Shown here: one piece after another, positions 1-64,000 of the stretch
Position numbering within the stretch: position 1 is the first letter of the stretch
Layout of the letters: the number at the start of each line of letters is the position of its first letter
From: Planctomycetota bacterium
GTDB lineage: Bacteria; Planctomycetota; Planctomycetia; Pirellulales; Lacipirellulaceae
Direction of reading: 5' to 3'
DNA length: 64,000 nt
NCBI GenBank assembly: GCA_024278955.1
Contig: JAJRSE010000051.1
Coordinates: 62,001 to 126,000 of the forward strand
Notes under the pieces: model-generated
The model's database searches: none
What the model saw: the letters and a program-made list of their open reading frames with translations, nothing else
What the model was told of the DNA's origin: nothing
Translations under genes and position numbers: made by a program

Positions 1-1550
1 TTCTTTCGCTTCATCTCTCCAATTCGAGCCTCGGGTTGGGCGCAACAATCGGCATGATGGTTGCCCTGGGCACGGTTTGGTGGGCTCTTCGCAAACTCAT
101 CCAACTCCCCACCCGGCAGCTTCTGAGCGGCGACACCACCGACCTCTCTGAGCTTCAAATCACCTCCCGGCGCCAACGTCGCTGGCTGCCTGCCGCACTC
201 GTTTTATCCGCGTTGGCGATTGGCCTCTTGGCGATCACTCTTCAAGGCGAAGCCCAAGCGGGCGCCTTTTTTGGTAGCGGGGCGCTGGTCCTCGCCGGCC
301 TACTCGTCGGACTTCGCCAAAAGCTCCGGCAGATCGCCACGACACCTCCCTCGCATCTTACGCTTGCAGGGCTCGCATCTCGCAATGCTCGGCGGAACCC
401 GAGTCGCACCCTGCTCTCGGTTGGGCTCGCCGCAATGGCAAGCTTTCTGATTGTTGCCCTGAGCGCCTTTCGACTGGCCCCTTCCGAACAAGGCACCGGC
501 GGCTTCGGGCTGATCGCCACCTGCGACCAGTCGCTGCATCTCGACCTTGGCTCGTCCGCGGGACGCGACTCGCTTGGTTTTAGCGACCGCGAAAACGACC
601 TCCTCAGCAGTCTCTCGGTTTTTGGTTTTCGCATCCACGAGGGCGAGGACGCCAGTTGCCTGAATCTCTACCAAACTTCGCAACCGCGACTGATTGGCAT
701 TCCTCAATCGTTTTACGGACAAAGCAAGTTTGGCTGGGCGGGAACCTCTAGCGAAGTACCTGAATCCGGCGATCCTTGGCAGCTTCTCGAACTTTCGCTT
801 GGCGCGGACGAAAACAACCGACCAATCGTTCCGGTCGTGCTCGACAAAAATACCGCGGCTTACAGTCTGCATCTCGCAGGCGTTGGTGCTCAGTTCACGA
901 TTCAAGACGCGGCAAATCAACCTATCACTCTCCAAATCGTGGGGCTCCTTTCTGGCAGCGTACTGCAAGGCAACGCGATGATTGGCGAATCTCAGCTGCT
1001 GCGACTCTTCCCCGAAACGTCGGGCCAACGGTTGTTCCTTCTGCAAACTACGAAGAGCAAGCTTTCCGAAGACGAGCTTTCTGCCCTCCTAGAGTCGCAA
1101 CTCGAAGATTACGGCTTCGATGCGGTTCTCACCACAAAACGCCTGGCCGGTTTCCTCGCAGTGCAGAACACGTATCTCTCGACGTTTCAATCGCTCGGAG
1201 CATTCGGTTTGCTGCTTGGCACCTTGGGGCTGGCCGTGGCTCAGCTGCGAAGCGTCTTGGAACGGCGCAGCGAATTGGCCTTGTTACGTAGCGTTGGGTT
1301 CCGCCGAAGCCGGCTAGCCCAGATGGTGATTAGTGAAAATATCGTCCTCCTTCTGGGCGGGCTTGGTATCGGCTGCGCTGCGGCGTTGGTCGCGGTACTG
1401 CCGCACTGGATTCTACAATCGGCCGAACCCCCTTGGGGAACTCTTGCCGTGCTTCTGCTGATAATCGCGGCAACCGGATTGGCCGCAGGCTGGCTAGCCG
1501 TCCGCAGGACCCTCCGCGCCCCTCTTCTTTCGGCCCTACGAGGCGACTAA
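1..1550 (+). CDS. ABC transporter permease, FtsX/MacB type (5' end outside window)
   Basis: The reading frame is open back to the first base, so this is the C-terminal part of a longer gene. The visible part has a basic juxtamembrane segment, a pair of membrane helices (about bases 200-310), a conserved cytoplasmic stretch ASRNARRNPSRTLLSVG, a long periplasmic domain (about 500-1150), then three C-terminal helices with the FtsX-type stretch ERRSELALLRSVGFRRSRL. In the family this arrangement belongs to permeases that couple an ATPase to lipoprotein, peptide or envelope-stress transport. The partner ATPase must lie upstream of the window. The TTG at 36 is an internal codon, not a start. Substrate unknown. 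Confidence 0.85.
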   Translation, partial: LSLHLSNSSLGLGATIGMMVALGTVWWALRKLIQLPTRQLLSGDTTDLSELQITSRRQRRWLPAALVLSALAIGLLAITLQGEAQAGAFFGSGALVLAGLLVGLRQKLRQIATTPPSHLTLAGLASRNARRNPSRTLLSVGLAAMASFLIVALSAFRLAPSEQGTGGFGLIATCDQSLHLDLGSSAGRDSLGFSDRENDLLSSLSVFGFRIHEGEDASCLNLYQTSQPRLIGIPQSFYGQSKFGWAGTSSEVPESGDPWQLLELSLGADENNRPIVPVVLDKNTAAYSLHLAGVGAQFTIQDAANQPITLQIVGLLSGSVLQGNAMIGESQLLRLFPETSGQRLFLLQTTKSKLSEDELSALLESQLEDYGFDAVLTTKRLAGFLAVQNTYLSTFQSLGAFGLLLGTLGLAVAQLRSVLERRSELALLRSVGFRRSRLAQMVISENIVLLLGGLGIGCAAALVAVLPHWILQSAEPPWGTLAVLLLIIAATGLAAGWLAVRRTLRAPLLSALRGD

Positions 1551-1552
1551 GA

Positions 1553-1619
1553 GGGATGTTTGATGTAGGATGTTCGATTGCTGATCTGAATCTCCCGCGT
1601 ATCCAACATCCAACATCTC
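1553..1619. repeat. Inverted-repeat pair, AACATC family, empty
   Basis: The left arm (gatgtttgatgtaggatgtt) and right arm (atccaacatccaacatctc) are inverted copies of a repeat seen again near 15.3, 16.3, 22.4, 22.7 and 26.5 kb. Here the arms are about 30 nt apart and enclose no gene. They could fold into an imperfect hairpin between the permease stop and the next start, which lies immediately after the right arm. Confidence 0.75.
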
Positions 1620-2738
1620 ATGCGTAACCTCCTGCTGATCATCCTTTCGTTCGCCATCACAATCCTCGCTTGGGGTATTTATGGCCCGGTGCTGCATTGG
1701 GGGCAACACGAGATGTCGACCATTGGCCGTTTTGCCAGAATGCGTCCGTTTGTTTGTGTCGGCATGGCTTATTTTGCCATTGGCGTGGTGGTTCCTGCGA
1801 TTGTGCTGGTACTCAAAGGCGAATCGGGCCAATGGACGATGAAAGGAATCGTCTACAGCTTGGCTGGCGGAGCGCTCGGGGCGGTTGGCGCGTTGGGCAT
1901 CATCATGGCGTTCACTTTCGGTGGCAAACCGATGTTTGTTATGCCGTTGGTTTTTGGTGGGGCGCCGGTCGTGAATTCGTTTCTCACAATCACGATGGCC
2001 AAGCGGCTCAAGGAAATTGGTCCGGTCTTTCTTGCCGGCTTGGTGATGGTCGTGCTTGGGGCGGTTACGGTACTGATCAATCAACCCAGCTCGAAAACGG
2101 CGAATTCGCAAGCGGAGGTTGTTGAAACCGAGGCTGAGACTTCGACCGCTGAGGCCGAAGTTGCGGCAAAGCCCGAGTCGAAACCGATGCGAGATTTCCT
2201 TCTGCAAATTATTTCGATTGCTACCATCGTGGTCTGCTGGGGCGCTTATGGTCCGGTGCTTCATAAGGGGCAAGCCGCGATGGGGCATAGCCGGTTGCGA
2301 CCGCTGCTGTGTGTGGGCCTCGCTTATTTTGCGATTGCCGTGTTGGTCCCCAACTTTTGGCTTCTCACCATTGCCGACGAACCGAGCCAGTATACCTTCA
2401 AAGGCACACTTTGGAGCTTAGCCGCCGGCAGCGCGGGCGCAATCGGCGCGTTGGGCATCATCATGGCTTTCAATTTTGGCGGCAAACCGATTTACGTCAT
2501 GCCGTTGGTTTTCGGCGGTGCGCCGGTCGTCAACACGCTGTTCACCACAACGACTTCCGGATTGTGGGGATCGATTGACCCGATGTTCTATTCAGGTTTG
2601 ATTCTCGTCATCGCAGGTGCCGCCATGGTGCTCGTGTTTGCCCCAAAAGGAGCCCCGCCGGCAAAGGCCAAAGTGAGCAACCCAGAACCAATTGAGGAAA
2701 AAGCTACGAGTAAAGATGGAGAAAGTCGCGAGTCGTGA
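1620..2738 (+). CDS. Internally duplicated polytopic membrane protein, function unknown
   Basis: A 372-residue protein made of two tandem homologous membrane modules (about residues 1-155 and 190-350). Each begins MR(N/D)-LL..II followed by WG.YGPVLH.GQ, then RP..CVG.AYFAI, then GA.GALGIIMAF.FGGKP and VMPLVFGGAPVVN, with about five predicted helices. A charged Glu/Ala-rich linker (about 155-190) joins them and a Lys/Glu-rich cytoplasmic tail ends the protein. The even duplication and repeated Gly-rich re-entrant-looking motifs suggest a transporter or channel, but no known family was recognised. The ATG follows directly after a repeat arm, with no clear ribosome-binding site. Confidence 0.8.
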   Translation: MRNLLLIILSFAITILAWGIYGPVLHWGQHEMSTIGRFARMRPFVCVGMAYFAIGVVVPAIVLVLKGESGQWTMKGIVYSLAGGALGAVGALGIIMAFTFGGKPMFVMPLVFGGAPVVNSFLTITMAKRLKEIGPVFLAGLVMVVLGAVTVLINQPSSKTANSQAEVVETEAETSTAEAEVAAKPESKPMRDFLLQIISIATIVVCWGAYGPVLHKGQAAMGHSRLRPLLCVGLAYFAIAVLVPNFWLLTIADEPSQYTFKGTLWSLAAGSAGAIGALGIIMAFNFGGKPIYVMPLVFGGAPVVNTLFTTTTSGLWGSIDPMFYSGLILVIAGAAMVLVFAPKGAPPAKAKVSNPEPIEEKATSKDGESRES

Positions 2739-2787
2739 GTTGCAAGTTTTTTCGTCATTCATCATTCCGAATTCCACATTTTCGTCA
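2720..2787. repeat. Left arm of an inverted repeat around the 113-residue gene
   Basis: Contains gtcgcgagtcgtgagttg, then cgtcattcatcattccgaat, then ttttcgtcatg. Its reverse complement resembles the sequence at 3122-3150 (gaatgacgaaa, then acaactcacaactc). The end of this arm supplies the start codon of the enclosed gene. GTCATTC words recur at 4714-4740, 5459-5470 and 19980-20010. Confidence 0.6.
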
Positions 2788-3128
2788 TGTCTCTTCAAGC
2801 CACGATGCTCCGAACCGACGCGCTGCTTAGCCACGTTTGGATGGTGCGCACTTTCATTAAGCACTCCGAAGAAATCGAGGACGACCCGGAACTGAACGAC
2901 GTCCAGCGTACGCTTTACGACGCCATGCTATCGCTTGGCAGTGCTTGGCAAGCCCAAGATGCCGAAGCGTATCTCCGGCAGGCACGAAAGAAGCTCTCGA
3001 AGCTTCGCAAAGCGACCAACGATTTTGCGAGAATCCAGCCCGAGGTTTCGTCGCATACCAACTTCAAAATGGCCGTCGCTTCGCTGCAAAATGCCGTGGC
3101 GGCGATTGAAGAATTGTTGGGGGAATGA
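2787..3128 (+). CDS. Small helical hypothetical protein
   Basis: A 113-residue soluble, mostly alpha-helical protein (heptad-like spacing, e.g. LRQARKKLSKLRKATNDFA around residues 64-82) ending AAIEELLGE. No signal peptide, no membrane segment and no catalytic motif. The start ATG lies at the end of the left inverted-repeat arm and the TGA stop lies inside the right arm, so the gene exactly fills the interval between arms. Composition is amphipathic and acidic at the C-terminus. It may be a small regulator or adaptor; function not recognised. Confidence 0.65.
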   Translation: MSLQATMLRTDALLSHVWMVRTFIKHSEEIEDDPELNDVQRTLYDAMLSLGSAWQAQDAEAYLRQARKKLSKLRKATNDFARIQPEVSSHTNFKMAVASLQNAVAAIEELLGE

Positions 3129-3150
3129 CGAAACCCTCACAACTCACAAC
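3122..3150. repeat. Right arm of an inverted repeat around the 113-residue gene
   Basis: Sequence gggaatgacgaaaccctcac followed by aactcacaactccg. It mirrors the left arm at 2720-2787 and contains the stop codon of the enclosed gene. Confidence 0.6.
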
Positions 3151-3677
3151 TCCGCCGTCTCTTCATCCGCGAAATCGGCAAGCAGTTCGGGGAAACCAAT
3201 CGTCAGTTCGCTAAGTTTCGCCTGCGTGTTTCGATGGCCTTTGGGTAGCCGGGCGTCGGCTTGGGCTTTTTGCAGGATGCCATCGGCGATTATTTTGCTG
3301 GGCATGTCGCAGAGGTGGCTTTCGAGGGCGGCACGGATATTTTCCAACAAGTCGGCCACTTCTTCTGGGCGAAAAAGTTTCTGGTCGAACTTGGCGAACT
3401 GCTCGGGATCGACCCGCTCCAACAACCAGGCAGCCGCCCGCCAATGGGTGTTTGCCTTGCCTCGTAACGCACGCAGGGGTTCGAGCCGCGCTGAAAGTTG
3501 GGCGCTACGGAGCCGTTGGCCAAAGTCGGCATCGCGCTCGCCCTCGCGACGAATCGTCTTGTGGGTACAGCCGACATAGCGGGCAGCGAATTCAAGGGAA
3601 CAGCCTGCCGCCACAAGGGCACAAACCTCACGCTTTTTGGTATCATCCAGCGTACGTGGCCGTCCTGCGTTTGACAT
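3144..3677 (-). CDS. HTH protein resembling small terminase/homeodomain-like proteins
   Basis: A 177-residue protein. The N-terminal 60 residues form a helix-turn-helix of the homeodomain-like class: GRPRTLDDTKKREVCALV, then AGCSLEFAARYVGCTHKTIRR, with the second helix of the motif around residues 31-50. The rest is charged and helical with no nuclease motif. Similar HTH heads occur in phage small terminase subunits, but no large terminase, portal or integrase lies nearby, so a chromosomal DNA-binding role is equally possible. It is convergent with the preceding small gene. Confidence 0.65.
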   Translation of the reverse strand: MSNAGRPRTLDDTKKREVCALVAAGCSLEFAARYVGCTHKTIRREGERDADFGQRLRSAQLSARLEPLRALRGKANTHWRAAAWLLERVDPEQFAKFDQKLFRPEEVADLLENIRAALESHLCDMPSKIIADGILQKAQADARLPKGHRNTQAKLSELTIGFPELLADFADEETAEL

Positions 3678-3982
3678 ATTTTTCTGTCTCCTGGAAGCCC
3701 GCCGCCTGTCTTGGTTGACACATGCGACAAGAAGAATTTGAGGGTAAGGACGATTGCAAAGTTTGAAAAACCAAGGCCGTTTATTTTTGAACCACGGGGA
3801 AACGGCGGGAACAACGTAGGATTCTCGTTGTTTTCGCTGTTACGCCGTGGTTCCTTTTTTCCTGAGGTAGGACAGCGTGCTTTGAATGAAAAGACGCCAG
3901 GAAAACTTGAATGCACCGTAGCAAGAAGGCTGGCACAATTTCAATGAGAATCTTGTTGCTGGAGTAGGAACTTATTCACATC
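3678..3982. other. Intergenic stretch, nothing recognised
   Basis: About 300 nt between the 5' end of the HTH gene and the 3' end of queE. No protein-like frame, tRNA fold or strong repeat was seen. It presumably holds the promoter of the HTH gene. Confidence 0.5.
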
Positions 3983-4669
3983 CTACGTCCCGCGCACCGG
4001 CCCGAACCACTCGATTTGTTGGCGGGCACAGTAAGTGTAGCCCTGGTCGCGGCAGTAAGGTTTGAGCCAGGTTGCCCGTTGCCGAAGATCTTCTTCGCAC
4101 GTTCCTTGTGGCATGAGCAAGATACGCTGTTTCGAGACCTGTGGGAATCCGGTAAGAAACTGCTCGATTTCGTCGAGGTCGGGCGCTCGATCGACCACGA
4201 ATTTTAGTTGGTAATCGTATTCGGCCATTAAGCGTCGCAACACGTCGGGCTGGTAACGCTCGCGATCATGGCGGCGGCTCCAATGAGGATGGTCAATCGG
4301 CGAGGGGCGGCTACTGGCCAATTTGGGGCTGATCGACATCAAGTCGCAGGCCACAGGCAGATACAGGGTGCCAGCCGTTTCGACCGTGATGTGCAAGCCG
4401 CGTTCGCGCAATCCCTGGGCCAATGGCAGTAGCTCGGCAAACAGCATCGGCTCGCCGCCGGTGAGCACCACGTGGCCACAATCCCACTCTTCGACCTGGG
4501 CAATGATTTCGTCGACCGCGTAGTCCCGCCCCTCGGGACGCCAGGAAGCATAGGGGGTGTCGCAAAACCAGCATCGCAAGTTGCAGCCGCTAACGCGCAC
4601 AAAAACGCTCGCCTTGCCGGTAAGCAAGCCTTCACCTTGGAGCGATTTGTAAATTTCAGCAATTTTCAT
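3983..4669 (-). CDS. queE: 7-carboxy-7-deazaguanine synthase (radical SAM)
   Basis: Converts 6-carboxytetrahydropterin to 7-carboxy-7-deazaguanine on the path to preQ0 and queuosine. The radical SAM cluster motif is CNLRCWFC (CX3CX2C), preceded by MKIAEIYKSLQGEG and followed by DTPYASW and LTGGEPM. From the ATG at 4669 the protein is 228 residues, normal for the family. A longer frame to 4729 exists, but its extra residues are encoded by a gtcattc microrepeat and a low-complexity stretch. It lies just downstream of queC on the same strand, with a short gap, so the two are probably co-transcribed. Confidence 0.93.
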   Translation of the reverse strand: MKIAEIYKSLQGEGLLTGKASVFVRVSGCNLRCWFCDTPYASWRPEGRDYAVDEIIAQVEEWDCGHVVLTGGEPMLFAELLPLAQGLRERGLHITVETAGTLYLPVACDLMSISPKLASSRPSPIDHPHWSRRHDRERYQPDVLRRLMAEYDYQLKFVVDRAPDLDEIEQFLTGFPQVSKQRILLMPQGTCEEDLRQRATWLKPYCRDQGYTYCARQQIEWFGPVRGT

Positions 4670-4718
4670 TGGGGGAGAGGAGAGAGATGAGGGGGTAAGA
4701 GGTAAGAAAACGAACTCG

Positions 4719-5471
4719 TCATTCGTCATTCGTCATTCCAAACTTCCCTTGGTATCTGATGGGGTCGACGAGCCCCGCGTCTGCAAAACCTTTGAGACGT
4801 AATTGGCAGGCATCGCAGGTGCCGCAGCTGATGCCTTGGGCATCGGGGGCGTAGCAGGTGTGTGTCAAGCTGTAGTCGACCCCCAACTGCGTGCCACGGT
4901 TGATGATCTCTGCTTTGGTCATTTTAATCAATGGAGCGTGGATGCGAAAACGGAGTTGGCCTTCGACGCTGGCTTTGGTTGCAAGGTTGGCTAATTGCTC
5001 GAAAGCCTCGATAAACTCGGGACGACAGTCGGGGTAGCCGCTGTAGTCGACTGCGTTAACGCCGACAAAAATATCGGCGGCCCCAAGCACTTCTGCGTAT
5101 CCGAGGGCCAGCGAGAGCATGACGGTATTTCGAGCGGGAACGTAGGTGATCGGGATGCCAGCGGCCATCTGCTCTTCGCTGCGGCCTTGGGGGACCTCGA
5201 TATCGTCGGTCAGGGCACTGCCACCGAGAGTCGCAAGATCGATAGGCAAGACTTGGTGCCGCTCGACCCGGAGGGCTGCGGCAACTTCTTGGGCGGCTCC
5301 GAGCTCGAATCGATGCCGTTGACCGTAGTCGATGCTCAAGGCAAAGACCCGATAGCCTTCGTGCCGGGCGAGTGCCGCGGTCGTGGCCGAATCGAGTCCG
5401 CCCGAAAGCAGCACGACCGCCTTTTTTTCCGCCCGAGATGCCTTGGCAATTCCTTTTTCGTCATTCACCAT
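4719..5471 (-). CDS. queC: 7-cyano-7-deazaguanine synthase
   Basis: A 250-residue ATP-dependent enzyme that turns 7-carboxy-7-deazaguanine into preQ0. The PP-loop is [17 protein letters not shown] (residues about 19-35) and the C-terminal zinc-binding cysteines are in [17 protein letters not shown]. The last residues (GMTNDE) come from the gtcattc microrepeat separating it from queE, which suggests the original C-terminus was altered by the repeat. First gene of a queC-queE pair, divergent from queF. A 6-carboxytetrahydropterin synthase gene (queD) is not in the window. Confidence 0.93.
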
Positions 5472-5552
5472 TTGTAATTGCCCCTTGGTTATTTACCACG
5501 TCGCGTCATCATGGCACAATGTAAGGCCCGCTGAAAGGACACCCGACGATGA

Positions 5553-5921
5553 GTGACGACCATGAATGACTTCCGAAGTCTGCTAGAAACATTTGACAAC
5601 CAATTCCCCAAGCGGGATTACTGTATCGAAATCGTGTGCCCCGAATTCACCTCGGTCTGCCCCAAGACAGGCCAGCCCGACTTCGGTACGCTTACCTTTT
5701 CGTACACCCCCAGCCAAAAATGCGTCGAACTGAAGAGCCTGAAGTTCTATCTGCAAGCGTACCGTAACGAAGGCATCTTCTATGAGAATATCACGAACGT
5801 AATTTTCGACGACCTGGTCGCGGTGCTCGAGCCTCGCTGGCTCAAGCTTGTAGCTGCGTTCAATGCCCGAGGGGGGATTACCGAAACCGTGACCGTGGAA
5901 CACCACATTGCGACGAAATAA
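5553..5921 (+). CDS. queF: NADPH-dependent preQ0 reductase
   Basis: A 122-residue short-type QueF, which reduces the nitrile of preQ0 to preQ1. The thioimide-forming Cys lies in [12 protein letters not shown], and the substrate-binding segment is [23 protein letters not shown]. The GTG start at 5553 has AAAGGA about 13 nt upstream; an ATG at 5562 is the alternative. Divergent from queC across about 80 nt, so the three queuosine genes probably share one control region. No convincing preQ1 riboswitch was seen there. Confidence 0.93.
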
Positions 5922-5933
5922 GCAAGCTCCTTG

Positions 5934-5965
5934 CTTCTAAAACCTAACCCCTAAAGCCTATTTTC
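5934..5965. repeat. CCCCTAA-type repeat copy
   Basis: Sequence cttctaaaacctaaccccta followed by aagcctatttt. Related words occur at 28736-28757 (inverse orientation) and 29725-29760 around surE. Only the sequence similarity is claimed. Confidence 0.45.
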
Positions 5966-5975
5966 CAGGACAACT

Positions 5976-6989
5976 ATGCCAAACCCACCTCAAGTAATTC
6001 TTTCGGGCTTTGCCGACGAAGCGGCAAATCATAAAACGGCGATCGAACAATTCTCGGCTTTCGCAGCTCTGGGGTTGCAGTACTACAGTTTGCGTTTTGT
6101 CGACGTCGGCAGCGGTGTCAAAAATGTGATGCAGCTCACCAAGAGCGAAATCACCAAGCTACGCCATCTTGAAGATGAATATGGTATGAATGTCGCGTCG
6201 ATCGGCTCGCCCATCGGCAAGGTCAAGCTGCTTAACAAAGACGACGGCACAAAAAACCGATACGTACCGTTCAAGAAGTATCTGAAAACCGAAGTCAAGA
6301 AAGCTTGCGACCTGGCTCACGCATTCGAGACCAAGCTGATCCGCGGCTTCTCGTTTTATCACCCCCAAGGCACCGACCCTTGGAAGCACTTGCCGCAGGC
6401 GGTTGACCAGTTAGGCGAAATCGCCGAGATGTGTCATCGCAGCGACCTGACGTTTGGCCTAGAGATCGAAGCGAACCTGATCGGCCAAACGGGCCAGCTG
6501 ATGGCTGAGTTGCACCGCAAGGTCAACCATCCTGCGTTGGTCACAATTTTTGACGGTGCGAACATCGTTTGCCAAGGCTTCAACACGGCCGAGACGTACG
6601 AACAATATCCAGCCATGAAACCTAGCATGGGCTGGCTACATATTAAAGACTATCGGCCCCCAGCCGGGATGAAACGTACCACGCACGTTAACGAGGAGAT
6701 GCTCAAACATTTTGTCCCTGCCGACGAAGGCGACACCGGCCATGTGGCGATTCTTCAGGACTTTGCCAAAGAGATTCCTAAGCTCGAACGACGACTCAAA
6801 CGACGCGGAATCCCCGGCGTGATTCTCGACTTGGAGCCCCACCTGAAAGGCGGAGGCCAGTTCGGCGGCTTCAGCGGCCCTGACGGCATGGCAATCGCCC
6901 TGCAAGGACTTACCCGTGTGCTCGACTTCGTTGGCATCGACTACCACTTACGCGATTTCGACGATGTTAAGGCCGACCGCGGCTTCTAA
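5976..6989 (+). CDS. Sugar phosphate isomerase/epimerase-type TIM barrel protein
   Basis: A 337-residue cytosolic protein of the xylose-isomerase-like TIM barrel superfamily (AP endonuclease 2 fold). Visible family features are an N-terminal strand VILSGFADEA, LGLQYYSLRFVDVG, the metal-site strand GLEIEANLIG, VTIFDGANIV, WLHIKDYRPP with the His-x-Lys-Asp element, and VILDLEPHL. No signal peptide, unlike the exported relative at 55 kb. Substrate cannot be predicted. It is a single-gene unit between a CCCCTAA repeat and a hairpin. Confidence 0.8.
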   Translation: MPNPPQVILSGFADEAANHKTAIEQFSAFAALGLQYYSLRFVDVGSGVKNVMQLTKSEITKLRHLEDEYGMNVASIGSPIGKVKLLNKDDGTKNRYVPFKKYLKTEVKKACDLAHAFETKLIRGFSFYHPQGTDPWKHLPQAVDQLGEIAEMCHRSDLTFGLEIEANLIGQTGQLMAELHRKVNHPALVTIFDGANIVCQGFNTAETYEQYPAMKPSMGWLHIKDYRPPAGMKRTTHVNEEMLKHFVPADEGDTGHVAILQDFAKEIPKLERRLKRRGIPGVILDLEPHLKGGGQFGGFSGPDGMAIALQGLTRVLDFVGIDYHLRDFDDVKADRGF

Positions 6990-7041
6990 TCGTTCACGCG
7001 TGAGGGCCAACAGCCGAACCGCCACGCGGTCCGAGAGGTAG

Positions 7042-7061
7042 CGGAGGCAGGTGTGCCTCCG
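7042..7061. terminator. Hairpin between convergent genes
   Basis: Perfect 8-bp stem cggaggca/tgcctccg with a GGTG loop, between the isomerase (+) and the FHA gene (-). There is no long T-run, so it may be a repeat or a bidirectional stop. Confidence 0.4.
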
Positions 7062-7084
7062 TCTATTGATCGCGTGCTCCGACA

Positions 7085-10000
7085 TTACCCTCCGATTGGG
7101 AGTTGCTCATCCTCGACGGGAATCTCTGCGGGAGGTCCTCCGGACTGAGATCCTTGGAGAATTGCTTCGAGCAACACACCCACGACGCGGCTTCCCCAAA
7201 CCAGGGCGACCGCACCGGCGATCCAGCCGCCGAGCGCCGAGAGGCTCAGGTAGTCGTCGGTTGTGAGTAGCACGTAGGCTGCCAGCCCTGTTGCGATCAC
7301 GCAAATCAGGAGCTTGGAGAGTGCGGTTTCTGCGTACTGACGTTTATGGTGACTGGCAATTGCAGTTCGAGCAGAGCTATTGGCCAGCTCTCGCAGGGCT
7401 ACCATGTCGGTCGGCAAGGCCGGCTTTTGAGATGAATTTCTTAGGCTTTCCAAGTTCAGAGGCGCCTCGGTTTCAAAGTCGACATTGCTCTCTGAAGCAA
7501 CTCGCGCAACCGCAGCATCTACCGCGGCCACAGGATCTTTGTTCGCTAAATCCTCAGCTGGTAGCGAGGCAGAGACTTCTTCGCCGCCCGAACCACCACG
7601 AACACGCTCCATCATGCTCTGCATGTAAGCTTCGAGCGCGGCATCCTCCGATTCGTCATCAAGCCTGTCGGCAGTTGGCTCTGGCGAGACGATCGCTGTC
7701 GGTTGATTCTCTGCGAGGGGCGGTTGGCTGGTTGGCTCGTCTTCGGTGAATTCCCCGCCGTATTGTTCGATGAACGAAGGAGGAGTGAACTCCTCTTTTT
7801 CGACTTCTTCTTCGGCAACTTCTTCTTCAGCATCGGCAGAGGGATTTGCTTGGTCCACCCATACCGAAAGCTCTTGAAGCCGAGCAACAGCTGCGTTTGC
7901 GTCCTCCTCAGAGACAACCGGCTCCTCGTCGGGCGTTTCTTCTGCGACAGGGATCTCCGAATCGGCAATCGGCTCCTGCCACTCGTTTGCCGCTGGAGTA
8001 GTCGCCCGCTCGGTCAGCGATTCTTCTGCGGCAAGCAAACAAGATTTTGCCTCGTCCAAATCTTGCTGCGATTGTTGATAAAGCTGCTCGACTTGCTGAG
8101 ACTGAGCTCGCTCGTCGGCAAGCTCCTGACGGGCCCCCTCCAAATCGGCCGACAACCGCTCAACCAACTCCGACCGTTCTTCGCGTGTCGAAGCAAGGTC
8201 GGTTTTCTCCTCTTCCGAGGCCTTGGCCAATTCGACGGCTGCTTTCGCATCTCGATTGGCAGCAAGCACTTGTTCGCGTAGCGACTCAAGTTCTCCGCGT
8301 GCGGTTTCTAATGTTTCGGCCAGCTTGTCACGCTCTTGCTGAAGATCGCTATCCGCTAGGCTACTCTCGACCAAGTGTGCATCTTTCGACTCGAGCTCTG
8401 CTTCGAGCAAAGCCAACTTTGATTCTGCCGCGATACACTTCTCTTGCAATTGTTGGGTCTGATCGACCGAGTGTTGCAACTCGTCGCGAACTTTCTGCAG
8501 GTCGGTTTCGAGCTGCTCGGTCACGGCTCGGTGCTGCTCAAGCTCCGACTGCGCTTCGCTGCGGCGTTGGCCCAAGGACGCAAGCTCTTCGCTCAGCTCG
8601 ACGAGTTGTCGGTCACGATACTGCAAAGTCTCATGAAGATCTCGAATTTGGGATTCGTACTCAGGATGCTGGCCATCGATCTCGTCCCGTTGCCGGCAGG
8701 CCTCTTCCAGCTCTTTCTCAAGTCGTTGGCAGGTATCGATTTGATCGAACGCATCTTTTTGAAACGATTGCAGGCTTTCGCAAACTTGCTGGTACTCGGC
8801 CTGAATCTCTTCGATCCGAAGGTCACGCTCGGCCAGCGATTGTTCCCACTGCTGCTGGTGCTCGACATGTTCAGACTGAGCCGCTAACAGTTGGTCGCGT
8901 TGTTGCTGAAGTTCGTTTAGTTCCTGCTGAAGCAACTCGGCGATAGTCCTCTGTTCCGTACGAAACGCCTGCTCTTCCCGATCGCGTTCGTCAAGCGATT
9001 GTCGCCACTGCTGCTCTTGCTGCTGATGCTCAGCGTGTGCTGCAAGCAACCCCTCACGCTCTTCTTGAGCTTTTGCCAACTCCGCCTGAAGCTCCTCGAA
9101 GCGGGCCGTTTGTTCGGTGCCACATTCTTCTGCCGAAGCGGTCGCTGCTTGAGCTTGCGCCAATTCGTGTTGAAGATGACCAATCTGGTCGTCCCGTTCA
9201 CCAAGCCAAAGGGCCAGCTCTCCAATGCGGTGCTGCATCTCGGAACTGCTATCCGCAATTTGCTCGCGTTCTTTTCGCAATTGATCTAACTCGGTCTCGA
9301 GCAGCTTGCCTCGAGCCTCCTGTGCGGCTTCGTGCTCTTCAGCCAAAATTCTTGCCGACTGCGCCTTGTCTAACACGCCCTGAAAGCTGCTGAGGTGCTC
9401 GTCGCGTTCGCTGAGCAACTTTTCTAGTTCGACAACTCGTTGCAGATTCTCTTCGCCTTTGTTTGCAAGTTGCTCACGCATCGCTTGCAAGCGTTCGACC
9501 TCTTCCCGTAATTCCTTACTGTGAGTCGACTGCTCTTCGTTGCTTTGTATCGACTCGTCGACCGCTAGGCGTGCTGCTTCAAGCTCGCCTTCGAGCTGCT
9601 CGATACGCTGATCGCGTTCAAGAAGAGATGCCTCGGACTCGCCTTGGCTCTCCTGAAACCGACTCTTCGAGTCGCTCAACGCTTGACGTTCCTGTTCGGC
9701 TTGTTGCAGAGCTGATTGGAGTTCCTGAAATTCCTTGGTCTGTTCGGCGTTTCGTTCTTCCGCCGAAAGAATCTCGCAATGTACTTGTTCTAACTCGCGC
9801 AGAAGCTCGCCTATCCGTCCGTCGCGTGCGGCGTCCGCTGCCTCTCCTTTTGCTTGATTTCGCTGAAACTCAGCAATCGTTTCGTGAAATTTGCCCCGCT
9901 CCGACTGCAAAACTTCGATTTCTAAACGCAATCGATTGGCCAAATCGGCTTGCTCTGCGGCTTGGGCCTGAGCCGATTCGGTTGTCGTTTGAACCCGCTG

Positions 10001-10858
10001 CAACTCACTTTGAAGCTGGCCGATTCGACTTTCTCCTTGGTCGAGCGCTTCCTTTAGTTCCTGTTCGAGTTGCTGCACCGAGGCGGTGTCGTTTGAACCC
10101 TCGTAAGCTGAGTTCAGCTCCGAGATCAAGCGATCCATCTCTTCGGCGACTTGCTCTTCTCGTCGCATTGACTCGGTACGCAAATGATCGAGTTCGCTTG
10201 AAATCTCTCCTCGTTCGTCGAACGCTTTACGAAGCTGGCCCTGAAGTATTTCTATCTGCTGATCGAAGTCGCCTGCCTCGATACGGACATCGCGAAGCGA
10301 CCGAACAAGGTTCCGGCAACGCTGCCGGGCATTGTAGTTGGCCGACCAAAGCTGGCGGACTAAACGGTCTGACTCTAACGAGCTGACAGCAAGCGTCGAA
10401 CGACGAGATGTTTCCTCAGCCAACTTCTCTGGGGGATTTGAAAAGCTCGGTGGCGCCGTCGTTTCTTCTCTCACCTCGGGCTGTGCCGGCAAATATTTTT
10501 CGCTTGCCGCTTGATCTTGCGCAACCAAGGTAACTTCGGCATCGCCGATTTGTAGGCAATCTCCCAGGATAAATTCTGAAGTGCTGAACTCCCGGCCGTT
10601 CAGTAAAGCGCCAGGAGCCCAACGCGTAATGGTCGTTGCGTCCCCCTCTTGTACGATCAGACAATGGAGCGGGCGAACCTCTGGGCAAGGTAGCTGGACT
10701 TGGCAGCGACTGCTCGAGCCCACGGTACACTTGCCTGTTGCCAGGGGAATCGTTTTTTCAGAGCCGTCAAATTTTATGTGCAGTGACAGCTTGAGTGTAG
10801 ACACGCTAGCTTTGGCCAGCACTTTGCTTTCGAGTTCGTTACTGATGAGTGTAGTCAT
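7085..10858 (-). CDS. Giant FHA-domain coiled-coil membrane protein
   Basis: A 1257-residue protein. Residues about 20-115 form an FHA domain (GKCTVGSSSRCQVQLPCPEVRPLHC, then GALLNGRE), a phosphothreonine-peptide reader. Residues about 165-940 are a nearly continuous coiled coil rich in Glu, Gln and Arg (LEQELKEALDQGESRIGQL-like heptads). An acidic disordered region follows (about 940-1130), and near the C-terminus there are two hydrophobic helices (LLICVIATGLAAYVLL and WIAGAVALVWGSRVVGVLL). No signal peptide, so it is likely an inner-membrane C-terminal-anchored scaffold with a cytoplasmic FHA head. No Ser/Thr kinase is adjacent. Possible roles are cell division, compartment organisation or signalling; this is inference. 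Confidence 0.85.
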   Translation of the reverse strand: MTTLISNELESKVLAKASVSTLKLSLHIKFDGSEKTIPLATGKCTVGSSSRCQVQLPCPEVRPLHCLIVQEGDATTITRWAPGALLNGREFSTSEFILGDCLQIGDAEVTLVAQDQAASEKYLPAQPEVREETTAPPSFSNPPEKLAEETSRRSTLAVSSLESDRLVRQLWSANYNARQRCRNLVRSLRDVRIEAGDFDQQIEILQGQLRKAFDERGEISSELDHLRTESMRREEQVAEEMDRLISELNSAYEGSNDTASVQQLEQELKEALDQGESRIGQLQSELQRVQTTTESAQAQAAEQADLANRLRLEIEVLQSERGKFHETIAEFQRNQAKGEAADAARDGRIGELLRELEQVHCEILSAEERNAEQTKEFQELQSALQQAEQERQALSDSKSRFQESQGESEASLLERDQRIEQLEGELEAARLAVDESIQSNEEQSTHSKELREEVERLQAMREQLANKGEENLQRVVELEKLLSERDEHLSSFQGVLDKAQSARILAEEHEAAQEARGKLLETELDQLRKEREQIADSSSEMQHRIGELALWLGERDDQIGHLQHELAQAQAATASAEECGTEQTARFEELQAELAKAQEEREGLLAAHAEHQQQEQQWRQSLDERDREEQAFRTEQRTIAELLQQELNELQQQRDQLLAAQSEHVEHQQQWEQSLAERDLRIEEIQAEYQQVCESLQSFQKDAFDQIDTCQRLEKELEEACRQRDEIDGQHPEYESQIRDLHETLQYRDRQLVELSEELASLGQRRSEAQSELEQHRAVTEQLETDLQKVRDELQHSVDQTQQLQEKCIAAESKLALLEAELESKDAHLVESSLADSDLQQERDKLAETLETARGELESLREQVLAANRDAKAAVELAKASEEEKTDLASTREERSELVERLSADLEGARQELADERAQSQQVEQLYQQSQQDLDEAKSCLLAAEESLTERATTPAANEWQEPIADSEIPVAEETPDEEPVVSEEDANAAVARLQELSVWVDQANPSADAEEEVAEEEVEKEEFTPPSFIEQYGGEFTEDEPTSQPPLAENQPTAIVSPEPTADRLDDESEDAALEAYMQSMMERVRGGSGGEEVSASLPAEDLANKDPVAAVDAAVARVASESNVDFETEAPLNLESLRNSSQKPALPTDMVALRELANSSARTAIASHHKRQYAETALSKLLICVIATGLAAYVLLTTDDYLSLSALGGWIAGAVALVWGSRVVGVLLEAILQGSQSGGPPAEIPVEDEQLPIGG

Positions 10859-11515
10859 GGGTGATTTATATTCGACTTTTGAGGGATAAGCAGGCCGAGG
10901 AAAGAGCCCCTGCGCCTAGAGTCGCCTTTCTACGTTTATGCAAGCGTAGGTCACAGAGTGCGGCAAGCTGTCGAGATGAAAAGTAGGAAGCGGTAGCGAA
11001 GAGGCCAACTTTAACGGCTGTAGGCAACGTGACTATTTCCCGGTGTTCTTCTTGCCGATGATCAGAGATGGCAACTCTCTCTCGAAATACCCCTTGGCCA
11101 TAGAAGGCAAAGAGCGCCACCGTGGCTGCTGAGCCGACTGTCTACTGAGGTTTGCCAACAACCGCTTAGCGAGGCTTCCCCTGTGATCTTTGGGGAATTC
11201 TCTGTAAACCATTGCTACAAAAGGTTTTATCACGCTCAGCGCAAGTGTGTTTGGTTAGAAAAACCGCCGTTTTTCGCCTACCGACCCTTTCGCCCGTTGG
11301 TGCGTACTATAGTTACGGTGCATACCGGCTTTGATCCCCCCTGATAGGGGGTCGAAGTGCAAGATTTTTCGGCACCTGACGCAAGGGGCGATCGGAGCGC
11401 TCACGTCAGGCAGCGAACAGAGGAAATGTGGCAAGCGACCGTCTAGAGACGACTAAGAGGCATAACGACAAGGAAGCAAGGCGTCGCGCCCCAACTGTTA
11501 AGGTGAACCCCTATT
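10859..11515. other. Long intergenic region upstream of two divergent genes
   Basis: About 650 nt separating the FHA gene from the DksA-like gene. No convincing protein was found; the open frames at 11033-11233 and 10866-11120 (both minus) lack recognisable features. A hairpin with 5-bp GC stem lies at 11335-11352 (ccccc/ggggg around ctgata), and TACTATAGT near 11310 could be part of a -10 region. It may hold a small RNA or long leader. Confidence 0.4.
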
Positions 11516-11938
11516 ATGGCCCGTAAAGACTCGATTCTGAAATTGAAGGAGCTGCTCATACTCCGTCGCGACGCCATGCGTCAAGCGCTGGCTGGCGATC
11601 TCAGCTTGCTCAAATCTCTGCCTGAACAAACCGGCGGCGATATTGTTGATGCGGCACTCGATGCTGCCCAAGACGAAATCAGCTCGAAGCTCGCCGACTT
11701 TGAAAGCCGCGAGTTGGCTCAAATCGAAGGTGCCCTGGAAGGCATCCGCAAAGGTACTTACGGCGAATGTGATATCTGCCACGGTAAGATTCCTCTCGCT
11801 CGACTTAATGCACTTCCCTACGCGGCCACCTGCATTGAATGCCAACGTGTTGCCGAAACGGGCGGCGCCGGAGCGGTTAGCGACTGGGACAATGTGGTCG
11901 ACAACGACGTCTCTTACAGCGACTTGGAAACTTCCTAA
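11516..11938 (+). CDS. TraR/DksA-type zinc-finger protein
   Basis: A 140-residue protein with an N-terminal helical coiled-coil hairpin (about residues 1-85) and a C4 zinc finger CDIC-X17-CIEC (about residues 88-112), the arrangement of DksA/TraR proteins that bind the RNA polymerase secondary channel. The acidic pair at the tip of the coiled coil cannot be assigned with certainty, so whether it acts as true DksA with ppGpp is open. Followed after 90 nt by an HtrA-like protease on the same strand. Confidence 0.85.
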   Translation: MARKDSILKLKELLILRRDAMRQALAGDLSLLKSLPEQTGGDIVDAALDAAQDEISSKLADFESRELAQIEGALEGIRKGTYGECDICHGKIPLARLNALPYAATCIECQRVAETGGAGAVSDWDNVVDNDVSYSDLETS

Positions 11939-12028
11939 GAAGGTTGGTTGCCACAGGGATTTGGGCTCCGCATTTTTGGGCCAGTTTGTCGAGGTCTCGC
12001 AGAGAGTATGTCCCAAGGGGAAATAGAG

Positions 12029-13180
12029 ATGACGAATCGATCGAGCTTTCCGACCTGTTGGTTCCTGGCCCGGCTGACCGTCGTCTTGGTGTTGGTAATT
12101 GTGTGCGCTCCATTAAGTGCCCAGCAAATCACCCCTTCCGAAGGCACTCAGGCCGACCGCGAGTTAGACTTTGCTAATCTGTCGCACGATGTCGAAGCGA
12201 TGAGCCGCCAGTTTGGCATCTACAAGCGAGTCGCCAAGCTGGTCGCCCCGTCAGTCGTTCATGTCCAGGCGACTCCGCTGCCCCAGTATCGTTTCCGCCG
12301 CGATGCCGAAGAAGCAGGCTCCGCCGTGCTGGTTCGATATCGGGGTAACGACTATGTGCTCACCAACCGGCATGTCATTAAACACTCGGACAAAGATCAC
12401 ATACGCCTCGAGCTTTCGGATGGCCGGCAACTGCAACCTACCAAAATTTGGGGCGACACCGAGACCGACGTTGCCGTGATGGCGATTGACGCTCCGAACC
12501 TCGTGCCGGCACGTATCGGCGATAGCGACTTGGCCGATATTGGCGATATCGTGATGGCGTTCGGCAGCCCATTTAACCTTCGCCGCAGCGTGACTCGTGG
12601 AATTATTAGTGCCAAGGGACGCTCGAATCTTGACCTGGGAGAAGGCGAAGTCGTTTACCAGAACTTCTTTCAGACCGATGCCGCCATCAACCCGGGCAAC
12701 AGCGGCGGACCGCTGGTCAACCTGCGGGGCGAAGTTATTGGACTAAATACCGCAATCGCAAGCAGCTCAGGCGGCAACGAAGGCATTGGGTTTTCTATTC
12801 CCATTAACATCGCAGTCCGAATCATGCGTCAGCTCATCGAGGCGGGACAAGTCGAGCGAGGCTTTCTCGGCGTCACGCTCGACGGCAATTTCGACACGGC
12901 CTCGGCGCGGTACGTCGGGCTCACCAACCTGAAAGGGGCACGGGTCAAGGAAATCACCGCCGGATCGCCGGCCTCGCTCGCCAACCTGAAAATCGACGAC
13001 ATCATTCTTACCTTCGATCACCTACGAATCGAAGACGACCAGCATCTGATCAATCTGGTGAAGCGAACCGAAATTGGCCGAGCTGTCGAAATGGTGATCT
13101 TCCGCGATCGGACGACTTTGTCGACCATGGTTCAGATTGTTCGACGAAAAGACTTTGTCGATCCGTCCCAAGGGCGGTAG
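12029..13180 (+). CDS. HtrA/DegP-like exported serine protease
   Basis: From the ATG at 12029 the protein has 383 residues and begins with a signal peptide (WFLARLTVVLVLVIVCAPLSAQQ). An AGGGG about 10 nt upstream supports this start over 12008. The trypsin-like triad is visible: His in VLTNRHVIKHSD, Asp in TDVAVMAID, Ser in INPGNSGGPLVN. A single PDZ domain follows (GFLGVTLDG to the C-terminus). The family degrades or refolds misfolded envelope proteins. Only one PDZ domain, as in DegS or HhoB rather than DegP. Confidence 0.88.
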   Translation: MTNRSSFPTCWFLARLTVVLVLVIVCAPLSAQQITPSEGTQADRELDFANLSHDVEAMSRQFGIYKRVAKLVAPSVVHVQATPLPQYRFRRDAEEAGSAVLVRYRGNDYVLTNRHVIKHSDKDHIRLELSDGRQLQPTKIWGDTETDVAVMAIDAPNLVPARIGDSDLADIGDIVMAFGSPFNLRRSVTRGIISAKGRSNLDLGEGEVVYQNFFQTDAAINPGNSGGPLVNLRGEVIGLNTAIASSSGGNEGIGFSIPINIAVRIMRQLIEAGQVERGFLGVTLDGNFDTASARYVGLTNLKGARVKEITAGSPASLANLKIDDIILTFDHLRIEDDQHLINLVKRTEIGRAVEMVIFRDRTTLSTMVQIVRRKDFVDPSQGR

Positions 13181-13187
13181 GCCGAGC

Positions 13188-14114
13188 TTACCCTCTCTGT
13201 AGACCTCGCAAGAGGCAATCGAGGGCCCCTTCGGAATCTAAGTCGACGACTACATCCATGTTCGGCTGACCTTCTGCTACATGCCGTCGATCGAGGACCG
13301 TCGCACCATGGGTTAGCTCGCCTTCCACTTCGACATCGCACGCCAGGGGCTCGGTGGTGAGTAGCTCAGGGTGGAGCGCAGCCACGATGGCTACGGCTTC
13401 GGGGGCATAGATTCCTTCCAGCCCCAATCGTTGCCGAAAAACGCGAAATGCTCGCGGTAAAATTTCACGCAATACGCGACCCGCGCCAGTCGAATTCTCT
13501 GGAAGCTGGTCGAGCACTCCATAGTTCAGCACAACCCGGCGGCTCACATCGAGCGGCAGAAGGGTCTTGGTCATGGGCAGTCGAAACACGCGTCGAGCCG
13601 CTTCGGCATCGCAATAAATGTTGAACTCGGCAGCCGCGGTCACGTTGCCCGGCCCGGCAAACGTACCGCCAACGATAATCAAGTGGCCCACTTGGGTTGC
13701 TAAATCGGGCTCGCGCTGAAAAACAGTCGCTAAGTTACTCAGCGGACCGCATGCAATAATCGTGAGCTGATCGGGCGCCTGGCGAATCTCGTCGGCAATG
13801 ACTTTGACCGAAGCGTGGCGGTGGTGCAGCTCGGCCATGTGAAAATCGGCTCCACAGAGGCCATTGGGTCCGCATAAATCGCGGCCATCGGTTCGCAAGG
13901 GTTGATCGGGATCGGCCGCGCCAATCCGAGGCCATCGCGCCGGATCCAACTGCTCGACAATCGTCTGCACGTTGCGCGTCGATTGCTCGGGAGGCACGCT
14001 GCCCCCGGTCGCCGTGACGGCAACGACTTCTAGATTCGGATCTCCCAAAGCGAGGCAGAGGGCTATCGCGTCGGCAAAACCAGGATCAACGTCAAGCAGG
14101 ACTTTTCTTGTCAT
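13188..14114 (-). CDS. Nucleoside hydrolase-like protein with altered active site
   Basis: A 308-residue protein of the inosine-uridine nucleoside N-ribohydrolase fold, clearly recognisable from LLDVDPG, TRNVQTIVEQL, NIYCDAEAARRVF and LPLDVSRRV. Two metal/ribose sites differ from the canonical enzyme. The signature DxDPGxDD reads DVDPGFAD (the first Asp of the final pair is Ala), and the conserved HDP before AVA reads YAP (APEAVA). In known enzymes these residues bind calcium and the leaving group. The protein may have another substrate or be inactive. Convergent with the HtrA-like gene. Confidence 0.8.
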   Translation of the reverse strand: MTRKVLLDVDPGFADAIALCLALGDPNLEVVAVTATGGSVPPEQSTRNVQTIVEQLDPARWPRIGAADPDQPLRTDGRDLCGPNGLCGADFHMAELHHRHASVKVIADEIRQAPDQLTIIACGPLSNLATVFQREPDLATQVGHLIIVGGTFAGPGNVTAAAEFNIYCDAEAARRVFRLPMTKTLLPLDVSRRVVLNYGVLDQLPENSTGAGRVLREILPRAFRVFRQRLGLEGIYAPEAVAIVAALHPELLTTEPLACDVEVEGELTHGATVLDRRHVAEGQPNMDVVVDLDSEGALDCLLRGLQRG

Positions 14115-14275
14115 TGGCTTCGTGCCATTCTAGAAGAGGTGTATTGCGTCGTAGCTTAATTTTCGGGTTCACGGAATCGGCCTAAAATTGAGCTGAGACA
14201 AAGCACTAGGGCTCAGCAGTCCTCTGAGCTAGAATCTTAGACGAACTACGCCATAATTCCAAGGAAATTTTACCG

Positions 14276-15298
14276 ATGGGTGAACCGTTTATTAACCTGC
14301 TGGGGCTCCTCTCTGCCGGCGAAAACCTTTCGCAGGAACAAATGCAAGCCGCGATCGGCCAGGTGATGACTGGCAGCTGCAGCGAGCAACAGATTGCTTT
14401 GCTACTTACCTCGCTGGCGGCCAAGGGCGAAACCGTCGCCGAGCTGGCCGGGGCCGCGACCGCGATGCGCGAACACATGACTCCTATCCGTAGCCGCCAC
14501 GCCAAACTGCTCGATACCTGCGGCACGGGAGGCGGCGGCAGCTCGACTTTCAATATCAGCACCACAGCCGCCTTGGTGATCGCGGCCGCAGGCGTTCCGC
14601 TAGCCAAGCATGGCAATCGTAGTATCACAAGCAAGAGCGGATCGGCCGATGTGCTTGCCGAGCTTGGGGTAAACATCGAAGCCGATGTCTCGCAGGTCGA
14701 GCGATGTCTCGACGAGCTGGGCATCTGTTTTTGTTTTGCGCCGCTAATGCATCCGGCAATGAAGCATGTCGGAGCGGTACGCAAGAAGCTCGGCATCCGA
14801 ACGATCTTCAATCTGCTGGGACCCTTGGCCAACCCGGCTGGTGCCTGCTACCAACTGCTAGGCGTCGGTCGCCCTGAATTCCGACAGCTCATCGCTTCGG
14901 CACTCAGACTGCTAGGCACAGAAAACTCTCTAATCGTAAGTGGGCAAGATGGGCTCGGCGAAGTGACTCTTGCCGAATCGACCGACGTTATCCGAGTTGC
15001 CGCCGACCTTGAAACCACTTTTACTTGGCAACCCGAAGATTTCGGCATCGCCCGATCTCCGCTCGACGCAATTCAAGTTGACGGGCCATCGGATAGCGCT
15101 AAGCTAGTTCGCAACGTCTTGGCAGGAGAGCCGGGACCAGCTCGCGATATCGTAATACTCAACGCCGCCGCAGGCCTACTTGCCGCCGGACGGTTCGCCG
15201 ATCCTAGCGAAGCAGCAGCTCAAGCCGCCGAAACCCTCGACCGGGGTGAAGCAGCAACTCTGCTCTCTCAGTTAGCAACACTCTCACACAACGATTAA
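14276..15298 (+). CDS. trpD: Anthranilate phosphoribosyltransferase
   Basis: A 340-residue enzyme joining anthranilate to PRPP in tryptophan synthesis. The PRPP-binding signature is LLDTCGTGGGGSSTFNIST (residues about 78-96), and the anthranilate-binding region KHGNRSITSKSGSADVLAELG follows. Length and motifs match the family throughout. It stands alone here; no other trp gene is in the window, in line with the scattered biosynthetic genes common in planctomycetes. Confidence 0.95.
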   Translation: MGEPFINLLGLLSAGENLSQEQMQAAIGQVMTGSCSEQQIALLLTSLAAKGETVAELAGAATAMREHMTPIRSRHAKLLDTCGTGGGGSSTFNISTTAALVIAAAGVPLAKHGNRSITSKSGSADVLAELGVNIEADVSQVERCLDELGICFCFAPLMHPAMKHVGAVRKKLGIRTIFNLLGPLANPAGACYQLLGVGRPEFRQLIASALRLLGTENSLIVSGQDGLGEVTLAESTDVIRVAADLETTFTWQPEDFGIARSPLDAIQVDGPSDSAKLVRNVLAGEPGPARDIVILNAAAGLLAAGRFADPSEAAAQAAETLDRGEAATLLSQLATLSHND

Positions 15299-15300
15299 TG

Positions 15301-15411
15301 TGGGATGTATGATGTTTGATTGTTGATGTGAATAAGTGAACGACTCGATTTCCAGCACATCAACAATCAAACATCAACAATCAAACATCAACAATCAACA
15401 ATCAAACATCC
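15301..15411. repeat. Inverted-repeat pair with 7-bp tandem array, AACATC family
   Basis: The left arm 15311-15330 (gatgtttgattgttgatgtg) is a perfect 20-bp inverse of 15356-15375. The right side continues as a tandem array with a 7-bp period, alternating atcaaca and atcaaac for about seven units to 15410, then a C-run. Only about 25 nt separate the arms, so no gene is enclosed. Confidence 0.85.
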
Positions 15412-15430
15412 CCCCCCTCCTTCGTAAAGT

Positions 15431-16255
15431 TTGAAAATCGAAAGCTCACAAGTGCCCCACACTCCTCCCAGCCGCGATATCACCGGTCAGCTCGTTTTTC
15501 TTGGTACCGGAACTTCGGTCGGCGTGCCGGCGATTGGCTGCGATTGCAAAGTCTGCGTTTCCGACAATCCTCGCAACTATCGAACGCGTTGCAGCGTCCT
15601 GCTTGGGCTGCCAGGCGGGAACTTGCTGATCGACACCCCGACCGACCTTCGTCAGCAATTGTTACGGGAGAAAATCGGCATTATCCACTCGGTGCTTTAC
15701 ACCCATGAACATGCCGACCATATTTTTGGGCTCGACGATCTCCGCTTGATGCAATTCTATCTTGGCGGCCCAGTGCCTCTCTATTGCGAGCCCTCGGTTG
15801 AAGCAAGAATCCGTAAGTCGTACGACTATGCCTTCGTCTCCGCCGAAGGGCTACACGAAGGCGCGGCTCCTAAACTGAAAATCCACTCTATCGGGCTCGA
15901 CGAATTTGAAGTGCTCGGCACAAATATCGTACCGATTCGCCTGAGGCACGGGCCTCGATTTGAGGTCCTAGGGTTTCGAGTAGGCAACATCGCCTATTGC
16001 ACCGACACCAACGGCATCCCGCCAGAGAGCATGATCCGACTGCAAGGGCTCGATGTTCTGATACTGGATTGCCTGCGCCGCGACCCGCATGTCACCCACT
16101 TTGGCCTCGACGAAGCCCTTGCCGTGGCCAAACAGCTCAAGCCGCGGCGAACGCTGCTCACGCATATTTCGCACGACCTAGACGCCGAACTAAGCAACTC
16201 GCTTCCCGAAGGAGTCGAGATCGCCTACGACGGCCTCAGTATCCCACTCGAATGA
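15431..16255 (+). CDS. PhnP-like metallo-beta-lactamase fold hydrolase
   Basis: A 274-residue protein with an N-terminal GTGTSVGVPAIGCDCKVC segment, typical of PhnP/MBL phosphodiesterases with extra zinc-binding cysteines. The metal motif is THEHADH (in YTHEHADHIFGLDDLR), and later elements are CTDT and LTHISHDL. The family includes cyclic ribose phosphodiesterase PhnP and tRNase Z-like enzymes; no phosphonate genes are near, so the substrate is unknown. The start is TTG at 15431 or GTG at 15452; no ribosome-binding site decides between them. Confidence 0.85.
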   Translation: MKIESSQVPHTPPSRDITGQLVFLGTGTSVGVPAIGCDCKVCVSDNPRNYRTRCSVLLGLPGGNLLIDTPTDLRQQLLREKIGIIHSVLYTHEHADHIFGLDDLRLMQFYLGGPVPLYCEPSVEARIRKSYDYAFVSAEGLHEGAAPKLKIHSIGLDEFEVLGTNIVPIRLRHGPRFEVLGFRVGNIAYCTDTNGIPPESMIRLQGLDVLILDCLRRDPHVTHFGLDEALAVAKQLKPRRTLLTHISHDLDAELSNSLPEGVEIAYDGLSIPLE

Positions 16256-16307
16256 ATCCCGCTTGAATGAGAAATTCGATCTGCAAGAGAATGCGACCTT
16301 GCCGGGC

Positions 16308-16342
16308 ACATCAACAATCAAACATCCCACATCAAACATCAC
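16308..16342. repeat. Single AACATC-family arm
   Basis: cacatcaacaatcaaacatc then ccacatcaaacatcac, in the right-arm orientation, between the convergent MBL hydrolase and Prc genes. It overlaps the stop of the protease gene. No partner arm was seen nearby. Confidence 0.75.
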
Positions 16343-18495
16343 TTAGTACCAGCAACCCGATTCTGATCTAACAACTCCAGATAGTCTGCCGAAATCGAGA
16401 GCAGCTCCTCGTTGTACGGGCTCAAAGGAAAAACCGGACGATCGTTGTCCTGAAGATCTTCAAACATTTCCTCTTGTTCTTTCTCGGTGTTCAGCTTCTC
16501 TCGCTCTGCTAAGAACTCCTCTTTATTGAGCGTCACATAGGGATCTTTTTTTCGCTCGAGGTATCGTTCAATCCCGCGATTCACCTTGGCAAAATATTCG
16601 GAACCCTCTCGTCGTTTGGCCGATCGCTGCTTCAGCTGCTGAATAATATTGGCCGTCGCGTGACGATAGTTCGCGTGTCGCATGGGCATAATGCGATCGA
16701 ACGCCATGGCGTAGTCCAAGTCCGATTCGCCAACATCCCAATAGGACGTCTGCTGAGGCAGTTCCAAGTCGGAAACCACCCCGCGATTCTGAGTGCTGTC
16801 GCCGCTCGGACGATAGAACTTTTGGATTGTCATCTTCAGCGCGCCCCAGTTGGGTCGCGTAATTGGCGACACTCTCGGTCCCAACTCGACAAGCTGCTGG
16901 ACCGTCCCTTTGCCGTGGGTTGCACGGTCGCCGACCACGATTCCACGTCCATAGTCTTGAATCGCTCCCGCAAAAATCTCGCTCGCACTCGCGCTGAACT
17001 TGTTGATAACCACAATCAAAGGCCCATCCCAAACCATGCCACGGTCTTCGTCGAGGTAAGGCTGCACACGCCCATCGGGACCTTTCACTTGCACAACTGG
17101 CCCTTTGTCGATGAACAGCCCCGTTGCCTCAACCGACTCGGGCAACGAACCGCCGCCGTTAAAACGCAAATCCATGATTACCAGGTCGACGTTATCTCGA
17201 TTGAAGCCTTCAAGAATCCGTCGCATATCGCGAGCGGTGCTCTTGTAGTTTGGGTTGCCGTTGCGACGGCCTTCCATATCCATGTAGAAGCTCGGCAGGC
17301 TTAGCACGCCGATTTTGATGGTCGGGCCATCCTCAGCAATTTTTTGCTCGATCACTTCGGCGGTCGCCTCACCCTCTGTCGCAGGCGTCTCTTCGACTAA
17401 GTCGGAGCCATCGGCACGGCGGAGGATAACTTCCTGACGGGCTTCTTTGTCCTTGAGTTCGATTCGAGCACGAACGATGTCGTAGATCTTGCTTTCTGAT
17501 TTGTCGGCTGGCGTAACCTTCAAACGAACAATGGTCCCGGGCTCGCCACGGATCATCTTTACGACGTCGTTGATTTTCATGTTGACGATATCAACAAACT
17601 CGCTGTCGGTGCCTTCGGCTACGCCTGTGATGATATCTTCAAGTTCCAGGCGTCCATCTTTGTCAGCAGCCCCGCCGGGAACAATTTGCTTGACGATCGT
17701 TTCTCCATACTTCGACAGCAACGAAGCCCCGATGCCGTTCAATTCCAAACGCATTTGGATGTTGAAATTCTCGACCGTATTCGGAGACATGTACGTGCTA
17801 TGCGGATCGAAGCTCATCGTAACGGCTGTCAAAAACATCTCGAGCAGCTCGTCGCTGTCGGTTTGCTCTGAACTGCGGAGGATGCCCTTATATCGCTTAT
17901 GAAGGTTTTCTACCGCCTCGGCATATTCCAGCTCCTCGACCCCGGTCTGGTACAGGATGTCGTATTTTGCTTTCTTTCGCCACCGCTCGTCGGCCTCTTC
18001 TTTGTTTTTGGCATAAACCATTGCGTCGGGGTCGCGAATCATCTCTTCGTCGAGGGTAAAATCGTGTGGTTCGTCAAGAAGCTTTTGCCCTACGGCAACA
18101 CGTTCTTCAACACGCTGCAAAAAGACGTCGAAGATTCGTTTTGCGAGACGAACGTCCCCGTTTTTCAAGTAGTCGTCAATCGCATTTTTCTCGGCTGCGA
18201 ATTGATCGATATCGCTTTGTAGAAAAAAGAGTTTCAGCGAATCCAGACGCTCAAGAAACAACGTCAGCGCACGGCGAGAAATTTCGTCGTCGACTTTCAT
18301 CGTCGAAAGATGCTGGCGATTCATCAGCGAAGCCACCACAATCGAAATCCGCCGGTCCGCGGCCGTAGGGTCGTTCGGACGTGCCGAAACCAGCGTGGCA
18401 AACAGCCCTGCTCCGGCCGTGACAAGAATCAACAAGCTCAAAACAATTCGTCGAGAACGACGCAAACTTCCAACGCCTAGACGGGCAGATTTCAT
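16339..18495 (-). CDS. prc: Carboxy-terminal processing protease (S41, Prc/Tsp type)
   Basis: A 718-residue protein with an N-terminal membrane anchor or signal (LSLLILVTAGAGLFATLVSA), the long tail-specific-protease N-domain, a PDZ domain (GIGASLLSKYGETIVKQIVPGG, about residues 240-320) and the S41 catalytic domain. The Ser/Lys pair is visible as FSASASEIFAGAIQDYGRG and GKGTVQQL, with GGGSLPESV before it. Such proteases trim or degrade periplasmic proteins, including peptidoglycan hydrolases. It is about 30 residues longer than E. coli Prc. Single-gene unit. Confidence 0.92.
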   Translation of the reverse strand: MKSARLGVGSLRRSRRIVLSLLILVTAGAGLFATLVSARPNDPTAADRRISIVVASLMNRQHLSTMKVDDEISRRALTLFLERLDSLKLFFLQSDIDQFAAEKNAIDDYLKNGDVRLAKRIFDVFLQRVEERVAVGQKLLDEPHDFTLDEEMIRDPDAMVYAKNKEEADERWRKKAKYDILYQTGVEELEYAEAVENLHKRYKGILRSSEQTDSDELLEMFLTAVTMSFDPHSTYMSPNTVENFNIQMRLELNGIGASLLSKYGETIVKQIVPGGAADKDGRLELEDIITGVAEGTDSEFVDIVNMKINDVVKMIRGEPGTIVRLKVTPADKSESKIYDIVRARIELKDKEARQEVILRRADGSDLVEETPATEGEATAEVIEQKIAEDGPTIKIGVLSLPSFYMDMEGRRNGNPNYKSTARDMRRILEGFNRDNVDLVIMDLRFNGGGSLPESVEATGLFIDKGPVVQVKGPDGRVQPYLDEDRGMVWDGPLIVVINKFSASASEIFAGAIQDYGRGIVVGDRATHGKGTVQQLVELGPRVSPITRPNWGALKMTIQKFYRPSGDSTQNRGVVSDLELPQQTSYWDVGESDLDYAMAFDRIMPMRHANYRHATANIIQQLKQRSAKRREGSEYFAKVNRGIERYLERKKDPYVTLNKEEFLAEREKLNTEKEQEEMFEDLQDNDRPVFPLSPYNEELLSISADYLELLDQNRVAGTK

Positions 18496-18778
18496 CTTTT
18501 ATCCCTCTGTTGGGTCAAATATCGCCGGTTGAGTATCAATGCACGCGGTTCAAAAACCGGCCGAGCAAAAAATAGAGCCGGAAAAAATGGCTGTTGAAAC
18601 ACTCTAAAACTCATGTTGCTGCCATACTAGCGACGGGCCTCACCAGGGGCAAGGTCGACACGACTGGGTCGCAGCGCGCAAAGACAAGCAGCCACACCAC
18701 TTGCAGCTATACGAGAAAAATTGATAGCAGGTTCAATAAACTCCGCAATAAAATCCGCAAGCTTTGCGTTCAGACCTG

Positions 18779-19870
18779 TTATTCTAGCGCCGTTACGAGC
18801 TGCTGATCCCAGCGAGGAAACACGGCTCGCAAATCCAACCACAGCGCGTCCTGCTGCTCGCGGCCAACGATCACGGGGGAACAAGCCTGGAACCGGGCCG
18901 CAACTTTGGCCCGCATTCCATCAGCAAAACTCAATTTCAACGCCCAAGTTGGCCCCGCATATTTCACTTCGCCCGTATCGTACCAGGCCGAGTCGCACTG
19001 TGTCGGACGCGCTTCGGCGAGGAGATCGCTCTCTGCCATCAAGGGCGCCAAACGCTCGCAGCGTTGTTCAAGATTCTCCAGCGGAGTCGACAACAACTGC
19101 AACGCGGGAATCTTGTAAATTGCTTGATCCGCCGTTTGATAGATTTCTAGTGTTGCCGCCAAGGCCGCCAAGGTAAGCGGCTCCGCGATTCCATCCACCT
19201 CACACAACGGGCGATTCAGATCAGCAATCTGCTTGCGACTTCCCACTACGATGGCGCAGCGCGGCCCGCCCAATAAACCAGAACCCTCGCAGACCACCAC
19301 CTTGGTAGCCGAGGAGAGTCGCGTCTGAATCGTGTCGACCTGAGTTAAACCGAAGTCCGCCGGGTCAACGAGCCCAGCTTGGGCAACTATCTCAACCTTC
19401 TTTTCACCACTTTCGCGAACCACTTCTGCCACAGCCTCGAAACTCGACCCCACCCAAGCCGCCTCGGCCCCGGTCAGCTCGGTGAGCAAATGCTCAACTC
19501 GTACGGATAGCGCGTCGGGCGAAACTTGGTACTCACTAGCAAGCTGCATCATCTCGTGGACAGCCGCTTCGGCAAGCGGCGGCGCTGGCCACCGGTCGCC
19601 CCAAATGGCTCCCGTGGCATTGATGGCCGAATGGCTCTGTTCTGCTGGCTCCATCAAACGTCGCGCCAAACGCTCGGCCATCTGTTGGATCGAAGGAACG
19701 ACCCCTTGGGCTCCGCCTTTTTGCAAATTCGATTGCAACTCTTCGACAAATCCAGCCGCCCGTTTAGCAATCGTGGTTTGATTCACCCGATCGACAATCC
19801 GCTCCACAGTCGGATGCTTAAGCAGCTCGCTGATCGTGGGCAATTTCGGTAAAGAAGGTTCAGGCTTCAT
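18779..19870 (-). CDS. Degenerate SelA-like protein lacking the PLP lysine
   Basis: A 363-residue protein alignable to selenocysteine synthase (SelA, about 460 residues): N-terminal LPTISELLKHPTVERIVDRV, INATGAI, LLTELTGAEAAWV, then LLGGPRCAIVVGSRKQIADL and PLTLAALAATLEIYQ. In SelA the PLP lysine sits in SGDKLLGGPQ; here the equivalent is EGSGLLGGPR, so Lys is Gly. The central stretch between LVE-like and LLGGP elements is also about 90 residues shorter. It probably cannot make selenocysteine and may have been recruited as a non-PLP protein. No other sel gene and no SECIS-like element was seen. Confidence 0.8.
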   Translation of the reverse strand: MKPEPSLPKLPTISELLKHPTVERIVDRVNQTTIAKRAAGFVEELQSNLQKGGAQGVVPSIQQMAERLARRLMEPAEQSHSAINATGAIWGDRWPAPPLAEAAVHEMMQLASEYQVSPDALSVRVEHLLTELTGAEAAWVGSSFEAVAEVVRESGEKKVEIVAQAGLVDPADFGLTQVDTIQTRLSSATKVVVCEGSGLLGGPRCAIVVGSRKQIADLNRPLCEVDGIAEPLTLAALAATLEIYQTADQAIYKIPALQLLSTPLENLEQRCERLAPLMAESDLLAEARPTQCDSAWYDTGEVKYAGPTWALKLSFADGMRAKVAARFQACSPVIVGREQQDALWLDLRAVFPRWDQQLVTALE

Positions 19871-19995
19871 ATTGAAAGGCGTCAGGCACAGGAAAGGCTC
19901 TAGAAGGACTTCATTCTATCGCGCCCCACGAAAAAACGCGAGCGGTACCGAACAGGAGCCAGGACGATGGCAACTGCCAAGTCATTCAAGCTTCG

Positions 19996-20205
19996 TCATT
20001 CGTCATTCCCCGATTTCATCCCCACATCGCTAGGCGAGGGAAAAGGATCGTTCTTGGCCCGCTTGACGATCTTTCGCTCTCCCTGGGTTGCCGTCAGGCC
20101 GGGAAGCATCGAACCCGATTGCCAGCTTTGGCAACCTGTCGCGATAACAACAATCGCCAGTCCGAGCATGAGAAAAAATCGGGAAGCCAATGGACACCTC
20201 GGCAA
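19996..20205 (-). CDS. Small lipoprotein
   Basis: A 69-residue protein with a lipoprotein signal peptide and lipobox (LAIVVIATGCQS, Cys about residue 25), then a short basic region GERKIVKRAKNDPFPSP. The last residues (SGNDE) derive from the gtcattc microrepeat, so the natural C-terminus may be shorter. Lies just downstream of the exported LPKIT-repeat protein on the same strand, with which it may form an operon. Function unknown. Confidence 0.6.
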   Translation of the reverse strand: MPRCPLASRFFLMLGLAIVVIATGCQSWQSGSMLPGLTATQGERKIVKRAKNDPFPSPSDVGMKSGNDE

Positions 20206-20266
20206 AAAACGAACGATTTGACAATCTAAAAATTTGACAATCTAAAAAAGAGAGGATGCCAATGTG

Positions 20267-20824
20267 CTACGGCTTGGGGCGTGCTTGGCTCATGAACTCG
20301 CCTACCGTCTGTGGCACGTCAGGCTCCTTGGGCGACCTCGTGGTAAGTCGCTGCCAGAAAGAAGGACCTGAGTTCGAGGAGGCTCGCGTTGCGCCACCCG
20401 AACTGCCCTTCCCCTGAAAAACATTGAACATATCTTTGGTGCCTTCCCAGGCATTCTTCGTACCGGCAGAAAGTTTGCTGAAGCCGGCAATAAATGGCGA
20501 AAGCAATGCCGGACTGTCGCCGTTGGCTTGCGAAGGCCATAGCGCCGGCAGCTTGGGAAGCGTGATCGTTGGCATCGTGATCTTGGGCAAGGTGATTTTT
20601 GGCAGTTGAATGTTAGGCCAACCGACTTGCTTGACCCCTTCGGCAAGCTCGCCGTCGCTAAAATTCCCATCTGCCTGCGTGACTTGGCTAGGCGCAGAGG
20701 CAGACTTCTCGAAAATTTGGGCATGCGCCACGGGCGACATGGCAACCCAATGCAGAAATAGCACTGCGCCAACTCTTGAAAATCGACAAAGCACCAAGGC
20801 GAGATCAGCTCGTTGCATGGCCAT
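20267..20824 (-). CDS. Exported protein with LPKIT-like repeats
   Basis: A 185-residue protein starting at 20824, where AGGAGG lies 9 nt upstream; longer frames have no such site. A signal peptide (VGAVLFLHWVAMSPVAHAQ) is followed by a short region of repeated five-residue units LPKIT, LPKIT, MPTIT, LPKLP (about residues 76-95), then a low-complexity Ser/Gly segment. The repeats may form a short extended beta structure. No catalytic domain. Confidence 0.7.
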   Translation of the reverse strand: MAMQRADLALVLCRFSRVGAVLFLHWVAMSPVAHAQIFEKSASAPSQVTQADGNFSDGELAEGVKQVGWPNIQLPKITLPKITMPTITLPKLPALWPSQANGDSPALLSPFIAGFSKLSAGTKNAWEGTKDMFNVFQGKGSSGGATRASSNSGPSFWQRLTTRSPKEPDVPQTVGEFMSQARPKP

Positions 20825-21001
20825 TTTATTGATCCTCCTGCCAGAAGCGAGGAGTCCTGTGTTTGCTGGCTCGGCTGCGTTTTCGCAACCAGGAAAAATA
20901 GGGAGGTCGAAGTGTTTCAAAATGACGAATTCCCGTCTAGGCGGATTTTGGCAGGAGCAGGGGGCTCCCAGGGGCTAGTATTCCATCGCTGCTTGCTTTT
21001 C

Positions 21002-21079
21002 GGGTGCCACTGCTGGCTCGTCCAGCAGTGCGAAGCGGGTACCCGGCGTCCACTGCTGGGCAAGCCAGCAGTGGCACCC
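21002..21079. repeat. Long palindromic intergenic element
   Basis: The first 17 nt (gggtgccactgctggct) are a perfect inverse of the last 17 (agccagcagtggcaccc). Inside are further CCAGCAGTG/CACTGCTGG inverse copies, giving a nested cruciform or bipartite hairpin. It has the look of a dispersed REP-like unit, located upstream of proC. Confidence 0.75.
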
Positions 21080-21234
21080 AACTCGAAAGTTGAGCTGCGG
21101 TAGACCACAAGAGAGTCTACGAAATCCCTCCTAAATCCCTTCATTTCCCTACCCAGATTGCTGCCTAACGTGACTTCGCATAAGATTGTGTCCCACACGA
21201 TTCAACCCTACCGCTAGATTTCGAGATCCCTGTT

Positions 21235-22053
21235 TTGCAGAAATTCACTGAAACGATCGGCTTTATTGGTGCAGGACGAATGGCAACGGCCCTGGCTCGC
21301 GGGTGCGTACAGTCAGGACTCGTCGAGGCAGGACAAGTGCTAGCAGCCGATCCTACCCCGGAAGCGCTCAAAAACTTTGCCGAGCAAACCGGCGGCGCGA
21401 AACTCGCTAGCGACAATCTCGAAGTCCTCGCCAAGGCTCAAATCATCGTGCTAGCCGTCAAACCCCAAATCATGCCCCAGGTACTCGACGCTATCGCTGA
21501 ACATGTGACCGAGAAACACCTGCTCGTTTCGATTGCCGCGGGAGTCACGCTTGGCACACTAGCCTCGGGGCTGCCAGCAGGCACACGGCTCGTGCGTGTG
21601 ATGCCCAACACCCCGTGCCTCGTCGGATTGGGCGCAAGCGGCTACGCTCGCGGGTCGTCTGCCAGCGAAGACGATGCGAGCCGCGTGCAGCAAATTTTAG
21701 AAAGCGTGGGCATCGCGTTTGAGTTGGACGAACCGTTGCTCGATGCCGTGACAGGACTCTCGGGCTCGGGACCGGCATTTATTTATCGAGTAATTGAAGC
21801 CATGGCCTCCGGAGGCGAGGCGGGCGGGTTATCGCCCGATTTGGCCGTCAAACTTGCGGCACAAACGGCCCGAGGCGCTGCCGAGATGGTGTTACGCACC
21901 AGCCAAACGCCTGCCGAGCTACGCCAACAAGTCACCAGCCCCGGCGGCACAACCGTCGCGGGCCTCGAAGCCTTAGAAAAACTCGCAGGGCCCGCCGCTT
22001 TCCAAACTGCCGTTGAAGCCGCTACCAGTCGCTCAGTAGAATTAGGCCGTTAG
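21235..22053 (+). CDS. proC: Pyrroline-5-carboxylate reductase
   Basis: A 272-residue enzyme for the last step of proline synthesis. Rossmann motif GFIGAGRMATALARG at the N-terminus; the C-terminal dimer domain shows GLSGSGPAFIYRVIEAM and SPGGTTVAGLEALE. TTG is the apparent start (no ATG fits the family N-terminus). Single-gene unit. Confidence 0.94.
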   Translation: MQKFTETIGFIGAGRMATALARGCVQSGLVEAGQVLAADPTPEALKNFAEQTGGAKLASDNLEVLAKAQIIVLAVKPQIMPQVLDAIAEHVTEKHLLVSIAAGVTLGTLASGLPAGTRLVRVMPNTPCLVGLGASGYARGSSASEDDASRVQQILESVGIAFELDEPLLDAVTGLSGSGPAFIYRVIEAMASGGEAGGLSPDLAVKLAAQTARGAAEMVLRTSQTPAELRQQVTSPGGTTVAGLEALEKLAGPAAFQTAVEAATSRSVELGR

Positions 22054-22110
22054 TCTCCCCTTCCGAAAACAATCGAACTGCCAACCTATAACAAGCCCAG
22101 GAGGTCTCTC

Positions 22111-22359
22111 ATGTCGATCATGTGTCTCGTCGACGACAAACACATACCGCTCTACCGCGTCATGTGGGTAGCTGCCACCCCTCACTTCTGCGGCGAAGAA
22201 GACTGCACGCGCGAGGGCCACTATGAAATCCGCCTAGAACAGGGCGAATCGGTTTGGGCAAGTGCCGAAGATCGTGATAAAATGTGTACCCATCTCGAAC
22301 AATGGCAAGGCGGCCTCGGCCCCGCCGGCCCCGCCAGCGACACGGACGAAAAATGGTAA
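22111..22359 (+). CDS. Small hypothetical protein
   Basis: An 82-residue soluble protein with a good ribosome-binding site (AGGAGG 8 nt before the ATG). It has two Cys pairs (MCLVDD and CGEEDC), a central basic/acidic mixed stretch, and a Gly/Pro-rich tail. No known motif. It sits directly before the left arm of the bracketed four-helix-bundle cassette. Confidence 0.6.
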   Translation: MSIMCLVDDKHIPLYRVMWVAATPHFCGEEDCTREGHYEIRLEQGESVWASAEDRDKMCTHLEQWQGGLGPAGPASDTDEKW

Positions 22360-22364
22360 GGAAA

Positions 22365-22389
22365 TGTGGGATGTTTGATTGTTGATGTG
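22365..22389. repeat. Left arm, AACATC family, bracketing the IVP pseudogene
   Basis: Sequence tgtgggatgtttgattgttg then atgtg. Positions 22370-22389 are a perfect 20-bp inverse of 22701-22720. A GTG start with GGAG before it follows 11 nt later. Confidence 0.85.
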
Positions 22390-22400
22390 AGGAGACCGTT

Positions 22401-22689
22401 GTGGATCGAAACGAGATGGCCGCCCGGACTAAGCAGTTTGCTTTGCGAGTCATTTCGTCTGGTTGATTCTCTTCCGAGCAAGCAGGTTTCTTGGACCTTA
22501 GGCAAGCAACTACTTCGATCAGGAACCTCAATCGGAGCCAACTACCGAGAAGCAGCAAGGGCTTCCTCAAAAAAACACTTCGCCTCAATCCTAACAATTG
22601 CATCCCGCGAGGCAGACGAAACACTTTATTGACTAGAACTGCTCGCCATATTCACAGTAAGCGTAAAAACCGCCCAGAGCAAAGAGTAG
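22401..22689 (+). pseudogene. Broken S23/IVP-type four-helix-bundle protein gene
   Basis: The frame starts at GTG 22401 (VDRNEMAARTKQFALRVI), then shifts by one base near 22453-22455 (an extra T in attt) into a frame that reads RLVDSLPSKQVSWTLGKQLL, SGTSIGANYREAARASSKKH and READETLY. A TGA at 22630 replaces the Trp expected in the family motif ETLYWLELL, and the frame after the stop continues LELLAIF to a TAG at 22687. So there is one frameshift and one nonsense change. The family occurs inside 23S rRNA intervening sequences and as orphan genes. It fills the interval between the inverted arms. Confidence 0.85.
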
Positions 22690-22700
22690 CTCTCTTTTTT

Positions 22701-22736
22701 CACATCAACAATCAAACATCCAACATCAAACATCCC
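22701..22736. repeat. Right arm, AACATC family, bracketing the IVP pseudogene
   Basis: Begins cacatcaacaatcaaacatc and continues caacatcaaacatcccc, inverse of the left arm at 22370-22389. It begins 11 nt after the last stop codon of the pseudogene. Confidence 0.85.
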
Positions 22737-22769
22737 CCTACTTCCGGCACCTAGGGAAGGCAGTCGATC

Positions 22770-23309
22770 ATGTCTGACAATTCTGATAAGCCCCACGGGG
22801 CCGACGAACTCCATTGGCGTGAAACTTATTTCATTCTGTTTCCCCAACAGCGTAGGCCCGAGTTGGCTCAGGTAACCGAGGCGATTGCTGATGCCAATAA
22901 CCGCTACGAGCTAGAAAACCCTTCGGCAGACGACCGCGGGCTCCTTCAGTCGCTGCTCATCGAATCGTCGCTCGATCATGCGGCCGTCGAGATTAGCTAC
23001 GAAGTGGGAGATGGCGTCCTCGAACAAAACTTGGAGTGGGCCAAAGAATTTCAATCGCAAATCCCCGCCGATCAATTGCAAGAACTGATGAAAGCCGACG
23101 CTAGGCTTGATGTGGCCCATTACGAAAGGGTCCGCGCCAGCGCGGCTGACAAGATCTCCGAACCCTCGCCCCTTTTTGGCGACGAATTCGACGAAGAAGA
23201 GGGCATAGAAATGCTCGACCCGACCTGCCTGCTGACCGTGGTCGAAACGCTGACAAAAATCACCGGGGGACTGGCTTTCGACCCTGCCTCTGGCGAGTTT
23301 CTCGATTAG
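22770..23309 (+). CDS. Hypothetical cytosolic protein
   Basis: A 179-residue acidic soluble protein: LHWRETYFILFPQQRRPELAQV at the N-terminus, a helical middle and an acidic loop (FGDEFDEEEGIEMLD) followed by a hydrophobic helical C-terminus. No signal peptide, no known motif. It lies 47 nt upstream of the EfpL-like gene on the same strand and could be co-transcribed with it. Confidence 0.65.
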   Translation: MSDNSDKPHGADELHWRETYFILFPQQRRPELAQVTEAIADANNRYELENPSADDRGLLQSLLIESSLDHAAVEISYEVGDGVLEQNLEWAKEFQSQIPADQLQELMKADARLDVAHYERVRASAADKISEPSPLFGDEFDEEEGIEMLDPTCLLTVVETLTKITGGLAFDPASGEFLD

Positions 23310-23356
23310 AATAACTATCTTACCTTTTTCCACATTCCTAATCCCCCCTTCAAACA

Positions 23357-23920
23357 ATGCTTGCCAAAGATCTAAAACCCGGCGCCATCATCCTCCACAA
23401 CGACGCCCCTCACATGGTCGAATCGGTCTCGGTTCAATCTCCCTCGGCGCGCGGCGGCAACACGCTGTACAAGTTTCGTGCTCGCAATCTCATCACCAAG
23501 CAAAAGGCAGACTTTGCTTGCAAGGGAACCGACAATCTCGACGAAGCCGATTTTCAGCGACGTGAAGTCACGCTCATGTACTCCGACGCCGACAATGTCC
23601 ACTTCCTCGACTCCGAAGATTTCAACCAGTACTCGATTCCCAGCGAAAGTGTCGCGAACGAGATGCCCTACGTCACCGAAAGCCTGACCGGCATCTTGGC
23701 CCTGATCTACAACGAAGAGTGCATCGGCGTAAAACTGCCTACCACGGTTGAGCTGAAAATCACCGAGTGCGATCCGGGCGTCAAAGGCAACTCGGCCACC
23801 TCGCGTAATAAACCGGCAAAGCTCGAAACGGGCCTCACCATCCAAGTGCCCGAGTACCTCAAGCAAGACGAAACCGTGAAGGTCGATACCCGAACCGGCG
23901 ACTTCCTAGGCCGGGCGTAA
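23357..23920 (+). CDS. efpL: EF-P-like translation factor, EfpL/YeiP type
   Basis: A 187-residue EF-P-fold protein. The loop that in EF-P carries the modified Lys or Arg reads VQSPSARGGNTLYKFR here, the hallmark of the EfpL/YeiP branch rather than canonical EF-P. The following domains match (LDSEDFNQYSIP, then PGVKGNSATSRNKPAKLETG and IQVPEYLKQDETVKVDTR). EfpL helps ribosomes pass proline stretches and other stall motifs. No lysine-modifying gene is adjacent, as expected for a branch that uses an unmodified Arg. Confidence 0.9.
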   Translation: MLAKDLKPGAIILHNDAPHMVESVSVQSPSARGGNTLYKFRARNLITKQKADFACKGTDNLDEADFQRREVTLMYSDADNVHFLDSEDFNQYSIPSESVANEMPYVTESLTGILALIYNEECIGVKLPTTVELKITECDPGVKGNSATSRNKPAKLETGLTIQVPEYLKQDETVKVDTRTGDFLGRA

Positions 23921-23951
23921 TACAACTCTCGAAGTGAAAAAAATAACGATC

Positions 23952-23981
23952 AAAGCCCGTGGGTCGCAACCCACGGGCTTT
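23952..23981. terminator. Strong hairpin between convergent genes
   Basis: Perfect 13-bp stem (aaagcccgtgggt/acccacgggcttt) with a CGCA loop, flanked by A and T stretches on both sides. It probably terminates efpL (+) and the lysine-rich gene (-). Confidence 0.85.
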
Positions 23982-24016
23982 CAAAATGTGTACGAACGCC
24001 GCAAGTACGATAGGCT

Positions 24017-24277
24017 CTAAAACAACTGCTTTTGCCGCACGTTCGATTTTTTCTTCGCCGGTTTGGCTTTAGAAGCCTTCTTCTTCGCTGCCCGTTTCTT
24101 CATGGCCTTCGTGCTCTTTGTGGTTAGTTTCTTCTTTTTAGCCGCCTTTTTTTTCTTTGGTGACTTCTTGGCACCCTTCTTCTTCGCCTTTTTCGCCTTT
24201 TTCTTTTTTCCACTCGAAAAAATGCTATCCCAGTTTTCCGAGAAATTTCTGGTGGAACCTACTCGAAGTACGCTCAT
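24017..24277 (-). CDS. Lysine-rich H1-like protein
   Basis: An 86-residue protein. A short conserved-looking head (MSVLRVGSTRNFSENWDSIF) is followed by a Lys/Ala-rich tail (KKKKAKKAKKKGAKKSPKKKK-like), resembling the tail of histone H1. It is probably a nucleoid or RNA-binding protein. Proteins of this type sometimes carry misleading sigma-70 labels; no sigma domain is visible here. Confidence 0.75.
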   Translation of the reverse strand: MSVLRVGSTRNFSENWDSIFSSGKKKKAKKAKKKGAKKSPKKKKAAKKKKLTTKSTKAMKKRAAKKKASKAKPAKKKSNVRQKQLF

Positions 24278-24343
24278 CGTGAGGGGATCTCCTTCAACAT
24301 GCCATTTTGTTTATTTCAAAAATACTCGGCGTTGCCGCCGACG

Positions 24344-24739
24344 CTAATCTTTTGTTGCTAACCGCGCGAACAGCTCGTGGACATGCCCATCGGGATCGGC
24401 AAAAAATGCCGTATACTGATTCCACGGCATCACCGCAGGCGACTTGACCGCCTTCGCTCCAGCAGCAACAAGTTCTTTATATCGTTCTTCAAGCTCCTTG
24501 TGTGTCGAACATTCAAATGCCATTTCAAATGGTGTCCCAGTCGCCGGCTGGTCGTAGCCCGGGTAGCCGGTAACTTGCTGCATAATCTTACGCTCGCAAA
24601 TCGCAAAACGAACCGGCTGGCCACCAAACTCCACATAGCTATCCAGCTCCTCCACGATCTTGAACTGTAACACCGAAGCATAAAAATGCTTCATCACAGC
24701 AAATTGATCGGTAAACAAGCTAATCAAATTAATTTGCAT
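24344..24739 (-). CDS. VOC-fold (glyoxalase/dioxygenase superfamily) protein
   Basis: A 131-residue protein with the paired beta-alpha-beta-beta-beta layout of the vicinal-oxygen-chelate fold: LISLFTDQFAVMKHFYASVLQF, then FADPDGHVHELF with the C-terminal metal-ligand Glu. The first metal ligand position is not a clear His. Substrate unknown. Single-gene unit. Confidence 0.75.
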   Translation of the reverse strand: MQINLISLFTDQFAVMKHFYASVLQFKIVEELDSYVEFGGQPVRFAICERKIMQQVTGYPGYDQPATGTPFEMAFECSTHKELEERYKELVAAGAKAVKSPAVMPWNQYTAFFADPDGHVHELFARLATKD

Positions 24740-24833
24740 AGGAATTCTTGGCTTAGTAGTTGCTGGGCCGTAGATGCTGAATCAGGAGAATTCAAATCCC
24801 CCCTCCTCTTACCTCCAAACTCTGTCCACTAAT

Positions 24834-26513
24834 CTAATGCTGTTGTAGCTTTTTATACTTGAATCGCTGTGGTTGGTCAGCATCTTCGCCGAATCGTTCG
24901 CGACGTTCGCGCTCGTAGGTCTCGAAGTTTCCGTTACACCAAACTACTTTGCCCTCGCCCTCGAAGGCTAAAATATGTGTCGCCAAGCGGTCGAGGAACC
25001 AGCGATCATGGCTCACCACGACCGCACAACCGGCAAAATTTTCGATGGCCTCCTCTAACGCCCTCAACGTATCGACGTCGATATCGTTCGTTGGTTCGTC
25101 GAGCAGCAACACATTCGAGCCGCGGCGTAGCAGCTTCGCCAAATGCACCCGGTTGCGCTCGCCGCCCGAAAGTATGCCCACTTTTTTCTGCTGGTCGGGA
25201 CCATGGAAATTGAACCTCGCAACGTAAGCCCGAGAGTTCAGCGTCCGCCCGCCCATCTCGATGTTGTCGTGCCCGCCAGAAATCTCCTGGTAAACCGTAT
25301 TCTCAGCTTGCAAATCATCGCGAGATTGGTCGACGTAGCCCAGCTCGACCGTCGAGCCAATCTTCAACTCTCCGCTGTCAGGAGTTTCTTGCCCCATCAG
25401 CATTCGGAGCAAAGTCGTCTTGCCGGCGCCGTTGGGCCCAATGATGCCAACAATGCCGCCGGGCGGCAAATTAAAATTCACGTCCTCCATGATCACGTTA
25501 TCCCCGTAAGCCTTGCAAAGACTTTCGGCCTTAACGACCATCTCGCCCAGGCGAGGCCCCGAGGGAATTTGGATTTCCAACACGTCGGGCCGATCCTCAA
25601 ATTGCTCGGCCGCCATCTGCTCGTAGGCCTGCATCCGAGCCTTGTTCTTCGCCTGCCGCGCCTTGGGAGCCATGCGAACCCATTCCAGCTCGCGTTTGAG
25701 GGCCCGCTGCCGAGCGCTCTGCTTTTTCTCTTCTTGTGCCAGACGTTTGGCTTTTTGTTCCAACCAATTTGAATAGTTTCCTTCGTACGGGATGCCTTTG
25801 CCCCGATCGAGTTCCAGAATCCAACCCGCGACGTTATCAAGAAAGTACCGATCATGCGTCACCGCGACAATCGTCCCTGCGTACTCGGCCAAATGGCGTT
25901 CGAGCCAAGCCACACTTTCGGCATCAAGATGGTTGGTCGGTTCGTCGAGCAGCAGCAGGTCGGGCTTTTCGAGCAAAATTTTGCAAAGCGCAACCCGACG
26001 TTTTTCACCACCCGAAAGCTTCTCGATGCTCGCGTCCCCGGGTGGCAAGTTCATTGCGCTCATGGCGATCTCGACCTGCCGATCGATTTCCCAAGCATTC
26101 GAGGCGTCGATTTTGTCTTGAAGGGCCGCCTGGCGATTCATCAGCTTATCCATCGCGTCGGGGTCATCGGCCACCTCGGCATATTTCTCGCCGATTTCCT
26201 CAAACTCCTGCAACATCGCCCGCGTCTCGGCGACCGCCTCTTCGACGTTGCCCTGCACATCCTTCTCAGGGTTCAGATGCGGCTCTTGCTCGAGCAGTCC
26301 CACCCGAAAGCCCTCGGCAAGCTCGGCCTTGCCATCAAAATCGCGGTCGTGCCCGGCCAAAATCCGAAGCAACGTACTCTTGCCCGAGCCGTTACGCCCA
26401 AGCACGCCGATCTTCGCCCCAGGATAAAAAGCCAGCGAAACGTCCTGAAGAACCTCGCGAGCGCCAATCTTCTTGGTCAACCCGCTCATTTGGTAGATGT
26501 ATTGTAATGACAT
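24834..26513 (-). CDS. ettA: Energy-dependent translational throttle ATPase (ABC-F)
   Basis: A 559-residue ABC-F protein with two ATPase domains: Walker [10 protein letters not shown] and GPNGAGKTT, signatures LSGGEKRR and LSGGERNR, and Walker [13 protein letters not shown] and [12 protein letters not shown]. The start IYQMSGLTK and the linker match EttA. It binds the ribosomal E site and links translation to the ADP/ATP ratio. The AACATC repeat directly upstream (26514-26556) occupies its leader region. Confidence 0.93.
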
Positions 26514-26556
26514 AGATGTTTGATGTGGGATGTTTGATTTTTGATGTAGAATGCAA
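26514..26556. repeat. AACATC-family arm upstream of ettA
   Basis: agatgtttgatgtgggatgt then ttgatttttgatgtagaatg, the left-arm orientation, directly before ettA on the minus strand. It lies next to, but outside, the arms that bracket the PDDEXK-like gene. Confidence 0.7.
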
Positions 26557-26567
26557 CAGATAATGAT

Positions 26568-26588
26568 TTCTCGCAGAGACGCGGAGAA
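26568..26588. repeat. Left arm, GCAGAGACGCGGAG family
   Basis: ttctcgcagagacgcggaga then a. Positions 26570-26588 are the perfect 19-bp inverse of 27046-27064. The stop codon of the enclosed gene starts 7 nt further in. Confidence 0.85.
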
Positions 26589-26594
26589 TCTTTT

Positions 26595-27029
26595 CTAAAC
26601 CGTCAACTCTTGCCTAACCACCTTGTAGGGTTCTAGTAAAGTCTTCAGTTTTTTGCCAAGCTTTCCCCAGGAATATCCGCCCCCTTTGCTCCACGAAACC
26701 GTCTCTGAGATATCAGTTATCGACAGAATTTTTTTTAATAACACATCATGTTCGTACAAGTACCAATCTCCTTTGTTTGGAAAAGCAACTAGCAACCCTT
26801 TTCCTTTGTACTTTTTGTTGAAAGTTAGGCGACCTTTAAGTTGGATTTTGAGAAACATTTCTCCGTCTATATGTTGAGCAATAAAATCAGCTCCTTGCCA
26901 ATCATCCGTCAATCTCAACGTAGCAAATCCATAGTCGGCCAAAATGGCAGAAATTTTCTGGAAATTGTAATTCTCTTTTTGGCGAGCGTTCAGATCATCG
27001 TATTCGATCAAATCTAATCGGACAGGCAT
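26595..27029 (-). CDS. PDDEXK-like protein in a bracketed cassette
   Basis: 144 residues from the ATG at 27029. An upstream in-frame extension would be translated from the repeat itself (RRDAETQRG), which argues for the inner start. Core features: NFQKISAILADYGFATLRL, DDWQGADFIAQHIDGEMFLK, then IQLKGRLTFNKKYKGKG, with an Asp and a Q-x-K that fit a variant PD-(D/E)xK nuclease-like core. The family is small and typically orphan. The gene ends 6 nt from one arm and starts 10 nt from the other. Confidence 0.7.
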   Translation of the reverse strand: MPVRLDLIEYDDLNARQKENYNFQKISAILADYGFATLRLTDDWQGADFIAQHIDGEMFLKIQLKGRLTFNKKYKGKGLLVAFPNKGDWYLYEHDVLLKKILSITDISETVSWSKGGGYSWGKLGKKLKTLLEPYKVVRQELTV

Positions 27030-27039
27030 CCATTCTCCC

Positions 27040-27066
27040 CTCTGCGTCTCCGCGTCTCTGCGAGAT
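27040..27066. repeat. Right arm, GCAGAGACGCGGAG family
   Basis: ctctgcgtctccgcgtctct then gcgagat. It ends immediately before the stop codon of guaA. Confidence 0.85.
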
Positions 27067-28653
27067 TCACTCCCACTCAATCGTCGCGGGTGGTTTGGAA
27101 CTAATGTCGTAAACAACACGGTTTACGCCTTTGACTTCGTTAATAATCCGCGTCGAAATCGTCGCCAACAATTCGTACGGCAGGTGGCTCCAGTCGGCGG
27201 TCATAAAGTCGTCGGTGTTCACGCAGCGGACGGCTAGCGCGTCGTCGTAGGTTCGGCTGTCGCCCATCACACCGACGCTTTGCACCGGTAGTAGCACGGC
27301 AAATGCCTGTGAGGTCTCGCGGTAAAGCCCGGCGGCTTTGATTTCGTGGATAACTATCGTATCGGCCGCTCGCAAGGTTTCCAGCCGAGGCTTCGTCACC
27401 TCGCCCAAGCACCGCACTGCGAGCCCAGGCCCGGGGAACGGGTGTCGCCAAACCATGTCCTCGGGCAGCCCAAGTTGCAAGCCTAGCTTGCGAACTTCGT
27501 CTTTGAACAAATCGCGAAGCGGTTCGATCAGATCGAACCCCAACTCGTCGGGCAACCCGCCGACGTTGTGGTGTAGCTTGATCGTATCGGCCGGGCCATC
27601 GACCGCGGCACCGCTTTCGATTACGTCGGGGTAAAGCGTGCCCTGGGCCAAAAACTTCACGCCGTTGATCTTCTCGGCCTCTTCTGCAAAACACTCGATA
27701 AACATATGGCCAATGCGCCGACGTTTTTCTTGCGGATCGGTTATGCCTGCGAGGACGCTAAGGAATCGCTCCTCGGCTTTGACCACATGCAAGTCGGTTT
27801 TGAAATGGTCGCCAAATTCTTTGATCACCGCCTTTTCTTCGTCCTGACGCAACAGCCCGTTGTCAACCAAGATGCAAGAAAGCTGCGGCCCGATCGCCTC
27901 GGCCAACAACGCCGCAACAACCGACGAATCCACGCCGCCCGACAACCCGCAAATCACCCGGCGGTCGCCCACCTGCTCGCGAATCTGTTCGATCGTCTCG
28001 GTCGCAAAATCGCCAAGCTTCCAGGTCCCCGTCGTGCCGCAAATTTTTTCTAAAAAGTTTGCCAGCAAGGTCCCGCCCTCGGGCGTGTGCGTCACCTCGG
28101 GATGAAACTGCAACCCGTAGATTGGCAACTGCTTGTGCTTTACCGCTGCGTAGGGACAGGTGCCCGTGCTCGCAAGCGGCGTAAAGCAATCGGCGATGTT
28201 CGCCACCTGATCGCCATGGCTCATCCAAACTTGGGTTTGGGAGCTTACGCCCGAAAAGAGTGCATCGTCGGCCGAAACCGAAATCTCGGCTCGGCCAAAC
28301 TCGCTCGACGCCGCGTTCTCGATTTTTCCTCCGAGCGAAGTGCAAACCAGCTGCATCCCGTAGCAGATTCCCAGCACGGGAATCCCCAACTCAAAGAGCC
28401 CCGGATCACATTTCGGAGCCCCCTCGGCATAAACGCTCGCAGGCCCGCCCGAGAGAATCAGCCCCTTCGGCGCCAACTCGCGCACGCGCTCAGCCGCGAT
28501 ATTGTGGCGGACGATTTCGCAATAGACGTTCTGCTCGCGCACACGTCGCGCAATCAGCTGGGCGTACTGCGAGCCAAAATCAAGAACCAACACCCGCTCG
28601 GCGGCGGTACGTCGCGTGGCAACTGGCGGCGAAGCCGTCATAGTCATCGGCAC
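27067..28653 (-). CDS. guaA: GMP synthase (glutamine-hydrolysing)
   Basis: A 528-residue enzyme with a class I glutamine amidotransferase domain (Cys in [10 protein letters not shown]; His and Glu in LQFHPEV), an ATP-pyrophosphatase domain with PP-loop [15 protein letters not shown], and the C-terminal dimer domain ending PPATIEWE. It makes GMP from XMP. Full length with all motifs. Repeat arm starts directly after its stop codon. Confidence 0.96.
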
Positions 28654-28735
28654 CCTTCTACGAGTGCTTTGTCCTTATCAAATCATTTGGATCGACAAAG
28701 CACTAAATGGGAAACTCAGGATTATAGAAGGCCTT

Positions 28736-28757
28736 GGGGGTTGGGGGCTAGGGGTTG
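28736..28757. repeat. CCCCTAA-type repeat, inverse orientation
   Basis: gggggttgggggctaggggt then tg, the inverse of the ccctagcccctaaacctc words at 29742-29760. The two stand on either side of surE, but not tightly. Confidence 0.5.
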
Positions 28758-28892
28758 GCCACTGATTGCAGGGTTTTTCAGCCTCCAGCATGTCGTATTT
28801 CCGCCACGCGCGTTGCCGTTCTGCCACACGAACGATTATAGTGATTACTAGGCCTTCAAGACGCAAACCCCTTTACCAAGGACATTTACGAC

Positions 28893-29669
28893 GTGCAGAT
28901 CTTGCTCACCAACGACGATGGCATCCACGCACCCGGTCTGGCGGCCATGGAACGCCAATTGCGACATATCGGAGACGTAACCGTCGTCGCCCCGCTCACC
29001 GAACAAAGTGGCGTCGGACACTCGATCACCTTCCTCACCCCGCTCATGGCTCGCAAAGTCTACAGCGACTCAGGCGACCAACGTGGCTGGGCCGTCGAAG
29101 GCAGCCCGGCAGACTGTGTGAAGCTCGCCATCAGCGAACTTTGCCCCAAGCGGCCCGAGCTGGTAATCAGCGGAATCAACAGCGGACTCAACGCCGGCAT
29201 CAACGTGCTTTACTCAGGCACCGTGGCGGCAGCAATCGAAGGAGCGTTTTTTGGAATCACTAGCATTGCCGTCTCCCTAGAATTCGACGAACAAGCCCGT
29301 TTCGACTCAGCCGCCGAACAATCCCTAGCCATTATTCAACAAATCTTGTCGCAAAAAAGCAACGAGCCCCAGCTCTACAACCTCAACCTACCACGCTCGG
29401 CGATGGAAAACCCGGCCGAGGTGCATGTCGTCCCCGTGGCAACCACCCCCTGGGGCGAAGATTTTGAAAAACGCCGCGACCCGCGCGGCAGACCCTACTA
29501 CTGGGCCACAGGCATGCAGCCCGACCCGCCCAGCGATACCGAAACCGACCTTTCCGGCATCCGCGCCGGCCACATCACCCTTACCCCCCTTCAATTCGAC
29601 ATGACCCATCGCAGCTCGCTCGACCAAATGGGCTCCTGGCAATTTGGCACAGAAACTGCACCTACTTAG
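28893..29669 (+). CDS. surE: 5'-nucleotidase SurE
   Basis: A 258-residue stationary-phase survival phosphatase acting on nucleoside monophosphates. GTG start; N-terminal Asp pair in QILLTNDDGIHAPGL, then VGHSITF, GINSGLNAGINVLYSGT and VAAAIEGAFFGI. Motifs complete. Single-gene unit with CCCCTAA repeats upstream and downstream. Confidence 0.95.
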   Translation: MQILLTNDDGIHAPGLAAMERQLRHIGDVTVVAPLTEQSGVGHSITFLTPLMARKVYSDSGDQRGWAVEGSPADCVKLAISELCPKRPELVISGINSGLNAGINVLYSGTVAAAIEGAFFGITSIAVSLEFDEQARFDSAAEQSLAIIQQILSQKSNEPQLYNLNLPRSAMENPAEVHVVPVATTPWGEDFEKRRDPRGRPYYWATGMQPDPPSDTETDLSGIRAGHITLTPLQFDMTHRSSLDQMGSWQFGTETAPT

Positions 29670-29691
29670 GAAAAGGGGATAAGGATCTTGG

Positions 29692-29762
29692 GACTGGGGG
29701 CTGGAAAGAAGCAAGTCACATCACTAACCCTAGCCTCTAAACAACCCTAGCCCCTAAACCTC
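29692..29762. repeat. CCCCTAA-type repeat cluster after surE
   Basis: Contains ctgggggctgg, then ctaaccctagcctctaaaca, then accctagcccctaaacctc. Related words occur at 5934-5965 and 28736-28757. Confidence 0.5.
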
Positions 29763-29799
29763 AGCTGCCGCTCGCCTAGAAACACTCCCCACTCAACGG

Positions 29800-30348
29800 A
29801 TGAGAACTATGACCCATCAAAAACCATTCACACTCGCCGCCTTGTTGCTTCTAGCCGTAGCAATCGGCTGCGATGTGCCCGAACTTGAAGACATCGACGC
29901 CCCCTCGGCCATGCCTGCTCCACGAGCTGCCGCCGAAAAAGTAGAAACCGACAAAAAAGAAAAAGGCTGGGAACACACCGAAATGGTCGACACCGAACCG
30001 GCCGTCACCTCCGAACCCCGCGAAGTCACAGCCAACGACCCAACCAAAGGCAAAAAATCACGCCAAGCAGGCGGTTACCTCGGTGCTGTCGGACACGCTC
30101 GATTCCACGCCGAACACAAAATGATTTTCATTAGCATCGAACACGCCCTGAACCTCTACTGGGCAACCGAGGGAAACTACCCCAAAACGCATGATGAGTT
30201 TATGACCAAGATCATCAAATTCAATCAAATCCAGCTCCCGGAACTCGACCCAGGCGTGGAGTACATCTACGACCCCGAAGATCACAAACTAAAAATCCAT
30301 CGACCAGACGCAACAGAAACCCAAGAAAAAGAGACCCAAGAAAAATAA
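29800..30348 (+). CDS. Lipoprotein, function unknown
   Basis: A 182-residue lipoprotein: signal LAALLLLAVAIGC with the lipobox Cys, an acidic/Pro-rich linker, then a folded domain (HARFHAEHKMIFISIEHALNLY, about residues 103-170) that resembles helical secreted domains with a Tyr/Trp-rich patch. The start is ATG 29800 or ATG 29809. No known enzyme motif. Confidence 0.7.
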   Translation: MRTMTHQKPFTLAALLLLAVAIGCDVPELEDIDAPSAMPAPRAAAEKVETDKKEKGWEHTEMVDTEPAVTSEPREVTANDPTKGKKSRQAGGYLGAVGHARFHAEHKMIFISIEHALNLYWATEGNYPKTHDEFMTKIIKFNQIQLPELDPGVEYIYDPEDHKLKIHRPDATETQEKETQEK

Positions 30349-30448
30349 CTCCGGCGATCTCTCAGGTCGCAGCTACCGTTCCTTCCCCACCTCACTCACC
30401 TCGAACCTCCCACCACCCACCTCTCTTCTCAAACCTCTCTTCTCTACC

Positions 30449-31192
30449 ATGAAAAACTTATCTGAAATTCCGGCTTACGTCTGGCGACTGCTGTTCGCAG
30501 CAGCGCTCGTAGCAGTCGTCTTGATGACCGAGGCTCGCGCTGCCGAGTCCGGTTCCTCCGTGCAAGTCACTGCTGCAAAAATCGTGACTCCAAACGTCGA
30601 TAGCTGGATCTTCGCCCGTAGCCGCTACAGCCACGATCCCGAAACCGGGGCTCGCGTTGCTCAGTACGAGCGAGTCGCTCCCGTCGAACCGCTGGCCGAC
30701 CAACGCAACGTGACGAGCGTCTACAGCCGGTCGCGTACCATTCTACGCGGAGCCGATGGCTCGACCGACACCTACTACCGTGTGACCAACTCAGGCAACG
30801 GTCGAGGCGGGCTCGATGCCGAATGGGAACGCTTCCACGATGCCTGGCGCGGTTCGCGCGTCGCCGGCGGCACATTCCAAGGGGGCTCTCCCTTCGGTTT
30901 TGGCTACGGGGCCGGAGCAGGCTTTCCAGGATTCGCACCAGGCTTCGGCGGCGGTTACCCGGGCTTCGGCCCAGGAGGTCCCGGCTTTGGCGGAGGCTAC
31001 GGCCAGGCGAGACCCGGTCGTAACGGCTTCGGCCCAGGATTCGGTCGTCCCGACGCAGGCACACTCGATCCCGACGCAGCCGACGGCTACCGTGACCCTC
31101 GCCCACGAACTCCTGACCGTAGATTTTTCAATCAAAATTTGAATTTTGAAAACGATCACCCCCACAACCCTCCAGGCAACGGAGGAGCTTGA
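30449..31192 (+). CDS. Exported Gly/Pro/Phe-rich repeat protein
   Basis: A 247-residue protein with signal peptide (LLFAAALVAVVLMTEARAAE), a short folded region (residues about 30-125) and a low-complexity region built on GFGPG/GFGGGYPG-like units (about 145-215), then an Asn/Pro-rich tail. Such repeats suggest a flexible or aggregating surface protein. Function unknown. Confidence 0.7.
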   Translation: MKNLSEIPAYVWRLLFAAALVAVVLMTEARAAESGSSVQVTAAKIVTPNVDSWIFARSRYSHDPETGARVAQYERVAPVEPLADQRNVTSVYSRSRTILRGADGSTDTYYRVTNSGNGRGGLDAEWERFHDAWRGSRVAGGTFQGGSPFGFGYGAGAGFPGFAPGFGGGYPGFGPGGPGFGGGYGQARPGRNGFGPGFGRPDAGTLDPDAADGYRDPRPRTPDRRFFNQNLNFENDHPHNPPGNGGA

Positions 31193-31236
31193 GCGTGCGA
31201 TGACTGATAGCCGATCAAACACGTCGCCGGAGGCAA

Positions 31237-31788
31237 TCAATTCTCGTCCACCTGGCCAACCGGGTCGATCGCCTTTCCCTTGATTTTCACCGCATAGGCC
31301 TCGGCCAACCACTGTTCGCCCCGCTTCACCCAGTTGATCTCGACTTCGTCGAAGAAAAATACGCGCATCCCTCTGCGACGATGAACCCCGTCGACTTTAC
31401 CGCGAAATCGCGAAGTCGCCGTCAATCTCTCGGCATCGACCTCAACTCGAACCGAGGTGGCGCCGGTATCTTTGATCTCCGCCTGCGGCATCAGTTTCTC
31501 GACATCGTTGCGCATCTTTGCCGCCCCAGAATCGATTCGCGCCAAAACCGCCGGCATATCTCCCGCTTCGACATCCCGCATCAATTGCAGCAGCGCCGCC
31601 TCGACTTGCTCTCGCTCGGTAACCACAACCCGCTCGACAACCACCAATAGCAAGGTCAACACCACGACGCCAATCAGCGCAAACAGTGATGGCAAATTGC
31701 GCCGCGCAAGAAAAGCCAATCCACAAACGGTCGCCAACACGGCCCCCACAGCATAAATCGGCAACGGGTTTTCTAATAAAGTAGCCAC
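31237..31788 (-). CDS. Small membrane protein, function unknown
   Basis: A protein of about 183 residues with two N-terminal membrane helices (LPIYAVGAVLATVCGLAFLA and LPSLFALIGVVVLTLLLVVV) followed by a helical, basic cytoplasmic or periplasmic domain ending VGQVDEN. A longer frame to 31806 would take its first six residues from a repeat arm, so the GTG at 31788 is preferred. It shares the repeat arm with the neighbouring GxxExxY gene. Confidence 0.6.
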   Translation of the reverse strand: MATLLENPLPIYAVGAVLATVCGLAFLARRNLPSLFALIGVVVLTLLLVVVERVVVTEREQVEAALLQLMRDVEAGDMPAVLARIDSGAAKMRNDVEKLMPQAEIKDTGATSVRVEVDAERLTATSRFRGKVDGVHRRRGMRVFFFDEVEINWVKRGEQWLAEAYAVKIKGKAIDPVGQVDEN

Positions 31789-31812
31789 AGAGCACACCGA
31801 GTTCACAGAGAG
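31785..31812. repeat. Left arm, CTCTGTGAACTCTGTG family
   Basis: ccacagagcacaccgagttc then acagagag; inverse of the arm at 32173-32193 with a 6-nt insertion. The stop codon of the GxxExxY gene lies inside it. Confidence 0.8.
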
Positions 31813-32171
31813 ATTCGTTTGATACCGTTAACGAGCGTTTTCTCACCAAAGTTAAGTAACAAGGCCCTTCGAAGTCCAGTTGCCTTGAGATAAGACAAGG
31901 TTTGAGCCATAGCAACTTCAGATAGCGTTTTAACCGATTTTAATTCAACGACAACTTGCCCATCAACGAGCAAATCGACCCGTTGTCCTTGAAGCACGAT
32001 ATCTTTATAGCGTACAGAGACCTCAACTTGCCTCTCCGCCTTCATCCCACGAATCTCTAGTTCATAGCAAAGAGCCTGCTCATAAATTGATTCCAACAGT
32101 CCAGGCCCAAGATGACGGTGTACCTCAATAGCCGCACCAATAATCTGTTCGGTCAAAGAATCGCTCATCAC
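31803..32171 (-). CDS. GxxExxY family protein in a bracketed cassette
   Basis: A 122-residue protein of the GxxExxY family: IGAAIEVHRHLGPGLLESIYEQAL (the G..E..Y element), then DLLVDGQVVVELKSVK and HxxQ-like AQTLSYL. The fold is PD-(D/E)xK nuclease-like (D and E-x-K in DGQVVVELK). Function in the family is not established. The start (ATG 32168 or GTG 32171) abuts one arm; the stop lies in the other. Confidence 0.85.
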   Translation of the reverse strand: MMSDSLTEQIIGAAIEVHRHLGPGLLESIYEQALCYELEIRGMKAERQVEVSVRYKDIVLQGQRVDLLVDGQVVVELKSVKTLSEVAMAQTLSYLKATGLRRALLLNFGEKTLVNGIKRISL

Positions 32172-32172
32172 A

Positions 32173-32193
32173 CTCTCTGTGAACTCTGTGGCC
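32173..32193. repeat. Right arm, CTCTGTGAACTCTGTG family
   Basis: ctctctgtgaactctgtggc then c, inverse of 31785-31812 in two blocks. Confidence 0.8.
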
Positions 32194-32272
32194 TATTTCT
32201 GTTTTGCAGCAAAATATTGAAGACGCCTCAATTAGGCATTGACGAGAAATAGTCGTCTGACACATTCTCCCA

Positions 32273-32647
32273 TCAGCTCCCAACCGAGTCCATCGATTGA
32301 TCCTCGTTCGACCTTAAAGATAACCGTTCGCGAGCCAACAGCCCCAGAGACACGACCAAGATACTTCCGACCGTCAGCGACAACGGCACCAATCGAATCT
32401 CGGTCATTTCAGGCCGCGAATACTCCGGCATACCGGTCGTGGTCTTGCGCCCCGTGGCGTCGACCGTGACCTCAACCGTCCCCTCGGCAACCGCCATCCG
32501 AGCCTGCCCCCGACGTTCGATCCCTGCCTGACGATGCTTGAACTTCCCGCCCGTTGCCAAAATCGTAGTCAACCCCACAGCCGAAAATAGCGCAAACCAC
32601 AGCCAGGGAGAATCGGTGATCGGAGGTTGCCCGTTACGATTAGCCAT
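32273..32647 (-). CDS. Small membrane protein, function unknown
   Basis: A 124-residue protein with two membrane helices (WLWFALFSAVGLTTILAT near the N-terminus and LVPLSLTVGSILVVSLGLLA near the C-terminus) and a basic soluble loop between them. No recognised motif. Confidence 0.6.
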   Translation of the reverse strand: MANRNGQPPITDSPWLWFALFSAVGLTTILATGGKFKHRQAGIERRGQARMAVAEGTVEVTVDATGRKTTTGMPEYSRPEMTEIRLVPLSLTVGSILVVSLGLLARERLSLRSNEDQSMDSVGS

Positions 32648-32672
32648 ATTGAAGCTCAGACCTTATCACGAT

Positions 32673-32864
32673 CTAAACGGTTTTCCCTGCGCGAGGCGGA
32701 TGAGACACAACCACTTTTCCCGATTCCATCTGCCGATGACCTACCGAATCGAAATAGGCACGTAGATCGCCTCCGTATTCCTGGAGCAATTGCTCACGAA
32801 TATGATGAATGCCTTCAACAATCGCATCGGGGGAAGGCTCACTCGAAGGGTTCGTAATCACCAA
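32673..32864 (-). CDS. VapB-like antitoxin of a PIN-type pair
   Basis: A 63-residue protein reading IVEGIHHIREQLLQEYGGDL then RAYFDSVGHRQMESGKVV, typical of small antitoxins encoded directly after PIN toxins (IREEIAAEYGGDLDA-like). GTG start at 32864 overlaps the toxin stop region, giving a toxin-first arrangement with translational coupling. The toxin gene is broken, so the antitoxin may now be without a partner. Confidence 0.65.
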   Translation of the reverse strand: MVITNPSSEPSPDAIVEGIHHIREQLLQEYGGDLRAYFDSVGHRQMESGKVVVSHPPRAGKTV

Positions 32865-33323
32865 TCATCTCCTCAATCGTACAGATCAGGGGAACTGCAA
32901 ATCCCTTCTCTTCGATCCTGCGATACACCGCAGGCAAACTGTGAGCGTTTGCAATATGCTTGCAATTCCAGGTCAGTAGATATTCTATCGAATGGACTGC
33001 CGCAATGGAAATATGCAATGCGTCCAATTCAGCCTTAGGCGGCAAAATCGACCGAGACAGTAAATCCTCAGCAAGATCAAAAACCTCGGGGCCCGCGTCT
33101 AAAGTGGTATCTCGTCAAGGACAGCCAATCGTTTCCCAGCAGACTCCGAAGCCCCCTGAGATGCTTCATCGATAACAAATTGCGAGGTGAATAGCTCATG
33201 GCTCAGTCTTCCCTCGCCCCACCAACGCTTGGTAAGCATTTGGCGGGAGAGGGCAATCACCTGTCCGCTCTCGCGAGAAGTCAGGTAACTCACGACCGAA
33301 GTTTCGATATAAACAGTAGCCAT
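32839..33323 (-). pseudogene. PIN-domain toxin (VapC-like) split by a frameshift
   Basis: The N-terminal part (VYIETSVVSYLTSRESGQV, WWGEGRLSHELFTSQFVIDEA, RLAVLDEIPL) and the C-terminal part (DAGPEVFDLAEDLL in the next frame, then PKAELDALHISIAAVHSIEY, LLTWNCKHIANAH, VPLICTIEEMIG) together give one PIN toxin. They are joined by restoring one A/T in the run at 33101-33103. The break follows IPL with a premature TAG at 33099-33101. Without repair the toxin cannot be complete. Confidence 0.85.
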
Positions 33324-33343
33324 GGACTACGCAAATCTCATTT

Positions 33344-34636
<1,293 letters not shown>

Positions 34637-34855
34637 TTAAGATGTCTTGCTAAAGGCAGAATTCAACAGACGGCCGCAGATGGGCCGTACCGAGCCCCTC
34701 ATTTTAGGCCCCCTGGCCGCTGTGTCGACCCGTCTTGCTCGAAAGTGAGAAACCCTACAGACGCAGCCCTGTGAGGGCGTGTACGATAAACAATCGGATG
34801 AACTTCGGTCTCATTCCTGTCTTTAATGAATAACCAAGAGTAGGGAGCCTCTCGC

Positions 34856-36091
34856 GTGCCAGAAACCCCAGGCGAATTCGTCGAACTCAGCCTCAATGGA
34901 TCAAACAACTCCGCAGCCTCGCCCAATAATCCGGCCACTTCGCTTAATGTGGAAGAAGCCGTGCGCGAGCGCTACGGTGCTGCGGCCCAAGCTGCCGAGC
35001 CGGCCCTCTGCTGCCCGGTCGACTACAATCCCGAATACCTCAAAATCATCCCCAACGAAATCATCACACGCGACTACGGCTGTGGCGACCCCTCGAAACA
35101 CGTCGCCAAGGGAGAAACCGTGCTCGACCTCGGCAGCGGTGGCGGGAAAATCTGCTACATCGCCGCCCAAATCGTCGGCGCTGGCGGCCACGTCATTGGG
35201 GTCGACCGAAACGACGAAATGCTCGCCCTCGCTCGCCAATACCAACCGACCATCGCCGACAAGCTCGGCTACGCCAACACCGACTTCCGCAAAGGCAGCA
35301 TCCAAGATCTCGCTCTGAACCTCGAAACTTTTGAAGCCCACCTTGCTGACAATCCCGTCAAATCGAGCAGCGATTGGCTCCGCGCCGAAGCCTATGCCGA
35401 CAAGCTGCGCGAGACTGAGCCGCTCGTAGCCGACAACTCGGTCGACGTGGTGGTCTCGAACTGCGTGCTCAACCTCGTAAGCCAAGCCGATCGCAAGCAA
35501 CTATTTACTGAAATCTTCCGCGTCCTCAAACGGGGCGGCCGCGCCGTGATTAGCGATATCGTCTGCGACGAACCCGTTCCCGAGCATCTGCAAAACGATC
35601 CCACGCTTTGGAGCGGCTGCATTAGCGGAGCGTTTCTCGAAGACGAGTTTCTTACCGCCTTTACCGACGCCGGATTCTACGGCGTCGAGCTACTCACCCG
35701 CCAAGAAGAAGCCTGGGCCACGGTCGAAGGTATCGAGTTCCGCAGCGCCACGATCCGCGCCTACAAAGGCAAAGAAGGCCCTTGCCTCGACCAAAAACAA
35801 GCCGTCATTTACAACGGCCCTTGGCGCCAAGTCACGGACGACGACGGCCACATACTCCGCCGAGGTGTCCGCACCGCCGTCTGCGGCAAGACCTTCGACA
35901 TCTACACCCGCCCGCCCTACGCCGACCAAGTCACGGCCCTCCCGCCAGCACAACCCGTGCCAGAAGAACAAGCCGCCGAGTTCGATTGCCGGCGCAACGC
36001 CATCCGCGACCCTCGCGAAACCAAAGGCAGCGACTACCAAAAAACCGAACTCCCCGGCAGCGACTGCTGCGGCTCCGACGGTTGCTGCTAA
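34856..36091 (+). CDS. ArsM-like SAM-dependent methyltransferase with Cys-rich tail
   Basis: A 411-residue methyltransferase. SAM motif I is VLDLGSGGGKICYIAAQIVG; the acidic SAM ligand is in IGVDRNDEM. Cysteines typical of arsenite methyltransferases are present in DYGCGDPS, SNCVLNL and LWSGCISGAF, plus an N-terminal CCPVDY and a C-terminal CCGSDGCC that could hold a thiophilic metal(loid). GTG start. No arsR, arsC or radical SAM ArsS gene is adjacent. Function as an arsenic methyltransferase is likely but not proven. Confidence 0.8.
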   Translation: MPETPGEFVELSLNGSNNSAASPNNPATSLNVEEAVRERYGAAAQAAEPALCCPVDYNPEYLKIIPNEIITRDYGCGDPSKHVAKGETVLDLGSGGGKICYIAAQIVGAGGHVIGVDRNDEMLALARQYQPTIADKLGYANTDFRKGSIQDLALNLETFEAHLADNPVKSSSDWLRAEAYADKLRETEPLVADNSVDVVVSNCVLNLVSQADRKQLFTEIFRVLKRGGRAVISDIVCDEPVPEHLQNDPTLWSGCISGAFLEDEFLTAFTDAGFYGVELLTRQEEAWATVEGIEFRSATIRAYKGKEGPCLDQKQAVIYNGPWRQVTDDDGHILRRGVRTAVCGKTFDIYTRPPYADQVTALPPAQPVPEEQAAEFDCRRNAIRDPRETKGSDYQKTELPGSDCCGSDGCC

Positions 36092-37206
36092 CCCAGCTTC
36101 CGCAGCTTCGTAATCCGCCCGGTGCCAACCCACTCGGCCACAAAGATATTTCCCTCGGCATCGAAACACGCATCGTGCGGATGGATAAATCGCCCCGGAT
36201 GCCAAGTCGATTCGTCTCCTCGAATATGAAAGCCGTTGTGCTCTTTCTGATCGGCCTGAATCCGAGCGGCATCGTCTCCCAAGTGGGCAAGCACCTGGTT
36301 GTCTTTGCCAAGCAGGGTGACGCGTCCCACCAAATCGGGCACCACCATCAGCTCGCCCAAGACGTCGTTGTTCGCCGGTAGCAAAAAATCGCCTTGCGTT
36401 CGCACATGCTCACCCGCCAAAGTAAACCACTGGAGCCTAGCATTCACGCGATCTGAAACCACCAGCAGAGGCTCGCCCTCGCCACGATCGTCAATACACA
36501 AACCGTGTGGAAGATGAAACTGGCCTTCTTCGGTACCCTCTCCCCCAAACACGCTAACCCAATTCGCGTCTTGATCGTAGCGATGAATACGATAAGAGCC
36601 GTACCCATCGGCCAAGAAAAACCCACCATCGGGATGGAAAGCAAAATTTGTCGGCATAAAACGATCGCGACCCCAGATCGCCTTGGCATGAGATGTCTGG
36701 TCTTCTCCCTCAGCATAGCCGCCTGCCCCCATCGGAGCGCCTTTGCGCCAAACACGCTCGCCCTTGAGATCCAATTTGGCAATCGAACGCACGGCCTGAT
36801 AGGCCGTCACATAAAGAAAATCCTGCCCACCTTCGTTACGGACTTCGAGCCCATGCCCTCCGCCTTGAAACTCCGAGCCAAACGACCTGACATACTTCCC
36901 CTCGGCATCAAACACAAAAATCGAGGGATGCTCCGTCTGATCTGCCCGACCTTCGTGGATCACATAAAGTAACCCTTCGCTGTCGACCGCCACATTGTGA
37001 GTCGTCTGCCAAGAGAACTGCTCAGGCAACTGCGGCCAAGCGTGAAGCACTTCGTAACGATGCTCGCCCGTGCCAACCGTCGGATTGCTCTCCGACTTCT
37101 TCGCCGTCGCAACCGCAGGGGCGGCCAGCGCTGCGAGACCTGCCGTCGAAGTCTGCATAAAACCTCGCCGCGAAAACTGGCCACGTCGACCGCTAGACTG
37201 AGACAT
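36088..37206 (-). CDS. Tat-exported NHL-repeat beta-propeller protein
   Basis: A 372-residue protein starting at ATG 37206 (GGGAGGG about 8 nt upstream). Tat signal FSRRGFMQTSTAGLAALAAP. The body shows repeated NHL-type strands (HNVAVDSEGLLYVIHEG, PTNFAFHPDGGFFLADGYG, PHGLCIDDRGEGEPLLVVSD, HPHDACFDAEGNIFVAEW). Such propellers bind ligands or act as lyases in other families; substrate unknown. The stop overlaps the ArsM-like gene end by a few bases. Confidence 0.8.
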   Translation of the reverse strand: MSQSSGRRGQFSRRGFMQTSTAGLAALAAPAVATAKKSESNPTVGTGEHRYEVLHAWPQLPEQFSWQTTHNVAVDSEGLLYVIHEGRADQTEHPSIFVFDAEGKYVRSFGSEFQGGGHGLEVRNEGGQDFLYVTAYQAVRSIAKLDLKGERVWRKGAPMGAGGYAEGEDQTSHAKAIWGRDRFMPTNFAFHPDGGFFLADGYGSYRIHRYDQDANWVSVFGGEGTEEGQFHLPHGLCIDDRGEGEPLLVVSDRVNARLQWFTLAGEHVRTQGDFLLPANNDVLGELMVVPDLVGRVTLLGKDNQVLAHLGDDAARIQADQKEHNGFHIRGDESTWHPGRFIHPHDACFDAEGNIFVAEWVGTGRITKLRKLG

Positions 37207-37347
37207 ATCGTTACCCTCCCAATTCAACTACCAGAAAAGAACACTGGAGCGAGGTAAAAACCGCGCGACCAATATTTTATCGAATCAAGAGAATTAAGCA
37301 AACGGCAATCGAATTTACCAGGACGATTGCTAAGTCAAAAAAAATCG

Positions 37348-39747
37348 CTAAGGGTAAATCAAAAAACCGCGACGGCGACTTAAAAATCCTTCGACCGCAG
37401 GCTGCACCGACTCGGCAATCACAGCGGTACCGACCGTCTCGCGAATCCCCTCGAATACCGAATCATTGGCCAGCAACCGATTGAAGCGAGTCATCTCCCA
37501 CTGTTCTCGATACAGCGCCCGCAAAGAATTTGCAATCTCCAGGCCAACTGGCACCGATCTAAAGGCCTCACGATCAATCACGACAATGTTGATTCCACCA
37601 CAAAGCTCGTCAGCAAATTTGCTCGCATCAGGAGTGAATTTTATGGGAACAAAACGCACTCCCTCAAGCGATGCCCGATTAAGCTCCGCAGCCAACAATT
37701 GGCCATCAATCCACGGAGCACCAACCACTTCAAACGGCGTATCCGTCCCACGCCCTACCGAAAGATTGGTGGTTTCTAAAAGTCCAATGCCTGGGTAGAG
37801 CACCGCTTGGGCCAGGCTTCGCATATTGGGCGAAGGGTTCACCCACGAAAGGCCTGTCGCATCCCAGTAGTCACTCCGACGCCAATTCTTGATCTCAATA
37901 ACTTCTAAATCCAACTCCCAACCACGTTCCTTGCATAACATCCGGGCAAGCTCGCCAGACGTCATCCCGTGCCGTACCGGAATCGCATGGAAGCCGACAA
38001 AAGATTCTTTTCCTGGATCGAGCATGGGGCCTTCAACAATCAAACCGCCAATCGGATTCGGACGATCCAGCACTACAAAACGCAGCCCATGCTCTGCCGC
38101 GGCTTCCATGGCGAGCCCCATAGTCGAAATGTAGGTATAAAACCTTGTCCCAATGTCCTGGATATCGAAGACCAGCGTATCGAGGTCTTCCAATTGTTTC
38201 GCCTCCGGCCGGCGAGACTTGCCGTACAGACTAAAAACGGGAAGGCCCGTTGCTTCGTCTCGCGTGTTATCGATATTCGAGGTGTCAAGCTTTCCCTGAA
38301 TCCCATGCTCAGGGCTGAAAATCCCCGCAAGCGTTACACCAGAAGCCGCGTGCAAAAGGTCAATCGTACGAACGCCCTGTCGGTTGATACCCGTATGATT
38401 GGTAATCAGCCCCACGCGTCTCCCTGCCAAATCACGAAAGTGGTTACGCTCGAGCACATCAATCCCGAAGAGCACACCTTCAGAGGAAGCCGCCCCACGC
38501 CTCTTTTCTTTACCAGCCACAGGGTTCTTCTGGCGAATCGAAGCCGAAGCAATCGTACCAATGCGTCCAGCCAGGCGGTTGATGCTTCCTTTCCCATGGG
38601 GATGCACACGGTTAGAAAGAAAAACAACGAACAAGTCCAACTCAGGATCAACCCAAAAAGCCGTCCCAGTGAAGCCCCCATGACCAAAGGATCGAGAACT
38701 AAAAAACTCCCCCCGGTTACTCGAGTACTTGCTAAGCTTGTCCCAACCAAGGCCACGTAACTGGCCAGCAATGTCGCGCGGGCGAATCATCTCGGCAAGA
38801 GTCTGCGAGCTAAGAACATGGGCCTCGCCAACAGAGCCTTTTGACAACAGCATGTTCGCGTAAATCGCTAAGTCGTTGGCCGTAGAAAAAAGCCCCGCGT
38901 GTCCCGCAACTCCACCAAGCAAAGCCGCCCGCGGATCGTGGACTTCGCCACGCATCCAGCGACCTTCCCGCTGTTCGGTCGGAGCAGCTCGCTCGGCCAA
39001 TTTTTCTTCGGGTAGATATCCCGTTTCTAACATCCCCAGAGGGCGAAAAATATTCTCCTCCGCAAACTCGGCCACACTTTGCCCCGTCATGCGCCGGACC
39101 ACTTCTCCCAAGACGATAAAGCCAACATCGGTATACACAAACTTCTTGCCCAAAGCATCGGTTGGCTCAAGCTCCCAGATATTTTGCCATGCCTTTTCTT
39201 GTCCTTCTTGATAATCAGCAATCGGATTATCAGGAATCAAACCGCCTTGGTGGGTAAGCAACTGCTCGATCGTGATATCCGCTTTCCCGTTCTTGCCAAA
39301 CTCGGGCAAATAGTTTGCGACCGGATCACGAAGCCTAACCACCCCCCGTTCTACAAGAATCATGATGCTGGTCGCCGTCGCGATCGGCTTGGTCAACGAA
39401 GCAACATCAAAAACCGTATCGACCGTCATCTTCTCGCTCGCCGGTTCGATCTGCCGGTTACCGTAAGCTTTAACAAATGCAACTCCCCCTCGACGTCCAA
39501 TCGTTACAACGCAGCCAGGCAGCCGCCCTTTTGCAATTTCTTGCTGCACTATGTCGTCGATACGCTCCAGCTGCTGACCTTCAAGGCCAAACTCCTTGGG
39601 GGTTTTTACCGACAGTTGAGCTGCCTGCACTGCGCTTGCAAAGAACGCCAACAAAATCGTGGGAAAGGCTAAAAGCCAACAAAGCTTCCCGGACGAAGAT
39701 TTCAAAACAGTCAAGTTGATTAGGAAAGAATGGTAATCTGTTCTCAT
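37348..39747 (-). CDS. Beta-lactamase-fold hydrolase fused to a NamZ (DUF1343) domain
   Basis: A 799-residue exported protein. After the signal peptide (LLAFPTILLAFFASAVQA), residues about 55-400 form a serine-hydrolase/class C beta-lactamase-like domain with SLTK (S-x-x-K), YTD and HGG. Residues about 420-799 form a NamZ/DUF1343 domain (ITNHTGINRQG, SPEHGIQGK, DIGTRFYTYIST, LDRPNPIGG). NamZ enzymes are exo-beta-N-acetylmuramidases that release MurNAc from peptidoglycan fragments. The beta-lactamase domain may act on muropeptides. It is probably co-transcribed with the upstream symporter (42-nt gap). Confidence 0.88.
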   Translation of the reverse strand: MRTDYHSFLINLTVLKSSSGKLCWLLAFPTILLAFFASAVQAAQLSVKTPKEFGLEGQQLERIDDIVQQEIAKGRLPGCVVTIGRRGGVAFVKAYGNRQIEPASEKMTVDTVFDVASLTKPIATATSIMILVERGVVRLRDPVANYLPEFGKNGKADITIEQLLTHQGGLIPDNPIADYQEGQEKAWQNIWELEPTDALGKKFVYTDVGFIVLGEVVRRMTGQSVAEFAEENIFRPLGMLETGYLPEEKLAERAAPTEQREGRWMRGEVHDPRAALLGGVAGHAGLFSTANDLAIYANMLLSKGSVGEAHVLSSQTLAEMIRPRDIAGQLRGLGWDKLSKYSSNRGEFFSSRSFGHGGFTGTAFWVDPELDLFVVFLSNRVHPHGKGSINRLAGRIGTIASASIRQKNPVAGKEKRRGAASSEGVLFGIDVLERNHFRDLAGRRVGLITNHTGINRQGVRTIDLLHAASGVTLAGIFSPEHGIQGKLDTSNIDNTRDEATGLPVFSLYGKSRRPEAKQLEDLDTLVFDIQDIGTRFYTYISTMGLAMEAAAEHGLRFVVLDRPNPIGGLIVEGPMLDPGKESFVGFHAIPVRHGMTSGELARMLCKERGWELDLEVIEIKNWRRSDYWDATGLSWVNPSPNMRSLAQAVLYPGIGLLETTNLSVGRGTDTPFEVVGAPWIDGQLLAAELNRASLEGVRFVPIKFTPDASKFADELCGGINIVVIDREAFRSVPVGLEIANSLRALYREQWEMTRFNRLLANDSVFEGIRETVGTAVIAESVQPAVEGFLSRRRGFLIYP

Positions 39748-39789
39748 CGTTGCTCTTACCTCTCTTTGGAAAAATGAAATTCCCCGTGC

Positions 39790-41283
39790 TCACTTCTCAG
39801 CCACCTTGCTGTAAAGCAAGCCGATACTCATCGTCAAAAGCGAACCCACAGCCGCATACCAGGCCCAATGAAGGGTAGGCAACTCCACATACCACGTCCA
39901 ATAAAGCGGAAGCTTCTTGCCGATGAAAGCCAACAAAACTATTCCGCTGAAGAATCCAGTCAGCGCGGCTCGCTGAGAGACTCGGTGTTTGAGGATGGCC
40001 AAAAAATACAGTCCCAACATGGGACCCATCGCAAAACCTGCGATCGCAAGCACTTTTCCGACCGTGCTCTCCGAAGCGCCGTATTGATGGCTCAACAACG
40101 CGATAACAATTTGCAAAACGCCGAAAGCAGCCGTCGCGATGCGGCCCAATCGGAGCTGCTCGGCTGGAGTAAGCTCCCGCTTTCTTAGCGGTAAATAAAT
40201 ATCATTCACAAACGCCGTAGCCGAAGAGTTGAGCGAGCTAGAAAGCGTCGACATAGCCGCAGCAAAAACAGCCGCCAGCGTTAAACCCACCAACCCACGC
40301 GGCAGACTATTGACAATAAAGTGGGAAAAAACCCGATCGCGATCCGCATCGCCAAATTGTCCTTCCGAAGGGAAAGCATCGTAGAAGCAAGCCAAAGCCA
40401 CTCCAATAATCAGGAACAACGCAAATTGGGCACAGACAACCACGCCACTCAAAATAATTGCCCAACCAGCCCCACGTTGAGATTTCGCCGCCAAATAACG
40501 TTGGACCATCAACTGGTCGGTCCCGTGGGTCGCAGCGGTTAGAAACAACCCTCCTACAAGTCCTGCCCAAAATGTCATCGTCGGCTTGGTCAAGCTAAAG
40601 TCGAAGTCAAGCAGTCGTAACTTGTTGTTTTCCTTCGCATATTGCCAGAACTGATCCGACCCCTCCGGCAGCAGAGAGATAATGACACCAAGGGCCGCTA
40701 CGGCTCCAATCGTGTAAACAACAAACTGGATACAATCGTTCCAGACCACCGATTTCACGCCGCCAAAAAAAGTATAGGCAATCGTAAATATCCCCAGGCC
40801 AATCACGCAACCCGCAAGGCTGATCCCGATTGCCTGTTGCAGTGCTAATGCCGAAAGAAAAAGCCGCAACGCATCACTCAGATTGCGGGTCACAAGAAAC
40901 AACAGCGCCGTGGCGCGTCGCGATGCGATTCCAAATCGCTCTTCCAGCACCTGATAAGAAGTAAAAGGCTGGCCAGAAAAATAAAGCGGCAGCAGAAAGT
41001 AAACTACGAATATTCTTCCAACCACGTAGCCAAACGTAATTTGGAGAAATCGGAGATCGCCGTTTAAGGCAAAAGCAAAGCCAGGGACGCTTAAAAAGGT
41101 AACCGTGCTGGTCTCTGTCGCAACAATAGAAAGCAGCAACGCCCACCAAGGCAGTGAGCGCCCACCCAAGAAATAGTCCACCGTACTTTGTTGCCCACGA
41201 CCAACCCATAAGCCAAAAGCAAGGACGCCTCCCAGGTAGCAGACAACAATCGCAAGGTCGATTAAGTGGATAGCAGAGTTCAA
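39790..41283 (-). CDS. Sodium-solute symporter (SSS family)
   Basis: A 497-residue polytopic transporter with about 13-14 helices. Family signature around GWAIILSGVVVCAQFALFL and the N-terminal GRSLPWWALLLSIVATETST. The next gene downstream is the NamZ fusion and the divergent neighbour is murQ, so MurNAc, anhydro-MurNAc or a muropeptide is a likely substrate by context. A 27-bp motif lies in its upstream region (41499-41525). Confidence 0.85.
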   Translation of the reverse strand: MNSAIHLIDLAIVVCYLGGVLAFGLWVGRGQQSTVDYFLGGRSLPWWALLLSIVATETSTVTFLSVPGFAFALNGDLRFLQITFGYVVGRIFVVYFLLPLYFSGQPFTSYQVLEERFGIASRRATALLFLVTRNLSDALRLFLSALALQQAIGISLAGCVIGLGIFTIAYTFFGGVKSVVWNDCIQFVVYTIGAVAALGVIISLLPEGSDQFWQYAKENNKLRLLDFDFSLTKPTMTFWAGLVGGLFLTAATHGTDQLMVQRYLAAKSQRGAGWAIILSGVVVCAQFALFLIIGVALACFYDAFPSEGQFGDADRDRVFSHFIVNSLPRGLVGLTLAAVFAAAMSTLSSSLNSSATAFVNDIYLPLRKRELTPAEQLRLGRIATAAFGVLQIVIALLSHQYGASESTVGKVLAIAGFAMGPMLGLYFLAILKHRVSQRAALTGFFSGIVLLAFIGKKLPLYWTWYVELPTLHWAWYAAVGSLLTMSIGLLYSKVAEK

Positions 41284-41567
41284 GGCAACATGGGGGAAAA
41301 GGTTATTCCAGAACGCAGTCTCTTCTTCTGCCGCTTCTGCTGCCGTCGCGGTTCAAACCACTTGGCACGGGTGGCCACATTCAGCCAAGGAGGCAATCGG
41401 CCAGGCCCCCAACCTGAGGCACTTGGCTCGCAGTCTCTCTTGCCGACGGTTAGTCTACACAGGTTTATCGAGTAAAATAGGATGCCACGAGCTACTTAGC
41501 GCAGAATATTCTCTTTTTCGCGCAACAAATCTATGTCTTTCCTTCACGGCGTATTAGAATCGCTTGC
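41284..41567. promoter_or_regulatory. Divergent promoter region of symporter and murQ
   Basis: About 280 nt between the two divergent starts. It contains the operator-like motif at 41499-41525, about 43 nt before the murQ ATG. No other gene is visible. Confidence 0.6.
41499..41525 (-). promoter_or_regulatory. Operator-like motif, copy C (TTGCGC-N16-TGCGC)
   Basis: Read on the minus strand: TTGCGC, 16 nt (gaaaaagagaatattc), TGCGC. The TGCGC half-sites are direct repeats 21 bp apart (two helical turns), as in AraC-family operators. The same motif occurs at 46136-46162 and 51356-51382. It sits between symporter and murQ. Confidence 0.7.
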
Positions 41568-42467
41568 ATGCTGGAACACTTAACTACTGAAGCTCGCAAC
41601 CCGGACTCCGAAGAACTCGATGGCTTAAGTCCTGCGGAGATCGTGGAGCTTATCAACGCCGAAGACGCCAAAGTTGCTGCGGCCGTGGGAGAACAAGCCG
41701 CCAACATTGCGAAGGCGATCGAAGTCATTGCTAATCGCCTTGGCAATGGAGGTCGATTGGTCTACATCGGTGCTGGAACCTCGGGGCGCTTAGGTCTTCT
41801 CGATGCGGCTGAATGCCCACCCACTTTCAATTCCGATCCTTCTCAGGTCGTTGGCATTATCGCGGGTGGCCCCAAAGCGATGCTTCGCGCAGTCGAAGGG
41901 GCCGAAGATTCCCCCGACTTGGCTGCCGAAGATTTGAAAAATATCGACCTTTGTAGCCAGGACGTCGTCGTCGGGATCGCAACCAGTGGTCGCACTCCCT
42001 TCGTGCTTGGAGCCCTTGACTACGCCCGCAGCCAAGGGGCCTACACCATCGGACTAAGCTGCAATCGCGATGCCGCCATCGCCGCTCGCGCCGATCTAAG
42101 CATCGCTCCTGTCGTCGGACCCGAAGTCGTCAGCGGTTCTACCCGGATGAAGGCTGGCACCGCGACCAAGATGGTCTTGAACATGCTTACCACCGGAGCC
42201 ATGGTCGGCATGGGAAAAACCTACGGCAATTTGATGGTCGACCTTCAGGCCACAAACACCAAACTCACCGAACGAGCCAAACGCATTGTTTGTGATCTGA
42301 CCGACCTCACCTCGGATCAGGCGGCTGTTCTGCTTGGTCGTTGCGACGGCGAGCTGAAAACTGCGATTGTTGCCCATCGGCTGAACCAAGAGCCCGGCGA
42401 TGCTCGCCTTCGCCTGAAAGCATCCCGTGGGCATTTGAAGAGAGCTTTAGAAGGCAACCACCAATGA
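41568..42467 (+). CDS. murQ: N-acetylmuramic acid 6-phosphate etherase
   Basis: A 299-residue SIS-domain enzyme that removes the lactyl ether from MurNAc-6-P, giving GlcNAc-6-P and D-lactate. The signature VYIGAGTSGRLGLLDAAECPPTF is complete, followed by GSTRMKAGTATKMVLNM. Its stop overlaps the start of the next gene (ATGA), so the two are translationally coupled. Confidence 0.96.
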   Translation: MLEHLTTEARNPDSEELDGLSPAEIVELINAEDAKVAAAVGEQAANIAKAIEVIANRLGNGGRLVYIGAGTSGRLGLLDAAECPPTFNSDPSQVVGIIAGGPKAMLRAVEGAEDSPDLAAEDLKNIDLCSQDVVVGIATSGRTPFVLGALDYARSQGAYTIGLSCNRDAAIAARADLSIAPVVGPEVVSGSTRMKAGTATKMVLNMLTTGAMVGMGKTYGNLMVDLQATNTKLTERAKRIVCDLTDLTSDQAAVLLGRCDGELKTAIVAHRLNQEPGDARLRLKASRGHLKRALEGNHQ

Positions 42468-43453
42468 AGGTGCCCTCGGTTTCCCAAGGCAATCTCGAGG
42501 GAAATCTGCACCCACAGCAACTGGTTTTGGGAATCGACGGTGGTGGCACAAAAACCGTCGCCTGGCTTGCACGCTTTACCCCTTCTTCCGAACCCGAGAT
42601 TATCGGACAAGGCTTGGCTCCCTCGTGCAACATTCGAGCTATCGGGCGAGAAAAGGCCCTGGAAAACCTGAACTCTGCCATTGATGCCGCTTGGCTGAAA
42701 GCGGGCCTCGACTGCCATTCGGTCGACAGTGCTGTGCTCGCTCTCGCAGGCGCCTCGACAGCCGAAGTCCAAGAGCAAGTTGCGGCTTGGGCAGAGCAGC
42801 GAAGTTTAGCAGCTCGCCTCGATATCGTTCACGATGCAAAAGCGGTACTAGAAGTCGGGACCCCGGAAGGCTGGGGAATAGCCCTTGTAGCCGGGACCGG
42901 GTCAGTCGCCTTCGGCAAAAATTCCGAATCGCGCACCGCCGTTTCAGGCGGATGGGGATATTGGTTCGGAGACGAAGGCAGCGCATTCGGATTAGGCCAG
43001 GCCGCACTACGAGCCGCGTCGCAGTCTGCCGACGGGCGAGGCCCTTCAACTCAGCTTTTGCCTGCGATCATCAACCGCCTCGGAGTCAACGAACCCAGAG
43101 ATATCTTGCCTGCCCTTTCCGTCGCCGGCGACGTTCGCCAAGCGATCGCAGAGCTGGCTGTTTTAGTCTCCCACGCTGCCGACGAGCAAGACCCTGCTGC
43201 CAGAAAAATCGTTCTCCAAGCAGGTCGCGATCTGGCGGAATTGGTGAAGAGCACTGCGAACCAGTTGTCCTTGGGCAACGAGTTCCCCTTAGCTTTGGCA
43301 GGAGGAGTGCTGTGCGGCAGCTCGACGATTCGCGAGCATTTCTTGCAATCGCTAAGCGAGGCGAGCTTCCAACCGACAACCGTCCAGCTCGTCTCCGATC
43401 CAGTCTCCGGCTGCGTAAAGATGGCATGCGCCGCGCTTCAAACCACCGAATAG
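42464..43453 (+). CDS. BadF/BadG-type ATPase, likely amino-sugar (MurNAc/GlcNAc) kinase
   Basis: A 329-residue protein of the ASKHA fold: phosphate-1 LVLGIDGGGTKTVAWLA, phosphate-2 LVAGTGSVAFG, then GGWGYWFGDEGSAFGLGQAAL, and adenosine motif LALAGGVLCGSS. The family includes N-acetylglucosamine kinases and the MurNAc/GlcNAc kinase MurK. The overlap with murQ implies that it provides MurNAc-6-P. The ATG at 42464 is chosen since it overlaps the murQ stop and fits the family N-terminus; upstream codons lie inside murQ. Confidence 0.85.
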   Translation: MKVPSVSQGNLEGNLHPQQLVLGIDGGGTKTVAWLARFTPSSEPEIIGQGLAPSCNIRAIGREKALENLNSAIDAAWLKAGLDCHSVDSAVLALAGASTAEVQEQVAAWAEQRSLAARLDIVHDAKAVLEVGTPEGWGIALVAGTGSVAFGKNSESRTAVSGGWGYWFGDEGSAFGLGQAALRAASQSADGRGPSTQLLPAIINRLGVNEPRDILPALSVAGDVRQAIAELAVLVSHAADEQDPAARKIVLQAGRDLAELVKSTANQLSLGNEFPLALAGGVLCGSSTIREHFLQSLSEASFQPTTVQLVSDPVSGCVKMACAALQTTE

Positions 43454-43501
43454 CGCAAACCAAGAAAACGCATAAAGTGCTCCGGCAAGAGGAGATGCGT
43501 A

Positions 43502-44575
43502 CTACCCAAAATCCACCGAAACGCCACCGCTAAGCGGTTTCTCGCAACCGGTCGTTTCGGGAATCGTAAGCGGCAACTTTCGGAGATGTCGAACTGCGAG
43601 CCAAGCAAAGCATTCCGCCTCAAGTGTATCGGGGTTCAGCCCCAGCTTGTCGACATTACAGATTTCCCCAAGCCGCTCGCCAAGCATCTGCATAATTATC
43701 GGATGATGGACTCCCCCGCCCGCTACCCAGACCTTCTTCGGCATCGCCGGGAGCTTCTTGACCGCACGGTAAACAGCTTCCGCAGTCACGGCACAAAGGG
43801 TTGCCGCCCCGTCTTCAACGCTGAGCCTCGAAACATCCACATGATCGAAATCATAGCGATCGGCAGCTTTAGGCAGTGCTTGCTCAAAGAATGGAGTCGT
43901 AAAAGCCATCTCGACAATGCTTTGATCAACCTTTCCCAAAGACGACAATTGCCCGTCGCGATCATGAGGCAAGTCCGTCATCGCCTGTGTCCACTCATCC
44001 AACAGCCCACACCCTGGCCCAACATCGCCACCAATAATTTCGTTCCGTTCTCCAAGCCAAGTGACGTTGGCAACGCCACCCAAGTTGAGTACCAGAGTTG
44101 GATGGGGTTCGTTGACAAACAAAGCTCGGTGAAACATCGAAACAAGCGGCGCACCATGTCCACTACCAGCCATATCGCAACGCCGAAAGTCGTTGACCAC
44201 AGGCACACCAAATTCCCGAGCCAATGGCCAGGGGTTACCAATTTGCATGGTCAATCCCTCATTGGGGATGTGACGAATGGTGTGGCCATGAAAGCCAAGT
44301 ACCTCAACCTTTTTCGAGATTGCAGGGTACTTTTTGAATAGGAGACGCACCGATTCCATATGATGCTCGGTCAGCTCTTTTTCCAACCGGATCAACTCAG
44401 TCGTTGGTACATCGTGTTGCGAGGCCTCTCGAAGGCGCGAACGAATATCGTCGCCAAAAGGAAGCGTAAGCCCTCCCAGAAACGAAATATCGCTCTCGCC
44501 ATCCGTTTCAAGCAGCGCAGCGTCTACCCCATCACAGGAGGTCCCGCTCATTAATCCGACAGCGACTTTCCGCAT
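43502..44575 (-). CDS. anmK: Anhydro-N-acetylmuramic acid kinase
   Basis: A 357-residue ASKHA kinase that opens 1,6-anhydro-MurNAc and phosphorylates it to MurNAc-6-P. Signature GLMSGTSCDGVDAALLE at the N-terminus; later VLGFHGHTIRH, VVNDFRRCDMAGSGHGAPLV, VLNLGGVANVTWLG and VWVAGGGVHHP. Convergent with the kinase gene, divergent from the regulator. Its substrate arises from lytic transglycosylase cleavage. Confidence 0.95.
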   Translation of the reverse strand: MRKVAVGLMSGTSCDGVDAALLETDGESDISFLGGLTLPFGDDIRSRLREASQHDVPTTELIRLEKELTEHHMESVRLLFKKYPAISKKVEVLGFHGHTIRHIPNEGLTMQIGNPWPLAREFGVPVVNDFRRCDMAGSGHGAPLVSMFHRALFVNEPHPTLVLNLGGVANVTWLGERNEIIGGDVGPGCGLLDEWTQAMTDLPHDRDGQLSSLGKVDQSIVEMAFTTPFFEQALPKAADRYDFDHVDVSRLSVEDGAATLCAVTAEAVYRAVKKLPAMPKKVWVAGGGVHHPIIMQMLGERLGEICNVDKLGLNPDTLEAECFAWLAVRHLRKLPLTIPETTGCEKPLSGGVSVDFG

Positions 44576-44726
44576 GTTTTCTCTTTGCTCACGGGGTCGT
44601 TAATTCTGTTAGCCCAAAGCCGTTTTCATGTCATCAGACAGAAAGACGGCCCCTAGGCATCCTACTACTAGCTTAACCTGTGGAGAAAAATTGAGAAGAT
44701 CAAAATAACAAACAAACCTCTCGAAA

Positions 44727-44753
44727 TTGCGCAAACTCTTGCTTATGATGAGC
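44727..44753 (+). promoter_or_regulatory. Weak copy of the TTGCGC motif
   Basis: TTGCGC followed after 16 nt by TGAGC rather than TGCGC. It lies between anmK and the regulator. Could be a weak autoregulatory site; the match is poor. Confidence 0.3.
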
Positions 44754-44888
44754 TGATAGGGGAAGAAGTCGTAGTTGCTTCAGCTCGAAGGAATCGCAGC
44801 GAGGACAAATGCCTCTTCTTTCACGAATATTTGACCCACTCGGCCCCCGGACTTGCATCTTGCCCTTTCCCGCGAATCGTTCAAAACA

Positions 44889-46067
44889 ATGACCCAACCA
44901 ATGCTCCCAAGAAACCTTATTCGACAAGTCGCGGTGCTGATCGAAACTGAGAGCAGCTGGGGATGTAGCGTCATCCGTGGAATTGCGGACTACGCAAAAA
45001 ACCACGGCCACTGGCACTTACTTATCGACCCACGCGACCATGAGCAACGCTCCGCCCTGCCCGATTTGTGGAGTGGCGAGGGAATCATCGCACGCATTAG
45101 CAGCCGGATGCAACTCGAACAAATTCGAGAACGCTCCGTCCCAACCGTCAACATAGATACCCTCTACGAAGGGCTTGAGGGGATCTATGATGTGATCACC
45201 GACGACACCCAACGAGCCGAGGTAGCCCTCGCCCATATGCGAGATCGTGGCTTCGAGCGATTTGCCTATTTCGCCCCTCCAAGCCGCCATTATTCCACAA
45301 AACGAGGACGAGAATTCATCGCAGCCGTCAAGCGGGCCGGTTTCGAGTGTCGAGAGTATAAACCGGGCTATCGCGTTGGACGAAAGATCGGCTGGGAAGA
45401 ACAACAACGCCGCGTAAGTGGCTGGCTCGAGTCGCTTCATTTCCCCGTTGCCATTTTCGCAGTCGATGCACAACGTGGCAGGCAACTCGCTGAGGTTTGT
45501 CATGTCCGACAAATACGGGTACCAGACCAAGTCGCTATCTTGGCTGGCGACAACGATGAGCTCATGTGTGATGTCTGTACCCCACCCCTTTCAAGCGTTT
45601 CTATCGCCGGCCAACGAATCGGCTACGAAGCCATGACGCTGCTCGACAGCTTAACTCAAGGGCAACAGCGAGCTCACCAGCCTCGCATGATTCCTCCCGA
45701 AGGAGTCATTAGCCGTCAATCGACCGACATCCTAGCCATCGACGACGAAACCGTCGTCCGCGCCTTACGCTTCATTCGAGCGCACGCTTCCCAAGACATT
45801 GTCGTCAAAGATATCTTGCGAGAAATCCCGGTCTCACGCCGATGCTTAGAAATCCAATTCCGAAAATTCCTCGGCCGATCTCCCGCGGAAGAAATCCGAC
45901 GCGTCCGACTCGAAAAAGGTTGCGAGCTACTAGCCCGTTCAACCATGTCGATCAGCGAGATCGCCACCTCCTGCGGATTCTCAAATGCCACCCGCTTCGG
46001 AGTCGCATTCCGAAAGAGGTTCGGCCAAACCCCGCTGGCCTACCGAAAACAAATGGTAAAAGGCTAA
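44889..46067 (+). CDS. XylR-type transcription regulator (sugar-binding domain plus AraC HTH)
   Basis: A 392-residue protein. Residues about 10-280 are a LacI/XylR periplasmic-binding-like effector domain (VAVLIETESSWGCSVIRGIADYAK, then VAILAGDNDELMCDVCTPPLSSV). Residues about 285-392 are an AraC-type double HTH (VKDILREIPVSRRCLEIQFRKFLGRSP, ISEIATSCGFSNATRFGVAFRKRFGQTP). The start at ATG 44889 fits the family. The position among MurNAc genes points to a MurNAc-related effector. AraC-type domains bind direct half-sites about 21 bp apart. Confidence 0.9.
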   Translation: MTQPMLPRNLIRQVAVLIETESSWGCSVIRGIADYAKNHGHWHLLIDPRDHEQRSALPDLWSGEGIIARISSRMQLEQIRERSVPTVNIDTLYEGLEGIYDVITDDTQRAEVALAHMRDRGFERFAYFAPPSRHYSTKRGREFIAAVKRAGFECREYKPGYRVGRKIGWEEQQRRVSGWLESLHFPVAIFAVDAQRGRQLAEVCHVRQIRVPDQVAILAGDNDELMCDVCTPPLSSVSIAGQRIGYEAMTLLDSLTQGQQRAHQPRMIPPEGVISRQSTDILAIDDETVVRALRFIRAHASQDIVVKDILREIPVSRRCLEIQFRKFLGRSPAEEIRRVRLEKGCELLARSTMSISEIATSCGFSNATRFGVAFRKRFGQTPLAYRKQMVKG

Positions 46068-46135
46068 AAACCGTCGCGTTTTGCAGGCTTCCTACGGTTG
46101 AGCTACGTCTCCGAATCGTCTCGGAATCCAGATTC

Positions 46136-46162
46136 TTGCGCGTAATCGATAAATTTATGCGC
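46136..46162 (+). promoter_or_regulatory. Operator-like motif, copy A (TTGCGC-N16-TGCGC)
   Basis: TTGCGC, 16 nt (gtaatcgataaattta), TGCGC, about 180 nt upstream of the dockerin/PEP-CTERM gene. Positions shared with copies B and C: TTGCGC, A/G-rich spacer with GA near its middle, and ATTTATGCGC in A and B. Confidence 0.75.
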
Positions 46163-46341
46163 ACTATTTGCTCAGAAGTTTTGCTGCTCCACGTTATTAT
46201 GGAAGTAGAAGAGGGGCCACAAAACCTTCGATCGGCCTTGCCCCCTTCGCCCCGTGACCTTCCATCTCAATTTCTACCCACTGCAATTGGTGGAATAGTA
46301 TTCCCGAGACAACAATTACACTCCAGAGGGAAATGAATCTC

Positions 46342-47601
46342 ATGAAACTACAGATCGTTACCGCGTCGATTTTCTCGATCGCCCTAGCCTCCTTGGCCCA
46401 GGCCGATGTGAGCATCGTTTCCGAAAATTTTGACTCCTACGCAACCCAGGGGGCCTTTGAAACAGTTTGGCGGCCCGATTCTGGTACTGGCTACAACCCC
46501 ATTGCCGGAACCAATGGCATTCTTGTTCCCAACCTTTCTGCAGGACTCACTCCGCCGAATGACGACCCCGCAGGCATTCAAGGCCAGGGAGTAAACATTA
46601 GCGTCGGAATCAACGAGTACGACAACGACAACAACCCCGCGACCGAGCCTTTTCAACTTGTCCCCTCTGCCACCCAGTCGATCCAGTTTTCGGGCGACAT
46701 CTTTAGCGACATCGCGGGCAACAAGCGAGTCTCGATCGGCTTAAGAAACGATACCGTGCAACGTGCCTTCGGCGTTTTTGGTTACAACTTCATTGAGCTT
46801 GGCCAGTATCAAGCAGCCACCTACGATCCCACGTTACCTGGACCCTCGCCTGAAGATCAGCCGGTTACAGACTTTGCCTACCGAATGACGCTTTTTGATT
46901 CCGGCTCCTTTGGATTGCCCCTTCAGCAAATGCCGAACTGGCAATACTTTCCGCTCGACATTGTTCTCGACACAAAAGATAGCGCCGGCTTGCCAAACCC
47001 GGATGGCCTGGTCACTCCTGTGGATATCGGCGAGGGTTGGCATCGTTATACCGCAACTATCACAACAACCACGGTCACTCTAGAGCTTGACCTCTTTCGG
47101 GATGGCCTAACAAACTCCGAAGCAACCGAGGGAGTAGGCTCCCCTGGTGTCGATTCCACGGTAACTTGGACCATCGCTCCCACCAATGAAGAGGCCGGCG
47201 ATGGATTCGACTTCGACCCGTTTACTAGCCTCCGAATCGGCTCGCCTTCGGGCATTGGCACAGTCAACGAGGCGGTTGTCGATAATATCAACTTAGACCT
47301 AATCGATGTGTTGGCCGCTACCAACGCCGATTTCGATGGCGATCTCGCAATCGATGGAAACGATTTCCTCATCTGGCAAAGAGGCTTCGGCTTGGCCAGC
47401 CAGGTCGACAATTCCAATGGCGATGCCGACGGAAGCACCGTCATCGATGCCGCTGACCTCACCGTTTGGAATGGCCAATACGGCGGTGCTGCCCCGCTTC
47501 AAGCGGGCTCGGCCCTCGCCGCAGTCCCCGAACCTACAACCGCCTCTTTGAGCCTCTTGGCTCTGATGGGCATTACGGCCTTGGCAAGGAAACGCAAGTA
47601 A
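46342..47601 (+). CDS. Exported dockerin/PEP-CTERM protein
   Basis: A 419-residue protein. Signal peptide KLQIVTASIFSIALASLAQA; residues about 25-320 form a beta-rich, likely carbohydrate-binding or lectin-like domain; then a dockerin-type pair of calcium loops (DFDGDLAIDGNDFLIWQRGFG and NGDADGSTVIDAADLTVW); then a PEP-CTERM sorting signal VPEPTTASLSLLALMGI followed by ARKRK. AGAGGGAA precedes the two possible starts (46333, 46342); 46342 has the better spacing. Confidence 0.8.
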   Translation: MKLQIVTASIFSIALASLAQADVSIVSENFDSYATQGAFETVWRPDSGTGYNPIAGTNGILVPNLSAGLTPPNDDPAGIQGQGVNISVGINEYDNDNNPATEPFQLVPSATQSIQFSGDIFSDIAGNKRVSIGLRNDTVQRAFGVFGYNFIELGQYQAATYDPTLPGPSPEDQPVTDFAYRMTLFDSGSFGLPLQQMPNWQYFPLDIVLDTKDSAGLPNPDGLVTPVDIGEGWHRYTATITTTTVTLELDLFRDGLTNSEATEGVGSPGVDSTVTWTIAPTNEEAGDGFDFDPFTSLRIGSPSGIGTVNEAVVDNINLDLIDVLAATNADFDGDLAIDGNDFLIWQRGFGLASQVDNSNGDADGSTVIDAADLTVWNGQYGGAAPLQAGSALAAVPEPTTASLSLLALMGITALARKRK

Positions 47602-47622
47602 TTTTTGCTTCGAGAATTTCAT

Positions 47623-47661
47623 CCCGCTTCGCACGCTCCAGGCTTGCGGAGCGGGTTTTTT
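47623..47661 (+). terminator. Rho-independent terminator
   Basis: Stem cccgcttcgca/tgcggagcggg (one G-U pair), short loop, then TTTTTT at 47656-47661. It separates the first PEP-CTERM gene from the SpoIID-like gene. Confidence 0.85.
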
Positions 47662-47695
47662 GATTTATTCAAACGCAAGCGAGAGCGAATACACG

Positions 47696-49348
47696 ATGCA
47701 AAATCCTTCTCTTTTTTCGGCGATGCTCCTCACCCTGATTAGCTTTGCTCAAGTTGCCAACGCTCAGTTCGATGCCTTGCCTAACATCAACGTCACGGGT
47801 TCGGGCTTCGTTTCCACCGAATCCGACTACGTGCCGAACGTCGTCAAGTGCGAAAACGGCTTGGCTAGCTTCGAGGCACTCAAGGCTCAAGCGGTCTCGG
47901 CCCGTACGTTTGCCTATTACAAAATGGATCTACAAGGATTCATCAACGATGGCACTAGCGATCAAGTCTATAGTTGCGCTGGCAGCGCGGGAATAATCCA
48001 TCAGCAAGCCGCACAAGCAACCGAAGGCGAAATCCTCTACGTCCGAGACAACCTGGGCGGTACCCAGGAAGACGTGCTCATCGCTTCCTTCTATGTCGCC
48101 GGAGCCATTCCTACCGGAGCTTTCGATCCCAACAGCCCCGGCGTCATTGTCGAGCCGGGCGACTCCGATCCTACTAACACAGAACAATGGGTTACCTATA
48201 CCTACGATAGCGGGGTTTTTGGACGCTTCAATCCTGGCACTCCCCTGGGATTTCAAGGAATACCCTCAAACCCAAACTGGCCCAACCGGGGTGCAAAAAG
48301 CCAGAATGGCGCCGACTTTCTTTCAGACAATAGCGTCTCCTACCTCGACATCCTAAAATACTACTACGGCGCTGATATCCAGCTTCGTACCGCTACCACC
48401 GCTGGCACCGGCGTCCAGTACGGACTCAAAACCCTCGTCAACTTCGACGACTACACCGGCAGCACCGACCCAAATATCGCGGGACATGAAGGCACCTTCT
48501 TCCGCTCTCCTACGTTCTCGGGTTCAACTTCCGCCAACGTCGCCGGTTCGACTGCCGATCGTTCAAACGCAGAAGCCCGTAGTGGCGGCTACTCCCAGCT
48601 TCTTGACATCACTTACGACGAACTCTCAGGAACCGACTTTCTGCTTCGGCATATCTCCGGAGCAAAATTCGATGACGACAACAGCACTGGCTCTCGTGCT
48701 GCTCAACGCATTTCCAACATCCAACTAGAATCTATCGGTTCTGTCGGTTTCTGGCTAAAAACCGATGACCCTGGCCTCCAAGTCTCCATCGCAATCGACG
48801 ACCCCACTTCTGAGGGCGATTTGTCGAGCACCGAACGGGGTGTATCCAAAGACATCATTGCCGACAACCAGTGGCGAAAATACGAATGGTTTGTCGAAGA
48901 AGCAAGCGAGTGGGATGCTTGGGTGGGTGGATCAAATGGTCAAATCGACGATAGCAGGTTCTCGATCGATTCGATTCAAATCATCGGAGCAACCGATGCA
49001 CAGGTTTACCTCGACGATATCTTCTGGGACCCTCAAGCAGTCTTCGTCCCGCCAAGCCTTCCCGGCGACTTCAACGAGGACGGTTATGTCGACAACGACG
49101 ATCTTATAAACAACTGGCAGCTTGGCTATGGCACATCCGCTGGCGCGGGCATAATCAACGGCGACGCAGACACCGATGCCGATGTCGATGGTGCCGACTT
49201 CCTCGTTTGGCAGAGCAACTTCACGGGCGCCACTCCTGCAGTGTCCGCTGCAACAATTCCCGAACCCTCTTGTTTCGCCTTAATCGCTACGAGTTTATTC
49301 ATGACCTTTGCTGGCTTTCGTAAGGAGGCCCCTTGGTTCTTCAAATAA
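47696..49348 (+). CDS. Exported SpoIID-like protein with dockerin and PEP-CTERM tail
   Basis: A 550-residue protein from ATG 47696. Signal LFSAMLLTLISFAQVANA; residues about 30-215 are a SpoIID/LytB domain (YVPNVVKCENGLASFEALKA then QAVSARTFAYYKM, with GTSDQVYSCAGS and VLIASFYVAGA). The Glu in VVKCENG matches the catalytic Glu of the SpoIID VV..E motif. Next is a beta-sandwich, CBM-like domain (about 235-450), a dockerin repeat (DFNEDGYVDNDDLI and DADVDGADFLVW) and PEP-CTERM IPEPSCFALIATSLFMTFAG. SpoIID proteins are lytic transglycosylases of denuded peptidoglycan. Confidence 0.8.
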   Translation: MQNPSLFSAMLLTLISFAQVANAQFDALPNINVTGSGFVSTESDYVPNVVKCENGLASFEALKAQAVSARTFAYYKMDLQGFINDGTSDQVYSCAGSAGIIHQQAAQATEGEILYVRDNLGGTQEDVLIASFYVAGAIPTGAFDPNSPGVIVEPGDSDPTNTEQWVTYTYDSGVFGRFNPGTPLGFQGIPSNPNWPNRGAKSQNGADFLSDNSVSYLDILKYYYGADIQLRTATTAGTGVQYGLKTLVNFDDYTGSTDPNIAGHEGTFFRSPTFSGSTSANVAGSTADRSNAEARSGGYSQLLDITYDELSGTDFLLRHISGAKFDDDNSTGSRAAQRISNIQLESIGSVGFWLKTDDPGLQVSIAIDDPTSEGDLSSTERGVSKDIIADNQWRKYEWFVEEASEWDAWVGGSNGQIDDSRFSIDSIQIIGATDAQVYLDDIFWDPQAVFVPPSLPGDFNEDGYVDNDDLINNWQLGYGTSAGAGIINGDADTDADVDGADFLVWQSNFTGATPAVSAATIPEPSCFALIATSLFMTFAGFRKEAPWFFK

Positions 49349-49538
49349 TTGAAACGGCCGTAGTTGCGACCTGTATTTTGCGAGTCCCTGCGATTTTTCG
49401 TTATTCACAAACCAAGAAATGCTTGTCTTCTGCGCAATGGAGAGAAAAAATCACGCTCAATTACCTAGGTTTTTTCCTTGCCGCTTCCTAGAATGTCTTA
49501 AGAGGCTGCATCGCGAGCCTAGAAGAACTGAGATACGC

Positions 49539-50672
49539 ATGAATCGAGTACATTCCCCCAAGTCGATGGAGTTAGCCATGGGTTTCACAACGCGACGTTC
49601 TTCCTCAAGACGCAGTGACCTACACGGTTTTACCCTTGTCGAGTTGTTGGTCGTCATCGCCATCATCGGCGTGCTGGTCGCACTATTGCTCCCCGCCGTT
49701 CAAGCTGCCCGCGAAGCGGCACGTCGAATGAGCTGCCAAAACAACGTGAAAAACATTGGCTTGGCCTGCCTTAACTACGAATCGTCAAAAAGTGTCATGC
49801 CTCCCAGCTCACTCAGTGCGGCTCGATCTGGCAATAACGGTTTAAGCTGGCCTGTTATGGTCTTACCTTATGTTGAGCAAGGATCGCTTAGCCAAGATAT
49901 TGCCAACAGGATTCAAGCGATCAAAGAAGGCGCTGGTGCCGGGGATGCCGACGCTTATGGACTGGGAGAGGCAATTAATGAGTTGCGACTCGACCTTTAT
50001 TCCTGTCCAAGCGACTCCAATGCGATTGATAACTTATCGGAAACCACCATAAGGCTTGCAACAAACTATAGCGCGATAGCTGGTTCCTTTATTAGTCGAT
50101 TCAATCTTCAGTTCGGAGGGGCTCCCAGTTGTGCTCAAAATTCTGGTGACAATTGCGTCGGCTCAGCGGCAAGCGGTATCAATACCGATGGGATCATGTA
50201 TCCCGGTAGCAATGTCGCTTTACGTCAGGTTACAGACGGAACGAGTAACACTTTTTTGGTCGGAGAACGCACTTACCAGCTAAGAGCTTGGACTGCCGGC
50301 AACTACCACAGCGACAACTTCTGCCGCGGCAAGCCGATCCCACCTTGCACGATCCCCCTCGGGCACACCCCTCTCGGATCGCTTAGTAGCTCTTCAAAGA
50401 ACATCGATGACCGTTTCCCTGTAAACGGCAATCTTAACGTCATCGGTTACTACGATTCCCACAGCAACAGCCGAGGCGACTTGCCGGAAATGCCCAATGG
50501 GGCTCCCCGGGGTATGTCATTCAACAACATGCTCTTTGCCAGCTACCACACCGGCGGTGCGAATTTTGTCTATACCGATGGCAGTGTCCACTTCATCAGC
50601 GATGCGGTGAATAGCATCACCTACTTGGCACTCGCGTCACGAAATGGTGAGGAAATTATCGACGAGCAGTAG
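49539..50672 (+). CDS. DUF1559 prepilin-like secreted protein
   Basis: About 377 residues. The type IV pilin-like cleavage and N-methylation motif is GFTLVELLVVIAIIGVLVALLLPAVQAAREAARR; the C-terminal H-X9-DG element (GGANFVYTDGSVHFIS) is present. Planctomycetes carry many such paralogues, usually followed by a small lipoprotein as here. The start may be 49539, 49566 or 49578; no ribosome-binding site decides. Function unknown. Confidence 0.85.
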   Translation: MNRVHSPKSMELAMGFTTRRSSSRRSDLHGFTLVELLVVIAIIGVLVALLLPAVQAAREAARRMSCQNNVKNIGLACLNYESSKSVMPPSSLSAARSGNNGLSWPVMVLPYVEQGSLSQDIANRIQAIKEGAGAGDADAYGLGEAINELRLDLYSCPSDSNAIDNLSETTIRLATNYSAIAGSFISRFNLQFGGAPSCAQNSGDNCVGSAASGINTDGIMYPGSNVALRQVTDGTSNTFLVGERTYQLRAWTAGNYHSDNFCRGKPIPPCTIPLGHTPLGSLSSSSKNIDDRFPVNGNLNVIGYYDSHSNSRGDLPEMPNGAPRGMSFNNMLFASYHTGGANFVYTDGSVHFISDAVNSITYLALASRNGEEIIDEQ

Positions 50673-50902
50673 AAATCCCTACGGTTTTGGATCCACCTCC
50701 TTTTTTTCACGGTCGAGTACGGCGTCGCTCCAAGTAACTCCCCTTAGCCCACAAGGGTAACACCGACACGAGTCCGAACAAAGGTTTTTGACCCATCACA
50801 CTATCAACCGATCGAAGGTCTCGACTTTCCAAAACCTTATCCTAAAAATCCTGTTCCTCCTGTCAAAAAAATTAAATGAATTAGCCAAATTCTGAAAATG
50901 AT

Positions 50903-51355
50903 ATGAATCACAATACCGCTCAATCTCAGGATCAAATTACCCGCCGAGGCTTTTGGTCAGCCTGCTTATTAGCAACCGCCTGCTTGTCCGCCACGGTTGG
51001 TTGCGATAGCGGGCAATCGACTTCCTCGGTCTCGGGTAAAATCACCTATCAAGGCGAGCCCGTGACTAGCGGGTTGATCAACTTCCTTCCCGAAAGAGGG
51101 CAGCCACTCGGGGGAGGGCTCCGTTCCGATGGCACTTACCAGTTCAAGCTACCAGCAGGCCAATATAAAGTCCGCATCGATACTCCTCCGGCCATGCCAG
51201 CCGACTGGAGCGAGAAAGACGGAGACCCGCTGCCAAAGCTTCCGCCGCGCCAATTGCCTGCAAAATACGGGAAATATCCAACCTCGGGGTTAACCGTAAC
51301 GGTAAACGAGCAAAGTTCTTCGCAAGTGGTTGATTTTATCCTGCCTCAGAAATAG
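50903..51355 (+). CDS. Small lipoprotein with transthyretin-like (carboxypeptidase-regulatory) domain
   Basis: A 150-residue lipoprotein: N-terminal RRGF and hydrophobic stretch ACLLATACLSATVGC with lipobox Cys, then VSGKITYQGEPVTSGLINF, a beta-rich CarboxypepD_reg-like domain. It follows a DUF1559 gene, the usual partner arrangement. Just after its TAG lies operator-like motif copy B. Confidence 0.75.
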   Translation: MNHNTAQSQDQITRRGFWSACLLATACLSATVGCDSGQSTSSVSGKITYQGEPVTSGLINFLPERGQPLGGGLRSDGTYQFKLPAGQYKVRIDTPPAMPADWSEKDGDPLPKLPPRQLPAKYGKYPTSGLTVTVNEQSSSQVVDFILPQK

Positions 51356-51382
51356 TTGCGCAGAAACGAGACATTTATGCGC
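51356..51382 (+). promoter_or_regulatory. Operator-like motif, copy B (TTGCGC-N16-TGCGC)
   Basis: TTGCGC, 16 nt (agaaacgagacattta), TGCGC. It directly follows the stop of the lipoprotein gene and lies about 145 nt upstream of the PEP-CTERM gene. Shares ATTTATGCGC with copy A. Confidence 0.75.
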
Positions 51383-51527
51383 GTTGTTTTGTGGAACAAT
51401 TCGAGAATACAACTAACATAGAGAGTAGAGAACAGAGGGAATAGGCAAATTGCAAGAGATCTTTTCCGTCGATTTTTTTGTCGCACGCCGTGTGACGTAA
51501 CCTGGTTTTTTGGAGGGAATGAGCCTA

Positions 51528-52256
51528 ATGAAAAAGCAACTATTCTTTGCCGCTCTTAGCATCACCATGCTAGCCGCGGCGCAGTCCCAAGCAGCGTTTG
51601 TTGTTTCCGGCACGCCGATTTCTGCGTCGCCAAACTTTAGCTTCGGCGGAGACACAACCACAGCAGGCACGAGCATTTCAAGCGCAGCGGTCGGCCTAGC
51701 CCCTGGTAGCACCAGTATCTTCGGTGGCGATGGAGTGAGCTTTGGCGACACTTACATTGCTTCGTACACACCTGGTACCGATGCCGATAACTTTTTCCCC
51801 TCCGCTGGTTCGCTTCTCGGATCGACCACCGGCTTTGGTACTGAACTAGCGAGTGGCTTTGTTGGTGGTGCTTCTACCACTTACAAGGTTTACGTTTCGG
51901 TTCCTGCGACCACCAATGTGAATGTTGCAGGATCGAACTTCACGGTCACAGGCGATGGTGCTCCTGTTGTTGTCGCGGCATTGAACCTAAACAATGCCGG
52001 AAGCGGTGCCGATCTAGATCCTGGCCCTGCTTTTGTTGGTGGTGCCAACAATTCTTGGTACTTGCTGGGCACGGTCGATTTGACTGCCGGTGTCACTTAC
52101 TCTGTCACACAAGATGCCAACGCCAACTCATTCGTTTCGCAACGCTTGGCTGGCGTCATGTGGGAAGCACAGACGGGGATTCCCGAACCCACATCCTTGG
52201 CCCTCGTTGGCCTAGGAATGACCGTACTACTGGCATCTCGCCGCCGTAATGCTTAG
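51528..52256 (+). CDS. Exported PEP-CTERM protein
   Basis: A 242-residue protein: signal KKQLFFAALSITMLAAAQSQA, a beta-rich, Gly/Ser/Thr-rich body with FGGD and VGGAS turns, then PEP-CTERM signal IPEPTSLALVGLGMTVLLASRRRNA. The ATG at 51528 is preferred since GGAGGG lies at 51512-51517; the ATG at 51519 is too close to it. No enzyme motif. Confidence 0.8.
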   Translation: MKKQLFFAALSITMLAAAQSQAAFVVSGTPISASPNFSFGGDTTTAGTSISSAAVGLAPGSTSIFGGDGVSFGDTYIASYTPGTDADNFFPSAGSLLGSTTGFGTELASGFVGGASTTYKVYVSVPATTNVNVAGSNFTVTGDGAPVVVAALNLNNAGSGADLDPGPAFVGGANNSWYLLGTVDLTAGVTYSVTQDANANSFVSQRLAGVMWEAQTGIPEPTSLALVGLGMTVLLASRRRNA

Positions 52257-52287
52257 TCCACTTTAGAAAAAGAACACGTTTCCCTCG

Positions 52288-52326
52288 GGGCTGTCATGCG
52301 ACTTCCAGCATGGCAGCCCTTTTTTT
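52288..52326 (+). terminator. Rho-independent terminator
   Basis: Stem gggctgtcatgc/gcatggcagccc (one G-U pair), loop gacttcca, followed by a T-run to 52326. It ends the PEP-CTERM gene at 51528. Confidence 0.9.
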
Positions 52327-52873
52327 GTTGCCGCTCGCTTGCCAGTGCGACTTAAACAACCAAGCGATACGCTTCGATAGCCTGCTCGATTGCCACTCGG
52401 CCAAAAAAGACCTTCGCATTCCAATCCCAAAAATGCGATAATCGCCGAAGCCAGGAAGTCGACCGGAGCGAGTTCCGGCAACACACTCGGGTACCATGCC
52501 AAAACTGCGCAGGCTGCTTCCGACCGACATTCCGATTTCCGCAACCCAACTTCCGAATTCGATCAATAACATTGTCCCAATCCGAGGCACCAAAAGTCCT
52601 AAATTCCACCTATTTTGTCCCCGTCACTATGCAGCAAACCCTACGATTCTCGAACCTACCTGACTTTGCGAGGGACAAAACCACCGAATTTTGTCCCAAA
52701 ACATGGGACCCCTACCCATGGGACAAAACCCCAAAAGAGGGGGGCAACGCTCAACGCACTCCCAACCAAAATGTCGCGTCTCCAAATCGATTGACGTTTG
52801 CCGTCCCTTGAGTACAACAGGGACAAGTACGAAAACCAATTTTGAACCTTACCCTAGAAGCTAAAGCCCACCC
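52327..52873. other. Intergenic region with inverted TTTTGTCCC repeats
   Basis: About 550 nt without a convincing gene. TTTTGTCCC occurs at 52613-52621 and 52689-52697, its inverse GGGACAAAA at 52672-52680 and 52720-52728. Between the last pair is a nested hairpin catggg (52702-52707)/cccatg (52715-52720). These could form a structured RNA or a protein-binding cluster upstream of the D-glutamate genes. Confidence 0.6.
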
Positions 52874-53947
52874 ATGACCGAAGAACATGCCGCCACGCCG
52901 TCGGACACCGCCGACCGCCGACTCGTCCTGCTTACCGAGGGCCACTCCGAACCGATCACAGCCAAAACCGCGACCTCGGTCCTTCGCTACGGCCGGTTTC
53001 CTACGGTCGCGATTCTCGACTCCGAGCAAGCAGGCAAAACTTCGCAGCAACTCTTCGGCTTCGGCGATGTGCCCGTAGTTGCTAAGCTCTCAGAAGCATC
53101 TGAGGCGAACACACTGATGATCGGCATTGCCCCTCCCGGCGGAAAAATCCCTGCCTCCTGGCATTCTATTATTCTCGAAGCCATCAACGCCGGCATGGAC
53201 ATCGTCTCGGGCCTTCACGATTTTCTCTGCGAAAACCAAGACTTCGTCGAAGCGGCTAAAAAATCTGGCGTCAACCTGGTCGACGTCCGAAAAAACGACG
53301 AACACGAAGTCGCCAACCGGCTCGACCTCCGAGAGGATTGCCTACGTATCCACACCGTGGGCCAAGACTGCTCTCTCGGAAAAATGCTCGTCTCGATCGA
53401 AATTGCTCGTGCCCTCCAAGCCCAAGGGCAAGACGCCAAGTTCGTCGCGACCGGGCAAACCGGCATCATGATCGAGGGCGACGGCTGTCCCGTCGATTGC
53501 GTCGTCGCCGACTTCGTCAGCGGAGCCGTTGAAAAGCTAATCCTCGCCCATCAACACCACGACATGCTCATCGTCGAAGGCCAAGGCAGCCTCGCCCATC
53601 CCCGCTACTCCGCAGTCACCCTAGGCATACTTCACGGTTGTGTCCCGCATGGCCTGATCCTTTGCTACGAAGTTGGTCGTACCGCAGTCAACGACATGGA
53701 GCACATCCCGCTCAAACCTCTGGCCGACCTTATCACGATTTACGAAAACACGGCCTCGATTATGCTCCCTTCCAAAGTAATCGGCATCGCGATGAATAGC
53801 CGCCTGCTCTCTGCCGAAGCTGCCGAAGAAGAGCGAGAACGCGTCCGCCAAGAGTTCGGTCTCCCCGTCTGCGACGTCATACGCCACGGCCCCGAGGAGC
53901 TCATCGATGCCGTTCTTAAACTTCATGCCGAGCGGAGCAAATCGTAG
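52874..53947 (+). CDS. dgcN: DUF1611/DgcN-type D-glutamate N-acetyltransferase
   Basis: A 357-residue DUF1611 protein with a P-loop-like stretch IHTVGQDCSLGKMLVSIEIARAL (about residues 154-176). In the described D-glutamate pathway of marine bacteria and archaea, DgcN acetylates D-Glu and DgcA racemises the product. The gene order dgcN-dgcA, with a TAGTG stop-start overlap, fits this pathway. An alternative is a general dipeptide/amino-acid enzyme pair. Confidence 0.8.
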   Translation: MTEEHAATPSDTADRRLVLLTEGHSEPITAKTATSVLRYGRFPTVAILDSEQAGKTSQQLFGFGDVPVVAKLSEASEANTLMIGIAPPGGKIPASWHSIILEAINAGMDIVSGLHDFLCENQDFVEAAKKSGVNLVDVRKNDEHEVANRLDLREDCLRIHTVGQDCSLGKMLVSIEIARALQAQGQDAKFVATGQTGIMIEGDGCPVDCVVADFVSGAVEKLILAHQHHDMLIVEGQGSLAHPRYSAVTLGILHGCVPHGLILCYEVGRTAVNDMEHIPLKPLADLITIYENTASIMLPSKVIGIAMNSRLLSAEAAEEERERVRQEFGLPVCDVIRHGPEELIDAVLKLHAERSKS

Positions 53948-54960
53948 TGAAAATTGTGACCCACAGTTTCGACCTTCCGCTAAAACATGTCTTCACGATC
54001 TCGCGAGAGTCGATTAGCACTCAGCCTTCGCTCGTCGTTGAGCTGACCGACGGCACCCACCGGGGCTTTGGCGAAGCAACCACCAACGCCTACTACGGTG
54101 TCACAATCGACTCGATGTGCAAGTCGCTCGAAGCGGTCCAAGGCCTCGTTGCAGCAACCGAACAAATCGAACCCGAGCCGTTCTGGCAAGCGGCATCGCA
54201 GCTTTTGCCAGACGACCCTTTCGCCCTTTGCGCTCTCGACGAAGCTGCCCACGACCTATGGGGAAAACAGCAAGGAGCCCCGGTTTACCAACTTTGGGGA
54301 CTCGACGCCGCGCAAATTCCAGATTCCTGTTTCACGATCGGAATCGACGAAATTCCGGCCATGGTCCAAAAAATCCAAGAAGTCCCTGGCTGGCCCGTTT
54401 ATAAAATCAAACTCGGAACCGCCCACGACCTCGAGATCATCCGCGAGCTACGCCAACACACCGACGCCGTCTTCCGAGTCGACGCCAACTGCGGTTGGGA
54501 TGCCGAGCAAACCATTCGCAATTCGGTTGAATTGAAAAAACTCAACGTAGAATTCATCGAACAGCCGCTGCCCCGCGAAAATCGCGATGATGCAAAACAT
54601 GCTTTCGAGAACTCCGTGCTACCGATCATTGCCGACGAAAGCTGCATCTCCGAAACCGACGTTGCGCTCTGCCACAACCACTTCCACGGCATTAATATCA
54701 AACTAGTAAAATGCGGCGGGCTCACCCCCGCCAGACGCATGATCGCCGAGGCTCACAAGCTGGACATGAAAGTTATGGTCGGCTGCATGGTCGAGTCGTC
54801 GGTCGGCATTTCCGCGATCGCCCAACTGCTGCCGCTGCTCGACTACGTCGACATGGACGGAGCCGAGCTTATCTCCAAAGACGTCGCCACCGGAGTCAAG
54901 CTCGAACAAGGCCGCTGCCAATTTGCCAGCGAAAACGGAACCGGAGCCCAGCTCCTATGA
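53947..54960 (+). CDS. dgcA: Enolase-superfamily dipeptide epimerase / N-acetyl-D-Glu racemase (DgcA-like)
   Basis: A 337-residue muconate-lactonising-enzyme-like protein. Catalytic Lys-x-Lys is VYKIKLGT; metal ligands are in DANCGWD, EFIEQPLPR and IADESCI; the second Lys lies in NIKLVKCGGLTPARR, and VDMDGAELI closes the barrel. Relatives are L-Ala-D/L-Glu epimerases of peptidoglycan recycling or N-acetyl-D-Glu racemase. GTG start overlaps the dgcN stop. Confidence 0.87.
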   Translation: MKIVTHSFDLPLKHVFTISRESISTQPSLVVELTDGTHRGFGEATTNAYYGVTIDSMCKSLEAVQGLVAATEQIEPEPFWQAASQLLPDDPFALCALDEAAHDLWGKQQGAPVYQLWGLDAAQIPDSCFTIGIDEIPAMVQKIQEVPGWPVYKIKLGTAHDLEIIRELRQHTDAVFRVDANCGWDAEQTIRNSVELKKLNVEFIEQPLPRENRDDAKHAFENSVLPIIADESCISETDVALCHNHFHGINIKLVKCGGLTPARRMIAEAHKLDMKVMVGCMVESSVGISAIAQLLPLLDYVDMDGAELISKDVATGVKLEQGRCQFASENGTGAQLL

Positions 54961-55005
54961 AATTTCCCAAAACACCCCAAGGGCCGTCATGCGATGTCCA
55001 AATTC

Positions 55006-55848
55006 TCAACCGGCAACCTGGGCAGCCGCTTTCTGAGCGATTGCTAGACACTTCCGAATGTCTTCGGTCGGGTCTTCTTCGCTTTCTTCATATTCAATCG
55101 AAAGGCAACCATCGGCAGGAAATCCCACATGAGCCAAAGCGGCAAACACGCCTTCTACATCCAGGTGTCCTTCGCCAAGAATCACACCACGAGTTTTGTC
55201 TTGCATTTCCGCAAAGTCTTTTAGGTGAACACCGTAAAGCCGCTTGCCCAACAGCCGAATCACCTGCACCGCATCTTCGCCCGACCGAATGAAATGCCCC
55301 AAGTCAGCACACGCACCGATACGTTCGTCATAAGGTTCGCAAGCAGTCAGTACGTCGAGAGCTTTGTTGTAACGATGGTTCGGGCCATGATTGTGGATTG
55401 CTATGCGAATGTCAAATTCTTTTACCAGCTTATCAAGGCTCTCAAACGATTCAGGGCTCGGGTCAGCAGACAGACACTTTATGCCGGCTGCTTTGCCAAA
55501 CTCAAAAAGCCGCCGGTTCTTATCATGGTTATCCGAGAAACCATGCACTCCGTGGCCGAGCATCTTCATGCCAGCAGCGCTCATGGTTTTCTTCATCGCA
55601 GTGATTTCCTCGGCAGACGACTTGTCGCTGAAGTGCCCCGAGTAGAACTCCATGTGTTCAAACCCAAGTTCCGCAGAGACTCGAATGGCCTTCTCCACAG
55701 GAAATTTGCGAAATGAATAGCTCTGCACACCAATCGAGAACCCGGGCTGCTTCCCACTCTCTGCTCGACCAAGTCGAGGCATCCCTAAAGTGCAACCAAC
55801 AGCGGCTGTGACGCCTAAAAAACGACGGCGAGACCAGATATGCGACAT
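55006..55848 (-). CDS. Tat-exported sugar phosphate isomerase/epimerase-like protein
   Basis: 280 residues from ATG 55848. Tat signal SRRRFLGVTAAVGCTLGMP. The body is a xylose-isomerase-like TIM barrel (SIGVQSYSFRKFPVEKAIRV, LGFEHMEFYSGHF, RIAIHNHGPNH, GACADLGHFIRSGED, YGVHLKDFAEM). The H-x-K-D and acidic residues of the metal site are present. Tat-exported versions are characteristic of planctomycetes. Substrate unknown. Upstream is an ABC ATPase on the same strand. Confidence 0.85.
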   Translation of the reverse strand: MSHIWSRRRFLGVTAAVGCTLGMPRLGRAESGKQPGFSIGVQSYSFRKFPVEKAIRVSAELGFEHMEFYSGHFSDKSSAEEITAMKKTMSAAGMKMLGHGVHGFSDNHDKNRRLFEFGKAAGIKCLSADPSPESFESLDKLVKEFDIRIAIHNHGPNHRYNKALDVLTACEPYDERIGACADLGHFIRSGEDAVQVIRLLGKRLYGVHLKDFAEMQDKTRGVILGEGHLDVEGVFAALAHVGFPADGCLSIEYEESEEDPTEDIRKCLAIAQKAAAQVAG

Positions 55849-55919
55849 GAAATCCTCGTTATCAATTCGGAAAAAATTACGGGCTACTTTACAAACTTCG
55901 GTTGGTGAACCAGGCGAAC

Positions 55920-57071
55920 TCACACCGGTTGACTCACGAGTGTATTCAGATTGCGACCATAGTAAGTCGACGATTTGGTATCGCCCGCTTCATTGGGCTC
56001 GAAAATATGGATATCCTCAGGCAATGCCCTAACGGCAATTTTGGTGTTTTCTAGAATTGGTGCCGCTGGTGCGCGACATACGAGCCGATTGCCTGAACCT
56101 GTTTGCAAGTAAACGTCCATTGTACTCCCCAAAAGCTCGGACACTTGCACGGTCGCCTCAATGCAGTGGTCGTAGTTGGCTTCAGCAGGATCAAGTAGCT
56201 CAAGGCATTCAGGGCGGATACCTGCCACAACCTGTCGGCGAGCGTTGCCTTGTAACCAGTGCTTTGAACTATCCAAAATTTGCAACCGAGAGTCAACGCC
56301 CACAAACCAAATTTTCCCGTCCGACGGTTCAAGATAGCCCTCGAAAAAGTTCATCGGAGGCATTCCCAAAAATCCCGCAACAAAACGATCGGCCGGAGTC
56401 TGATACGTTGTCAGTGGCGAGTCGGCTTGGCGTATCCAACCGTCGCACATCACGACCACGCGGTCGCCGAGAGTCATTGCCTCTTCTTGATCGTGCGTCA
56501 CATAGATCGTCGTCGTATTCAGTTCGCGATGTAGGCGTTTGATTTCGGCGCGAGTTTCGACACGCAACTTCGCGTCAAGGTTCGAGAGGGGCTCGTCGAA
56601 TAGAAACACCGCAGGCTTCCGCACAATGGCCCGGCCTAGCGCAACACGTTGGCGTTGACCACCGGAAAGGGCTTTGGGTTTGCGTCCTAAGAGTGGTTCT
56701 AATCCCAACATCTGGGCGGCCCAGTTCACCTGTTTTTTGATCTGGTCTTTAGGTACCTTACGCATTTTCAGAGCGAAGGCCATGTTGTCGTAAACGGTCA
56801 TATGTGGATAAAGGGCGTAGTTTTGGAATACCATCGCGATATCGCGGTCGCGAGGGTGTACCTCGTTGACAACTCGGTCGCCAATCTTGAGTGTGCCGCT
56901 TGAAATATTTTCTAACCCGGCGATCATCCTCAAGGTCGTACTCTTTCCACAGCCCGAAGGGCCAACGAGAACAAGAAACTCGCCATCGCGAATTTCCAGG
57001 TCTAGGTCGCGCACCGCGTGGACCTCGCCGGGGTAGACTTTTGAAATACCTTGAAGACTCACGGAAGCCAT
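55920..57071 (-). CDS. ABC sugar transporter ATPase, UgpC/MalK/MsmX type
   Basis: A 383-residue ATPase: Walker A GPSGCGKST, Q-loop VFQNYALYPHMTVYDN, signature ALSGGQRQRVALGRA, Walker B VFLFDEPLSNLDA, switch His in YVTHDQEEAMTLGD, and a C-terminal regulatory domain with oligonucleotide-binding folds. No cognate permease or binding protein is in the window, so it may serve several transporters, as MsmX does. Confidence 0.9.
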   Translation of the reverse strand: MASVSLQGISKVYPGEVHAVRDLDLEIRDGEFLVLVGPSGCGKSTTLRMIAGLENISSGTLKIGDRVVNEVHPRDRDIAMVFQNYALYPHMTVYDNMAFALKMRKVPKDQIKKQVNWAAQMLGLEPLLGRKPKALSGGQRQRVALGRAIVRKPAVFLFDEPLSNLDAKLRVETRAEIKRLHRELNTTTIYVTHDQEEAMTLGDRVVVMCDGWIRQADSPLTTYQTPADRFVAGFLGMPPMNFFEGYLEPSDGKIWFVGVDSRLQILDSSKHWLQGNARRQVVAGIRPECLELLDPAEANYDHCIEATVQVSELLGSTMDVYLQTGSGNRLVCRAPAAPILENTKIAVRALPEDIHIFEPNEAGDTKSSTYYGRNLNTLVSQPV

Positions 57072-57290
57072 AGGATGATTGCACCTGATTTGAAGACGAA
57101 GCTAACTTGCTTCCATTCTAGCCGGGAGCTCCTGGTACAAGCAACTAGGACTTTTTGTGCCAAAATTTCCATTTCGGTATGAAATCACACTGCCTCTTCA
57201 AAGCTCCTCGGTAACAATGGGGGAAAAGACAGACCAATTTACATCCACGTAACGCGGGATAAGTTGAGATGACCTCTTGGGGGATTTTGT

Positions 57291-58073
57291 ATGCATGAGA
57301 CAAAAGATGTGGCCGCGCCAATCGACCAATCTAATTTCCAGCCTCCGCAAAACGGCGTTGCCAGGCAAGCTGGCAAACAGGGCAAGCTTCTCGTTTTCGT
57401 TACGATACTTGCCGGTCTTTTCCTGTCCTTCAAATTCCTCCCTTTGAACGAATACTTAGGTAGCTTTTTTGAAACGATTCAGTCCTTGGGCGTGTGGGGG
57501 CCCGTGATTTTGGCAGGGACCTATATCGTAGCGACCGTGCTGATGGTGCCTGGCACGATTCTTACGCTGGGAGCCGGCTTTGCGTTTGGCCTCACGACGG
57601 GAACGATTGCTGTGTCGGTTGGGAGCGTGTTGGGGGCACTACTCGCATTTCTGGTTGGTCGCAATGTGGCACGCGATTTCGTCGAACAGAAGGTAAGTCA
57701 ATTTCCAAAGTTCGCAGCTGTCGACCATGCGGTAGAGCAAGCGGGATTCAAGATCGTGCTACTCACGCGGCTCTCGCCTGCGTTTCCGTTTAATGTACTG
57801 AACTATTTGTTTAGCGTTACCAAAGTTCGCACTCGCGACTATTTTTTGGCAAGTTGGATTGGCATGATTCCAGGCACTCTCATGTACGTTTACTTTGGAA
57901 CCGCAATCAAGAACCTAGCCGACCTTGCTGCGGGACGCTTTGAAGGTGGCAATAGCCAAAAAATGTTTCTCGGTATTGGTCTGTTGGCAACCGTGGTCGT
58001 CACGGTTTACATCACGCGACTTGCTAGGGCCGCCATGCGAGAGTATGTGCCGAACGAATCGGAAGCAAAGTAG
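57291..58073 (+). CDS. TVP38/TMEM64-type (DedA-like) membrane protein
   Basis: A 260-residue protein with about five to six helices and the SNARE-associated (VTT) domain: VPGTILTLGAGFAFGLTTGT, VGRNVARDFV and LSPAFPFNVLNYLF, DYFLASWIGMIPGTLMY. Such proteins act in lipid scrambling or envelope homeostasis. Followed closely by an FAD-dependent oxidoreductase; fused versions of the two domains exist in other bacteria, supporting a joint function. Confidence 0.88.
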   Translation: MHETKDVAAPIDQSNFQPPQNGVARQAGKQGKLLVFVTILAGLFLSFKFLPLNEYLGSFFETIQSLGVWGPVILAGTYIVATVLMVPGTILTLGAGFAFGLTTGTIAVSVGSVLGALLAFLVGRNVARDFVEQKVSQFPKFAAVDHAVEQAGFKIVLLTRLSPAFPFNVLNYLFSVTKVRTRDYFLASWIGMIPGTLMYVYFGTAIKNLADLAAGRFEGGNSQKMFLGIGLLATVVVTVYITRLARAAMREYVPNESEAK

Positions 58074-58113
58074 GTGAAATTTTTCTGTTTTTCTCCCTGT
58101 GAGACTAAAATCG

Positions 58114-59634
58114 ATGTCAACGCTTATCCAACTTCAGCCGCAAGATGAACACAACTTGAGGCTTGAAGAAAATGTCCACCCTCGCGACTGGAGCAACCCA
58201 ACTCCCACAGGGCGATATAATCTTGTGGTCCTCGGGGCTGGCACGGCGGGACTGGTTGCTGCGGCAGGTGCGGCGGGGCTCGGCGCGAAAGTCGCTCTTA
58301 TTGAACGCGAGCTGATGGGCGGCGATTGCCTGAATGTTGGCTGCGTACCGTCGAAAGCTCTTCTCAGTGCAGCTCGCTCGGTGCGCTCGGTTCGCTATGC
58401 CGAGGAGCTTGGGGTTCAGGTTCCCGAGGGTACCACGGTCGACTTTGCCCGCGTGATGCAGCGAATGCGTCAGTTGCGAGCAGAGATTAGCCCGAACGAT
58501 TCGGCTGCTCGATTTCGCGATTTGGGCATTGATGTTTTTTTAGGCCAAGGGAAGTTTGTCGACCACAACACCGTCGAGGTCGAGGGCCAATGCCTGTCGT
58601 TTAAGAAAGCGGTGATTGCTACCGGGGCACGCGCTTCGGCTCCTTCCATTCCGGGTTTAGATCAAGTTGAATACCTAACGAACGAATCGATCTTTTCTTT
58701 AACTGAGTTGCCGCGGCGGCTGGGCATTATTGGTGCCGGCCCTATTGGCTGCGAACTGGCACAAGCCTTTGCTCTCTTCGGGTCGGAAGTGTTTTTGATC
58801 GAAGCGGCCCACGGCATCTTGCCACGAGAAGACTCTGATGCGGCGGAAATCGTCAATACCTCGATCTTACGCGATGGTGTCAAGCTTTTATGTTGTGGAA
58901 AAAAACTAGAGCTTCAACCGAGAGAAAACGGACAAGTCCGCCTGACGCTCGAATCGCACGATCACAATTACGACGAAACGGTCGACCGATTGCTTGTCGC
59001 CGTGGGTCGCGCACCGAATGTTGAAAACCTTGGGTTGGAAGCCGCCGGTGTCGAGTTCGACAAGCTAGGGGTCAAGGTCAACGACCGATTGCAAACCGCC
59101 AATCCCCATATTTTCGCTGCTGGCGATATCTGCTCGTCTTATAAATTTACTCACGCAGCCGACTTCATGGCCCGGATTGTGATTCAGAATGCGTTATTCA
59201 AAGGCCGTGCAAAAGCCAGTTCGCTCACCATCCCGTGGTCAACCTATACGTCCCCTGAAGTTGCTCATGTGGGCCTCACCGCCCAAGACGCGAAGAGCCA
59301 AGGCATCGCGATTCAGACTTTCACTCAAAATCTGAAGGAGGTTGATCGGGCGATTCTGGAAGGCGAAACCAACGGGTTTGTGAAAGTCCATGTCCGAGCT
59401 GGCAGCGACGAAATCGTCGGTGCCACGATTGTAGCCACCAACGCAGGCGACTTAATTTCGGAGATCACGCTGGCAATGACTTGCGGGCTGGGGCTGAAAA
59501 AAGTTGCAGGAACCATCCATCCTTACCCGACGCAAGCCGAGGCCATTCGCCGAGTCGGCGACCAGTTTAATCGGACGAGGTTAACCCCCTTGGTGAAATC
59601 GCTCTTTCGCAAGTGGCTCCAGTGGACTCGGTAG
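58114..59634 (+). CDS. MerA-like FAD-dependent disulfide oxidoreductase
   Basis: A 506-residue flavoprotein of the pyridine nucleotide-disulfide family: FAD motif LGAGTAGLVAAAGAAGLGA, redox-active GGDCLNVGCVPSKALLS, NAD(P) motif GIIGAGPIGCELAQAFALFG, and dimerisation His-Glu TIHPYPTQAEAI. It lacks the N-terminal HMA domain and the C-terminal vicinal Cys pair of mercuric reductase, so a different thiol or quinone substrate is likely. The ATG at 58114 fits related proteins better than GTG 58099. Confidence 0.88.
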   Translation: MSTLIQLQPQDEHNLRLEENVHPRDWSNPTPTGRYNLVVLGAGTAGLVAAAGAAGLGAKVALIERELMGGDCLNVGCVPSKALLSAARSVRSVRYAEELGVQVPEGTTVDFARVMQRMRQLRAEISPNDSAARFRDLGIDVFLGQGKFVDHNTVEVEGQCLSFKKAVIATGARASAPSIPGLDQVEYLTNESIFSLTELPRRLGIIGAGPIGCELAQAFALFGSEVFLIEAAHGILPREDSDAAEIVNTSILRDGVKLLCCGKKLELQPRENGQVRLTLESHDHNYDETVDRLLVAVGRAPNVENLGLEAAGVEFDKLGVKVNDRLQTANPHIFAAGDICSSYKFTHAADFMARIVIQNALFKGRAKASSLTIPWSTYTSPEVAHVGLTAQDAKSQGIAIQTFTQNLKEVDRAILEGETNGFVKVHVRAGSDEIVGATIVATNAGDLISEITLAMTCGLGLKKVAGTIHPYPTQAEAIRRVGDQFNRTRLTPLVKSLFRKWLQWTR

Positions 59635-59744
59635 TACGACTTCTTCTGATCTGCGCCTCCACTTTTTGGTAAGGAGACACCTGTCCGAAAAATGGCCTTG
59701 GCTTATCAGGCGCATAACTCTCCAATACCGCCTGGAGGAAAACA

Positions 59745-61385
59745 ATGAAAGCGTCTGATCTATTTGTACAAGCTCTCGAAAACGAGAACGTCGAGTATAT
59801 TTTCGGGATTCCTGGTGAGGAAAACCTGGACTTGCTCGACTCGTTGTCACGGTCGAAAATTAAACTCATCCTCACTCGACACGAGCAGGCAGCGGGCTTT
59901 ATGGCCGCGACCTACGGTCGGTTGACCGGCAAGGCGGGCGTTTGTCTTTCGACGCTTGGCCCTGGGGCGACCAATTTAGTTACCGCGGCCGCTTACGCGC
60001 AACTGGGCGGCATGCCGATGCTGATGATCACGGGGCAGAAGCCGATCAAGTCGAGCAAACAAGGGCACTTTCAGATCGTCGATATCGTCGACACGATGCG
60101 CCCATTGACGAAGTACACGCGGCAGATTGTCAGCAGCTCGAACATTCCATCCCGCGTGCGCGAAGCCTTCCGGCTGGCCGAAGAAGAACGGCCTGGAGCC
60201 GTGCACCTGGAGCTTCCCGAGGACATCGCAAGCGAAGAAACCTCGGCAAAACCTCTCCGTGCCAGCTTGGCCCGCCGAGCGACGGCAGAGAAAAAATCGA
60301 TCTTCGCAGCAGTCCAACTCATAAAAAAAGCAAAGCATCCGCTACTCGTCATCGGCGCGGCGGCAAATCGAAAACTTACCAGCCGAATGCTCAAACGGTT
60401 TATTGACCATACTTGTATTCCGTTTGTCACAACCCAAATGGGCAAGGGCGTGGTTGACGAACGCGACCCTCGGTTTTTGGGCAATGCGGCTCTCTCGTCG
60501 GGTGACTTTGTCCACCGGGCCGTGGAACAAGCTGATTTAATCATTAACGTCGGGCACGACGTCATCGAAAAGCCGCCGTTCTTTATGGAAGAGAACGGCG
60601 TGGAAGTAATCCATGTCAATTTCTTTTCTGCTAAAGTCGACCCCGTTTATTTTCCTCAGGTCGAAGTATTGGGCGACATTGCCAATAGTGTTTGGCAAAT
60701 TTGCGAACAACTTGAGGAACAACCGTGCTGGGATTTTTCGTATTTCGACAAAGTTCGTCAAGCTACAGCAGAAAACCACCGCGAAGGTGCCAACGATGCG
60801 CGATTTCCCGTCTACCCGCAACGCTTGGTAGCAGATGTTCGTAAGGTAATGCCTGACGATGGGATCATTGCCCTGGACAATGGCGTCTATAAAATTTGGT
60901 TCGCGAGAAACTACCTGGCACATTCGCCCAATACGGTACTGCTCGACAACGCGCTCGCAACGATGGGGGCCGGTTTGCCCTCGGCCATGGCGGCACGCAT
61001 GGTGTTTCCTGATCGCAAGGTCATGGCTATCTGTGGCGACGGGGGATTCATGATGAATTCTCAGGAACTCGAAACCGCAGTTCGGCTCAACATGCAGCTT
61101 GTGGTGCTGATTTTGCGAGACAATGCCTACGGCATGATCAAATGGAAACAAGCGAATATGGGATTTGAGAATTTCGGACTCGACTATGGAAATCCGGATT
61201 TCGTCAAATACGCAGAGAGCTACGGCGCCCACGGACACCGAGTAGAAAGTGCGGAGCAGCTTGTCCCTCTGCTCGAAAAGTGCAACGACTCGCCAGGCGT
61301 TCACGTGATTGATGTGCAGGTCGACTACAGCGAGAACGATCGGATTCTCAATCACGAAATCCAAGAAAAAAGCCAACTCATTTGA
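59745..61385 (+). CDS. Acetolactate synthase-like ThDP enzyme
   Basis: A 546-residue ThDP enzyme: catalytic Glu in TRHEQAAGFMA, FAD/substrate region YAQLGGMPMLMITGQKPI, and the ThDP motif CGDGGFMMNSQELETAVRLN. Closest by eye to catabolic or IlvB-type acetolactate synthases; no regulatory subunit (ilvN) follows. The next gene is an aldehyde dehydrogenase, so the pair may convert pyruvate-derived intermediates. Exact reaction uncertain. Confidence 0.85.
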   Translation: MKASDLFVQALENENVEYIFGIPGEENLDLLDSLSRSKIKLILTRHEQAAGFMAATYGRLTGKAGVCLSTLGPGATNLVTAAAYAQLGGMPMLMITGQKPIKSSKQGHFQIVDIVDTMRPLTKYTRQIVSSSNIPSRVREAFRLAEEERPGAVHLELPEDIASEETSAKPLRASLARRATAEKKSIFAAVQLIKKAKHPLLVIGAAANRKLTSRMLKRFIDHTCIPFVTTQMGKGVVDERDPRFLGNAALSSGDFVHRAVEQADLIINVGHDVIEKPPFFMEENGVEVIHVNFFSAKVDPVYFPQVEVLGDIANSVWQICEQLEEQPCWDFSYFDKVRQATAENHREGANDARFPVYPQRLVADVRKVMPDDGIIALDNGVYKIWFARNYLAHSPNTVLLDNALATMGAGLPSAMAARMVFPDRKVMAICGDGGFMMNSQELETAVRLNMQLVVLILRDNAYGMIKWKQANMGFENFGLDYGNPDFVKYAESYGAHGHRVESAEQLVPLLEKCNDSPGVHVIDVQVDYSENDRILNHEIQEKSQLI

Positions 61386-61396
61386 AAGCCTGCGTC

Positions 61397-62836
61397 ATGC
61401 TTCAGAAAAGCTATCCTTATTATTTGGCCAACGAGGCTGTCAGCCCGAATACCGATTTGGTGGTGACGGATAAATTTACCGGTGAGCCAGCTACCCGAGT
61501 CGCCATGGCGGATGCCTCGACGATCGACTGCGCCATTGCGTCGGCCGTTGAAGCGACCGAACCGATGCGACGTATGGCTCCCTACGAGCGTCAAGCGGTA
61601 CTCAATCATTGCGTCGATCGGTTTACCGAGCGAGCGGAAGAGCTGGCCTATTCGCTTTGTGTTGAAGCAGGGAAACCTATTAAGGATAGTCGCGGCGAAG
61701 TGTCTCGATTGATCGACACGTTTCGGATCGCTGCGGAGGAATCGGTTCGCATCACCGGCGAAGTGATGAACCTAGAAATTTCGCCTCGGGCACGTGGCTA
61801 TCGGGGGATGTTTCAGCGTGTGCCAATTGGCCCCTGTTCGTTTATTTCGCCGTTCAACTTTCCGCTCAATTTGGCAGCTCACAAAATTGCTCCAGCGCTT
61901 GCGGTCGGGTGCCCTTTTATTTTGAAGCCGGCTAGCCGTACGCCGATTGGTGCGATTGTGATCGGCGAGATACTGGCCGAGACCGATCTGCCGAAGGGGG
62001 CTTTCTCGATTTTGCCATGCCGTCGCGACGGAGCCGACCTTTTTACGACCGACGACCGGCTGAAGCTCCTAAGTTTTACTGGCTCGCCTGGGGTTGGTTG
62101 GGCGTTAAAAGCTCGCGCGGGCAAGAAGCCCGTGGTTCTGGAGTTGGGGGGAAATGCCGCTTGTGTTGTCGATAGCGATGCCGATCTGGATGATGCGGTC
62201 GAGCGAATTGTTGTTGGGGCGTTTTACCAATCGGGGCAAAGCTGCATCGGAGTGCAACGAATTATCATCCACGAGTCGATCTACGATGCCGTGAAAGAGC
62301 GGCTCGTCGCGGCAACGAAGCAGCTTATTGCCGGCGACCCGAAAAATGAAGACACTTTTATTGGCCCGATGATTGCTGTCAGCGAAGCGGAAAGGCTCGA
62401 ATCTTGGGTTACGTCAGCCGTTGACGCCGGTGGCACGTTGCTTTGCGGCGGAAAGCGTGAGGGGGCAATGCTCGACGCGACTCTGCTTGAAGACATTCCC
62501 AAAGACCAAAAACTTTGCACTGAAGAAGCGTTCGGACCGGTCGCGGTGCTCAGTCGGTTTAGCAATTTTGACGAGGCTCTGGCTGAGGTGAACGACAGCC
62601 AGTTTGGCCTGCAAGCGGGCATCTTTACGCGCGACATTTACAAGATTCAACGCGCTTGGGATGAGCTAGAAGTCGGTGGCGTGATTATCGGAGACGTCCC
62701 CTCCTGGCGCGTCGACAATATGCCCTACGGCGGGGTAAAAGATAGCGGCCTGGGGCGTGAGGGCATTCGCTTCGCCATGGAAGACATGACCGAGCTACGG
62801 CACTTGGTGATTCGCACTCCGACAAAAATGCTCTGA
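61397..62836 (+). CDS. NAD(P)-dependent aldehyde dehydrogenase
   Basis: A 479-residue enzyme with nucleotide-binding FILKPASRTPIGA, catalytic Glu in VVLELGGNAACVV and catalytic Cys in FYQSGQSCIGVQR, plus VGGVIIGDVPSWRVDNMPYGG. The ATG at 61397 fits the family better than TTG 61382, which overlaps the stop of the upstream ThDP-enzyme gene. Probably one operon with it. Confidence 0.88.
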   Translation: MLQKSYPYYLANEAVSPNTDLVVTDKFTGEPATRVAMADASTIDCAIASAVEATEPMRRMAPYERQAVLNHCVDRFTERAEELAYSLCVEAGKPIKDSRGEVSRLIDTFRIAAEESVRITGEVMNLEISPRARGYRGMFQRVPIGPCSFISPFNFPLNLAAHKIAPALAVGCPFILKPASRTPIGAIVIGEILAETDLPKGAFSILPCRRDGADLFTTDDRLKLLSFTGSPGVGWALKARAGKKPVVLELGGNAACVVDSDADLDDAVERIVVGAFYQSGQSCIGVQRIIIHESIYDAVKERLVAATKQLIAGDPKNEDTFIGPMIAVSEAERLESWVTSAVDAGGTLLCGGKREGAMLDATLLEDIPKDQKLCTEEAFGPVAVLSRFSNFDEALAEVNDSQFGLQAGIFTRDIYKIQRAWDELEVGGVIIGDVPSWRVDNMPYGGVKDSGLGREGIRFAMEDMTELRHLVIRTPTKML

Positions 62837-62889
62837 CTGCGATAGCCCAAGTGCTAGCAGCGATGTGAAGCTGTAACGGTTCTTCCGGT

Positions 62890-62907
62890 TCTTCACAAAA
62901 TCTTCAC
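62890..62907 (+). promoter_or_regulatory. Pho-box-like direct repeat
   Basis: TCTTCAC, AAAA, TCTTCAC: two 7-bp direct repeats separated by 4 bp (11-bp period), the geometry of PhoB/PhoP boxes. It lies about 220 nt upstream of an OprP-type porin gene. The sequence resembles actinobacterial TTCACC units more than the E. coli CTGTCAT box. Confidence 0.5.
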
Positions 62908-63127
62908 CCAAACTATCGGAATTTTCGGACTAAAGCGTACAACGCGAACTCCACGGCGGTCGATAATATCGCTGGAAGGCATGTAGACCCTACAAGCTAC
63001 ATAAGCCGCTTTAACTAGAGACTCTTACTAGGCGTTAGAAGCCCAACTCTTCTTTCGTTGCCAAGAGCTGCGGAATTTTCAATCACTTCGCAGTAGATTC
63101 TTTATTTATCTGGAGAGACCGTTTCCT

Positions 63128-64000
63128 ATGCAATTGACTGCATTCCCGCAATCCGCAGGAAAACAAGCCCTTGGCAGCCGCCTTCTCTTGATGGCGATCT
63201 CAGCATCCTTGTGTGCCGTGTTACTGGTAGGCGAAAGCGTTGGGCAGACTCCCCTGCCCTTCTTCGCCCAGGACCAACCTCTCCAACTGGTTGCCTTCGA
63301 CAACTTTCGTCTCTTTGAGACGGATCAAGAAAAGACAGATCAAAGGGAAGAGGCCGAGGATTTTACGGTTGAGCAGCGACTAGAAAAGCTGGAAGGTTTG
63401 TATACCGACTTAGAAACCAATTACGACCAGCTGGACGACAAACACTCCGATCTCAAGAAAAAGCTTAAAGGCCTTGCCGCGTCAGGGCACAGCAAGGCGA
63501 CGATGAAAGTCAACGGTCGAATTCATGTCGATCAATGGGCATTTCCGGGAACCTCACCGGCGATCAATGTTTTTGAGAACAACGACCCGACCATTACGCC
63601 CCAAGATCGTCTTGGATTCCGCCGTGTTCGTTTTGGTGTCAAAGGCAATCTTGGGAAGACGATGCTCTACAAGATTGAAATGGAGTTTGCCGGCGCCAAT
63701 AATACGGAATTTCGTGATGTTTATCTCGGTTGGAATGATCTCCCTTTCTTGCAGACGCTGCTGATCGGAAATCAAAAGCGTCCTTACGGCTTAGATCATC
63801 TCAATAGTAGTCGCTACAACGTCTTTTTAGAACGCCCGTTTGTCATCGAATCGTTCAATCAGGATGCACGTCGTTTAGGCATCGAATCTTATAGCGTCTC
63901 TGAAGATCAAGCGTGGAACTGGCGGTATGGTGTTTTTAACCAACGCTTGATTCAAGATGAGGGTCAATACGTTAGTGACCACTATCAATTGGAAGTGGCG
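63128..64000 (+). CDS. OprP/OprO-type phosphate-selective porin (3' end outside window)
   Basis: 291 codons from ATG 63128 to the window end. Signal peptide RLLLMAISASLCAVLLVGESVG; a short coiled-coil (TVEQRLEKLEGLYTDLETNYD, about residues 78-115) typical of porins of this family; then beta-strand porin elements VNGRIHVDQW, DRLGFRRVRFGVKGNLGKT, YKIEMEFAG, FRDVYLGWND and LLIGNQKRPYGLDHLN. GGAGAG about 9 nt upstream of the ATG. Likely outer membrane channel for phosphate or other anions. Confidence 0.88.
   Translation, partial: MQLTAFPQSAGKQALGSRLLLMAISASLCAVLLVGESVGQTPLPFFAQDQPLQLVAFDNFRLFETDQEKTDQREEAEDFTVEQRLEKLEGLYTDLETNYDQLDDKHSDLKKKLKGLAASGHSKATMKVNGRIHVDQWAFPGTSPAINVFENNDPTITPQDRLGFRRVRFGVKGNLGKTMLYKIEMEFAGANNTEFRDVYLGWNDLPFLQTLLIGNQKRPYGLDHLNSSRYNVFLERPFVIESFNQDARRLGIESYSVSEDQAWNWRYGVFNQRLIQDEGQYVSDHYQLEVA

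Follow-up and report, generated by a model that had tools for sequence, protein, structure and literature searches.

A lysine-less descendant of selenocysteine synthase that Pirellulales most likely keep for a role other than selenocysteine synthesis

Results

The window (the whole 64,000-nucleotide stretch of DNA that was analysed) encodes on its reverse strand, at positions 18779-19870, a 363-amino acid protein, here P0001, whose reading frame has an ATG start and no internal stops. Pfam SelA (PF03841) matches residues 149-350 only, at 9e-24 and with 84.6 bits against a cut-off of 22.8, and the best sequence matches among solved structures are the SelA chains 8uzw and 3w1h. Judged by these matches, P0001 is a SelA homologue by descent. 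On TIGR00474, the NCBIfam equivalog model for SelA, it scores 112 bits, far under the cut-off of 267.9. Its assignment as a SelA-derived protein without the PLP lysine draws on the ORF, the Pfam and NCBIfam matches, the orthologues and pairwise dN/dS. No signal peptide was seen in P0001 by eye, and its AlphaFold model, made with four sequences (P0001 and three orthologues), was poor, with a mean pLDDT of 47.7.

The gene has conserved neighbours on both sides. Downstream lies a tail-specific protease gene (prc, S41; 16339-18495, reverse strand), recognized by locus comparison and Pfam. Upstream, on the same strand, we read a small lipoprotein gene of 64 amino acids with a TTG start and the lipobox ATGC (19996-20190; cluster 20) and then a gene for an exported protein with MPKIT/LPKIT repeats (20267-20920; cluster 3, 22 loci). 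Neither of these two proteins has a Pfam match, and both are linked to the locus across the order. Beyond them, proC (21235-22053, forward strand) is a divergent landmark in the locus comparison; in relatives, the ancestral selB-selA locus likewise has proC on its flank.

An earlier sequence-only reading of this DNA had proposed that the SelA motif SGDKLLGGPQ, with its PLP lysine, is replaced here by EGSGLLGGPR, and that about 90 central residues are missing. Alignment confirmed the first point: EGSGLLGGPR (residues 195-204; 19259-19288, reverse strand) occupies the former lysine loop, with Gly at the lysine position. Aligned with SelA of A. aeolicus (3w1h), Lys285 corresponds to G198, Asp284 to S197 and Ser282 to E195, and the selenophosphate-binding Arg86, Arg312 and Arg315 correspond to Ala96, Glu224 and Gly227; the functions of the SelA residues follow PMC4607533. 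The INATG motif (residues 83-87; 19610-19624, reverse strand) is retained, and LHTGLGR, which contains Arg86 and comes next after INATG in SelA, is lost. Against the true SelA of the same genome (L001), there is a single gap of 88 residues (L001 172-259), whose junction aligns to approximately 19396-19411 (reverse strand). Both proposed changes are therefore real, but the reading understated their extent, as other pocket motifs are gone too. The replacement of Lys by Gly and the central gap are common to intact orthologues of independent genomes, so neither is due to a sequencing error or a missing base.

Judged by PF12390 and by conservation, the N-terminal 75 residues (19646-19870, reverse strand) are the counterpart of the domain with which SelA binds tRNA-Sec (Pfam Se-cys_synth_N). 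PF12390 matches 21 of the 32 family members, at best with 2.3e-7, and does not match P0001 itself at E 0.1. At the other end, the family alignment has a conserved C-terminal motif, LDLRAVFPRWDQ (18803-18838, reverse strand). By established knowledge of PLP enzymes, loss of the pocket motifs excludes ordinary SelA chemistry, and P0001 can probably no longer bind PLP or make selenocysteine (Sec). In SelA, the dimer-dimer contacts and those to the PLP ring lie in the stretch deleted here, according to the residue roles in PMC4607533; with these interface residues gone, P0001 would be unable to build the tRNA-binding decamer of SelA.

Seven pocket motifs are nearly unchanged in active planctomycete SelAs, and all or nearly all of them are gone from Lys-less members of the family. 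Those in the window's own family, f1, retain LPS..ELL.HP, INATG, GGPxCGI and the C-terminal LDLR..FPR.D. The lysine is absent in every relative of P0001's clade; in other lineages Glu, His, Phe, Leu, Tyr, Ala or Cys stands in its place. Intermediates that have the lysine and a damaged pocket were also found, namely L117 (G048), L111 (G208), L154 (G252), L108 (G044) and L181/L182 (G259, G277). Among the intermediates tested, neither SelB nor tRNA-Sec was detected in G048, G252, G044 and G259; G208 has a second, SelB-linked SelA. The central deletion, observed also in L017 (G039) and L024 (G031), is common to genus g9 (87 residues). In G039 it seems to have arisen separately; the sister genomes of G039 have the full-length protein.

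The dN/dS ratios calculated by NG86 for Lys-less pairs in the window's genus are 0.07 (0.099/1.479) and 0.10 (0.203/1.943), and those for active SelA of f1 are 0.12 (0.199/1.607) and 0.10 (0.211/2.218), with some pairs, including P0001 and its nearest relative, saturated at synonymous sites. Selection on the gene is thus not relaxed. Purifying selection supports the earlier view that this intact frame with conserved ends is probably expressed.

Within the protein, the mean pairwise identity of the C-domain is equal, at 0.45-0.48, in active SelA and the compared Lys-less groups. For the N-domain, active SelA has an identity of 0.33-0.43, and the short g1 and main full-length f1 Lys-less groups have 0.56-0.62; for the pocket, the values are 0.83-0.89 in active SelA and 0.52-0.59 in these two Lys-less groups. 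In the central part, identity drops from about 0.66 to 0.26 before the part is lost by deletion. Thus, in g1 and the main f1 group, constraint has moved toward the N-terminal domain and away from the pocket. The ratio of N- to C-domain identity is 0.74-0.92 in active SelA and 0.93 to 1.35 in other Lys-less groups, where the shift is weaker (f1 group b has 0.93, the most diverged forms 1.00). The N-domain is only slightly more positive, with a net charge of +2 versus 0.

The Lys-less protein is present in 38 of the 44 genomes of f1, in one of them (G033) as a contig-end fragment. It is short in genus g1 and has open frames of 420-600 amino acids in most others of f1. The family extends through the order Pirellulales, with very diverged forms in complete f15 genomes. 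Sec status in the 44 genomes was scored by SelB over its cut-off or a strong tRNA-Sec (>60 bits); 13 genomes have SelB, 13 have a strong tRNA-Sec and 16 have either. The two markers agree in all of 28 chosen genomes (9 with, 19 without). Sec machinery is present in 13 of the 38 holders, and SelB and tRNA-Sec were both undetected in at least 25; these include the one-contig genomes G001, G003, G009, G011, G035 and G040, and some of the remainder are incomplete assemblies. The co-occurrence with selB and tRNA-Sec that would be expected of SelA is not seen in the Lys-less family. Because most holders have no detectable tRNA-Sec, this RNA cannot be the general ligand of the protein, and the suggestion that it binds a tRNA(Sec)-like RNA found no support, though conservation of the N-domain did rise, so that some RNA or protein ligand is conceivable.

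Following the earlier proposal to look for genuine SelA, SelB, SelD and tRNA-Sec elsewhere in the genome, we found all four on contig C95: tRNA-Sec (2514-2609), selD (2999-3910), selB (5215-7203) and an intact selA (about 7260-8630) that carries SGDKLLGGPQ. This complete and compact selC-selD-selB-selA cluster (C95:2514-8630, L003) is on a separate contig from P0001. The window's organism thus does not depend on P0001 to make Sec. Among active SelAs, that of C95 groups in another clade (support 99*), whose members come from several families; this suggests that Sec decoding may have been regained via a transferred cluster. The mixed origin of Sec machinery in some planctomycetes (PMC4807772) fits regain by transfer.

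The locus in Sec-using relatives runs from a divergent proC through the exported protein, the lipoprotein, selB and selA to g15. This ancestral order is seen most fully in G053 (L209), and G064, G140 and G153 agree in the parts covered; single loci among these four have some flanks missing or uncovered. The window's family has efp and proC (divergent), followed by the exported protein, the lipoprotein, the SelA-like gene, in some cases g15, and prc. No selB remnant is detectable at the window locus. Since the same flanks are kept and selB is gone, P0001 is most simply the ancestral selA in its own place. Thus, the earlier description of P0001 as a non-PLP SelA paralogue holds insofar as it is a non-PLP relative of SelA; judging by synteny, it probably did not arise by duplication alongside a functional SelA, being instead the selA of an ancestral operon from which selB was lost. 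The exported neighbours and the periplasmic-type protease hint at envelope functions, though gene order may only reflect history. The g15 genes (for example, L064:6167-7183) encode a secreted protein without family assignment directly 3' of SelA or SelA-like genes in many Pirellulales. In the window's genome, g15 was found neither at the locus nor by search, and a search of genomes without g15 at the locus, which had no positive control, found nothing elsewhere.

In trees, a branch with weak support (86/91) separates the inactive core (27 rows) from the rest. Because the placement of this clade relative to ancestral-locus SelA is weak, the evidence for its descent from that locus is synteny. 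The degraded f17 SelAs (L111, L181 and L182) fall inside active SelAs with bootstrap values of 99/97, and a single inactive clade was not rejected in the AU test (p 0.227). Repeated inactivation of SelA is thus likely, albeit not proven.

Discussion

Most likely, Pirellulales keep the Lys-less protein intact for a role other than Sec synthesis. This part of the earlier proposal of a new role is supported; RNA and protein are both possible ligands. It is very probable that P0001 descends from a selA that was resident in an ancestral selB-selA operon. The lineage would then have lost Sec decoding, with selB and tRNA-Sec going and selA staying behind. The PLP and selenophosphate pocket of the stranded selA would have decayed, 88 residues of the central lobe would have been deleted in the window's genus, and the protein would have survived under purifying selection in a non-catalytic form that may bind RNA or protein through its N-terminal domain, perhaps as a putative dimer. 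We consider this explanation as a whole, an orphaned resident selA turned non-catalytic protein under purifying selection, to be probable, and a non-enzymatic role in particular to be highly probable. Our best guess is a non-catalytic binding role mediated by the N-domain and the remaining fold. RNA as the ligand is a tentative idea that we would not favour. The broader proposal of an order-wide, non-catalytic RNA-binding protein derived from SelA, in which the N-domain recognizes another tRNA or structured RNA and the protein acts as a regulator or chaperone, possibly arisen more than once, is speculative.

Of the other explanations, a new enzyme, in which the scaffold gained another activity without PLP, is unlikely. 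Within the former pocket region, the glycine-rich GGPxCGI loop and INATG are indeed preserved best, but no new polar constellation is conserved, the columns that reach at least 85% conservation across the family hold mostly Gly, Pro, Leu and Ala, and the central lobe that framed the pocket is deleted in the window's genus. True duplication of the Sec-cluster SelA is quite improbable: although both genes coexist in the window's genome, L001 belongs to a different, multi-family clade of active SelAs and is compactly clustered with selC, selD and selB, and the Lys-less gene occupies the locus that elsewhere holds selB-selA. A slowly decaying selA pseudogene, kept by chance or by operon structure, might be expected from the stepwise erosion of the pocket and from the deletion of the central lobe in g1 and g9 and, apparently separately, in G039. 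We rejected it as very improbable on dN/dS, which is about 0.07-0.10 rather than near 1, and on the intact frames, free of internal stops, in 38 of 44 f1 genomes (one a contig-end fragment); in addition, N- and C-terminal motifs are conserved across the whole order. Finally, a modulator of active SelA or tRNA-Sec, acting as a hetero-oligomer or tRNA-Sec chaperone, would account for the retained tRNA-binding N-domain and for the 13 f1 holders that also have Sec machinery, but is hardly credible given the 25 or more f1 holders, one-contig genomes included, with neither SelB nor tRNA-Sec detected, and given that the SelA dimer-dimer interface lies within the deleted region.

P0001 can be compared with known proteins. 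Like SelA (TIGR00474; 3w1h), it has a homologous N-domain, INATG, the GGP loop and the C-terminal domain, and it stands at the selA locus; unlike SelA (3w1h), it has no PLP lysine, no equivalents of Asp284, Ser282, Arg86, Arg312 and Arg315, and none of the 88 central residues that include the decamer interface. D-glucosaminate-6-phosphate ammonia lyase (7lc0) and similar proteins belong to the SelA superfamily and have no Sec role, and their match to the profile is weak (1.6e-9). These SelA-fold proteins are PLP enzymes. Archaeal MJ0158 (2aeu) keeps the PLP lysine, unlike P0001. SelA homologues in organisms without Sec, for which new functions were suggested by Zhang et al. 2006 (PMC1794560), resemble P0001 in possibly having a new function, as does MJ0158. 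Methanococcal SelA homologues are cited in PMC4607533 as having no affinity for tRNA-Sec.

The closest contrast is with Helicobacter pylori SelA (HP1513), which, according to Cravedi et al. 2015 (PMC4607533), persisted when Sec was lost, keeping the PLP residues but not the N-domain. The Pirellulales protein is the reverse, with the N-domain kept and the pocket lost, and so does not follow the H. pylori pattern. The dN/dS of H. pylori SelA in the same source is about 0.24-0.33 versus about 0.07-0.10 here, by different methods. No Lys-less forms are described in the accessible parts of PMC4607533 or PMC1794560, and we found no description of a Lys-less SelA in the open-access literature, which omits most subscription papers.

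Lys-less proteins risk annotation as selenocysteine synthase although they would be unable to make selenocysteine, so that the presence of SelA can mislead surveys of selenium use. Pirellulales provide a gradation of SelA in genomes of known Sec status: functional enzymes, proteins with a damaged pocket and the lysine still in place, and Lys-less and truncated forms. The question left open in PMC4607533 of whether a second SelA function takes over upon Sec loss thereby becomes testable from the side opposite to H. pylori. Were the RNA-binding reading true, a translation enzyme would have turned into an RNA-binding regulator or chaperone. A different kind of lysine loss was seen in L058 (G030:C106), where K is changed to Q (SADQMIGAC); this SelA belongs to a separate SADKLIG subfamily (L142, L143) and is largely intact otherwise.
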